Origin: a virus
Reading direction: 5' to 3' (one strand)
Length of the DNA: 39,265 bases
Virus record (IMG/VR): IMGVR_UViG_3300010885_005358
Coordinates: 1 to 39,265 of that record
Below, piece after piece: positions 1-39,265 of the stretch. Position 1 is the stretch's first letter. Every line of letters starts with the position of its first letter. Below the pieces are notes generated by a model. The model worked only from the letters and a program-made list of their open reading frames with translations, did no database searches and was not told the DNA's origin. The position numbers and the translations under genes were made by a program.

Positions 1-112
1 GCATTTACACCACGTAGATGTTAAAGAGAATAACTTAATGATTGTTGAGCAACATAGAACACTAGCTGCCAATGATGCTTATGGTGCTAGAGGTGGTTAT
101 TTAAGCGGTAGA
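1..112. repeat. Left copy of a 112-bp terminal direct repeat (assembly join)
   Basis: Bases 1-112 are identical to 39154-39265. The repeat lies inside one coding sequence, which stays open through the join. This fits a circular assembly graph or a circularly permuted headful genome better than a true terminal repeat. Confidence 0.9.
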
Positions 113-190
113 GATGCCAAAGTAATTACATACTCAAAAGATTATGGCGAGGTATCACGATTAACGATTAACAGCGATATGTTAGCTTAA
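1..190 (+). CDS. C-terminal end of the phosphoesterase gene that crosses the circle join
   Basis: This is the 3' end of the gene that starts at 38177. Bases 1-112 repeat the last 112 bases of the window, and the same frame continues from base 113 for 25 more codons to a TAA at 188-190. The whole protein is then 388 residues. The gene converges on the lysozyme gene, and the two stop regions overlap by 9 bp (182-190), with no terminator hairpin between them. See the entry at 38177 for domains. Confidence 0.85.
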   Translation, partial: HLHHVDVKENNLMIVEQHRTLAANDAYGARGGYLSGRDAKVITYSKDYGEVSRLTINSDMLA

Positions 191-622
191 TAGCTTAGCT
201 TCATCTTGCCTACGTAAGGTTAAGCCTTTAAGCACTTTACCACTACTTTTATTATATTTAAGTATAACTTTTACTGCCCCTTTGAAGTCGCCTCTGTTTA
301 TCTTTTGGCGCACTGAACTTCTTTGAAGTGTACCCAAACCAAGATTAAAGCTAAAGCTGATAAGAGCATCAAACTGATTTTGTGTAAGTTGCACAGGACA
401 ATACAAAGCAACTCCCCGTTCAAATCGTTTAAGGTCTGCAATAAGTAGTGCATCTATCTCATCCTTTAGAAAAACTCTGTTGCAATCAATTGGTAGATTC
501 CTACCATCATTAATGACATGGCCATAACCGATAGTCCACAAACCAGCAGGACAGCGATACGGTTTGCTGTAGAATCCTTCATAATGCTTGATTAGGTTTA
601 TGCCTACTGGGGATGTTTTCAT
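182..622 (-). CDS. Endolysin, GH24 (T4/P1-type) lysozyme
   Basis: A 146-residue muramidase that cuts peptidoglycan at the end of infection. The N-terminal catalytic region is clear: E15 in HYEGF, C24, and T30 in WTIGYGH. The E+9 Cys and E+15 Thr spacing matches the Glu-Cys-Thr triad of P1 Lyz-type enzymes. There is no N-terminal signal-anchor or signal peptide, so release should depend on the holin. The ATG overlaps the stop of the upstream holin gene by 4 bp (ATGA), which suggests translational coupling. The length is normal for the family. It is the last gene of the late minus-strand operon. Confidence 0.93.
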   Translation of the reverse strand: MKTSPVGINLIKHYEGFYSKPYRCPAGLWTIGYGHVINDGRNLPIDCNRVFLKDEIDALLIADLKRFERGVALYCPVQLTQNQFDALISFSFNLGLGTLQRSSVRQKINRGDFKGAVKVILKYNKSSGKVLKGLTLRRQDEAKLLS

Positions 623-1101
623 TTAGCAAACGCGCGTGTTCCAAAGTGAAATGCTACAATTGAAGCCCATATCGTTTGCATATCTGCTGACCATAAGTTA
701 CTCATTGCTACTTGATATGTTGTTCCTGTGTGAATTGCGAAGTAGAATCCAAATAACTCAACACACACAAGTAAGCCAAACAAGCCATAGGTAATAAGAG
801 GGCGCACCATAGCGCGCGCATTAACCACCCATGTACTTGCCCCTTTCCCGATTTCAATATCATGTTGGTATAACGCCTGTCTTTCTGCGCCAGAAGTCTG
901 CGTTTGTATTTCGTCATACTTAATTTCCTCAAGGTCTTTTTGAAGTGAAAAGCCAGCTTTCTGTAGTTCAAGTTGTTGGGTAAACTGTAACTGTGCCATA
1001 GCTAATTCATGGCTCTTATCGGACTTATCCTGAAAGAAGTCTAAGAATTTAGGTAAGCCACCAGTTAAGAATGAGATTAAGGTTGTAAATAAAGTAAGCA
1101 T
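619..1101 (-). CDS. Holin-like protein (3TM holin family)
   Basis: 160 residues. There is a hydrophobic N-terminus (about residues 2-22), then a charged Gln/Lys/Glu-rich helical stretch (about 25-80). Two hydrophobic segments follow the MVRPLITYG motif, at about 98-122 and 140-156, and the protein ends in FGTRAFAK. The arginine-proline entry to the membrane segment and the GxRAFAK end are typical of the 3TM phage holin / gene-transfer-agent holin family. It sits directly before the lysozyme with a 4-bp overlap, so it should permeabilise the inner membrane for a lysozyme that lacks its own signal. Confidence 0.82.
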   Translation of the reverse strand: MLTLFTTLISFLTGGLPKFLDFFQDKSDKSHELAMAQLQFTQQLELQKAGFSLQKDLEEIKYDEIQTQTSGAERQALYQHDIEIGKGASTWVVNARAMVRPLITYGLFGLLVCVELFGFYFAIHTGTTYQVAMSNLWSADMQTIWASIVAFHFGTRAFAK

Positions 1102-1102
1102 A

Positions 1103-1309
1103 TTATTGACCTATTATAGCTTTAGAAAAGTAAGATACCAAAGCACCAATTAATGAAGCAATCATCATACCTGCCCAGAACCCACCACGCCCTTTATTAG
1201 CTAAAGCCAATAGTTCATCAAGAGTTGTTTCCATTTTATCTATCTTCTTTTCCAAAGCAGATACTGTGGCTAACATTCTGCCATACTCAATGCGGTCTAT
1301 TGATTCCAT
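1103..1309 (-). CDS. Small coiled-coil/membrane protein of the lysis cassette
   Basis: 68 residues from the chosen ATG at 1309. That start lies 2 bp after the upstream stop and has GGAA about 6 nt before it. An in-frame ATG at 1321 would overlap the upstream gene by 10 bp and has a poorer ribosome site. Residues about 8-38 form a heptad-like amphipathic helix, then KGRGG and one hydrophobic segment (about 44-62). This coiled-coil plus one-TM design resembles XhlA-like lysis accessory proteins and second holins. Position supports a lysis role, but no lipobox or spanin signature is visible. Function is inferred. Confidence 0.65.
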   Translation of the reverse strand: MESIDRIEYGRMLATVSALEKKIDKMETTLDELLALANKGRGGFWAGMMIASLIGALVSYFSKAIIGQ

Positions 1310-1311
1310 TA

Positions 1312-1809
1312 TTATTTCCATTTTCTTGAGGTTATATGTGAGGTTAGCATAAGTCGTGTAAAGCCATAATGACCTTTCCAACCAATGTTAATACGGATAA
1401 ACCACTTGGCAGTAAAGAACCATTGCGCCCTAAAGTTAAACGCATTGCCCCAATCTGTATACTCCCAGTTATCAACCCCAGTATCCCACTTAGCTACTGA
1501 ACCAATCACCACTTCTTTCTGTGCAGGGTCTATTCCAAATAAATATTGACCAAAGCCATAAGCAGGGTTACGCACTAACCAAAACATTCTGTAAAGGTAA
1601 GGGCTAGTCGTAGTGAAGTAACCACCGAAGTGACCTTCATCTAATGGTGCATCAAAAGTCTGAAACCATCTCAAAGGCTTAATTAGCCACTCCCTACCAT
1701 TTATTACAGTTACGAATAGTGGTAAGGCTAGGAGTGGTGAAAGAACCCAAGTAGCCAAAGTTAAGGCTACAGAAAATGGATAGCAGAGAAGCCATCTAAG
1801 GTATTTCAT
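1312..1809 (-). CDS. Conserved phage membrane-associated protein (DUF7338-like)
   Basis: 165 residues from the ATG at 1809, which overlaps the stop of the upstream gene by 4 bp (ATGA). The N-terminus (about 3-36) is strongly hydrophobic. Downstream are the sequences FDAPLDEGHFGGY and WLVRNPAYGFGQ, which I recognise from a phage/prophage family found next to tail fibre and lysis genes. The C-terminal half is rich in Trp, Phe and Gly and looks beta-structured. Its biochemical role is not known. It could be a tail accessory or membrane protein acting late in infection. Confidence 0.7.
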   Translation of the reverse strand: MKYLRWLLCYPFSVALTLATWVLSPLLALPLFVTVINGREWLIKPLRWFQTFDAPLDEGHFGGYFTTTSPYLYRMFWLVRNPAYGFGQYLFGIDPAQKEVVIGSVAKWDTGVDNWEYTDWGNAFNFRAQWFFTAKWFIRINIGWKGHYGFTRLMLTSHITSRKWK

Positions 1810-1973
1810 AGTGGCACATCCGCAGGAATCGGTGTGTTGCCTTCGGATAGCCAAACGAGATAGGCTTGGTAGTCTATGTTGGCTAGGTCAAAGGGTATGA
1901 AGGCGTTATCTAATATGCGGTTAATTTGATTTTCAACAATTGCACCATCTATTAATTTAATTTGTTTGTACAT
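1806..1973 (-). CDS. Small tail-fibre-associated protein
   Basis: 55 residues from the ATG at 1973, which follows the fibre stop by 2 bp and has GGAG at a good distance. The C-terminal pattern FIPFDLANIDYQAYLVWLSE then EGNTPIPAD is common in small phage proteins encoded right after tail fibre genes. Some of these are annotated as fibre assembly or XkdW-like proteins. Position directly behind the 637-residue fibre supports an assembly or fibre-tip role, but this is inference. Confidence 0.65.
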   Translation of the reverse strand: MYKQIKLIDGAIVENQINRILDNAFIPFDLANIDYQAYLVWLSEGNTPIPADVPL

Positions 1974-1975
1974 AG

Positions 1976-3889
1976 TTATAGCTCCGCAGATGCAATCCAA
2001 TGACCATAGATTGAGTAATAGACGTTATTAGTAACGTTTTGAAGAACAGTAAATCCCCCAGCACCTTGATTGGCAAATACAACTGTACTAGCAGACCAGT
2101 TTACTGTTGCAGATGCCGATGAAGAAACATATGCCCATTGTCCAGAACTGTTGCCATAAGCAGTAATTGATGCGGCAGTTCTTTTTTGAACGGCAAATCT
2201 AATTGGGCCACCGAATAAATTATTGTTGCCAGCTACAGTTGCAGAAACACCATTCGTAGTAGCAAGACTAGTTGCATTTGCTCCATTAGTAGGTGCAGTT
2301 CCATCGTCAAATGATTTTTCATAATACCTCTGACACATCGCCAATTCCGCAGAATAAGGTCTATAGTCAAAGCTAGTAGCAGTAGAGCCTTTTTCTAGTT
2401 GGACACCTGTGATGTAGAAGGTAGCTAGGTTTGTTCCTACTACTGATGTTGCGCCTGTGGCTGAATAATAATTTGCTCCAGCCCATGCACCTGCTGTACC
2501 ACTTACTGATGCGCCTGAACCTAATGAAAACCAAACGCTTAAGCCTTTGCCATTGGTTGCGCCAATCCATGTTCCTGTAGTGTCACCTGCAATAGTGATT
2601 GAAATTGTTGTCCATGTATTTGCTACAGGAATTGCAAAATTAAATGGGTATGCTCTAGTTTGTGCAGAATTAGTTATACACCCACCAAATGTACCAGTTA
2701 AACTAGAATAAACTTTAAATGATAAAGTTACTGTTGAAGCATTGGCTGTACCCCAATTAAGGTCTGCTGTATTAAAGCCTTCTATAGCTTGTGTAATAGC
2801 AAATACATCGCCAGTTGCTATTGAAAACGCAGACAATGATGTGCAACCTAAGTAATTGCCAAATCCTACTGGTGGTGTAACTGCCCCTGCGTTTTGTTGA
2901 ACAGAGAACTTGGATGCTTGTGTAATACCAACTTTCCATCTATCAACAGTAAATGTTCCGTCTGTTGTAGGAGTAACACTAGCCCCAGCATTCCTTTGGT
3001 CAATTGCCATAGCACCATTGATGATGCGGTTTTTGAATCCTGTGTAATTATTAGTTTGGTCTGTTAAAACTGTACCTGTTGTTGCTGGTAAGGTTAATAC
3101 CGTACTACCTGCTATTGCTGTAGCTTGTAATGTGATATTTCCGCTAGTAGCCCCATTTGTTACAATAGTAGAATTAAATGTTTGCGCTCCTGTAAAAGTA
3201 TTAGAAGCATCTGTTCTAGCTAATGTAGCTGAAGTAGTAGGTAATGTCATAGTAGTCGCGTCAGTACCATTGACTGTCACTGAATTATTGACTACTAAAG
3301 TCTTGCCTGTAGCGACTTGTGCGCCTTGATAATCAGTTTCCCATACACCTACCGCAGTCGCTTGTGCAGTTAATGTCAAATATAAATCACAGCCCGAAGC
3401 AATAGTCCATAATGTTGCACCACCATTAGTTTTCACTGTAATCGCTAATGAACCATCATTATCTATACCATATCGTTGACCTAATGTTAAAGTAGTAGCG
3501 TCAGGCAATACTACTGTCTGTACAAAAGTACCTGTAAACACTGTGTAATAAGGGCTACTAACAGTTAAAGTAGTCGTTCCACCATTGGTAGCGATTACTT
3601 GTGTACCTAAAGCACTAGAAGTAAACGCACCAATAGAACCTGCCACCACACCACCATAAGATAACGCATCACCTGCCACTGTAGGGGCGGCTAATCCTGT
3701 CAATTTATGACTATTCATAGGGATATTTGCAGTAATAGGTGTTTGACCATCTGCAGAGATTGACCCTGTTAATGCCGTTGCAATATCATTAATTGTGCTG
3801 TTATATGCCGTACTACTAATGGTAGTGCCAGTGACAACTGGATTACCAGGCGTGTAAACAACGTATGTACCTGAACCGTTACGTGCCAT
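1976..3889 (-). CDS. Tail fibre / receptor-binding protein
   Basis: 637 residues. The composition is Thr, Ser, Gly and Ala rich with few charges, as in trimeric beta-structured fibres. The N-terminal part carries the phage-fibre sequence TAYNSTINDIATALTGSIS, then PMNSHKLTGLAAP. The middle has repeat-like blocks such as TTMTLPTTSATLARTDASN and FTGAQTFNSTI. From about residue 285 a widespread fibre-tip module starts (FKNRIINGAMAIDQRNAG, then FTVDRWKVG). It runs to a lectin-like end containing QLEKGSTATSFDYRPYSAEL. The ATG shares one base with the upstream stop (TAATG). Host recognition is the expected role. Confidence 0.85.
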   Translation of the reverse strand: MARNGSGTYVVYTPGNPVVTGTTISSTAYNSTINDIATALTGSISADGQTPITANIPMNSHKLTGLAAPTVAGDALSYGGVVAGSIGAFTSSALGTQVIATNGGTTTLTVSSPYYTVFTGTFVQTVVLPDATTLTLGQRYGIDNDGSLAITVKTNGGATLWTIASGCDLYLTLTAQATAVGVWETDYQGAQVATGKTLVVNNSVTVNGTDATTMTLPTTSATLARTDASNTFTGAQTFNSTIVTNGATSGNITLQATAIAGSTVLTLPATTGTVLTDQTNNYTGFKNRIINGAMAIDQRNAGASVTPTTDGTFTVDRWKVGITQASKFSVQQNAGAVTPPVGFGNYLGCTSLSAFSIATGDVFAITQAIEGFNTADLNWGTANASTVTLSFKVYSSLTGTFGGCITNSAQTRAYPFNFAIPVANTWTTISITIAGDTTGTWIGATNGKGLSVWFSLGSGASVSGTAGAWAGANYYSATGATSVVGTNLATFYITGVQLEKGSTATSFDYRPYSAELAMCQRYYEKSFDDGTAPTNGANATSLATTNGVSATVAGNNNLFGGPIRFAVQKRTAASITAYGNSSGQWAYVSSSASATVNWSASTVVFANQGAGGFTVLQNVTNNVYYSIYGHWIASAEL

Positions 3890-5919
3890 TATTGATTGCT
3901 CCTTAATTGTTTTGCTAGTGCTGCATTAGCTCCTGTTACTGGGGCATTTGCAATCAAACTTTTAATAACTATTGCTTTCTTAGAATCTGGAATACCTTTA
4001 ATAAGTTGTGCGGTTCGTTGAGGGTCTGTTAAAGTTTCTGATACAGCCCTTTTAACATTATCACCACCGTATCTTAACATTTTTAATAAAGAATCTGTTA
4101 TTGTAGCTTCTGGAGCAATATGAGGTACTATCATTCCTGGTGCTATTTTTTCATCTAGGCCAGAATTTCCTAATTTACCGCCCATAGATTTATACTTTTC
4201 CATTACTTGCAATTGATTTCTAATTGCATTAATAGTATCCATATTATCAGATGTTAGGGCATTTGATATATCATCTTTTGTAGCAAATCTAGGTACGCCT
4301 GATTTTTTTAGCAATTGTGGCATACCACGTTCAGTAGCAGTTAAATAATTACTTGGTGTAATATTACCTGAAGAATTTTTTAATTGTCTATAAAGCTCTT
4401 GGTTTATTTCTAATTGGTTAATTGGTGCGCTTTCTGCTTTATATGCAGCTCTAGCAGAAGCCCATTCTGAAGAAGCATTTTCTAACCATTTATTTAATTG
4501 GTCACGAACTCCACCAACTTTAGTTAATGAAGCCGCATCAATCCCATATTGTGCCGCTACTGATTTATCTGTTGCTGCTTTGTCAATTGCAGATTTAAGT
4601 GTCTGTAATGTTCCAATACTATATTCTGTAGGGGCTGATGGTTTCCCTTTTATTGCTGCTCCTGTATATGGGTCATAAGTAATGCCAGTCGCTTCAGTTT
4701 TTGGAATCATAAATGTAGGGAGTGTTTCACCCTTTACTTTAGCCGCAGCAAGTTCATTCCCATGTATATCTTTAGCTATTGGCATTAACTTTTGCATTGC
4801 AGGAGAACTTAACAATGTATCTAAATTATTGTCTGATTTAACTATTGTATTATTTAATGCTGAATATGCTTTTCCTGAATTAGCGGCTCTAAAATCATTT
4901 GCTGTTTTTAATGCTTGCGCTTGTTCTTCAAGAGTATGCCCACCTGCATGAGCAGCTTGAGCATCAATCATAGCTTGATTTTTCATCTCTAAAGCATTGT
5001 TTAAAGAATCTCCTGCACCAGTTCCCCCTGTTAATTCTCCTTGACGAGCAATTAGTTCACCACCTTTAAATGCACCAGGATTGTTTAAATTATGTTCTGC
5101 TACTGTTTCGCCAGCAGTTTGCATTGAACCAAAACCACCATTATTAATGTTTTGTAAAGCATTAACATAAAAGTCTTTATCAGATGGATGTAATCTTTGT
5201 AATTCAGCTTCAGCCCTTGCTGCTATAGCTTTTTTATTCCCCATTTTAGCCGCAACTGCTTGGACTACAGGAGTGGCAAGACTTCCTACTAAAGAACTAC
5301 CTGCGCCTAATCCTGCCCCAATTAAAGATGATTCAACACCAGGATTTAATAAATTTGCTGTAGCTAATCCTGTAACTCCCCCTGCTATTGCATTTTTACC
5401 CCATCCTACATTCTTAGCAAATCCACTTGCTTCTAATGCTTTTGCCAAGTCTACAGCTTCAGGGGCTACTTTTAATAATCCTTTAGATAATAATCCTCCA
5501 GTTGGGGCTGTTATAGCCATCTCAGATGCTAATTTACCGCCTTTATAACCAATAGATGATGGATTTGCACCATAATCTCTAGCTAAATTGCTATCTATAT
5601 TTTCTACATTAAGATTATTATCAAGCACTCCCATTGCTTGCAAAGGTTTAGCAAGAGTGCCACCAATGCCAGCAGCTCCACGTACAGCCCCCAATCCTAC
5701 ATCTTTTAAAGTAATGTTAGGGTCACCTCTTGATGCAGCTTGCATTTGTTGCATAAGGGTTAATGGAGTAGGTTTATTCCCACCATCTAATGCTGTAACA
5801 TTTTTATTAAATTCCTTTTGCGCTCTTGCTGTAATATCTTCAGGAGTTACAGTATCAGGCGCACCCTGATAGATGTGAGAAGTTCCATCTTCAAAAGTTA
5901 CTGTAATATTCTTAGCCAT
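3889..5919 (-). CDS. Large internal virion / DNA-ejection protein candidate
   Basis: 676 residues from the ATG at 5919, which overlaps the upstream stop by one base (TAATG). A TTG two codons earlier is unlikely to be used. Residues about 1-45 form a short domain (ITVTFEDGTSHIYQG). Residues about 75-230 are Gly/Ala-rich with hydrophobic helices, including GLGAVRGAAGIGG and SLIGAGLGAGSSLVGSLA. The rest is long and helical. Large proteins with amphipathic Gly/Ala segments encoded between tail and fibre genes are typical of podovirus ejection proteins that extend the short tail through the envelope. No lytic transglycosylase motif is visible. Function is inferred from position and composition. 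Confidence 0.65.
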   Translation of the reverse strand: MAKNITVTFEDGTSHIYQGAPDTVTPEDITARAQKEFNKNVTALDGGNKPTPLTLMQQMQAASRGDPNITLKDVGLGAVRGAAGIGGTLAKPLQAMGVLDNNLNVENIDSNLARDYGANPSSIGYKGGKLASEMAITAPTGGLLSKGLLKVAPEAVDLAKALEASGFAKNVGWGKNAIAGGVTGLATANLLNPGVESSLIGAGLGAGSSLVGSLATPVVQAVAAKMGNKKAIAARAEAELQRLHPSDKDFYVNALQNINNGGFGSMQTAGETVAEHNLNNPGAFKGGELIARQGELTGGTGAGDSLNNALEMKNQAMIDAQAAHAGGHTLEEQAQALKTANDFRAANSGKAYSALNNTIVKSDNNLDTLLSSPAMQKLMPIAKDIHGNELAAAKVKGETLPTFMIPKTEATGITYDPYTGAAIKGKPSAPTEYSIGTLQTLKSAIDKAATDKSVAAQYGIDAASLTKVGGVRDQLNKWLENASSEWASARAAYKAESAPINQLEINQELYRQLKNSSGNITPSNYLTATERGMPQLLKKSGVPRFATKDDISNALTSDNMDTINAIRNQLQVMEKYKSMGGKLGNSGLDEKIAPGMIVPHIAPEATITDSLLKMLRYGGDNVKRAVSETLTDPQRTAQLIKGIPDSKKAIVIKSLIANAPVTGANAALAKQLRSNQ

Positions 5920-7718
5920 TACCAATTACTCACTGTTGGTTTGTTTTCTAAAGGTTTAGGTGACGGTTGAACACTAGCACCTGGTATCGCTGCATTTGCT
6001 GCATTTCTAGCTGATTTAGGAGCGGCTTTTGCAATAGCTATCTCTTTCAACATTTGATTTAATGTTGCTTTATAAGCTCTTTCATCCATAGCTGTTGATA
6101 ACAACTCTCTAGCATGGTTAATATCATCAATTCTTGATACTCCCGTAGGGCTAATTGCTCTAGCATAAGTATTAATCACAGCGTTATTTGCAGTAGCAAA
6201 CGCTTTTAAATCAGGGTCATTAACATTTGTATCAAACATCACTTGAACCTTACCGAATGGCAAGAATCCACTTCTAGGCACTTTAGATGATGCTTCTTGT
6301 GCTAATGATATTGCTCCACCAGCTTCAGTTCCAGCAAGCTCAATATTAGCTTCTCTAGTACCAATTGTTCTATTTTCAGCCATAGTTCCTGCAAAGGCGG
6401 CTTTTCTTGCGGCAATATCAGAACCATTTAATCCTTGCTCTTTACCTAAAGTAGTAATCATTCCCATTACTTTTGGCAAGTTACGTTTATCGCCTCTTGC
6501 TAAACCTTGTACTACAGTAGTATCTCCTGCTAAATATTGCTCTGCAATACGTTTAGTATCGTCATCATTTAATAATGTTGCTGTTCTATCTATAACTCTA
6601 TCATTTTCTTTACTTCTAGCAATGTTTACCATTGCCGCTCTAAAGGTATCATTTATGCCATTTTGTTTAAGCAATTCATCAAATTTATTTTGAGGTAAAT
6701 CTAATGCTGCTTTTGCATAGGCATTTCTTTCTTTAGGGTCTGTAATCCCTGCCAAATCCATAGTTTTTTCTAACTCACTCTTAACAACTTTATCTACTTT
6801 AGGCACACCTTTTGATACTAATGTGTCGCCTTTATAAATATCATGTGTTGGGTCAAATGATTTTAAATCTTTAGGCTTAGTGTCTTCCATCAACATCTTA
6901 AAGCCTTCAGTTTGTCTTGTAGGGTCTGTACTAGCCATTAAAGCTGCTGCAATCTGTCTTGCATTTCCTGCCGCTACAGCAGGTGTACCTTGAACTGATG
7001 GCGTATATTCTTGCTGTGGTAATGGCCTAGCGTCAGGTTTTAATGCGCTTGCATAATCTTGTGGAGTGACACCACCACTAATATCAGGACTAGGCGCAGT
7101 AGGCATAGCTTGACCATTAGGGTCTATCCCATTAATTCCTTGTTTTAACATCCCACCTAAAGCCTGTCCATCTTGAATAGGCTGTGGTTGTGGGGGCGCA
7201 AAGTTAGGCATTGGTGTTGTGCCATCAATCGGAGCAGTTAAAGGCTGTTGAGGGGCTTGCTGTGCGTTTTGAATGGTATCTTGCTGTGTAGCGTCTGCTT
7301 GAGCTACTGGCAATCCTACTCCTTCAGTGCCTTGAGTACCTTGACTTCCATTAACTACGCTCATTATTCTTGCAGTATCATCTGCTTGTTGTTTTCTCAA
7401 CTTTTCAGCATAGGCTTTAGCATTATCATTAGCATTTTTCTCCATCCACCCACCTGCTAAAGAGCTTCCCATCTTACCAAGTGATTCACCAAAAGTAGAA
7501 TAGGCTTGGTCAGGAGCAGCCCATTGACCGCCACCGCCATTTTTAATCATCCCAGAACCTTGTGGTAATGGTGTTGCGCCTTGTTGACGTAACATTTCAG
7601 CCATCTTCATTTGTTGAAGAATACGAATTTGGTCTTCTGCACCTACATTAGCCGTAGGTACGCCACCTTTAGCTGTCATGCCAGGAATGTAGTTTCTGTA
7701 ATCAAAGAAATCAGCCAT
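5919..7718 (-). CDS. Internal virion protein candidate, Pro/Gln-rich N-terminal half
   Basis: 599 residues with GGAG before the ATG. It begins MADFFDYRNYIPGM and then has an amphipathic helix (EDQIRILQQMKMAEMLRQQG). A low-complexity region rich in Gln, Pro, Ala and Gly covers about 120-260, followed by a charged helical C-terminal half (about 290-570). It lies in a string of three large overlapping or abutting genes between the tail tube and the fibre. That is where podoviruses carry ejection proteins. I recognise no enzyme motif. Confidence 0.6.
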   Translation of the reverse strand: MADFFDYRNYIPGMTAKGGVPTANVGAEDQIRILQQMKMAEMLRQQGATPLPQGSGMIKNGGGGQWAAPDQAYSTFGESLGKMGSSLAGGWMEKNANDNAKAYAEKLRKQQADDTARIMSVVNGSQGTQGTEGVGLPVAQADATQQDTIQNAQQAPQQPLTAPIDGTTPMPNFAPPQPQPIQDGQALGGMLKQGINGIDPNGQAMPTAPSPDISGGVTPQDYASALKPDARPLPQQEYTPSVQGTPAVAAGNARQIAAALMASTDPTRQTEGFKMLMEDTKPKDLKSFDPTHDIYKGDTLVSKGVPKVDKVVKSELEKTMDLAGITDPKERNAYAKAALDLPQNKFDELLKQNGINDTFRAAMVNIARSKENDRVIDRTATLLNDDDTKRIAEQYLAGDTTVVQGLARGDKRNLPKVMGMITTLGKEQGLNGSDIAARKAAFAGTMAENRTIGTREANIELAGTEAGGAISLAQEASSKVPRSGFLPFGKVQVMFDTNVNDPDLKAFATANNAVINTYARAISPTGVSRIDDINHARELLSTAMDERAYKATLNQMLKEIAIAKAAPKSARNAANAAIPGASVQPSPKPLENKPTVSNW

Positions 7719-7720
7719 GA

Positions 7721-8983
7721 TTAAACTCCATCTAACATTGCGTAATTAACCATTTTGTAACCGCTAGGATGGTAATGAACTGCCATAGGCATCACTTTCA
7801 TTACTTCATCTGCCATAACACCTTCAGAATGTTTGCCCCATACATAATCCCATGAGTATTTACCAATACCAAGTGCGTGAGTGCCTATACGTTTAATGTT
7901 AGTTTTTAGTAGTTTGTCAGAGAATTTCATAATTCCTGCTGCCCCTAATGAACCACCCAACCCCATCAATCCACCCATCATTGAGTTATTAGATTGTTGT
8001 GCCGCATTATATTGCCCCATAGCTGCATTATAATTACCTTGTGCAGCACCTAAAAGGTCTGGCCCTGCCACGTTAGCTTGTGTAGGAACATTATTCAATG
8101 TTGGGGATGATACTTGCGTACCACTTCTTAACGCATTAATGACGTTAATAGGTTGCATTTGGTTATAAGCTGCTTGTTGGAACTGTTGTTGGTTAGCACC
8201 CAAGCCTTGAGCATAATTAGCGTTAGTTTGGTTGAACAATTGGTTCTGCGTAGACAAATCTTGTTGGTTCTGCGCTTGGTTTTGACCAAATTGTTGCTGA
8301 TTCGCTTGTAAACCTGCCTGTAAGCCTTGAACGGTTGCATTGTTAAGTAAGTCATTATGCTGTTGACTTAAAGCTGTCTGCGCGTTCTTATATGCTTCCG
8401 AACCTTGCATGATTCCTTGATTTGCTAACTTAGTGTCAGATTGCTCATTTTCACGCTGAATTTGAGGCTGTAATCTGGACATCATAGCATCTTGGTATGA
8501 TTGACCAGGATTATATCCAGTAGTCGGTAAGTTTGAATTTAAGTCGGTTAAATTAGGCGTATAAGCATTACCCATTTGACCAGGTTGAGTAAGTTGGCTT
8601 TGGTCAACACCAGGATGACTTAATACGTCATTAGCATAACCTAATCCACCTTGAGCCGTATTTAATAAGCCTGAATTAAGTGAATTTTGTTGGTTTTGAA
8701 TTTGTTGTTGTTCAGGGGATAATGTAGTAGTTAAGTTGTAAGTAGGATTTCCTGTAGTATCATTTCCTGCTGAAGAATACACCATACTCCCATTGGGGCC
8801 ATATTGGTTTACACGATTAGCTGCTGCGGTAGCTTGTGCCGCTTCTTTATTTCCTGCCGCAGTCGCAGTAGCCGCCCCTGTGTAATCGGGAGCAGGTGGT
8901 GGAGAGGGGGAGCTTTTATTTACAAGCCATCCTCCTGTAACTTTCTTTTCAGGTGCGAAATAAATAGGTTCAAATTTGTTCAT
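7721..8983 (-). CDS. Gln/Asn-rich virion protein with C-terminal S74 intramolecular chaperone
   Basis: 420 residues, with GGAG upstream of the ATG. Residues about 80-330 are extremely rich in Gln and Asn, with many QQQ, NQ and QN runs. After a Gly/Met-rich hydrophobic patch (GGLMGLGGSLGAAG), the last 66 residues look like a Peptidase_S74 domain. It starts S355-D-K-L-L-K360 and goes on with NIKRIG, LGIGKYSWDY, GVMADEV and VNYAML. The Ser and Lys five apart match the self-cleavage dyad of endosialidase-type chaperones, so this tail may trim itself off after assembly. The domain normally sits on trimeric spikes or fibres, so the main body may be a fibre or ejection protein. Confidence 0.75.
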   Translation of the reverse strand: MNKFEPIYFAPEKKVTGGWLVNKSSPSPPPAPDYTGAATATAAGNKEAAQATAAANRVNQYGPNGSMVYSSAGNDTTGNPTYNLTTTLSPEQQQIQNQQNSLNSGLLNTAQGGLGYANDVLSHPGVDQSQLTQPGQMGNAYTPNLTDLNSNLPTTGYNPGQSYQDAMMSRLQPQIQRENEQSDTKLANQGIMQGSEAYKNAQTALSQQHNDLLNNATVQGLQAGLQANQQQFGQNQAQNQQDLSTQNQLFNQTNANYAQGLGANQQQFQQAAYNQMQPINVINALRSGTQVSSPTLNNVPTQANVAGPDLLGAAQGNYNAAMGQYNAAQQSNNSMMGGLMGLGGSLGAAGIMKFSDKLLKTNIKRIGTHALGIGKYSWDYVWGKHSEGVMADEVMKVMPMAVHYHPSGYKMVNYAMLDGV

Positions 8984-9390
8984 TTTTTAATCTCCAACCA
9001 TCTGCAATCTTTTTTAAACATTCCAAGTATCACTAAATCACCTGAAGGTGATGCGCCATGTATTCTTGCATCTTCAGTGAAACCTAACTTTAAGTTAAAC
9101 TGTAATGCGTGGGCATTACCTTCATCTATCAATGCTGTTACTCTATTAACTTTACATTGTTCAAAAGCATAATAGAATACAAACCACAAAAATTCTCTTG
9201 TAAGCCACTTTCTACTCATATCTGATGCAACATGTACATTGATATTTACCCCATTAAACTCATTATATACTACACCTCCAATGAGTTCTCCATCTTTTTC
9301 AATACCTATTCCAACTGATGCACCAAAATTACCAAACTCATTTGTTCTTTTTGCTACCCATTCTACAACTTTATCACCAGTGACTATCAT
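8980..9390 (-). CDS. GNAT-like acetyltransferase encoded among tail genes
   Basis: 136 residues. The order of strands and helices fits a GNAT fold: VGIGIEKDGELIGGVVY (beta), then SRKWLTREFLWFVFYYAFE (helix), then VNRVTALIDEGNAHALQF with LKLGFTEDARI. The Asn-Ala-x-x-Leu and LGF pattern matches the acceptor and CoA region. A small GNAT-like protein next to tail or internal-virion genes is common in T7-like and related podoviruses, where its substrate is unknown. Both ends are coupled: the start overlaps the upstream stop (TAATG) and the stop overlaps the next ATG (ATGA). Confidence 0.8.
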   Translation of the reverse strand: MIVTGDKVVEWVAKRTNEFGNFGASVGIGIEKDGELIGGVVYNEFNGVNINVHVASDMSRKWLTREFLWFVFYYAFEQCKVNRVTALIDEGNAHALQFNLKLGFTEDARIHGASPSGDLVILGMFKKDCRWLEIKK

Positions 9391-10937
9391 TACAACACAG
9401 AACCATTTTCTAACACAAAATCAGTAGAAGTCCAATGTGTTTCAATCCCCAATGTAGCGGATTTAAGTCTTAATGCAGCAGCAAATCCTACCCCATTAAT
9501 ACCTTGCCATGATTTATTAACACCTAGATTACCACCCCAAAAGCTAGTATCCCATAGTGAACTATCCCATAGTCCATAAGATGTACCTGTATAAGACAAT
9601 GTACCTAACAAATCGGTATCGTCAAAATCTATATTCAATCCTGACAAAATAGAAGGTGAGCCACTAGATAATAAGATTGGGCGAACCATTGTCCAACGCT
9701 TTAACTTCCCTCTTGAACCAAAGTAACTAAAGGCTTGTTTAGCATCAGCATTGATATTAGTACCATTATCTGCATTTGTATCCCATGCTTTACATACCAC
9801 ACCATTGCCACCATAATAAGGTTGCTCGCCCCAAATAACCCAACAATTAGCGTTCCATCCTGTCCAATTACACCATGCTTTAGTAATGGTGTTCATCACA
9901 TATTGCTGTTGTTGCCCTATAGCTACTGGGACATTAAGAATAAGCATATTCTCTCTAGCATAGTAAAGTATTTGCCAACCAAATGTAGTGCCATAATCCG
10001 AAGCCGCTTGACTAATGGCTGCGAATATCTTGTCGGTAAGATTAACTCTAGGGTCTAACCTTGAGCTTTGTAGTCCTGCCGCCATAGGGGTTAAGCCATC
10101 TTGTGTCATCAATAGACAGTCACCTGCCCATTTTAATGAGCATCTACGCCCTACAGGTGAACCTATTTGCCATATACCTACTAATGACCATGTTGTAATG
10201 CTAGATGGGTCACTCCCTGTATAAACTAATACTTCGCCATTAGACGTAATAAACACGCAATGGTCATCTACACCTGCACCTGCATCAATAGTCCAGTTTT
10301 CCATAGCCATGATGTAACCACCAAGACGGCATATAGAACTAAAATCTAAGGCTTGAGCTACTCCTGCTATGCTTGATGATGGTAAATACCACACTTTTAA
10401 TGTATCTTTCTGTACTAGCCAAATACGACTTTTAGCAAGGTTTATACTAATGCAAGTAGAAGTATCTACCCCTGTAATATCATGTGTACCATCACCATCA
10501 ATCCACCATGTAGAACCATTGTAGCCACGTAGCTTATTTGCGCCATTAACTGCCATGACATAACTACCACCTGCGGTAGTGATATTGGTATATTGAAACC
10601 TAGCATTGGTAAGTGTAGTGACTACTGGTGCGCCTACTGCCCCACCTGCTGTTACATCATATATACTGTTAGTAGCACCATTGACACTTACTGCAAATAG
10701 CTTACTACTAGCACCACCTGAATAATTAATTAAGGTTTCTACTTGACCAGGCAACCCTGTAGCCCAGTTAGAATACCCTTTTCTTACACGTACATCTGAT
10801 ACTGTAGGATACCAATTAGTCAGATATACCGCATCTGTTGACTTCATTTCTGAAATAGAATCTCGTGCGTTCCACCCACCAATTGGCGAGGGGATTGATG
10901 CTACTGTTGCACTAGCTTTACCGCCTAATTTAGCCAT
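9390..10937 (-). CDS. Tail tube/nozzle-type beta-propeller structural protein
   Basis: 515 residues with a GAGGAA ribosome site. The start, SIPSPIGGWNARDSISEM, then AVYLTNWYPTVSDVRVRKGY, is typical of a conserved podoviral tail protein. The body alternates short beta strands with Trp- and Gly-rich turns, and repeated blocks such as VYTGSDPSSITTWSLVG suggest a beta-propeller, as in nozzle proteins at the tip of short tails. It lies between the adaptor-like gene and the internal virion genes. The exact position in the virion is inferred. Confidence 0.72.
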   Translation of the reverse strand: MAKLGGKASATVASIPSPIGGWNARDSISEMKSTDAVYLTNWYPTVSDVRVRKGYSNWATGLPGQVETLINYSGGASSKLFAVSVNGATNSIYDVTAGGAVGAPVVTTLTNARFQYTNITTAGGSYVMAVNGANKLRGYNGSTWWIDGDGTHDITGVDTSTCISINLAKSRIWLVQKDTLKVWYLPSSSIAGVAQALDFSSICRLGGYIMAMENWTIDAGAGVDDHCVFITSNGEVLVYTGSDPSSITTWSLVGIWQIGSPVGRRCSLKWAGDCLLMTQDGLTPMAAGLQSSRLDPRVNLTDKIFAAISQAASDYGTTFGWQILYYARENMLILNVPVAIGQQQQYVMNTITKAWCNWTGWNANCWVIWGEQPYYGGNGVVCKAWDTNADNGTNINADAKQAFSYFGSRGKLKRWTMVRPILLSSGSPSILSGLNIDFDDTDLLGTLSYTGTSYGLWDSSLWDTSFWGGNLGVNKSWQGINGVGFAAALRLKSATLGIETHWTSTDFVLENGSVL

Positions 10938-10950
10938 CTTTAAGTTCCTC

Positions 10951-10980
10951 TTGCATAGCGTTTAACACTTATGCTATACT
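10951..10980 (+). promoter_or_regulatory. Sigma70-like promoter for the HNH endonuclease gene
   Basis: TTGCAT at 10951-10956, an 18-bp spacer, and TATACT at 10975-10980. Expected transcription start is near 10986-10988, just upstream of the plus-strand endonuclease gene and opposite to the surrounding late operon. It would let this gene be expressed on its own. Confidence 0.5.
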
Positions 10981-10981
10981 T

Positions 10982-11002
10982 CCCCATATCAAACATATGG
11001 GG
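10982..11002 (+). promoter_or_regulatory. Hairpin covering the ribosome site of the HNH gene
   Basis: CCCCATAT (10982-10989) and ATATGGGG (10995-11002) are a perfect 8-bp inverted repeat with a 5-nt loop. The right arm includes the GGGG Shine-Dalgarno bases for the ATG at 11009. A transcript starting further upstream would hide the ribosome site. A transcript from the promoter at 10951-10980 would start inside the left arm and leave the site open. Confidence 0.6.
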
Positions 11003-11008
11003 AATATC

Positions 11009-11491
11009 ATGGAACAATGGAAAGATATAGTTGGTTATGAAGATTTGTACCAAGTTTCTAACTTTGGAAATATTCGTTCCAAAAAAAGTGGAAAACTTAA
11101 ATCCATTTGCCTTAATAAAACAGAAAATAGACCATTCCTTTCTTTGTGGAAAGAAAATAAAATTAAAATATTTAAACCACATACTCTTGTTATGACAGCA
11201 TTTATTAGTCCAAGACCTGATGGTATGGAATGTTGTCATAATGATGGTAATCCATTTAATAATCATATTTCCAATCTTAGATGGGATACTGCATCTAGTA
11301 ATCAAGCTGATAGAGTTAGACATGGAACATCCAATCGTGGCGAAAGATGTGGCTCTGCAAAACTTACTGAACTTCAAGTTATTGCAATACGAAATGACAA
11401 TAGACTTCAGCGTATTATAGCAAAAGAATATGGCGTTCGTGAAAGCCAAATAAGCCGTATTAAAAATGGAGTTAGATGGGCGCATATTTAA
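11009..11491 (+). CDS. Free-standing HNH homing endonuclease (NUMOD4-HNH-HTH)
   Basis: 160 residues from the ATG at 11009, which has GGGGA 6 nt upstream. An in-frame ATG at 10997 overlaps the hairpin and has no ribosome site. Domains in order: a NUMOD4-type start (EQWKDIVGYEDLYQVSNFG NIRS, about 1-25), an HNH core with MECCHNDGNPFNNHISNLRW (about 72-91), and a C-terminal HTH or NUMOD region (VIAIRNDNRLQRIIAKEYGV, then SQISRIKNG). It is on the opposite strand, opens a roughly 550-bp gap in an otherwise tightly packed tail operon, and overlaps the stop of the minus-strand gene by 4 bp. This is the signature of a homing insertion. Confidence 0.93.
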   Translation: MEQWKDIVGYEDLYQVSNFGNIRSKKSGKLKSICLNKTENRPFLSLWKENKIKIFKPHTLVMTAFISPRPDGMECCHNDGNPFNNHISNLRWDTASSNQADRVRHGTSNRGERCGSAKLTELQVIAIRNDNRLQRIIAKEYGVRESQISRIKNGVRWAHI

Positions 11492-12393
11492 GTGCCATAG
11501 GATGAGTCTGGAATATTAGCCCAACCAACCAACACTTGTGATGGTTTAGCGGCAAAACTCAATGTCGCTGCCCCTGTATCTTCAGCTTTAGCTACATTCA
11601 AATAACGGATATAATCACGCACAATATTAGTTGAATCAAAACCTTTAATCTCAAAGTATTTCTTTTTGGTTAAAAGTATCATCAATCTAGTAACAAACAT
11701 GAATGTGTCGGTATCTGCTTGGAATGAGCTTTGAGCCACTCCTGAAGCAGATGTAGCCCAACCATTACTAATATACTCAAACCCTAAATATTCAGAAGTG
11801 CTGACAATTGGCCATATTTGAAAGGTAGTACCTAACATTCTCCAACGTAAACGTGGGCCAGTAGCGATATATCCTGACTTTAACCATTGCCATTGTTGCG
11901 CTGATTCTGGGCCAAGCATTTCCCAATGTTTAGTCTTATCCCATTGAGTGCGGTCAACCATGCGGTCATAGTCAGAGGGTAAACTGTATTTTTGCTGACC
12001 AAATGTGAAGGTATTAGTTGAAGCTGTAACTGTAGCAACTTGTGAGAGCGTTACTTGTGTGGCAGAGTCAACGCTTAGAATGTAAGTATCTTGAGGAATA
12101 CCTGAACCTGTTACCATGTAAGTACCAGCCACCAACCCAACGGTTGTATCAATCCCCGTGACAATTGCCGAGCCTACCGTTGTTGTGGCTACTGACTGAT
12201 GCCATTGGGTGGTGAACCGATATTCTTTATCCAATCCTCTCCAATTATGTTCCATACATAATTCAGTACCAGCAGCGTTCATTAGGGCAAGAATTTGAAT
12301 AACATCTTGGCTTGTATTCCCTACTACAAAAGCAATAGGGGGTAGTCCTAATTCGTTAGCTACTGCTTGTGCTACGGAGAGCATTGTAGTCAT
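11488..12393 (-). CDS. Head-to-tail adaptor / tail tube protein
   Basis: 301 residues with an AAGGACA ribosome site. The N-terminal helices (SVAQAVANELGLPP, then DVIQILALMNAAGTELCMEHNW) resemble the adaptor fold seen in T7 gp11-like and related podoviral proteins. A beta-rich insert (about 65-130) follows, then YSLPSDYDRMVDRTQWD and a Trp-rich stretch. In late-gene order it comes after the capsid genes and before the nozzle-type protein, which fits a ring between portal and nozzle. Assignment is from pattern and position, not from a search. Confidence 0.68.
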   Translation of the reverse strand: MTTMLSVAQAVANELGLPPIAFVVGNTSQDVIQILALMNAAGTELCMEHNWRGLDKEYRFTTQWHQSVATTTVGSAIVTGIDTTVGLVAGTYMVTGSGIPQDTYILSVDSATQVTLSQVATVTASTNTFTFGQQKYSLPSDYDRMVDRTQWDKTKHWEMLGPESAQQWQWLKSGYIATGPRLRWRMLGTTFQIWPIVSTSEYLGFEYISNGWATSASGVAQSSFQADTDTFMFVTRLMILLTKKKYFEIKGFDSTNIVRDYIRYLNVAKAEDTGAATLSFAAKPSQVLVGWANIPDSSYGT

Positions 12394-12411
12394 GGTATTG
12401 TCCTTGCCTTA

Positions 12412-13074
12412 TTAAAACGCTACATCCGATTCAACTTCTTCAGTAGTCTTTTTACCAAAATTAGGATTACCACGTTTCTTTGGTTCATCCTTTGTGGCAG
12501 TGGCGGCAAGGAGTTGCGCCATTTGCTCTTGCATCTTTGCTATTTTAGCATCTGTTTCAGCCTTAATGCTAGCATTTTCTTCACGTAATGTCTTTATCTC
12601 TTCATCTTGTTTTGCAAGATTTCCTTCTTCACTTGCTATTTTAAGGTAATTTTGCGCTCTTGTCCTGAAGGTAAATGCGTTCATTCCTGCCTTCATCCCC
12701 AAGTTTTGCAATTGGGCATCTGAAGCTGTGGCAATAGATTCTACAGTATAGAACTTAATTGCACGTAATTCCTCTGCCATAGCAGGGGTTACTAATGGCC
12801 ATTCACTTACAGGTGTCCCTATGTTACGAGGGTCATCACCATGTTTATTCTTGTAGTACGCCCATTGTATAGGGAAGCGTTGTTTGTGGTCTTCACGCAC
12901 CTCTGCGTCAACTGTAAGGGTACTATCACCAGGGACATAGATAGTAATCATATCTACATCCATAAAAATAGGGCGACCTTCTGCGTTACTGGCAAACTCA
13001 TTCTTAATTGGCTTGCTGTAAAATCGTACTGCTAAACGTGAATCTGCATTTTGCACATCTGATTCTATACCCAT
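12412..13074 (-). CDS. Conserved phage protein with C-terminal coiled coil
   Basis: 220 residues with GGAG before the ATG. The N-terminal half carries the conserved sequence RFYSKPIKNEFASNAEGRP, then VPGDSTLTVDAEVREDHKQR and FPIQWAYYKN. I recognise this from hypothetical proteins of many podoviruses and siphoviruses. A helix-hairpin-helix-like part (ESIATASDAQLQNLGMKAGM, about 114-133) follows, then a coiled coil (about 145-190) and a Lys-rich tail. It is probably a virion or assembly protein, since it sits between capsid and tail genes. The biochemical role is unknown. Confidence 0.65.
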   Translation of the reverse strand: MGIESDVQNADSRLAVRFYSKPIKNEFASNAEGRPIFMDVDMITIYVPGDSTLTVDAEVREDHKQRFPIQWAYYKNKHGDDPRNIGTPVSEWPLVTPAMAEELRAIKFYTVESIATASDAQLQNLGMKAGMNAFTFRTRAQNYLKIASEEGNLAKQDEEIKTLREENASIKAETDAKIAKMQEQMAQLLAATATKDEPKKRGNPNFGKKTTEEVESDVAF

Positions 13075-13095
13075 TTTAATTCTCCAAGTAGTTGG

Positions 13096-14418
13096 TTAAT
13101 TTGCTACATAAAACATTGATGAAATTTCTTCTTCTTCACTCCAATTAACAATATAGCCCATCTTTGAAAATAGGGCTTTCCACCATGAATAAGGTTCTAC
13201 TGTTAAATGTAAATCTTGACCAATTAATTCCCCACAAATATCGTGTACGGTTGATATTTGAAAGAAACATGAGTCACATGAGTCCATTATATTTCGTATT
13301 ACTGTTTCTACAAGTTCTGGCTGAATATGCTCCATTACGTCTGTACAGTACCCATAATGACCAGTTAAGATAATATTCTCTGTCATATCGCATACTAAAA
13401 ATGGGAATGACTTACAATCCCTATCCCTACAGTTTTCAGCAAAGTCTATTTGTTGCACGTTTAAATCGTGCCTAATATCTTTAATAGCTTTAGAGCCTCT
13501 ACCAGTACCACAGCCGTAATCAATGACTACTGCATTATGTTTAGGGTGAACTATATCTAAGAATGTTTGAGCGACTATCTCACCAGGACTTACATGGCGA
13601 TACTCTGAATGTGTCCACATGGCTTCATATTTAGACTTTTCATCAGGGTAAATTTCAGGTTCAGGGATAGGGGGCTGTCTACGTACTACAGCAGGTAATA
13701 AACCATCCCCATCTACTGTAATGGTACAACCTTTATCTATTAAGTCATTAGATAGAATCGGGAATAACTCTGCCTGTTTAGCCATAGCAATACTAGCTTT
13801 ATATCTAGTGCCGTCTAAAGTAACGTAGCAACAAGAATCATTCTCATTTAGCGACTGCTTAAATGCGTGACCCATCTTGTTGCGATAACTTGAATCATAG
13901 CCAAATAAGTGAATAAATCTATATCCTAAAGTATAGACTAAGCACATGGCAGATAACCCTACAGTAGTGCCACCACCGATTTGAGAATACTCAAAATCTA
14001 CAACTGGCTCTGTGCCTTCTAATTCTGGGATATATGGTTGCCATAAGGTAACTTTACCTTTGGCGGATTTAAATGCGGATGGATGGCATTGTGCTGATAA
14101 TAGGTACTCATTTGCATGACCTATGAAGAACTTGTTTTCTTCTCTAGCATCTACCATTACAGTGTAATCTACTTCAATACCTTGCTCTTCTAGGTATTTT
14201 GCTGCCCCATTAAGGGCGAATATCTTTTGTCCTAAACTCTTTCTCCAACGGATAGAATCAAGACAATCTGCTACTGATGGGCCACTGCCAACAATAATGG
14301 CATGACCATCATGCGGTTTTTCCATCTTAACCCAAGATATATCTAGCTTTGAGTTAGTTTCAATCTGTTTCTGTAACGTATCTATGTCGGTATTACATTC
14401 TACGATAATGTCGTTCAT
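13096..14418 (-). CDS. DUF115 (MptE/Maf-like) - SAM methyltransferase fusion protein
   Basis: 440 residues from the ATG at 14418, which has AGAGG just before it. An upstream in-frame ATG at 14442 lacks a ribosome site. Residues about 38-245 match DUF115: IIVGSGPSVADCLDSI, FALNGAAKYL, VMVDAREEN, IGGGTTVGLSAMCL and LFGYDSSY. This Rossmann-like family includes archaeal 6-hydroxymethylpterin diphosphokinase and Maf flagellin glycosylation factors. Residues about 262-440 form a class I methyltransferase, with motif I at VVIDYGCGTGRG (about 298-308) and later YCTDVMEHIQPE. It lies in the late operon right after the capsid terminator. The substrate is unknown: surface sugars, virion proteins or nucleotides are all possible. 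Confidence 0.8.
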   Translation of the reverse strand: MNDIIVECNTDIDTLQKQIETNSKLDISWVKMEKPHDGHAIIVGSGPSVADCLDSIRWRKSLGQKIFALNGAAKYLEEQGIEVDYTVMVDAREENKFFIGHANEYLLSAQCHPSAFKSAKGKVTLWQPYIPELEGTEPVVDFEYSQIGGGTTVGLSAMCLVYTLGYRFIHLFGYDSSYRNKMGHAFKQSLNENDSCCYVTLDGTRYKASIAMAKQAELFPILSNDLIDKGCTITVDGDGLLPAVVRRQPPIPEPEIYPDEKSKYEAMWTHSEYRHVSPGEIVAQTFLDIVHPKHNAVVIDYGCGTGRGSKAIKDIRHDLNVQQIDFAENCRDRDCKSFPFLVCDMTENIILTGHYGYCTDVMEHIQPELVETVIRNIMDSCDSCFFQISTVHDICGELIGQDLHLTVEPYSWWKALFSKMGYIVNWSEEEEISSMFYVAN

Positions 14419-14450
14419 TTTAGCCTCTGCAAGTAGTTGCATTAGTTAAT

Positions 14451-14479
14451 AAAAAAGGGAGAGAGATTACCTCTCTCCC
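14451..14479 (-). terminator. Intrinsic terminator behind the capsid genes
   Basis: On the minus strand GGGAGAGAG (14479-14471), a 5-nt loop, CTCTCTCCC (14465-14457), then six T (14456-14451). The stem is a perfect 9 bp. It follows the capsid and decoration genes and would lower transcription into the tail genes. Confidence 0.88.
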
Positions 14480-14497
14480 CTTGCCTTACTATATTAC

Positions 14498-15034
14498 TTA
14501 GGTAATACGACCCATCATGTGTGGGCGATTAATTGTAACAGCAATAGTAGTTGTTGCTGAAGCAATTGAAGTAGTATTAGCTGTACGTGCGCCAATGATT
14601 TGAACACCAGAAGCGTTCTTACCAATAACACCTGTAGAAATAAAGCCAATAGCTTGCTTGTTGGTAAACTTAACAGTAGTTTTCTTAACAACTGCTGTAC
14701 CACCAATTTGATACCAACCAAATTGAGCGGCAGTAGCGGCAGACATAGAAACTGCTAAAGGCATACCTGATTTGTTGACTGTTGCGGCTGTTGGAATAGT
14801 TGGTACAAAAGTCGTACCATCATATTGAACAACTGCGCCTATTGCATTTGAAGCAACACCAGTTAAGAGGATAAATTCTCCGTCACCGTATGTTGGGTCA
14901 TTAGCAGTAACAATCATGCCAAGTTTGGCAGGGATTGAAGGAACGACTGTAGCAGAGTTTGCTGTTGTTTGACCTACGTCAACACCTGCAATCAATGGTA
15001 AGCCTAAGAATGGTGCGGTAATTGTAAATGCCAT
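14498..15034 (-). CDS. Capsid decoration / head-associated protein candidate
   Basis: 178 residues, directly downstream of the major capsid gene with a 12-bp gap. The sequence is rich in Ala, Thr, Val, Gly and Ile with few charges, and predicts mostly beta strands. It starts MAFTITAPFLGLPLIAGVDV and ends in a Thr/Ser-rich stretch before RPHMMGRIT. Position and composition fit a decoration or stabilising protein. A strong terminator follows, so it is expressed together with the capsid protein at high level. Confidence 0.65.
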   Translation of the reverse strand: MAFTITAPFLGLPLIAGVDVGQTTANSATVVPSIPAKLGMIVTANDPTYGDGEFILLTGVASNAIGAVVQYDGTTFVPTIPTAATVNKSGMPLAVSMSAATAAQFGWYQIGGTAVVKKTTVKFTNKQAIGFISTGVIGKNASGVQIIGARTANTTSIASATTTIAVTINRPHMMGRIT

Positions 15035-15046
15035 GATAATCTCCTA

Positions 15047-16039
15047 TTAAGCTTTAAGAACGCCCTGGAACTGCGCTCCAGAACAAGTCATGTTACCAGC
15101 CCAACCAATGAGTTTAACAATCGCATCTTGGTTAATTGCTTGACGCTCACCACCAATAGGCACGAAGTTACGGTCTTTGTGAGGGCGTAAGAAAATGTAC
15201 TTAGTATTCAAGAACCACATATGGTTTGCAGTAGCGTTACCACCGATACCACCATCTAGTACCACGTCAGCAGATGTACCGCCACCGTAAAATTTCAATG
15301 AAGCAAAACCAGCAGCACCTTCGTCAGCAGAAGCAATACGTTGGATAGCTTGTAATGAGTTCACATACAATGAGTAGTAGTTGTTATCAGCAACAATCAA
15401 GTCAGCTTTATCATTACCACGAACTAATTGAATAGCTAGTGAAGTCATGTATTGTTGAATGTTTGCAGCAGAAACAGCAGCACCACCATTGGTAACACCT
15501 GAATAACTTACGTTTTTCCAGAAAGCCCATGTTGAACGGTCAATACCACCATAAGTGTTTGTATTTGTATCAGCTACGGCTGCGGCTAAACCAGTGATGT
15601 TTTTACCACCATTACCAGTACCATCTAAATAGATGTCACCAGCAATACGGTTTAACAAACGTGCTTCTGAAACATTCATACGACCATCTAACAAGTCAAT
15701 GATTGCTTCTTTGCCACTGTTTTGCAACATTTCAAGACCTGACATTGTAACAGCGTCAGCGTATTGAGTAATTGAATATTGAGCAGCACTAATTGGGCTG
15801 TCAGGGCTGATATTAATCAGTTCATATCCTGAATAGCTATTAGCGTTGTTAGTTGTAGTATCGTTATACATGATTTCTTCAAGAATCACGTTACCACCAC
15901 TAAAAGGGCGAACATTACCACGCTCTTTCAGGCGTTTAAGTAAAGCGTTATTGTTCGTTAAGTTGTCTGCCAAAGCCCCTGAACGGTTTTGGATTGTTGT
16001 TGCTATAATATCGGTAATAGAACTATTGGCAAATGCCAT
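15047..16039 (-). CDS. Major capsid protein
   Basis: 330 residues with a strong AGGAGAT ribosome site. It comes after the scaffold candidate and before the decoration candidate, as is usual. The protein begins MAFANSSITDIIATTIQNRS, and has an N-terminal arm with LKRLKERGNVRPFSGGNVIL (about 35-54). The core has SISAAQYSITQYADAV-like and LLDGRMNVSEARLLNRIAGD sequences, then a long Gly/Ala/Asn segment. This pattern matches the HK97-fold major capsid family seen in podoviruses and siphoviruses of proteobacteria. The exact family was not checked by search. Confidence 0.85.
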   Translation of the reverse strand: MAFANSSITDIIATTIQNRSGALADNLTNNNALLKRLKERGNVRPFSGGNVILEEIMYNDTTTNNANSYSGYELINISPDSPISAAQYSITQYADAVTMSGLEMLQNSGKEAIIDLLDGRMNVSEARLLNRIAGDIYLDGTGNGGKNITGLAAAVADTNTNTYGGIDRSTWAFWKNVSYSGVTNGGAAVSAANIQQYMTSLAIQLVRGNDKADLIVADNNYYSLYVNSLQAIQRIASADEGAAGFASLKFYGGGTSADVVLDGGIGGNATANHMWFLNTKYIFLRPHKDRNFVPIGGERQAINQDAIVKLIGWAGNMTCSGAQFQGVLKA

Positions 16040-16062
16040 AATAATCTCCTAAATGAGTCTAA

Positions 16063-17115
16063 TTAAACCCGACCATCAGCATGAGAATCAAATGCGGACT
16101 CTAGTGTTGACCGTCTATCCTTTGTGTCACCTGTATTTGTTTTTCCGCTTGGGGTAGCAGATTTTAACGATACATTGGTGGCTTTAGCTTTAGCAACGTG
16201 TTGTGCCTTACTAGCTTCAGTTCTCGCTTGGTCAACAAGTCGTTGTTGTTCCAATTCAAAAACATCATCTTGCATACGCACAGCTTTTGCATAAGCCGTT
16301 TCAAGGGTTGGGGCTAAACCAGACTCAAGTAATTGAGCCATAGTGCCTCTAACTGCCTCAAAATGCGGGAATTTTTCCGCATTACTCTTTACCGCATCAA
16401 TTTGAGCCTGTAAACGAGAGTTCTTCTCATTTTCAGTCCAATTTGTCAAACTGTCAATCTTACTTTGCATTTCGTTAAACTGTTGACTTTGTTGCAATAC
16501 ATTTTGGTCTGGTGGTTGCCCACCTGTTAGCCAATGTAAAGGCACATTATAGTCAGCAGATAACTTAACAAAAGCATCTAGTCTTTGTTGGTCAGAGCCT
16601 TTTACTAGCGTTTGGTGCGCTCTACCCAAATTATTAATCCACGCAGCAGGGTGAATATTATTAGCTTGCAAATCAGCCATAAAAGGTGAAATTGCCTCTT
16701 GTAATACTCTAGCATTTTCAGCCTCACTCTTATAGGTACTAACGCCTGTTTTGTATTCAGTTTCACGTTGAGATGAATATTGCAACATCTTACGTGATTC
16801 GTCAGGGGTTAATGCCTCTCCTGCTTGCATCTTATCCCAAATAGGGAGATATTCTTTCTTCCATGTAGTCGGGCGTTGTAACTCGTTAGAGTGGTCAACT
16901 ACTTCAGGAACGTCATGGGTAGTTGCTACAGGACTTGGGTTAGTTGTAACCTCATTAAGTTTTGTAGCAAACTTCCCTGATTCATCCCTTACTCGTTCTT
17001 CTGAAACTGGTGTTGGGTCGCCAACAATAGTTTCTATAGTACCATTTTCTGCTTGTTCAAAACTTGATTCAAGTGCATCTCGTAAGGAATTACCAGATTG
17101 TTCTTGTTCAGCCAT
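16063..17115 (-). CDS. Capsid scaffolding protein
   Basis: 350 residues immediately upstream of the capsid gene in transcription order. The first 70 residues are acidic and disordered. The middle and C-terminal parts are strongly helical and Gln/Glu/Lys-rich, with a coiled-coil-like stretch at about 205-240 (LQQSQQFNEMQSKIDSLTNW) and at 285-310. The tail is basic and Ser/Thr-rich (SGKTNTGDTKDRRSTLESAF). This acidic start, helical body and basic end are typical of scaffolds that bind capsid protein through the C-terminus. No protease gene is visible, so the scaffold may leave intact. Confidence 0.8.
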   Translation of the reverse strand: MAEQEQSGNSLRDALESSFEQAENGTIETIVGDPTPVSEERVRDESGKFATKLNEVTTNPSPVATTHDVPEVVDHSNELQRPTTWKKEYLPIWDKMQAGEALTPDESRKMLQYSSQRETEYKTGVSTYKSEAENARVLQEAISPFMADLQANNIHPAAWINNLGRAHQTLVKGSDQQRLDAFVKLSADYNVPLHWLTGGQPPDQNVLQQSQQFNEMQSKIDSLTNWTENEKNSRLQAQIDAVKSNAEKFPHFEAVRGTMAQLLESGLAPTLETAYAKAVRMQDDVFELEQQRLVDQARTEASKAQHVAKAKATNVSLKSATPSGKTNTGDTKDRRSTLESAFDSHADGRV

Positions 17116-17126
17116 TTTCTAATCCT

Positions 17127-17516
17127 TTATGCAGATTTATTAATTGCCCATAATGAAGCAGCACCACCAGTGATACAAATGTATTCAACTGTTGAAAATA
17201 ATGTATGAGTTGCTGCCGTACCTGCTACTGCTAATGAATAGCTAGTACCAGGAATCTGAATTGCACCACCTGTAGGTGGCCAAATCTTCAATGATGCTGA
17301 AGTATCATTTACTACAATAACTGAACTACCTACGTCACAGTTAGGTAAACGAACACCATCCGCACCTGTTACTACGTTTACACCAGCCGCTAATTCAACT
17401 GCGGTTGCTAATGTTGATGAACCTGTTGCAGTTACAGCAGCAATACCCCCATGAGGGATAACTTTTGCTGCACCTGCTGCGATACCTACACCTACTAATT
17501 CTTTTGCTAAAGCCAT
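17127..17516 (-). CDS. Small beta-rich head-region protein
   Basis: 129 residues with an AGGAGA ribosome site. Composition is Ala, Gly, Val and Thr rich with few charges. The end (FSTVEYICITGGAASLWAINKSA) and the middle (SSVIVVNDTSASLKIWPPTGGA) look like repeated short beta strands. It lies between a small hypothetical gene and the scaffold. It may be a head fibre or decoration protein, but I do not recognise a named family. Confidence 0.6.
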   Translation of the reverse strand: MALAKELVGVGIAAGAAKVIPHGGIAAVTATGSSTLATAVELAAGVNVVTGADGVRLPNCDVGSSVIVVNDTSASLKIWPPTGGAIQIPGTSYSLAVAGTAATHTLFSTVEYICITGGAASLWAINKSA

Positions 17517-17525
17517 ATCTTTCTC

Positions 17526-17819
17526 CTAATAACGTAATTTTTCGTAAACTAACCTTGCCAACTGCTCTCTTGACCTAGAGCTAGCTGGGGCTTTATGCTC
17601 TTGATTAGATTGCTTCTCACTGCCAATTTCTACACAGTTATTTCTTTTAAGCATCTCACGGTGCTGTTTTCTACCCTCTACCATAGTACCATCTGCCATA
17701 CTTTGATATGGTGCTATGTCAGCTTGTATATAATACCCTGCCGTGCTTTCAGTTCTATAACCAGTATCTACTTCTCTGGCATTGCCGTTAGCATCATAAA
17801 TCCATCTATGTCTAGCCAT
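17526..17819 (-). CDS. Small conserved phage head-region protein
   Basis: 97 residues with GAGAG upstream. It has IYDANGNAREVDTGYR near the N-terminus and SMADGTMVEGRKQHREMLKR in the middle. This pattern (DANGN start, then a DGT...SR/KHREML block) recurs in small phage proteins near portal and scaffold genes. Function unknown. The C-terminus is basic and helical. Confidence 0.6.
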   Translation of the reverse strand: MARHRWIYDANGNAREVDTGYRTESTAGYYIQADIAPYQSMADGTMVEGRKQHREMLKRNNCVEIGSEKQSNQEHKAPASSRSREQLARLVYEKLRY

Positions 17820-17826
17820 TATTCTC

Positions 17827-18180
17827 TCATAATAACATTAAAAGTGCTTCTTCATCATCTTGTTCTTGTTTCATTTCATTAGCCATGAACATAAGCTTTT
17901 TTACTATAGCCATATCACTAGCCAATCTTTTATAGTCTATAGAGAAAGGTGAGAAAGCTTGTTTTTCTTTAACGTAAGGCTGTAACGCCTCTATCATTTC
18001 TTCTTCTATCTCTAGTGCATCAATTACTAATTTTAACGCTTCTTGTATCTCAGCACGTTTAGACTTCTTAATACTTTCTTTCTTTATACCACCAGTCTTA
18101 CCCCATTGTACAGGAGTAGGTGTAATCGCCTTTAATAGCGAATTAAACGCAGTAGTAGCAAAAGAGTTAAATCCAAACAT
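17827..18180 (-). CDS. Hypothetical helical protein
   Basis: 117 residues. The ATG shares one base with the stop of the upstream gene (TAATG). It has a basic stretch at about 33-45 (KKESIKKSKRAEIQEALKL) and then long acidic helices, ending DDEEALLMLL. No family recognised. Part of the small-gene group between the fibre-like gene and the scaffold. Confidence 0.6.
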   Translation of the reverse strand: MFGFNSFATTAFNSLLKAITPTPVQWGKTGGIKKESIKKSKRAEIQEALKLVIDALEIEEEMIEALQPYVKEKQAFSPFSIDYKRLASDMAIVKKLMFMANEMKQEQDDEEALLMLL

Positions 18181-18446
18181 TAGGCATTCACAGCATCAAT
18201 AAAATCTTTAGCCTTTAAAGCTAGATAAATTTGTTCTCTAGTTGCATCTTTAATATAGTCATCACCATTAAAGTTTAAGTTTTGCCATGAAATAGGGTCG
18301 TTATCCGAAAGCCTTATTTCTTTTGAAGCGTAACCAACAACAACAACCTCAATAGATTTGTTTTTAAAATCTTCTGCAATTGAAAAGATGTTCCAATATG
18401 TTGCATCAATTCCAAATTGTGTTTTTACTATTTTTAATAAAGCCAT
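18180..18446 (-). CDS. Hypothetical small protein
   Basis: 88 residues. It looks like a mixed alpha/beta protein: MALLKIVKTQFGIDATYWNI, then VEVVVVGYASKE-like strands and a C-terminal helix (LALKAKDFIDAVNA). The sequence FGIDATYWNI is found in small phage proteins near tail or fibre genes. Function unknown. The gene begins 1 bp after the fibre-like gene stop. Confidence 0.6.
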   Translation of the reverse strand: MALLKIVKTQFGIDATYWNIFSIAEDFKNKSIEVVVVGYASKEIRLSDNDPISWQNLNFNGDDYIKDATREQIYLALKAKDFIDAVNA

Positions 18447-18447
18447 A

Positions 18448-20373
18448 TTAACCTACTCTCCAATTTGTGCCGTCGTAATATATTGGGATTAATACCGCCC
18501 CTCCTCCAACTACAATAGCACCAAATACAGGGGCTAAAGCATCGCTAACAAAAGACCTAGCACCAATTGTAGTAGCAGGTAATGTAGCTACAGTATATAC
18601 AGTTTGATTAAATACGCCCTGAATTAATGTAGTAGTCGCATAAGTAGGTTCGCCTATAGTAATATTAGTTGCGCCTCCAGTAGAACCTGTACCTATATTA
18701 ATAGTTTTAGTTGATACGCTATTTGCGCCATAAGCCATATTAATAGTTAATGTAGCTGACGTTCTACCAATATTAATTGTACTTGATCCACTAGTATTAT
18801 TACCTAAAGTTAAAGTCTGACCTAATGTACTTCTACCTATACTAAGTGCGCCTGTTTGTGATGTACCGCCAATATTTATAAGTGATGTAGAGGGAGTATT
18901 TACAGTAAATGACCCATTTAATGTCATAGTATTACTAAATGTTGAAACACCTGCAAATGTTTGCGTAATATTACCTAATGTTGCAAGTGCGCCTGTAATA
19001 GTTGGTAAAGTATAAGAATAACTAGTTCCAGTAACTAAAGCACTTAAATCAAAATTAGCTTGTTTAGTATTATCTGTTATATCTTGTAAAGTAAATCCTG
19101 TACCAGTTACGGACATAGTTGGTAAGGTATTTAATACAACGCTACCTGTGCCTGTAACTGCTTTACTTACTAGATTTTTACTAGCATCTGTAAATACTGC
19201 TTGAGAAGCTGTTAGCGTTGACAAGTTTGTTGTATTATTGAATGTAGCAGGATAACCAAAATTAGTAATTGTTTTTAAGTCTAATATCGGGGGCTCCATA
19301 CCATCACCATAATCAGAACCAACATGAATAGTTTTAGGCGCACCATCTGTAAATAGACTTGCAATATTTTGTGCCTGTAGGATAAGCCCATTTGGACCTG
19401 TTCCAGCATCTATTATTATTCCCTCACTATTACCATATAGTTGTATAGATTTACCATATAAAACTATAGCTGTTGTATCATTATAGTCAGCACCAATAAT
19501 AACATTATCCAAGGCACTAATACTACCAACACCAGTACTAATATTAACTATACGATCAAACGCAGTGTCACTAACACCTATTGAAACATTGAGAGGTGCT
19601 GCCTCCGAATTTCCATCGGGTCTTCCAACTCGAAGCGAATTTTCAATGGCGGCATCACTAATTGTAGGCGATACACTTAATACAACATTACCTGTACCTG
19701 TTTTAGTTGTAACCCCCGTACCACCTCTAGCAACTGATAATGTTCCAGTTGTACCCACTACAATAGGAAGCCCTGTTGCGTTAGTTAGTGTGGCTGATGT
19801 AGGTGTACCTAATACTGGAGTTACCAATGTAGGTGATGTGCTTAATACAACATTACCTGTGCCTGTTACTCCGTAAGATGTTCCCCATGCTGTTCCTGTT
19901 GAATTAGGTATGCCAGCACTAGGATATGTCATGCCTCCTCCGCCTGTCGCACTCAATGTGCCAGCAGAGTAGGTAAGATTAGAACCAATTGTGACGTTAG
20001 ATAATCCACCAGAACCATCATTCGCTAATAGCTGTGATGACGTTCCACTAGGAGCTAATACCTTTTCAGCAGGTAAGTCACAGAATACGTCTTTAGCACC
20101 AGCAGAGAATACAATCTTAGCAGTCGTGCCTAAACTATTAGACAACACGGTATCACGAGCCAATGATCCTGTCGTATAAGTGCCTACGCCTACTTCCCAT
20201 TCGCCTGTTAGTGTACCGTCAGGGTTCTTGCCTTGAATGGTGTAGTAAGTCGTGTTGCCGTTACCAATAGCTGAAAATGATTGATAGCCTATCTGTGCGC
20301 CTGTTAGCGTAAACGAACCTGTGCCTGTTACTGTAGTTGTTTCTAATACTCTGTCAGCAAGCACTATTGCCAT
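18448..20373 (-). CDS. Fibre-like protein encoded inside the head module
   Basis: 641 residues with GGGAG upstream, and the ATG shares a base with the portal stop (TAATG). Residues about 1-110 match a common fibre N-terminal domain: VLADRVLETTTVTGTGSFTL, GYQSFSAIGNGNTTYYT, EWEVGVGTYT and FSAGAKDVFCDLPAEKV. Then come fibre repeats, such as LSTSPTLVTPVLGTPTSATL and NATGLPIVVGTTGTLSVARG. The C-terminal part is Thr/Ser/Gly-rich beta structure. The DNA shows matching internal repeats near 19111-19160, 19660-19705 and 19825-19870. It could be a side or head fibre. Its place between portal and scaffold is unusual for a tail fibre. Confidence 0.75.
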   Translation of the reverse strand: MAIVLADRVLETTTVTGTGSFTLTGAQIGYQSFSAIGNGNTTYYTIQGKNPDGTLTGEWEVGVGTYTTGSLARDTVLSNSLGTTAKIVFSAGAKDVFCDLPAEKVLAPSGTSSQLLANDGSGGLSNVTIGSNLTYSAGTLSATGGGGMTYPSAGIPNSTGTAWGTSYGVTGTGNVVLSTSPTLVTPVLGTPTSATLTNATGLPIVVGTTGTLSVARGGTGVTTKTGTGNVVLSVSPTISDAAIENSLRVGRPDGNSEAAPLNVSIGVSDTAFDRIVNISTGVGSISALDNVIIGADYNDTTAIVLYGKSIQLYGNSEGIIIDAGTGPNGLILQAQNIASLFTDGAPKTIHVGSDYGDGMEPPILDLKTITNFGYPATFNNTTNLSTLTASQAVFTDASKNLVSKAVTGTGSVVLNTLPTMSVTGTGFTLQDITDNTKQANFDLSALVTGTSYSYTLPTITGALATLGNITQTFAGVSTFSNTMTLNGSFTVNTPSTSLINIGGTSQTGALSIGRSTLGQTLTLGNNTSGSSTINIGRTSATLTINMAYGANSVSTKTINIGTGSTGGATNITIGEPTYATTTLIQGVFNQTVYTVATLPATTIGARSFVSDALAPVFGAIVVGGGAVLIPIYYDGTNWRVG

Positions 20374-22622
20374 TATTCAACTCCCTGTACTTTACCATCT
20401 GGGCCACGAATGATTTTCTTTGGTTTGTTCATATTTTCTACCATTCCTTGAATAGCCATCATGGTTTGTCCGTGCATATCGGCTAATTTAGATATATTAT
20501 CTTCTTTTACAGCAACTTCGCCACCTAAATCTTCAGTCGCTTTATTACTTGCGGCTGATTCTGCTGACATTAAAGCTGAATCCATTGTAGTCTTAGCAGA
20601 TATTTGTGCAGTAACAATCTTGGTAGATTCTTGAAACTCAATCTTCCATTTCTCAAAATCTTGTCTTGATTGCTCTAACATTTGCTCATGGGCAAACTTC
20701 ATTTGCTCCAATTGACTATCTTGAATAATCTTAGCTTTATCCATCTGTGCTTTAAGTTGCATAGCACTTTGGTCACGCTGTTGTTCCATTTGTAATCGCA
20801 TTTGGCTAGATTGTTGGTCAGCTTGTATCTTAGCTTGCTCAATCTGTGCTTTAGATTGTGAATCTTGTTGTAATGCCTGTATTTTAAGCATTTCAGGGTC
20901 GGGTTTAGGTTGTTGTGGTTGAGCGGCTTTTTGTTTCATTGCATCTGCCACTTTATCAAACTCACCTTCCATAGTGCGACCAACTTTAAATGCAGTGATG
21001 CCAAATTTAAGCATATCCATAATTAACGGAACTATGTCAGGGTTTTGCTGTCCAACCTCGTTAGCTTGTTGTAAGAACCCACCAGCCGCCTTCAAGAACT
21101 CCATTCTATCTTGCTTTTCTTGGTCTTCGTCAGCCTGTAGCATTGAATCAACTGCAATTTCCACTCTAAAGCCCATTAAAGGGTCTTTAGTCAGCATTTG
21201 AATCGCTTGCATTACATACATTTGGTCTGTTTCGCTAAGTTGTGCTGCCGCAGAGATTTTGATTAAAGTTTCAGGGGAGAAGTGTTTACACATGACTTGC
21301 GCTTTAATGCGAATAATCTCTTGTGCAAAGAACCCAACATCATTTTGCATAGCTTTTAAACGTAAACTAGCGTATTGACCTTTAATCTGTTGTGCTGTAG
21401 CAGTTTCATTAGCATTTGTTTGACCACGAATAATATCAGATATGCCTGTAATATCGTAAATCTGCTGTTTGACTTGCTCCATAGCCGCATAAGCATCACG
21501 TAATGCGGTAGCGATTGGTGTAATGTCAACTAAATCAATTGCGCCTTTAAGTCCTTGCTTCTCGCTAAATGCTGACCAGTTCTTAACAGGCAATAACGCA
21601 TTGTCTTCACCTTCAGAAAACAACCTAACCAATTCAGGTACGGAAGCATCATATACACCACGTACTTTTAATGCCTTAATTAGACTATCAATCCTATCTG
21701 AAAGCATATCAAGCTCTCTAGCTTGGTCTTGATAGAGTGAAAAGTCTGGTACTGGCTCTAATGATTCATTAGTAAGCGTTGCATAAAGTGGTGGAGGGCA
21801 TGGGAAGAAGTTTTCTAACTCTAATGGGTCATCACGCTTATCTAAAATCTTACCCATAGATTTTGATAGCCAAATAGCTTGACCACTTTCTTTATCCCAG
21901 ATTTCATACACAAGAGCTTGGTTCTCAACCTCTTGCGATTTCATCATCTTTTTACCAGCCTCTTCTGGAGAGGTATCAAGAGGAATAATGTTGCCTAGCT
22001 CTTCGCCAAATCTTTCTACCAATGCTGAACGGCCAAGATAAACTTTACGCCATACGGCTGTGGTTTCTTCCCATGTTCTCGCTACTTTATGACCAAAATC
22101 ACGCCAATGGACATAATCTACAGGCGCACACTCATATTCTATGGCTTCAGGCTGTTGTGATTCATTCTCTGCTTCATCAGCGTCTTCAGTAATCTGAAAA
22201 CCATCATCAGGTGTGCCAAAATGGGGTTCATAACGCACCCAAGCAACACCTCTACCACCTAAGAACCTATCTTGTACCGCATTATTCATAGCGGAACGAT
22301 AATCAGGGTAATGTTCTACCTCAAATTCTAATGCACGTTGAAGTATCATTCCTGCAACACGACCAACAGGGTCATTATCACGGAATCTACGCGTTACTTC
22401 AGGCTTTGGTAGTCGTGAGAATACAGCAGGGATAATTGTCTGCACGTTAGACCATAGAATGTTAAATTTAGTCGTAGGGTCATTATAACCACGCGCATCA
22501 TCACGATACCGTTTGATTATCTTCTCTGTACGACCTTCCCACTTCTTAAATGTACGGTCATAGGTTGCAATAGCATTAACCCAATCACTTACCTCTTGGT
22601 TAGGCAGTTCTTGATTAGCCAT
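20373..22622 (-). CDS. Portal protein
   Basis: 749 residues, in the usual place after the terminase genes. Near the N-terminus it has KIIKRYRDDARGYNDPTTKF and NILWSNVQTIIPAVFSRLPK. It continues with YRSAMNNAVQDRFLGGRGVA and WVRYEPHF, all typical of large podoviral (P22-like) portals. The ITGISDIIRGQTNANETATA region (about 395-415) matches the portal wing and stem. The last 200 residues are a long Gln/Lys/Met-rich coiled coil (about 560-690), as in portals with an extended barrel. It forms the dodecameric DNA gate at one vertex. Confidence 0.88.
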   Translation of the reverse strand: MANQELPNQEVSDWVNAIATYDRTFKKWEGRTEKIIKRYRDDARGYNDPTTKFNILWSNVQTIIPAVFSRLPKPEVTRRFRDNDPVGRVAGMILQRALEFEVEHYPDYRSAMNNAVQDRFLGGRGVAWVRYEPHFGTPDDGFQITEDADEAENESQQPEAIEYECAPVDYVHWRDFGHKVARTWEETTAVWRKVYLGRSALVERFGEELGNIIPLDTSPEEAGKKMMKSQEVENQALVYEIWDKESGQAIWLSKSMGKILDKRDDPLELENFFPCPPPLYATLTNESLEPVPDFSLYQDQARELDMLSDRIDSLIKALKVRGVYDASVPELVRLFSEGEDNALLPVKNWSAFSEKQGLKGAIDLVDITPIATALRDAYAAMEQVKQQIYDITGISDIIRGQTNANETATAQQIKGQYASLRLKAMQNDVGFFAQEIIRIKAQVMCKHFSPETLIKISAAAQLSETDQMYVMQAIQMLTKDPLMGFRVEIAVDSMLQADEDQEKQDRMEFLKAAGGFLQQANEVGQQNPDIVPLIMDMLKFGITAFKVGRTMEGEFDKVADAMKQKAAQPQQPKPDPEMLKIQALQQDSQSKAQIEQAKIQADQQSSQMRLQMEQQRDQSAMQLKAQMDKAKIIQDSQLEQMKFAHEQMLEQSRQDFEKWKIEFQESTKIVTAQISAKTTMDSALMSAESAASNKATEDLGGEVAVKEDNISKLADMHGQTMMAIQGMVENMNKPKKIIRGPDGKVQGVE

Positions 22623-22628
22623 TATTCA

Positions 22629-22940
22629 TTAAACCGAGAAAATACCAACACATAAAGCAGTACATCCTGCTCCAGTAGTTACTGACCATGCTCCTGATTG
22701 AGAAGCTACTCCAAGCTCTAATGAATAAGTACCAGGCAATACAGTTGCACCACCTGTAGCTACAACAATTGAGGTTGCGCCATCAATAATAGTCAATGTA
22801 GCAGTTGCGGCAGTAATTACGTTGACAATAATACGTTGTATGATGTCACCCTTAGCCCCTGTAGTACCTAAAACTTGACCTGTTTGACTTACGGCAACGG
22901 TTTCATAAGCATAACCGTAGGGATAACTAGCAATAGACAT
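22629..22940 (-). CDS. Small beta-rich hypothetical protein between terminase and portal
   Basis: 103 residues with a good AAGGAAG site. It is rich in Ala, Thr, Val and Gly, and contains SIASYPYGYAYETVAVSQTG, then IVATGGATVLPGTYSLELGV. The composition resembles the proteins at 14498 and 17127, so it may be a decoration or head fibre component. No named family recognised. Confidence 0.6.
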   Translation of the reverse strand: MSIASYPYGYAYETVAVSQTGQVLGTTGAKGDIIQRIIVNVITAATATLTIIDGATSIVVATGGATVLPGTYSLELGVASQSGAWSVTTGAGCTALCVGIFSV

Positions 22941-22959
22941 AATTCTTCCTTTTTAACTG

Positions 22960-24348
22960 TTAATATCGTTGAAATGAAGGTTTTACTGATTTCCACATTT
23001 CGTTTAGTGTGAAGGATGGTTTACCTATCACTATACCACGCATTTCTTCTAATTTCTTTGGAGGGTCTTCTTCTTTTCTCCATGCTACCGCCAACATTCT
23101 AAAAGCATCTGAACCATGACTGGTAAAATCATGTTTGGGCTTGTCTTTTAGCATTTTACGTTCGTCATCATACTCACGTTGGTATTCTCTAAGACATTTT
23201 ACACCAAATTCAGTCTTTTCTGCATCAAACCAACATCTTTTAAGTAGCACTCTACTCGCTTGAATACCGTCTTGCAAGCTCAAATTCGGGGCAATTCGCA
23301 TGTTTCCAAGCCCAATTATAGCAGAAAGTTGCTCAATTATTGATTTTCCACCACTCGCTAGTGTTTTTGCTCTTGCATCATGAGGCAACCAATGTAATCC
23401 ATAACGATAAGGTTTGCTCATCACAATGTCAGCATAATATTCCACATTCTCACCATTAGAAGAGTGATAATCTATCAAATGTACCTCATCTCCGCATACT
23501 TGATAGAACCAGATACTTGTATCGTCTGAATACCCCAAATCCCATGCAGTATGTACAGGAACGCTATCATCATAGGCTACAGTACAAATCCTACCGCTTT
23601 CCTCAATATCACGCATTTCTTTACCATAATAAGCACCCAATACCGCAGAACTAAATGAACAGTAATACTCTTGACGGAAAAAAGCCTCACCATAAGCCTC
23701 ACCATGTTCAGCTTGCATTTCTATCAGCTCTTGCGCCATCTGTGCTTCAGTAAATATACCAGTATCATCTACAGTTAAAACTTGACTAAACCAATCCTCT
23801 GACTTTTCGGCCATTTGGAACATATCATTAAAATGGTTTTTACCACGAGGGGTTGAGTTAAACGCAGCCCACCCATTATTTTCCAATAACATAGGGCGTA
23901 AGTATGACCAACTAGAAGGATTACTTAAAGCATATTCAGAGAATACCAATCCTACAGGGGTAGAACCTACCAATGAGTTGTAATTATCAGAACCCACTAA
24001 TTGAAACATAGAACCATTCAATAATTGAATAGACATCTCTTGCTGATTGGTGGATTTACGCATTTCAGGGGGGAAGGCTTCATCCAACCTTAATTTACCA
24101 GTATGTGGATTAATGGCTTGCCATAAAGCCTTACGACATTGTGAGTATTCGGGCATCAAATACCAAATATTACCCACACGTTCTTGTGAGGCACAGGCAC
24201 AATGATGTAGCATCACCGCATCTTTACCACTACGTCTATGCCAACTCACTACCGCCCTCTTACCACCATCACTTAAATACTTCCATAATGGTTTCTGATA
24301 ATCTCTTGGACTCCATTGATTCGGTAAACTTAATTGAGTGTTAGCCAT
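22960..24348 (-). CDS. terL: Terminase large subunit
   Basis: 462 residues. The ATPase has the deviant Walker A WHRRSGKD (36-43), and Walker B at VGLVFSEYA (132-140) with the catalytic E138. Motif III is AAFNSTPRGKNHF (161-173). The nuclease half has D270 in WDLGYSDDTSIW and D414 in SHGSDAFRM, as expected for the RNase H-like metal site. Length is normal. The gene starts in the stop of the small-subunit gene (TAATG), so both are made together. The protein packs DNA into the prohead and cuts it. Confidence 0.95.
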   Translation of the reverse strand: MANTQLSLPNQWSPRDYQKPLWKYLSDGGKRAVVSWHRRSGKDAVMLHHCACASQERVGNIWYLMPEYSQCRKALWQAINPHTGKLRLDEAFPPEMRKSTNQQEMSIQLLNGSMFQLVGSDNYNSLVGSTPVGLVFSEYALSNPSSWSYLRPMLLENNGWAAFNSTPRGKNHFNDMFQMAEKSEDWFSQVLTVDDTGIFTEAQMAQELIEMQAEHGEAYGEAFFRQEYYCSFSSAVLGAYYGKEMRDIEESGRICTVAYDDSVPVHTAWDLGYSDDTSIWFYQVCGDEVHLIDYHSSNGENVEYYADIVMSKPYRYGLHWLPHDARAKTLASGGKSIIEQLSAIIGLGNMRIAPNLSLQDGIQASRVLLKRCWFDAEKTEFGVKCLREYQREYDDERKMLKDKPKHDFTSHGSDAFRMLAVAWRKEEDPPKKLEEMRGIVIGKPSFTLNEMWKSVKPSFQRY

Positions 24349-24740
24349 TATTCTTGTTCAACTGTAATGGTTTCGTTATCATCCTGATTCCTATTAATAA
24401 TAATAGTCACACCACTACCATTACTTAAAGTTTCAGGTTGAGTACCCCATATCCGTTTCTGTTCTACAGAAGCTCTCCAACTAAAGGCTTTCCATGTATC
24501 TCTAGCCTTCGCACTCTCAAACGCATCTGAAGCATTTAATATCATCTCTTCGGCTGTGTCTAATCTATTAGCATGGAACTCTAATTGTGCAGCTTGGTAT
24601 TCGGGGTCTTTACTTAAATATTGACTAATAGCACTACCCGTAACACCTAATTCCTCAGCAATCTTCTTGGTACTCATACCACCAGCAATCTTACTAATTA
24701 TCTCTTCTCTATGCGTAATAGCTACAGGCGGTTTACCCAT
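24348..24740 (-). CDS. terS: Terminase small subunit
   Basis: 130 residues from the ATG at 24740, which has GGAGA just upstream. A TTG six codons earlier would place that ribosome site inside the gene. Residues about 10-44 form a helix-turn-helix (REEIISKIAGGMSTKKIAEE, then LGVTGSAISQYLS), followed by helices (QLEFHANRLDTAEEMILNAS) and RASVEQKRIWG. This layout is typical of small terminases that bind the packaging site. The acidic end (DNETITVEQE) may contact the large subunit. It is followed directly by terL. Confidence 0.85.
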   Translation of the reverse strand: MGKPPVAITHREEIISKIAGGMSTKKIAEELGVTGSAISQYLSKDPEYQAAQLEFHANRLDTAEEMILNASDAFESAKARDTWKAFSWRASVEQKRIWGTQPETLSNGSGVTIIINRNQDDNETITVEQE

Positions 24741-24758
24741 AATTATTTCTCCTATCAA

Positions 24759-25193
24759 TTATTGAGGGATTTCAAGCAATTTGTTTCCTTGCTTATTTTG
24801 CAATGCCCATGTATCCATATTATATGGAGGCAAGTTCCAATGTTTAGCGCCTTTATCATCTACATAATTACCAACCCATTTGGGGTCTTGTGATGATTTA
24901 CTATATATGCTTTCGTTAGAAAATGATGGATGATTAGGCAATTTCCATTTATCAGTGAAATGAGGTTGTCCATCTGAAGCATTAATCGCAGTTTGAGCAT
25001 CTTTATTTCCAGATAATAAATCATAATAATAACCACGCATATCATAATCATTTGATACTGGAATATTGTTATTATTTACCCAACTCTGATACATCCCTTC
25101 CAAATGCGGAGGAAGTTTTGTTTGCATTGGCGGAACTAATGGCGTTCCACTTAATAAAGCAGCAAGTTTTTTATTATCTGAAATTTCAGCCAT
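24759..25193 (-). CDS. Conserved phage protein at the start of the late operon
   Basis: 144 residues with an AGGAAA ribosome site. It contains SNDYDMRGYYYDLLSG, then QPHFTDKWKLPNHPSFSNES and IYSKSSQDPKWVGNYV. The DYDxRGYY ... HFTDxxKxPNHPxFSNES pattern is a widespread module in phage proteins, sometimes alone and sometimes attached to structural proteins. Function is not known. It is the first gene after the divergent regulatory region. Confidence 0.75.
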   Translation of the reverse strand: MAEISDNKKLAALLSGTPLVPPMQTKLPPHLEGMYQSWVNNNNIPVSNDYDMRGYYYDLLSGNKDAQTAINASDGQPHFTDKWKLPNHPSFSNESIYSKSSQDPKWVGNYVDDKGAKHWNLPPYNMDTWALQNKQGNKLLEIPQ

Positions 25194-25396
25194 AATATTT
25201 TCCTAATCGGTGTTGACAACTTATTATTTAATAGATTAACATAAGCATATGGGAGTTGCCAACCCGTTTTAATAATTCTGGCAGTCTGCACATAATCCTT
25301 CAAATGCAGATAGTGGGAACCCCCAGCAGTTCGGGCATGACCACTCTAAATAACCCCCCTACTGGAAGTAGTAATTTTTTGTTCAATTTCGTTATC

Positions 25397-25440
25397 AACC
25401 GAATAGTTAAATAATAATTAACCAAATAGTTAAATAATAA
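25397..25440. repeat. AT-rich direct repeat, two 21-mers with a 23-bp period
   Basis: AACC[G/A]AATAGTTAAATAATAA occurs at 25397-25417 and 25420-25440 with one mismatch. A third partial copy (AACCAATTG) starts at 25439. Such AT-rich tandem copies are seen at operators and unwinding elements. Function is not shown. Confidence 0.75.
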
Positions 25441-25645
25441 CCAATTGAATCGCTCGGCTATTCCCTCCGCTACGAGCAGGGGGGGGGTAGTGCTTACCAT
25501 ATAAGTCATTTCAAAGTAGTTCAAGTACAGATAGAGGGGGCAAGTACCGCTACCACGATGGTACCAAACACATTCCGACAATTCTTGTCTATATGTGGAT
25601 TGATTGGAATATAACCCCCCCCCTCAGCGCTCTTAGCATCATGCC

Positions 25646-25701
25646 GAGCCATAGGCTCATGCGTACGCGAAGCGTAGGAGATGCAGTGAGCGCGCTCTCA
25701 C
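25646..25701. other. GC-rich cluster of three short hairpins
   Basis: Three perfect inverted repeats follow each other. They are GAGCC-ata-GGCTC (25646-25658), TACGC-gaa-GCGTA (25664-25676) and GTGAG-cgcgct-CTCAC (25686-25701). The patch is much richer in G+C than its surroundings. Confidence 0.65.
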
Positions 25702-25877
25702 ACTATCATGCTATTACTCATATTCTATATATACAGGTCATAAGCGATTATCGCATCATGGGATTATGGCTTGGTAATGAGAATGATTATCATTTGCATT
25801 TGGCAAGGTATGAAGTTTGGCCTATTGCCTGATAGGATTTATTTATTAAAATATTTGCTGTAATAAATAAATAATGT

Positions 25878-25911
25878 TTGCATTAGTACATGTAATACAT
25901 TATTGTGTACT
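25878..25911 (+). promoter_or_regulatory. Candidate early promoter with GTACA inverted repeat
   Basis: TTGCAT (25878-25883), 17 bp, TATTGT (25901-25906). AGTACA (25885-25890) and TGTACT (25906-25911) form an inverted repeat 21 bp centre to centre, and TACATGTA (25887-25894) is itself palindromic. Similar GTAC half-sites occur at the promoters near 29477 and 36035, so this may be an operator. Confidence 0.4.
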
Positions 25912-25938
25912 CACTGGCTAGCAATTAAGTTATCCAGG

Positions 25939-25950
25939 CACAATTGAAAA
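25939..25950 (+). repeat. Leader box CACAATTGAAAA, copy 1
   Basis: First of three exact 12-mers (others at 26302 and 26997, variant at 27658), 11 nt before the start codon of the gene at 25962. Confidence 0.7.
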
Positions 25951-25961
25951 GGTAAAACAAA

Positions 25962-26237
25962 ATGAGAGTTATTGAAAAACAAATGTTAGCTGCAATTACT
26001 AATCTAAAATATTTTAGTAACAGTAATACTATGGTTAAAACATACAATGGTTATTGCGATATTTACTTGCATGGCCACCATATCGCAGAATATGACAATT
26101 TCACCAATAAAGTTAAAGTTAATGTAGATACTTTGCGTAATTGGCCTACTAACACCACCAAATCACGGTTACGCGCTCTTGGTGTAAATGTTACTACCAA
26201 AAAAGGTATTACATACTTGGATAATGTAGCAGTATAA
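25962..26237 (+). CDS. First early gene, conserved phage protein of unknown function
   Basis: 91 residues. The central pattern YNGYCDIYLHGHHIAEYDNF, then LRNWPTNTTKSRLRALGVNV, is one I recognise from small early proteins of many podoviruses and siphoviruses (a beta hairpin with HGxxIA, then TTRSRLxALG). Function is unknown. A DNA- or RNA-binding role is possible because of the basic TTKSRLR stretch. It follows the leader box at 25939 and AAAAGG. Confidence 0.7.
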   Translation: MRVIEKQMLAAITNLKYFSNSNTMVKTYNGYCDIYLHGHHIAEYDNFTNKVKVNVDTLRNWPTNTTKSRLRALGVNVTTKKGITYLDNVAV

Positions 26238-26250
26238 CTAAATTTATCTG

Positions 26251-26276
26251 TAAGGCCATGATAAAACGTGGCTTTA
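26251..26276 (+). other. 10-bp leader hairpin upstream of the gene at 26327
   Basis: TAAGGCCATG (26251-26260) pairs with CGTGGCTTTA (26267-26276) around a 6-nt loop, with two G-T pairs. There is no T-run after it, so it does not look like a standard terminator. It precedes leader box copy 2. Confidence 0.6.
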
Positions 26277-26301
26277 CGGGCTAATTTTGGCCAATACACA
26301 G

Positions 26302-26313
26302 CACAATTGAAAA
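26302..26313 (+). repeat. Leader box CACAATTGAAAA, copy 2
   Basis: Exact 12-mer, 13 nt before the start codon at 26327. Confidence 0.7.
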
Positions 26314-26326
26314 GCGAGAATACACT

Positions 26327-26554
26327 ATGAAAAACATATCACAGCACAAGGGCATTTTAGAGATTATTAGACGTGAGAATAATAGCGTAAATGGCAATCC
26401 GCGCTACTTCCTAAGAATTGACGGGTTTAAATGTTATACATCTCCCGATTCTATGACAGCCTATGCTGTTACCAATTATGACGGGAAACAAGTACACGCA
26501 ACAATTGGCACATATTACGGTAAACCTACATTACATGGAATCTGGAGCGTATAA
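26327..26554 (+). CDS. Small conserved early phage protein
   Basis: 75 residues. It contains IIRRENNSVNGNPRYFLRID, then YAVTNYDGKQVHATIGTYYG. The NGNPRY and Y-x-V-x-N-x-x-GK-x-V pattern recurs in small early phage proteins. It looks all-beta. Function unknown. Confidence 0.68.
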   Translation: MKNISQHKGILEIIRRENNSVNGNPRYFLRIDGFKCYTSPDSMTAYAVTNYDGKQVHATIGTYYGKPTLHGIWSV

Positions 26555-26555
26555 C

Positions 26556-26789
26556 ATGAATAATTACACTATAAGAGGGTTTCATTATTCTGAATTATCA
26601 GAAAAGGCCAAGACTAAAGTTAAAAACTGGCTAGATGAAATTCCATTTGATTACGAAGATGAAGCTGGCATTACGCATTATGAATATGCGAGTGATTGGA
26701 ACGATGGAGAAATAAACGAGCATTGCAGAATGAATGGGTATATTTTCAATCTTGACGGCAATTATATCCATCACTTAATAGAGGATTAA
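26556..26789 (+). CDS. Small early protein of the ELSEKAK family
   Basis: 77 residues from the ATG at 26556, 1 bp after the previous stop, with GGAGCG upstream. An in-frame ATG inside the previous gene is less likely. It starts MNNYTIRGFHYSELSEKAKT and has DEIPFDYEDEAGITHYEY. The Y-x-ELSEKAKxKxxxW motif is widespread in phage early proteins of unknown role. This copy is shorter than most. Confidence 0.7.
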   Translation: MNNYTIRGFHYSELSEKAKTKVKNWLDEIPFDYEDEAGITHYEYASDWNDGEINEHCRMNGYIFNLDGNYIHHLIED

Positions 26790-26791
26790 TC

Positions 26792-26926
26792 ATGTATAAA
26801 ATAGAAAATAAACGTTACGGGTATTTAAAGTATTTTGATACTTTATTATCCGCATATTGCGAATTAAGCTTTTTAAAACGCAATCATTTAATTCAACAAA
26901 ATAGCATTATTAAATCTGTGCATTAA
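26792..26926 (+). CDS. Tiny early protein
   Basis: 44 residues, with AGGA 6-8 nt before the ATG and a 2-bp gap after the previous gene. It is basic (pI high by eye) and aromatic-rich near the start (YKIENKRYGYLKYFDTLLSA). No family recognised. Confidence 0.55.
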   Translation: MYKIENKRYGYLKYFDTLLSAYCELSFLKRNHLIQQNSIIKSVH

Positions 26927-26944
26927 AAACATAAAACATTCTAT

Positions 26945-26986
26945 AAGCCTATTCTAACCAGTAGGCTTGTGGGCTTGTTTTAAGCC
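26945..26986 (+). other. Two adjacent leader hairpins upstream of the gene at 27025
   Basis: AAGCCTA (26945-26951) pairs perfectly with TAGGCTT (26962-26968). GGCTT (26972-26976) pairs with AAGCC (26982-26986). The shared AAGCC/GGCTT words also allow alternative pairings between the two, as in attenuators. Confidence 0.6.
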
Positions 26987-26996
26987 GATATTATTA

Positions 26997-27008
26997 CACA
27001 ATTGAAAA
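26997..27008 (+). repeat. Leader box CACAATTGAAAA, copy 3
   Basis: Exact 12-mer, 16 nt before the start codon at 27025, followed by a GAGGAG ribosome site. Confidence 0.7.
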
Positions 27009-27024
27009 TTGAGGAGTTATTAAA

Positions 27025-27261
27025 ATGAATACTTACGCAGGAATGACAAACAATTTAACTATTGATGATGTACTAACCAATTTTGAATTGTTTTTAATGA
27101 AACAATTTGGCGCAAATTGCATAGATGTTACCAATAGTTTAATTCATTCTAAAGTAGATGTTTTATTGAATGATGATTTGAATTATTGGTCATTTTGTCC
27201 AGTTTGGACTTTATACGATAGCGCAAAGCAGCAATTAATTAATGAAGGCAAATTATCATGA
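27025..27261 (+). CDS. Small early protein, unknown function
   Basis: 78 residues with a strong GAGGAG site. It is mildly acidic and helical, for example NLTIDDVLTNFELFLMKQFG and VWTLYDSAKQQLINEG. No family recognised. Its stop overlaps the next start (ATGA). Confidence 0.62.
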   Translation: MNTYAGMTNNLTIDDVLTNFELFLMKQFGANCIDVTNSLIHSKVDVLLNDDLNYWSFCPVWTLYDSAKQQLINEGKLS

Positions 27262-27356
27262 AAGATTTTGATATGTTTACTTATATGTGCTTGGCAATTG
27301 ATACAATTTTAATTGCTACTTTTATAATTGTTATATTTCATTTTAAAGGTATTTAA
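27258..27356 (+). CDS. Tiny single-pass membrane protein
   Basis: 32 residues, starting in the stop of the previous gene (ATGA). Residues about 9-28 are a hydrophobic segment (CLAIDTILIATFIIVIFHF). Probably a small inner-membrane protein acting early. Function unknown. Confidence 0.55.
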   Translation: MKDFDMFTYMCLAIDTILIATFIIVIFHFKGI

Positions 27357-27358
27357 TC

Positions 27359-27526
27359 ATGGATAATAAATATATCAGTAAATACGCTAAACACGATACA
27401 CATTTTTTACGTGTTAGCAATCCAAACTATTATTTTGAAGAAGAGCCGAAGACAGCTGCTAAAGTGTTTTATTCAGTGTGCTTTATCCTATGCTTAATAG
27501 GTTTATTGTTTTTAGCTACTATGTAA
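27359..27526 (+). CDS. Small membrane-anchored protein
   Basis: 55 residues with AAAGG upstream. The N-terminal 32 residues are polar, and the C-terminus (about 33-54) is a hydrophobic anchor (FYSVCFILCLIGLLFLATM). Looks like a tail-anchored early membrane protein. Confidence 0.57.
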   Translation: MDNKYISKYAKHDTHFLRVSNPNYYFEEEPKTAAKVFYSVCFILCLIGLLFLATM

Positions 27527-27539
27527 TTAAATTGGTTAG

Positions 27540-27567
27540 TAAATAATGGTGTGACAGCCATTATTTA
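27540..27567 (+). other. 10-bp perfect leader hairpin
   Basis: TAAATAATGG (27540-27549) and CCATTATTTA (27558-27567) are exact inverted repeats with an 8-nt loop. A second, nested stem (GCCA/TGGC with AGCG/CGCT, 27609-27637) lies between this and the leader box variant at 27658. Confidence 0.6.
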
Positions 27568-27657
27568 TTGCCAGTCAATAGCAGTATATTAGATTTATAT
27601 TTAAACGTGCCACAGCGTCTTAAAATGCGCTTAATGGCCAATTATTAGTAATTCAAA

Positions 27658-27669
27658 CCAATTGAAAGG
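27658..27669 (+). repeat. Leader box variant CCAATTGAAAGG, copy 4
   Basis: Shares AATTGAAA with the three exact copies and lies 8 nt before the start codon at 27678. Here the AAGG may itself be the ribosome site. Confidence 0.5.
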
Positions 27670-27677
27670 TAATTATT

Positions 27678-27896
27678 ATGCAAGTTAAAAAAAATATTGA
27701 GATTGGAGATACTTTTCTATCCAATGGTAAGCATAAAAGACTTTGCACTGTTAGCGATATATACAAAACCTATAATGCCAAAAATGAATTAGTCAAAACT
27801 TCTTATGTGGCTTTTCATTTATTCAATGGCCAATTGGTCAATGAGTATGATATTTGCAAAGTAACAATTCAACGTGGCTTAATAGGGAGCATATAA
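27678..27896 (+). CDS. Small early protein, unknown function
   Basis: 72 residues. It begins MQVKKNIEIGDTFLSNGKHK and seems beta-rich, with a basic start. It resembles in outline the protein at 28247 (NxGDxFxL/SNG against LNDRFILSDQ), so the two may be distant paralogues. Function unknown. Confidence 0.6.
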   Translation: MQVKKNIEIGDTFLSNGKHKRLCTVSDIYKTYNAKNELVKTSYVAFHLFNGQLVNEYDICKVTIQRGLIGSI

Positions 27897-27897
27897 A

Positions 27898-28083
27898 ATG
27901 ATTACTATTTTTTATGTATCTGGATATTCTAGCTGGTCAAATAAACAGCTTTTACGTGCATTTAAGACTATTGAAGAAGCTAATAATTTTAGTATTGGAT
28001 TAACTGCACCTAAAATTTATGGTATGCGTGGCAAATCAATAATTGAAGCTACAAATAAAATTTTAATGTCATTAGAGGAGTAA
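27898..28083 (+). CDS. Small early protein, unknown function
   Basis: 61 residues starting 1 bp after the previous stop. It contains ITIFYVSGYSSWSNKQLLRA and FKTIEEANNFSIGL. The YVxGYSSW pattern followed by a helix hints at a small alpha/beta fold. It is close in length and layout to the next gene, and the pair may be related. Confidence 0.58.
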   Translation: MITIFYVSGYSSWSNKQLLRAFKTIEEANNFSIGLTAPKIYGMRGKSIIEATNKILMSLEE

Positions 28084-28088
28084 TTATT

Positions 28089-28244
28089 ATGCAAAATTTA
28101 TATATAGTTTATGTTGGTGGCTTAGAAGTAAATGATTACTATTTAAGTAAAGAGAAGGCCATTGAATTATCAGATGAATATTTAGATGATGGATATGATG
28201 ATGTTGAAATAGTCAATATTGATGATATTGATGCAAAGGATTGA
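28089..28244 (+). CDS. Tiny acidic early protein
   Basis: 51 residues. It starts MQNLYIVYVGGLEVNDYYLS and ends in a very acidic stretch (DEYLDDGYDDVEIVNIDDID). The start (xxIxYVxG) resembles that of the previous protein. Such acidic small proteins can mimic DNA, but this is speculation. It has no strong ribosome site. Confidence 0.55.
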   Translation: MQNLYIVYVGGLEVNDYYLSKEKAIELSDEYLDDGYDDVEIVNIDDIDAKD

Positions 28245-28246
28245 TT

Positions 28247-28462
28247 ATGCTATTTAAAGATATTAAATTAAACGATAGGTTTATTTTATCTGACCAGGAT
28301 AACCCCACTCAAACATCTACTGGTAAGGTTTGGAATATTGTTTATTATCCGCAATCCAAAAACCATTTAACAATTGTACATTTTGATGACGGTTTAGGCT
28401 GTGCTGTTTATGGGGGCTTTAATGAGCCAATACATAATTTTATGAATTACTTAGGGGTTTAA
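28247..28462 (+). CDS. Small early protein, unknown function
   Basis: 71 residues from the ATG at 28247, with AAAGGA upstream. A TTG two codons earlier is less likely. It contains LFKDIKLNDRFILSDQDNPT, then KVWNIVYYPQSKNHLTIVHF and DDGLGCAVYGG. It looks like a small beta barrel. No family recognised. Confidence 0.6.
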   Translation: MLFKDIKLNDRFILSDQDNPTQTSTGKVWNIVYYPQSKNHLTIVHFDDGLGCAVYGGFNEPIHNFMNYLGV

Positions 28463-28463
28463 T

Positions 28464-28559
28464 ATGCTTATTGAACTAGCTGCAATCGTATTTTTATTTT
28501 GTATTATGGGTTGGTATGCTTTAATTCCAATATTTTTAATAATAGCACTTGCGGAATGA
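28464..28559 (+). CDS. Tiny membrane protein
   Basis: 31 residues, almost all hydrophobic (LAAIVFLFCIMGWYALIPIF, then LIIALAE). It starts 1 bp after the previous gene, with AGGGG upstream. It is probably an inner-membrane peptide, and the last gene before the non-coding stretch. Confidence 0.52.
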   Translation: MLIELAAIVFLFCIMGWYALIPIFLIIALAE

Positions 28560-28569
28560 TTTAATTTAA

Positions 28570-28740
28570 TTTAGTATAACCAAATAGCAAGGCGTGGAAA
28601 CCTTGCAACAATTCGCACGGTGCTGGTTATCCAGTAATTTAGTTATTAACGTGCGAGTTAATTATTAAGTTCCGAGCCGTGTAAATGTTAATTCCAAAGT
28701 TTACTAAAGCCTGTTACTTAACCGTGACGGGCTTTTTTTA
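28570..28740 (+). ncRNA. Candidate pseudoknotted RNA ending in a terminator
   Basis: ATAACCA (28576-28582) pairs with TGGTTAT (28624-28630) and encloses a GCAAGG/CCTTGC hairpin (28587-28606). TCGCACG (28613-28619), inside that loop, pairs with CGTGCGA (28650-28656) outside it, which is a pseudoknot layout. A competing CTGG/CCAG stem (28623-28634) and two CCGTG copies (28677 and 28722) that can pair with CACGG (28616-28620) suggest alternative folds. It ends at the terminator at 28706. I do not recognise a known RNA family. Confidence 0.5.
28706..28740 (+). terminator. Intrinsic terminator in the early non-coding region
   Basis: AAGCCTGT (28707-28714) pairs with ACGGGCTT (28727-28734, one G-T pair) and is followed by a T-run to 28739. 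It would end transcripts of the tiny early genes or of the candidate RNA. Confidence 0.8.
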
Positions 28741-29093
28741 TTGCCTGTATAGTTTAAGGTAATGCTGTTAAGCATAACTACGTAATGAAAAAAGGGGGAG
28801 TGTTGCCCGCTCCTAAGCATACCGTTGTTAAGATGGTGCTGATGTAAGAAGGTGCAGCCTAAGAACCAGTGCGGAATAGTGGCGTAAGCCTAAGCAGATA
28901 TTTATAAGGTTCGGTTGTAAGTGGAATAGAGCCGCGCTTAATGGGTTGTAGATATTACAATGTGTTAAGAACCTGATAAAACCCGACTTAACTGGAATAC
29001 TCACTTGTTTGTTAAGGTGCGTTACCACACACGGGCTAGGTTTAGACCTTAAAAACAAAATCAACCATGTAAGGCAAAAAAACGGAGTTTAGA

Positions 29094-29258
29094 ATGGATA
29101 AATTTTTATACTTAGATGTACCATTTAATAAAAAAGATTATGCTAAAAGCATAGGTTGTAAATGGGATAGTGCGGTTAAGAAGTGGTACGCGCCTAATGA
29201 GTTTATTAAAAATTTTTGGAATAAAACAAAGAACGATAAAGTGTTAAGTAAAACATAA
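29094..29258 (+). CDS. Stand-alone DUF5710-type small protein
   Basis: 54 residues with ACGGAG upstream. It contains FLYLDVPFNKKDYAKSIGCK, then WDSAVKKWYAP. This is the DUF5710 pattern (LxVPfxeKdxAKxxGaxWDxxxKkWYxP), usually found as a domain in primases, TraC-like proteins and nucleases. Here it is alone, just before the replication genes. It may bind DNA or a replication protein, but no role is established. Confidence 0.8.
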   Translation: MDKFLYLDVPFNKKDYAKSIGCKWDSAVKKWYAPNEFIKNFWNKTKNDKVLSKT

Positions 29259-29304
29259 AAAAGCGTAACGGCTTAATTCGCTCATAATTTGTGGAGTTAT
29301 TGCA

Positions 29305-29454
29305 ATGACTAAAACTTTTGTTTATTCAAAGTGCAAAATGTGTAATTTACGCTATCAACCTTGCACTTGGTTAAAATGTAGAACTATTGGATTTTGCTCT
29401 GACCGTTGCAATGATTTATATGAAATGAACGGCTTTGTATTTAATTCCAAATAA
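29305..29454 (+). CDS. Small cysteine-rich, zinc-ribbon-like protein
   Basis: 49 residues with GTGGAG upstream. Cysteines lie in CKMC (9-12), C19, C24, C31 and C35 with FCSDRC. This resembles a small treble-clef or zinc ribbon. The FCSxRC ending is typical of small zinc fingers. Probably a regulator or adaptor protein. Function unknown. Confidence 0.68.
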   Translation: MTKTFVYSKCKMCNLRYQPCTWLKCRTIGFCSDRCNDLYEMNGFVFNSK

Positions 29455-29476
29455 GTAATATATATTTATTTAATAC

Positions 29477-29506
29477 TGTACATTTTCGTGAATACTCATG
29501 TACAAT
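29477..29506 (+). promoter_or_regulatory. Candidate promoter for the replication block
   Basis: TGTACA (29477-29482), 18 bp, TACAAT (29501-29506). A second TGTACA at 29499-29504 lies 22 bp from the first, so each promoter box carries one palindromic half-site. It precedes the SSB-like gene by about 60 bp. The spacing and the CTCATGTAC word match the site near 36051. Confidence 0.5.
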
Positions 29507-29567
29507 ATGAAGTGTAGTAGATGCAAATGTAATACAACCTTTAAACAAAATAGATTGGAGTAGCAAA

Positions 29568-30143
29568 ATGGAATGGAAAAACAAAGATGGTGGTGGCACG
29601 TTTGAGAATCCTGAAGCTGGGACATATAATGCGGTTTGTTATCGTGTTATTGACATTGGTACACAGGAAAACAATTATCAAGGTGTTATCAGTCAAAAAC
29701 CTCAAGTGATTATTGCTTGGGAATTAGAGGAAACCATGAAAGATGGTAGGCCTTTCGTAGTATCTCAATTTTATACAGCCAGTTTAAATGAAAAGGCTAA
29801 ATTACGTCAGCACATGGCAACATGGCGCGGTCGTGATTTTACCGAAGCCGAATTACAGGGCTTTAATCCGTTTAACTTATTAGGTGCGCCTTGCATGCTA
29901 AGTATTAGCGTCAATGATAAAGGCCGTAGCAAAGTTACAGGTGTAGCTAAATTGCCTAAAGGATTACAGCCACGTAAGGCAGTTAATCCACAATGCTATT
30001 TATCTTTGGATAAAGAGAATTATGACCCTGCTATGTTTGATATGTTATCTGATGGTATTAAGGAGATTGTAAAAAAATCCCCTGAATATGCTTTGGTAAG
30101 CGGTCAGCAAGCTGTTTCTGTTGATGAAAATGACCCCTGGTAG
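29568..30143 (+). CDS. Probable phage single-stranded DNA-binding-like protein
   Basis: 191 residues with GGAG upstream. The pattern ENPEAGTYNAVCYRVIDIGT, then QKPQVIIAWELEE and FYTASLNEKAKLRQHMATWR, is known from a conserved phage family encoded next to recombination and replication genes. The later LLGAPCMLSISVNDKGRSKV part looks like an OB-type strand set. The protein ends SVDENDPW, an acidic tail with a terminal aromatic, like the tip of SSB and T7 gp2.5. This supports ssDNA binding and partner recruitment. An intrinsic terminator follows, so it may be made in excess over the helicase. Confidence 0.68.
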   Translation: MEWKNKDGGGTFENPEAGTYNAVCYRVIDIGTQENNYQGVISQKPQVIIAWELEETMKDGRPFVVSQFYTASLNEKAKLRQHMATWRGRDFTEAELQGFNPFNLLGAPCMLSISVNDKGRSKVTGVAKLPKGLQPRKAVNPQCYLSLDKENYDPAMFDMLSDGIKEIVKKSPEYALVSGQQAVSVDENDPW

Positions 30144-30150
30144 ATAGATT

Positions 30151-30178
30151 AGCCACCTCTTAATTGGGGTGGCTTTTT
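30151..30178 (+). terminator. Intrinsic terminator between SSB-like and helicase genes
   Basis: AGCCACC (30151-30157) pairs perfectly with GGTGGCT (30168-30174), followed by five T (30174-30178). It should cut transcription before the helicase gene to part of its level. Confidence 0.85.
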
Positions 30179-30192
30179 AATTGGATATTACA

Positions 30193-31695
30193 ATGCTTAA
30201 ATTGCGTGATTATCAAGAAAAGTCTATTGACAATCTAAGGAATGGGTTTGCTAACCATTTAACACAGATGCTTTATGCGCCTACTGGTGCAGGAAAAACC
30301 GAAACCGCTATCTCAATAATGAAAGCTAGTGCTACTCGTGGTAATAAAATCGCTATGATATTGGATAGACGGATTCTAGTAGAACAAACTAGCGAGCGAT
30401 TGACTAAATATGGTATTAAGCATGGTGTGATGATGGCTAAAACCGAGATGTACCGCCCTGATGAATTGATACAGATATGTTCAGCGCAAACATTAGAAGC
30501 TATGGAATCATTCCCCTATGTCAAGATGTTAATTATTGATGAGGCGCATACAGGCCGTAAATCAATCAATAACTTTATCAAAGCTAGAGGGATTAGAGCT
30601 ATTGGATTATCAGCGAGTCCGTTTACTAGAGGATTGGGTGATATTTATTCCAATGTGGTGAATACTACCACCACGAAAGAATTAGTAAATACAGGTATGT
30701 TAGCCCCTTTAAAAGTGTTTATCGCTAAACAGATAGACATGAAAGGCGCAACCAAAGTAGCAGGTGAATGGAGTCCGTCTGAAGTAACCAACCGAGCGAA
30801 AACTATTACAGGTGATGTAGTGGTTGAATGGGAGAAAAAAACACATGAATTATTTGGTGAACCTAAGAAAACTATTGTATTTTGTGCAGGTGTGGCGCAC
30901 GGGGAAGACTTGCAACACCAGTTTAGCGTATACGGCTATAACTTTATCAATATTAGCTATAAAGATGATGACGATTATAAGAAAGAGGTTTTAAAAGACT
31001 TCTCAAGACCCGATAGTAAAATCAATGGCATTATCGCTACTGATATTTTAACTAAGGGATTTGACCAAGCTGATGTAATGATTGGAGTGAGTGCTAGACC
31101 ATTTTCTAAGTCTTTTAGCAGTCATGTTCAGCAGCTAGGTAGAATTATGCGCCCACATGCTGATAAATCTCATGCGGTGTGGTTAGATTTTAGTGGAAAC
31201 TATATTAGATTCCGTGATGATTGGGATAAACTTTACCATGAGGGTGTGGATAAGTTAGATAATCATGGGGAGAAAAGCAAGCCAGAGCCTACTGATAAGG
31301 TAAAAGAGGCCTCTACTTGTCCTAAATGTAAGACTATTTGGGAGTGGAAAACTTTAGTATGCGCTAATTGTGGATATGAAAAGACTAAGCAAAGTGGTGT
31401 AGAGGTGTTACCTGGTTCAATGGCCGAGTTAGATGCCCAGTTATCAGCCCCACCACCTGAACCTAAAGATAATAAAGTATATACATTAGAGTTTAAGAAA
31501 CAGTTTTATGGGGAGCTATTAGGCTACGTAATGAAGTACGGAATGAAGTCTGGTTATGCTTTCTTTAAATATCAAGAGAAGTTCCACGAAATCCCAAAAT
31601 TAGGACAGATTGCACCAATTACTCCTAGTCGTGAGATGGAGAAGTGGATACTTAGTAGACAAATAGCTTATAGAGCAATTAAGGGGAAGAAATGA
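30193..31695 (+). CDS. SF2 DEAD/DEAH-type helicase with zinc finger
   Basis: 500 residues from the ATG at 30193, which has GGAT upstream. A TTG four codons earlier is less likely. Motifs in order: Q-like LRDYQEKS (4-11), Walker A APTGAGKT (29-36), DEAH (116-119), motif III SASPF (140-144) and motif VI QLGRIMR (314-320). A four-Cys finger, CPKC and CANC (C376, C379, C390, C393), follows. It is the RecQ/UvsW/RadD-like type of phage replication and recombination helicase, and probably unwinds DNA for the Toprim primase. The gene starts an operon with the downstream genes, since the next ATG overlaps its stop. Confidence 0.93.
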   Translation: MLKLRDYQEKSIDNLRNGFANHLTQMLYAPTGAGKTETAISIMKASATRGNKIAMILDRRILVEQTSERLTKYGIKHGVMMAKTEMYRPDELIQICSAQTLEAMESFPYVKMLIIDEAHTGRKSINNFIKARGIRAIGLSASPFTRGLGDIYSNVVNTTTTKELVNTGMLAPLKVFIAKQIDMKGATKVAGEWSPSEVTNRAKTITGDVVVEWEKKTHELFGEPKKTIVFCAGVAHGEDLQHQFSVYGYNFINISYKDDDDYKKEVLKDFSRPDSKINGIIATDILTKGFDQADVMIGVSARPFSKSFSSHVQQLGRIMRPHADKSHAVWLDFSGNYIRFRDDWDKLYHEGVDKLDNHGEKSKPEPTDKVKEASTCPKCKTIWEWKTLVCANCGYEKTKQSGVEVLPGSMAELDAQLSAPPPEPKDNKVYTLEFKKQFYGELLGYVMKYGMKSGYAFFKYQEKFHEIPKLGQIAPITPSREMEKWILSRQIAYRAIKGKK

Positions 31696-31919
31696 ATATC
31701 TTATTTGATGAAAATAATGAATGGTTTGGTATGCCACAATTTGAACAAGACAAAATTAAACCTTATAAAGAATTAATAGTTAGATTTGAATGTGAAAATG
31801 ATTATATTGATTTTCAATTATTACTTAATCAAAAAATGACCATTAAAACTAAAAGTATTTGGCATCCATATAAATCTCATTGGGGTTTAGAGAAAATGGT
31901 TTATAAAAATGAATCCTAA
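31692..31919 (+). CDS. Small partner protein of the glycosyltransferase (KTKSIWxP family)
   Basis: 75 residues, overlapping the helicase stop by 4 bp. It starts MNILFDENNEWFGMPQFEQD, and has KELIVRFECENDYIDFQLLL and MTIKTKSIWHPYK. The EWxGMPxFxQ ... IxVxFExxxDYxDF ... KTKSIWxP pattern is a small conserved phage domain, often found next to glycosyltransferase or ParB-type genes. Its function is not known. The 11-bp overlap with the next gene suggests they act together. Confidence 0.72.
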   Translation: MNILFDENNEWFGMPQFEQDKIKPYKELIVRFECENDYIDFQLLLNQKMTIKTKSIWHPYKSHWGLEKMVYKNES

Positions 31920-32775
31920 TTATCCAGTTTATATTGTTTCAAAAGGCAGACCAAATAATGGTTTAACAACTAGGGCATTGCATGAAATGGGCGTTTCACA
32001 TTATATTGTTGTAGAGGCTAAAGAATATGAATCTTATAAGGCTGGCAGATGTTTTGGTACTTTAATTATATTGCCTGATAGCTATAAAAATGATTATGAA
32101 TTATGTGATGAATTTGGATTAAGTAAATCAACTGGCCCTGGCCCTGCTCGTAACTTTTGTATTGACCATTCTGCATTGCTTGGATTTTCAAGACATTGGG
32201 TAATGGATGATAATATAGATGCTTTTCATTATTTAAACAAAAATGAGAAATTTGAAGTAAAAACAGGTTCAACATTAAGGGCTGCTGAAGATTTTGTTTG
32301 TAGATATTCAAATGTTCCAGTAGCAGGATTTAATTACTATTCGTTCTGCAAAAAAACAGATAAAGTGCCACCTTATATTTTAAATACTCGCATATATTCA
32401 TGCTTGCTAATTCAAAATGATGCTGGGTATCGTTGGAGAGGTAGGTATAACGAAGATACTGATTTATCTTTAAGAGTTTTAAAAGATGGATTATGTACTA
32501 TACAATTTAATGCCTTTTTATGTGGGAAAATAACAACTCAAAGAATGAGGGGGGGGAATAGTGAAGAGTTTTATGATGAAGAGGGGACATTACCAAAAAG
32601 TCAAATGCTAGAAAAATTGCACCCTGATGTTGCTAAAGTAGTTTGGAAATTTAATCGCTGGCATCATTATGTGGATTATCAACCATTCAAAATTAACAGG
32701 CTTATAAAAATTATTGATACCAGTAATATGGATAAAATAAATAATTACAGCATGGTTTTATGCAAGGATATATAA
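31909..32775 (+). CDS. TET-associated-type glycosyltransferase (TAGT-like)
   Basis: 288 residues. The start PVYIVSKGRPNNGLTTRALHEMG resembles GT-A fold enzymes. VVEAKEYESY and GPGPARNFCIDHS (76-88) lead to HWVMDDNIDAF with a DDNID acid cluster (100-104), the likely metal and nucleotide-sugar site. A second acid motif, NEDTDLSLRVL (181-191), follows. This order matches the family named TET/JBP-associated glycosyltransferase in phage genomes, where it adds sugars to hydroxylated bases. I see no TET/JBP hydroxylase, pyrimidine hydroxymethylase or cytosine methylase nearby, so the substrate is open. Overlapping genes tie it to the helicase-primase operon. Confidence 0.75.
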   Translation: MNPNYPVYIVSKGRPNNGLTTRALHEMGVSHYIVVEAKEYESYKAGRCFGTLIILPDSYKNDYELCDEFGLSKSTGPGPARNFCIDHSALLGFSRHWVMDDNIDAFHYLNKNEKFEVKTGSTLRAAEDFVCRYSNVPVAGFNYYSFCKKTDKVPPYILNTRIYSCLLIQNDAGYRWRGRYNEDTDLSLRVLKDGLCTIQFNAFLCGKITTQRMRGGNSEEFYDEEGTLPKSQMLEKLHPDVAKVVWKFNRWHHYVDYQPFKINRLIKIIDTSNMDKINNYSMVLCKDI

Positions 32776-32776
32776 A

Positions 32777-33607
32777 ATGGACTTCTTACAATTTGCTTCA
32801 GCCAATGGCTTAGTGATTGACCGATTAGTGAGTGGGAGAATAGCTAGATGTGCTACTAAAGACCACCCACATAAAAAGAACGGGGCATATTTTTATGACG
32901 GAGATTGGGGATTTGTTCAAGATTGGGCTTCTATGCCTGAAATACAGCATTGGCAAACTGATAGAGTGATGTCTAATCGTGAAAAGTTAGATATGCAAGT
33001 CAGAATGGAAAGGCAGAAAGCCGACCATAAAGCCGAACGTGCAAGATTGAACCTAGAGGCCGCCAAAAAAGCGGTTGGTATACTTGCCTCATGTAAGGCA
33101 GATAAACACGCCTACCTCGCTAAAAAAGGCTTCCCTGACGCTATTGGCAAGACGATAGTGGTAGATGGTGAACATAAACTTTGTATCCCAATGATATTTA
33201 ACAATCAAGTGGTGGGATTGCAGATAATTAACGAGATGGGTGAGAAGAAGTTTTTATTTGGACAGCGTACTAATTACACCTCATTCAACATTGGGGATAA
33301 AGGATTAACCGTAGTTTGTGAGGGATATGCTACTGGGCTATCTATAAAGACAGTTCTAAACGCATTAAAAATACCCTCTCAAGTGGCGGTATGCTTTTCA
33401 GCGAGTAACTTAACTAAGATAGCAAAGAAAACGGAATGTATCGTGATTGCTGATAATGATAAATCGGGTACAGGTGAGAAGTCTGCTATTGATTCTGGTA
33501 GAAGGTTTTGGATGCCTCCAATGGTGGGTGAGGATTTTAATGATGCTTGGCAATCGGAAGGAACTTTTAAAATGAGTCAAATATTAAGGGAATTTATCAA
33601 TGGCTAA
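32777..33607 (+). CDS. Toprim-domain primase
   Basis: 276 residues. The Toprim domain lies in the C-terminal half: VVCEGYATGLSIKTVL has the catalytic E182, CIVIADNDKSGTG has the DxD pair D226/D228, and FNDAW follows near residue 262. The N-terminal part (RCATKDHPHKKNGAYFYDGD, about 24-43) resembles the region where phage primases carry a zinc finger, but there is only one Cys, so the finger is lost or replaced. There is no helicase domain. It probably primes lagging strands or initiates replication together with the upstream helicase. It is shorter than fused phage primase-helicases. Confidence 0.88.
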   Translation: MDFLQFASANGLVIDRLVSGRIARCATKDHPHKKNGAYFYDGDWGFVQDWASMPEIQHWQTDRVMSNREKLDMQVRMERQKADHKAERARLNLEAAKKAVGILASCKADKHAYLAKKGFPDAIGKTIVVDGEHKLCIPMIFNNQVVGLQIINEMGEKKFLFGQRTNYTSFNIGDKGLTVVCEGYATGLSIKTVLNALKIPSQVAVCFSASNLTKIAKKTECIVIADNDKSGTGEKSAIDSGRRFWMPPMVGEDFNDAWQSEGTFKMSQILREFING

Positions 33608-33839
33608 TTCTGAATGGAAAATAGGGGATAACTGGTTTATGCAAAATGCTACTCATATCATTAGCAAATATACCTACAATTCTAATGGGGATTATAAAAT
33701 ACAGCTATGGGAGAAAGTTGGCTCTGACTTAACTGGCAGTATTTGTTTAGGTTCTTTTAGAACTTCTAAAGAGGCGAAAAATTATTATGCAACTGAAATT
33801 GAAGCGAAAAAAGTGCCGAGTGTGCCTGATTTATTTTGA
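33600..33839 (+). CDS. Small conserved phage protein in the replication operon
   Basis: 79 residues, overlapping the primase by 8 bp. It contains MANSEWKIGDNWFMQNATHI and then SICLGSFRTSKEAKNYYATE. The ExGSFxTxxEAK pattern looks like a small alpha/beta protein of unknown function. Its own stop region overlaps the start of ninG. Confidence 0.6.
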   Translation: MANSEWKIGDNWFMQNATHIISKYTYNSNGDYKIQLWEKVGSDLTGSICLGSFRTSKEAKNYYATEIEAKKVPSVPDLF

Positions 33840-34329
33840 TGCACGTTCAAGCACTCAAGTAGTCTGTGGATGGGAATGTGCTTTTGAACTGACTGTACAA
33901 AAACGAATTAAAACTGAAAGAAAGGAAACGCGTGATGCAAAACTTAGACTTAAAACAAGAGCAGAATGGGCAAGAGAAGCCCAGACTGCTTTCAACAAAT
34001 ATATCCGTGAGCGTGATAGGGAACTCCCATGTATCTCCTGTCAGCGTGAACATACAGGGCAGTACCACGCAGGACATTACAGGAGTGTTGGGGCTATTAG
34101 TGGACTCCGTTTTAACGAGTTTAATGTCCACAAACAATGCGCGCCATGCAATAACCATCTTAGCGGAAATATCGTCAACTATCGAATAAACCTAATTAAG
34201 AAAATTGGGATAGAAGAAGTGGAGTGGTTGGAGTCGTATAACGAGGTGGCTAAATATACGATTGAAGACTTAAAAGTGATTAAGAAGAAATATGTTGACA
34301 AGTTCACGAACATGAATAATAATGAATGA
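33787..34329 (+). CDS. ninG: NinG/Rap-type recombination protein
   Basis: 180 residues, overlapping the previous gene by 53 bp. It has a CRVC start (10-13), a second Cys pair (VVCGWECAF, about 26-34), then a basic helical part. The core has LPCISCQREHTGQYHAGHYR and HKQCAPCNNHLSGN, an HNH-type zinc site. This is the pattern of lambda NinG (Rap), a structure-specific nuclease that cuts branched DNA and Holliday junctions. It sits between the primase and a RecB-like nuclease, which fits recombination-dependent replication. Confidence 0.92.
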   Translation: MQLKLKRKKCRVCLIYFDARSSTQVVCGWECAFELTVQKRIKTERKETRDAKLRLKTRAEWAREAQTAFNKYIRERDRELPCISCQREHTGQYHAGHYRSVGAISGLRFNEFNVHKQCAPCNNHLSGNIVNYRINLIKKIGIEEVEWLESYNEVAKYTIEDLKVIKKKYVDKFTNMNNNE

Positions 34330-34349
34330 ACTTAACAAGGAGAAACATC

Positions 34350-35195
34350 ATGCGAGTTACAAATACTGAAGGATTGCCAGAGATTTTAGTCAAGATGGTA
34401 TCAAGCCAACGTAAGCCTAAAGTTGATTCTATTAGCTGTACGGAGTTAATTGATAGTCCTGCTATCCACCACATGAAGTTAGAGCATTGGGATGACTTAG
34501 AAGTAGATGCTAGCGATTTGATTGCAGCAGGATTGGGAACGGCTTTTCATCACTACATTGAAACCTTTGCAGACCCTAAACATTCTGAAGTTGCATTAGA
34601 TGGATTGTTTGGTGATTTTAGGATTACAGGTACAGCCGATTACATTGAGGATGGGGTGATTACCGATTGGAAAACTACTCGTGTTTGGTCAGTCACTATG
34701 TCAGACAAATGGATTAAGAAAGTTGAAGAACAACTTAACGTCTATTGTTGGATGGCTAGACAGCAAGGTGAAGAAATTAAATCACTCCAAGCATTGGTAG
34801 TTCATCCTGATTGGAAACGCAGTGAGATGATGCGCTCTGACAACTACCCACGTAAGAACTGGCAGATGTATAAATTTACGCCCTGGTCAGCAGAAAAGAT
34901 TGAGCAATTTATATCAGACCGTATTGCTTTATTCCTAGATAAATCTTATCAATGTTCAGATGATGAAAGATGGGCTAGTCCTACTACATGGGCAGTGATG
35001 AAAGAGGGGCGTAAAAGTGCTGTGAGGGTACTTCCTAGCCATGTAGAAGCGTTATCTTATAGTGCGCCATTAGATGCTAAACATTCTATCGTAGAACGCA
35101 CTGGAGAGCATAAACGCTGTGAAGAATACTGTTCGGTTCGTGCTATATGCCCTTTCAAAATTGTACGTGAGGTTATGGAAAATGAACCCGAATAA
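34350..35195 (+). CDS. RecB/Cas4-like PD-(D/E)XK exonuclease
   Basis: 281 residues from the ATG at 34350, which has AAGGAG upstream. Motifs fit a Cas4/RecB nuclease: H67-H68 in TAFHHYIE, D97 in TGTADYI, D106-x-K108 in ITDWKTTR, and Q128 in EEQLNVYCW. The C-terminus has CEEYCSVRAIC (C257, C261, C267), with C202 or C30 as possible fourth ligand of an Fe-S cluster. It should resect DNA ends to feed recombination or packaging. No annealase (RecT/Beta type) is visible. Confidence 0.88.
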   Translation: MRVTNTEGLPEILVKMVSSQRKPKVDSISCTELIDSPAIHHMKLEHWDDLEVDASDLIAAGLGTAFHHYIETFADPKHSEVALDGLFGDFRITGTADYIEDGVITDWKTTRVWSVTMSDKWIKKVEEQLNVYCWMARQQGEEIKSLQALVVHPDWKRSEMMRSDNYPRKNWQMYKFTPWSAEKIEQFISDRIALFLDKSYQCSDDERWASPTTWAVMKEGRKSAVRVLPSHVEALSYSAPLDAKHSIVERTGEHKRCEEYCSVRAICPFKIVREVMENEPE

Positions 35196-35583
35196 TAACA
35201 GCCCAGTTGAACGTGATAGTACGGCCATGCGTACTTTTGATGATGAATCAGTGCCATATTTAAAATTATGTGCAGCTAAGATATTCATCCATATTCAGGA
35301 TTATGTTGAATATAGAGCTAAAGTAGTAAAGCGTAAAAGTGACCCATTTAGTAGGAAGAATAGGGTAAAGGATAAGGATGGTATCTCTGCTAAATATTGG
35401 TTACTTAATGATAGTAGCTTAGAGCCATTCTCATTTATTTGGTGCTGTGAGATGTTGGACATAAACCATAAATCAGTTAGGGAAAGATGCCAAAATAAAT
35501 GGCTACTTATTCTTAAAAACATGAAGCCAGATAATAAATTTTATATGAAGTATTTTTTAGAATTGGAGTTAGACCATGAGTGA
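35182..35583 (+). CDS. Conserved phage protein with HTH-like region
   Basis: 133 residues from the ATG at 35182, which overlaps the nuclease gene by 14 bp. It has STAMRTFDDESVPYLKLCAA, a basic stretch (KVVKRKSDPFSRKNRVKDKD), then AKYWLLNDSSLEPFSFIWCC and EMLDINHKSVRERCQNKW. The last part, PFSFxxxCxxLxxxxxxVRxR, is a frequent phage pattern that looks like a winged or simple HTH. It may regulate late genes. Function is inferred. Confidence 0.65.
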   Translation: MNPNNNSPVERDSTAMRTFDDESVPYLKLCAAKIFIHIQDYVEYRAKVVKRKSDPFSRKNRVKDKDGISAKYWLLNDSSLEPFSFIWCCEMLDINHKSVRERCQNKWLLILKNMKPDNKFYMKYFLELELDHE

Positions 35584-36022
35584 TGTTAGAAGTGTAGTAA
35601 ATTTGATTGAATCGGCAGTAGGTGATGCGGATAGAAACTTTAATACCATTGGGGCTGCATTATGTTTAGTCGCTGATGAAAAGCTGTTTAAAGACTATGC
35701 CACCCACACTACTAGCATGGAAAAGTTCTTACGTGAGTTTAAGTTCTCACGGTCATGGGCTTGGAACGCTATGCGTGTTAATCGTGAGTTTGGTAGCTAT
35801 GACTTAGAGAATGTGCCACATGATAGATTAGTGCGTATCTTACCGCTTCAAATCCCTGAAGAATACAAAACAGGATGGGTGGAAGCAGCTAGAGTGCTAT
35901 CAGCAGGGGCTTTCAATGATGAAATCCGCAACTATAAAGGGTTAGTAGCAACAGATGAATGTGAGCATACGGATATTGAAACTATCCATAAATGTAAAGT
36001 TTGTAAAATGGTGATGAAATAA
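35576..36022 (+). CDS. Hypothetical protein with C-terminal zinc-like motif
   Basis: 148 residues, overlapping the previous gene by 8 bp. It has MSDVRSVVNLIESAVGDADR, a helical middle with FSRSWAWNAMRVNREFGSYD, and a C-terminal CEHTDIETIHKCKVCKM that could bind zinc (C, H, CxxC). It may be a DNA-binding regulator. No family recognised. Confidence 0.6.
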   Translation: MSDVRSVVNLIESAVGDADRNFNTIGAALCLVADEKLFKDYATHTTSMEKFLREFKFSRSWAWNAMRVNREFGSYDLENVPHDRLVRILPLQIPEEYKTGWVEAARVLSAGAFNDEIRNYKGLVATDECEHTDIETIHKCKVCKMVMK

Positions 36023-36034
36023 TACATTAATTGC

Positions 36035-36062
36035 TTGACAACAATACACGCTCATGTACCAT
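36035..36062 (+). promoter_or_regulatory. Promoter with tandem CATGTAC operator-like sites
   Basis: TTGACA (36035-36040), 16 bp, TACCAT (36057-36062). CATGTAC occurs twice in tandem (36053-36059 and 36060-36066) across the -10 box. The CTCATGTAC word is also at 29496-29503. It drives the group of small genes starting at 36092. Confidence 0.6.
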
Positions 36063-36091
36063 GTACTTAATTAAACAGAAAGGGGTATGAA

Positions 36092-36256
36092 ATGGCAAAT
36101 GATTTTTACATAGTAGAAGATGACGATAGACAAATGATTGATGACGAAGAATACTCTTTATGGGTATTTGAGTGTGCGCTTAAAGATTTTAATGAAATTC
36201 AAAGCCACAAAGAATCTCTTCATCTTTTAGATAAAGGAGATAATTGTGGAACTTGA
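36092..36256 (+). CDS. Small acidic protein
   Basis: 54 residues with AAGGGG upstream. It begins MANDFYIVEDDDRQMIDDEE, is very acidic at the N-terminus, and has one Cys-Gly-Thr end. Function unknown. First gene behind the promoter at 36035. Its end overlaps the next start by 11 bp. Confidence 0.58.
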   Translation: MANDFYIVEDDDRQMIDDEEYSLWVFECALKDFNEIQSHKESLHLLDKGDNCGT

Positions 36257-36551
36257 TACTATTACAGTAATTAGTCGCATAGATGCGGTTCGTGGCCAAC
36301 AGTTTGATGTTTATTGGCATTATGAGTTAGAGGACATTGAAATTGACTCCATAGAAGAGCCTACAGGCGTTTTAGATTTGAAAGACATACTAATGCCTCA
36401 AGTGGTTGCAGATATTCGCTATTCGCTTAACGAAATGCTTGCTATGCGTAGAATAAACAATGTAACCAGTATGTTTACTCAAGAGCAGATAGATACAGGG
36501 TTTGCTAGTGAGTCTATGATGAATATTGAAAGGGGATGGGCAAATGAGTAG
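36246..36551 (+). CDS. Small hypothetical protein, GTG start
   Basis: 101 residues from a GTG at 36246 with AAAGGAG upstream. It contains MELDTITVISRIDAVRGQQF, then YWHYELEDIEIDSIEEPTGV and DIRYSLNEMLAMRR. It appears alpha/beta and acidic. No family recognised. Confidence 0.62.
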   Translation: MELDTITVISRIDAVRGQQFDVYWHYELEDIEIDSIEEPTGVLDLKDILMPQVVADIRYSLNEMLAMRRINNVTSMFTQEQIDTGFASESMMNIERGWANE

Positions 36552-36714
36552 CAAAAATGAGATTACTGGTGATTTAATCAAATCAAAGCCAAGTGATATG
36601 TATTCAGAACACTTTGATGCAATATTTAGACCCTCTTTAGATATACTAAAGAAATTAACTATAATCCCTGAAGAAGAAGTTAAAGATTTGGAGTGGGATG
36701 ATGATGCTGACTGA
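36544..36714 (+). CDS. Small hypothetical protein
   Basis: 56 residues from the ATG at 36544, with AGGGGATGG upstream. It begins MSSKNEITGDLIKSKPSDMY and ends in EEEVKDLEWDDDAD. Acidic and helical. Function unknown. It overlaps the previous gene by 8 bp. Confidence 0.55.
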   Translation: MSSKNEITGDLIKSKPSDMYSEHFDAIFRPSLDILKKLTIIPEEEVKDLEWDDDAD

Positions 36715-36772
36715 AGAAGAGATGGAAGAACTCCGTAAGCTGTTAAAGTTACCTAGAAAGGATGCCCAATGA
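36704..36772 (+). CDS. Possible 22-codon leader-like peptide
   Basis: A very short frame (MLTEEEMEELRKLLKLPRKD plus two residues), with GGAGTGG upstream. Its TGA overlaps the next ATG (ATGA). It could couple translation to the gene at 36769. Two further ATG codons lie directly before it. Real coding is uncertain. Confidence 0.35.
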   Translation: MLTEEEMEELRKLLKLPRKDAQ

Positions 36773-36960
36773 AAATATCAATTGATTTAGATGATAACAG
36801 CCCATTATATGATGTGCTTGACTCTGTGGTACTGGGGTATCTTAAACATAGCCTAGATTTAGTAACAGATAAGTTTGTATCTACTCACCCAGATGACGTT
36901 AAGCAAGATAAGAAAGTAAAGAAAGCATTACTTGTGTTGATTGATTACTACGGTGGCTAA
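36769..36960 (+). CDS. Small hypothetical protein
   Basis: 63 residues. It starts MKISIDLDDNSPLYDVLDSV and has VSTHPDDVKQDKKVKKALLV. It may be a dimerising helical protein. Function unknown. It is the last gene before the iteron region. Confidence 0.57.
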   Translation: MKISIDLDDNSPLYDVLDSVVLGYLKHSLDLVTDKFVSTHPDDVKQDKKVKKALLVLIDYYGG

Positions 36961-37170
36961 TAGCTATAAATAAGTACTTAAACGGTTTAAATGCTTGTTA
37001 ATGGATACATTTATATACTTTAGCAATTAGAGATAATGAATAGATGGGTTAGAGATAATAGTCCACACTTTATCTGACGAGACTATCCTTGAAACCATTA
37101 CTGCTACTAGGTTTGAGGCATATAGGGTGAGCATTGTTTTCTAGATAAAGTATATAGTGTTTCTAGATAA

Positions 37171-37206
37171 TGAATAGATACATGAATAGATACTTGAATA
37201 GATAAC
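37171..37206. repeat. Three tandem 12-bp iterons, core TGAATAGATA
   Basis: TGAATAGATA starts at 37171, 37183 and 37195, exactly 12 bp apart. Each is followed by two variable bases (CA, CT, AC). Regular spacing near one helical turn is typical of initiator or regulator binding sites. Confidence 0.85.
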
Positions 37207-37256
37207 GAAAGCGTTAATACTGACAGAAAGTCGCAAGTTTTATAACGAAGGCGTTA
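37203..37256. promoter_or_regulatory. Two copies of the palindrome TAACGAARGCGTTA
   Basis: TAACG-aaag-CGTTA at 37203-37216 and TAACG-aagg-CGTTA at 37243-37256, 40 bp apart start to start. The first overlaps the last iteron. Two near-identical palindromes next to iterons point to a dimeric DNA-binding protein. Confidence 0.7.
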
Positions 37257-37335
37257 AAAATGTTAGCTAGTACACACATTTGGTTCAATTTTTGCCAGTA
37301 ATGTGTGACTTAACTAACTTCACAGGGAAAACAAA

Positions 37336-37686
37336 ATGAACAAACACAAATGGTACAACGAGATAGTAGCATGGGCAATGGGGTCAGAGATTGAGCAATC
37401 ACTTGAAAATGCATCAGGCTGGACTGATTGGCATAATGTAGTTACCCCTACATTTTATACAAGCGGTGCAGAGTTCCGCATCAAGCCAATAGTTAAAGAA
37501 CCAAAAACTGGAAGGTGTTTAATCTGCCATTCAAAAGTTAATCTGGATGAAGAAATGCCACAACCTAAAGAGAAGAAGTATTTGTATGTGTATATATTTA
37601 ATGGAACTGCAATGCTAACCGAAACGCATTCAGGGGCGGCTAGTGGTGGTAGGTATATGGGAAAGATTGAGGTGCAAGATGACTAA
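37336..37686 (+). CDS. Conserved phage protein (KWYNEIVAWAxG ... FRIKP domain)
   Basis: 116 residues with AGGG upstream. KHKWYNEIVAWAMGSEIEQS, then WTDWHNVVTPTFY and FRIKP, form a small domain frequent in phage proteins of unknown function. A CLIC pair (about residue 60) may bind metal. The C-terminal part (YLYVYIFNGTAMLTETHSGA) looks beta-rich. It is the first gene after the iteron region. Confidence 0.68.
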   Translation: MNKHKWYNEIVAWAMGSEIEQSLENASGWTDWHNVVTPTFYTSGAEFRIKPIVKEPKTGRCLICHSKVNLDEEMPQPKEKKYLYVYIFNGTAMLTETHSGAASGGRYMGKIEVQDD

Positions 37687-37704
37687 AGATTGGGAAGGGA
37701 ACAC

Positions 37705-37833
37705 ATGATACTCCACCAAATGCGGATGCTTAACGGCAAAGTATTATTTGAAGGTCGCATGAAAACATTTAGGCGGTCAGATAGAAGCAAGCGACTGTAT
37801 GAAGATATGGCAAAAATGAGGAAGTATAGATAA
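37705..37833 (+). CDS. Tiny basic protein
   Basis: 42 residues with GGAAGGGA upstream. It is very basic and Met-rich (MKTFRRSDRSKRLYEDMAKM). It may bind nucleic acid. No family recognised. Confidence 0.5.
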   Translation: MILHQMRMLNGKVLFEGRMKTFRRSDRSKRLYEDMAKMRKYR

Positions 37834-37909
37834 AAAGTATATACACCGAGCGGTAATAATCACCGCATAAACGACCGACTAAACGTAATAAATGACCGAT
37901 AGGGAAAAT

Positions 37910-38023
37910 ATGACTGAAGCAGAACGTAATGAATTAAACGCTGCTTATGAACGTATAGAGCAGCTGCATAAAGAGATAGCACACTTGGTACAGCAACTTA
38001 AAGACAAGGAGAATGGCAGATGA
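37910..38023 (+). CDS. Tiny coiled-coil-like peptide
   Basis: 37 residues with AGGG upstream. Nearly all helix-forming, with a heptad-like pattern (LNAAYERIEQLHKEIAHLVQ). Its stop overlaps the next start (ATGA). It could be a small oligomerising partner. Function unknown. Confidence 0.52.
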   Translation: MTEAERNELNAAYERIEQLHKEIAHLVQQLKDKENGR

Positions 38024-38157
38024 TTAATACTTTTGTGGCGGGGTTGATATGCGGATGGATGTACGTGACATGGGTAGTACCTAATTATGCAATTAAAGAA
38101 GTGCAACAATGTACGTTAAAGATAGGTAAGACGCTGGTTCAAGGCGATGCAATCTAA
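38020..38157 (+). CDS. Small membrane protein
   Basis: 45 residues with AAGGAG upstream and a 4-bp overlap with the previous gene. Residues about 3-20 are a hydrophobic segment (NTFVAGLICGWMYVTWVV), followed by a polar tail. Function unknown. Confidence 0.52.
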   Translation: MINTFVAGLICGWMYVTWVVPNYAIKEVQQCTLKIGKTLVQGDAI

Positions 38158-38176
38158 TTTACGATAAAGGCACATT

Positions 38177-39265
38177 TTGAAAAACCCTATTGATGTTGAA
38201 TTAAGAAGTTATGCAACGGTTAGGCAATTAGAATATTTAGATGCAATTGAAGAATGTGGTTCACAGCGTAAGGCAGCTAAGAAGTTAGGTATTGGTGCTA
38301 CCAGTATTGATAACGCTATCAATTCTTTAAAGAAGAAAGCAGCATTAGCTGGCTACTCACCTGAACATGACATGACCAGGACAGTACCTAGTCCTTTTGT
38401 CGTTAAAGGTATATCTACTTATTACAATGCTGAAGGTAAGCCTAGCGGTCAATGGGTTAAATCTCAAGTAGATGCGGATAAGCGTGAACAATTCATGCTA
38501 GAAGCCATAGAAGCATTAAAAGAAGACATCCCGAGAGTAACATTAATGTCACCACCACCAATGGGGAATGACAAGTTGCTTAACTGTTATGTTATAACCG
38601 ATTACCACATGGGTATGTTAGCATGGGATGAGGAGTGTGGTGAGAACTGGGATTTAAAGATAGCAGAAGAATTGATTATTAAATGGTTTGCACAAGCTAT
38701 TCACCAGTCACCTGATGCTGATACAGCGATATTTGCACAGCTATCTGACTTCTTACACTTTGATGGCATGGATGCAGTAACGCCAGCTAGTAAACACCTA
38801 TTAGATGTAGACAGTCGGTTCTCTAAGTTAGTTCGTGCTTCTATTAGAATATTGCGTAATGTAATAACAATGTTATTACAGAAGCATCAAAAGCTACACA
38901 TCATCATGGCAGATGCAAACCATGACCCAGTTAGTCAAATATGGTTACGTGAATGGTTTAGTGTGATGTATGAGAATGAACCTAGAGTAAGCGTAGATAC
39001 TAGCCCGAACCCTTACAATGCTTATGAATTTGGTAAAACTGCACTATTCTTTCATCATGGGCATAAACGCAATGTAGCTAATGTATCACATGTATTCGCT
39101 AGCCAGTTTAGAGAGATGTTTGGTAGAACTAAGTACGCTTATGCTCACATGGGGCATTTACACCACGTAGATGTTAAAGAGAATAACTTAATGATTGTTG
39201 AGCAACATAGAACACTAGCTGCCAATGATGCTTATGGTGCTAGAGGTGGTTATTTAAGCGGTAGA
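38177..39265 (+). CDS. HTH - calcineurin-like phosphoesterase (N-terminal part; continues at 1-190)
   Basis: The gene starts at a TTG (38177) with AAAGG upstream and runs off the window end in frame with bases 113-190, giving 388 residues. A stop codon lies in frame just upstream, and no earlier start exists. Residues about 12-50 form an HTH (RQLEYLDAIEECGSQRKAAK, then KLGIGATSIDNAINSL). The metallophosphatase part has TDYHMG (141-146), QLSDFLHFDG, ADANHDP (a GNHD variant), HHGHKR and AHMGHLHH, which supply the metal ligands. Such HTH-phosphoesterases occur in many podoviruses, often annotated only as hypothetical or oxidoreductase. The substrate is unknown. Confidence 0.87.
   Translation, partial: MKNPIDVELRSYATVRQLEYLDAIEECGSQRKAAKKLGIGATSIDNAINSLKKKAALAGYSPEHDMTRTVPSPFVVKGISTYYNAEGKPSGQWVKSQVDADKREQFMLEAIEALKEDIPRVTLMSPPPMGNDKLLNCYVITDYHMGMLAWDEECGENWDLKIAEELIIKWFAQAIHQSPDADTAIFAQLSDFLHFDGMDAVTPASKHLLDVDSRFSKLVRASIRILRNVITMLLQKHQKLHIIMADANHDPVSQIWLREWFSVMYENEPRVSVDTSPNPYNAYEFGKTALFFHHGHKRNVANVSHVFASQFREMFGRTKYAYAHMGHLHHVDVKENNLMIVEQHRTLAANDAYGARGGYLSGR
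39154..39265. repeat. Right copy of the 112-bp terminal direct repeat
   Basis: Identical to bases 1-112. Removing one copy gives a 39,153-bp circle with an unbroken phosphoesterase gene. Confidence 0.9.

Follow-up and report, generated by a model that had tools for sequence, protein, structure and literature searches.

A predicted folded RNA segment that ends in an intrinsic terminator between early genes of an uncultured virus

The early region of an uncultured virus (IMG/VR record IMGVR_UViG_3300010885_005358, all 39,265 bases of which form the window analysed here) has one single long non-coding gap, positions 28560-29093, with a 31-aa open reading frame (ORF) on its left and a DUF5710 ORF on its right. 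What is the RNA that would be made from the left part of this gap? A reading of the letters alone had proposed a new phage RNA at 28570-28740 that contains a pseudoknot, may act as a switch and ends in a terminator. Our analysis favours a simpler answer: with a probability of roughly 0.55, the segment is the structured 3' untranslated region (3' UTR) and terminator of an early cassette of small genes.

Genes around the segment

The first 120 bases of the record recur at 39145-39265. With this repeat at its two ends, the record probably represents a complete genome that is circularly permuted or terminally redundant. The structural genes are oriented leftward, starting at about 25 kb; the early genes are oriented rightward and extend from 25.9 kb to the end of the record, including all genes on either side of the RNA segment. 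Among the early rightward genes are those for an NGO0469-family protein, a DNA helicase, a TET-associated glycosyltransferase, a Toprim primase, NinG and a PD-(D/E)XK nuclease. The two features that border the segment are:

28464..28559, plus strand: small ORF, whose translation is a predicted hydrophobic or membrane peptide of 31 aa (MLIELAAIVFLFCIMGWYALIPIFLIIALAE)
28745..29093, plus strand: non-coding stretch of 349 nt before the DUF5710 ORF, with 13 TAAG words and three CTTA words

The peptide has no family match; the position of its ORF and an AGGGG 5' of the ATG suggest that it is a gene, the last one of the early cassette. The RNA segment begins immediately 3' of its stop codon at 28559 and holds no supported coding sequence.

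Further downstream, the ORF at 29568-30143 matches the NGO0469 family of "replication initiation" proteins (NCBIfam NF046043, 194 bits at a cutoff of 75). The relatives of this protein end in the tails DDDIPF, DLSDLPF or DDDVPF, and acidic tails of the DDDIPF type are typical for single-strand DNA-binding proteins. These tails suggest that the protein binds single-stranded DNA and is not an initiator. Its AlphaFold model (pLDDT 75) has long beta strands and finds no significant match in the PDB. The glycosyltransferase gene (31909-32775, Pfam PF20691) encodes a protein with up to 83% identity to proteins on many IMG/VR contigs; judging from this gene, the phage DNA may carry glycosylated modified bases.

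Terminator, fold and proposed pseudoknot

The features predicted in the segment are the following:

28587..28606, plus strand: hairpin 1, GCAAGG/CCUUGC (28587-28592 with 28601-28606), 8-nt loop; fold probability 0.42-0.82, varying with the assumed 5' end
28613..28656, plus strand: alternative pairing TCGCACG/CGTGCGA (state B, or a loop pairing)
28615..28682, plus strand: three-way junction in the MFE fold (state A), enclosing hairpins P3 and P4
28622..28635, plus strand: hairpin P3, GCUGG-UUAU-CCAGU; probability about 0.98
28636..28671, plus strand: hairpin P4, AU-rich, 14 bp with one U.U mismatch, loop GUGCGA (28651-28656); probability 0.56-0.83
28706..28739, plus strand: intrinsic terminator from pattern scan and fold, a 12-bp stem (28706-28735) with a U tract to 28739

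The terminator is the firmest part of the segment, and its prediction is convincing: a G+C-containing stem-loop is immediately followed by a U tract (TTTT), folding is far better than in shuffled sequences (z -6.15), and the pairing probability is 0.85-0.96 whichever fold is adopted upstream. The proposal that the RNA ends in an intrinsic terminator is thus well founded. By pattern scan, the surrounding 6-kb region has nine terminator-like sites versus 3.7 expected.

Upstream of the terminator, the predicted RNA forms hairpin 1 and then the three-way junction, an arrangement that differs from the one that had been drawn from the letters. The closing stem of the junction pairs GCACGGU with GCCGUGU (28615-28621/28676-28682). 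P4 overlaps an imperfect tandem repeat of 19 bp (28639-28676). The folding of this part is better than that of shuffled sequences: positions 28584-28742 have an MFE of -50.9 kcal/mol versus -32.9 in shuffles (z -5.0), and z is still -4.15 if the terminator is left out (28584-28700). None of 500 shuffles reached the z values of -4.1 to -5.0 that were obtained with boundaries chosen by hand. Since these boundaries were picked by eye, the fair comparison is the one with the whole genome: a 117-nt window at 28576 has a z of -4.08, and the 0.5 percentile of the 1566 plus-strand windows lies at -4.09; among 1958 windows of 120 nt taken from both strands, the region ranks no higher than 58th. The plus strand folds far better than the minus strand. 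The approximately 120 nt before the terminator are thus more structured than expected, though several other sites in the phage equal them. In the early region, z is below -4 in the plus-strand windows 26876-26992 and 27041-27160 as well, one of which surrounds an intergenic hairpin at 26940-26973.

The pseudoknot fared differently. All helices named in the sequence-only reading are present as letters at about the positions given: an outer stem (ATAACCA, 28576-28582, with TGGTTAT, 28624-28630), a word in its loop (TCGCACG, 28613-28619) that matches CGTGCGA outside it (28650-28656), and CACGG (28616-28620) with two CCGTG copies (28677-28681 and 28722-28726). The outer stem had been thought to enclose a 6-bp hairpin. 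The latter is our hairpin 1, but the stem itself has a probability of 0.0 in every transcript folded, and forcing it costs 9.4 kcal/mol (-42.8 versus -52.2) because TGGTTAT is part of hairpin P3 (CTGG-TTAT-CCAG). Moreover, an RNA starting near 28584 would omit the 5' half of the outer stem. Just two Watson-Crick helices with 7 bp or more are present in 28570-28740, whereas dinucleotide shuffles have 1.06 on average and two or more in 30% of the cases. A crossing pair of such helices arises in 9.6% of the shuffles and in 6% of the equal-size windows in the phage, and the pseudoknot as such is therefore not significant: the two crossing helices that an H-type pseudoknot needs are not both stable, and they do not exceed chance. 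As a general lesson, a pseudoknot of two 7-bp helices that is seen in a single sequence is found in about one in ten shuffles of like size and composition.

The other pairings that had been described as competing survive in part. The CTGG/CCAG hairpin forms, and CACGG pairs with the first CCGTG in the closing stem of the junction; the second CCGTG sits within the loop and the 3' arm of the terminator, and its pairing with CACGG has an ensemble probability of 0.0. The TCGCACG/CGTGCGA pairing uses the loop of P4 and stands as an alternative helix that competes with the GCACGG/CCGTGT closing stem, the probabilities being 0.14-0.37 and 0.42-0.77, respectively, depending on the 5' end; the former values come from pseudoknot-free folding programs and omit a coexistence with the hairpin at 28636-28671.

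A probable structured 3' UTR and its rivals

We suggest that RNA polymerase would transcribe the early cassette of rightward ORFs (about 25962-28559), pass through the 31-aa ORF and then transcribe some 145 nt that would fold as a hairpin and a three-way junction. Transcription would halt near 28739 at the intrinsic terminator, which would set the cassette apart from the replication cassette that follows (NGO0469-family protein, helicase, primase). By its fold, the 3' end would probably guard the message against decay from the 3' side, and processing may yield a short stable RNA from it. The transcript boundaries, the stability of the RNA and the absence of a dedicated regulatory role are parts of this reading that we infer. 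Terminator, above-average folding and lack of coding capacity are computational results, and so is the lack of a good promoter: a sigma-70-type scan, which weak or non-sigma70 promoters would escape, found no plus-strand promoter-like site of at least 9/12 between 27652 and 28724. A 3' UTR is the most economical explanation since the stop codon adjoins, a good sigma-70-type promoter and a coding sequence are absent, the RNA folds well, and a terminator ends it. On the other side, the folding exceeds what a plain 3' UTR needs, two near-equal folds use one and the same strand, and an independent start of transcription just upstream is possible.

The segment resembles the structured 3' UTRs, intrinsic terminators and small RNAs derived from 3' ends of phages and bacteria: it is non-coding, follows the last ORF, and has stem-loops and a G+C stem with a U tract. 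It differs from a bare terminator in being longer and, by prediction, better folded. If it is just a structured 3' end with a terminator, its role would hardly go beyond marking the border of two early transcripts. Only if the alternative folds were actually used would the segment be a new control RNA of the phage, placed at the switch into replication.

Phage-derived small RNAs are a recognised class (reviewed in PMC12197685), and the segment, with its approximately 155 nt, its structured body, its intergenic position and its intrinsic terminator, could be a trans-acting RNA of this kind that has its own promoter, acts by base pairing and has its 3' end at the terminator. We consider this doubtful: the sole promoter-like arrangement in place (TTGCGG, 17 nt, TAGTAT) scores 7/12, below the threshold of the scan, and the longest perfect complement elsewhere in the phage is AT-rich and has 11 nt.

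An attenuator or riboswitch that acts in cis, with alternative folds setting the read-through into the replication genes, is unlikely. The segment lies directly 5' of the replication cassette, it has mutually exclusive folds that both use GCACGG, and folds of transcript prefixes allow a transient pairing of hairpin 1 with the 5' arm of the terminator while the 3' arm has still to be made. But the gain from pairing this arm with upstream RNA (-2.9 to -4.5 kcal/mol) compares with about -3.2 kcal/mol in shuffles, and since 25-51% of the shuffles reach the same gain (51% for the antiterminator pairing), evidence for an antiterminator that competes beyond chance is absent. Moreover, the terminator forms irrespective of the upstream fold, and no Rfam riboswitch or leader was found above its cutoff. 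The idea of a terminator switch is thus unsupported. We would also give little chance to an orphan, lineage-specific regulatory RNA, i.e. a bistable three-way junction with the loop GUGCGA pairing with UCGCAC that, together with the UAAG-rich leader, controls the entry into the replication genes.

It is even less likely that the segment acts as DNA, as an operator cluster or replication origin, with the hairpins mirroring inverted or tandem DNA repeats. The 19-bp imperfect tandem repeat, the adjoining TAAG array, the adjacent replication genes and a change of the GC skew near 25-26 kb would agree with such an element, but plus-strand folding far exceeds that of the minus strand, no iteron-type array was found with TRF, and gene orientation explains the skew change. 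That the structure before the terminator is a chance by-product of composition is very improbable; the chance level of the pseudoknot and the rank among the 120-nt windows agree with it, whereas the position at about the 0.5 percentile of the 117-nt windows and two adjacent positions at z -4.1 argue against it. The weakest rival is an antitermination RNA that modifies RNA polymerase: the putL and putR RNAs of phage HK022, of about 70 nt and with two stem-loops each, are likewise folded RNAs in early transcripts (PMC9378689), but they come as two copies that are not joined to a terminator, whereas the segment is present once per genome, has a three-way junction unlike the put shape and is immediately followed by a strong terminator, which makes this reading highly unlikely.

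Relatives and the adjoining putative leader

The sequence-only reading had recognised no known riboswitch or small RNA here, and no known Rfam family (Rfam 15) matched in the window at the gathering threshold. Permissive thresholds gave matches at chance level, the best being the PyrR binding site (RF00515, 22.6 bits at a gathering score of 54) and VrrA (21.7 at 50 bits). The PyrR model resembles the segment in covering a hairpin, a long hairpin and a terminator-like 3' stem, but the alignment has mismatched pairs. DNA similarity searches against 50,697 phage and 72,556 plasmid records found only fragments of 21-31 nt with E values of 1 or worse. From IMG/VR, we gathered 30 loci via the helicase (44-59% identity), 39 via the terminase (two of them at 100%, with the region of interest outside their span) and 80 via the TAGT glycosyltransferase (up to 83% identity); neither the NGO0469-family protein nor the small ORFs upstream yielded any, and the terminase had no relatives in GTDB (one genome per species). 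In the loci fetched, blastn, nhmmer and a one-sequence covariance model of limited sensitivity found no credible match to the element. The near-identical relatives L032 and L033 stop short of the region, and the early region of L035, a relative with 82% identity in the terminase, is unrelated. DNA pattern scans with the pseudoknot plus CCGTG and with the junction plus its loop gave only matches that were rejected by the covariance model; those that were inspected letter by letter were all GC-rich. That homologues were not found in the phage, plasmid, IMG/VR and GTDB scans is not evidence against a function.

The stretch at 28745-29093, which lies outside what had been described before, is odder than the RNA segment itself, and it is likely the leader of the replication cassette. 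Its 13 TAAG words are the genome maximum for windows of this size and were reached by none of 1000 shuffles (mean 3.6), a result that carries less weight as the motif was picked after looking. It also has three GGAATA(G/C) words. Rfam has no match in this stretch, there is no overall excess of folding (z -0.45), and in the fold prediction the TAAG words are not preferentially unpaired. The arrangement recalls the operator of T4 gene 32, a pseudoknot followed by UUAAA/UAAA repeats that lies beside or overlaps the ribosome-binding site (PMC535899): here, UAAG-type words recur after a possible pseudoknot, 5' of the gene for a protein whose acidic tail resembles that of single-strand DNA-binding proteins. 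The differences are that a terminator intervenes, that the words are UAAG, and that they lie about 500-800 nt 5' of the gene with two ORFs in between. An autoregulation as in T4 gp32 was considered and rejected: it is unsupported because the array, which ends at 29073, stops about 500 nt before the NGO0469-family gene (start at 29568) and not beside its ribosome-binding site. Moreover, the array is absent from the relatives of the NGO0469-family protein.

Just 5' of the NGO0469-family gene, an inverted repeat (TGTACAT-N14-ATGTACA, 29477-29504) overlaps a promoter-like site and is a possible repressor operator. Finally, the word (CA)CAATTGAAA(A) is found on the plus strand at 25941, 26304, 26999 and 27659, about 15-25 nt 5' of the start codon in each of four small early ORFs, and it is almost absent from the rest of the genome. 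Its position suggests a translational or regulatory box common to the four ORFs; two of the copies are preceded by a hairpin (26247-26280 and 26940-26973).
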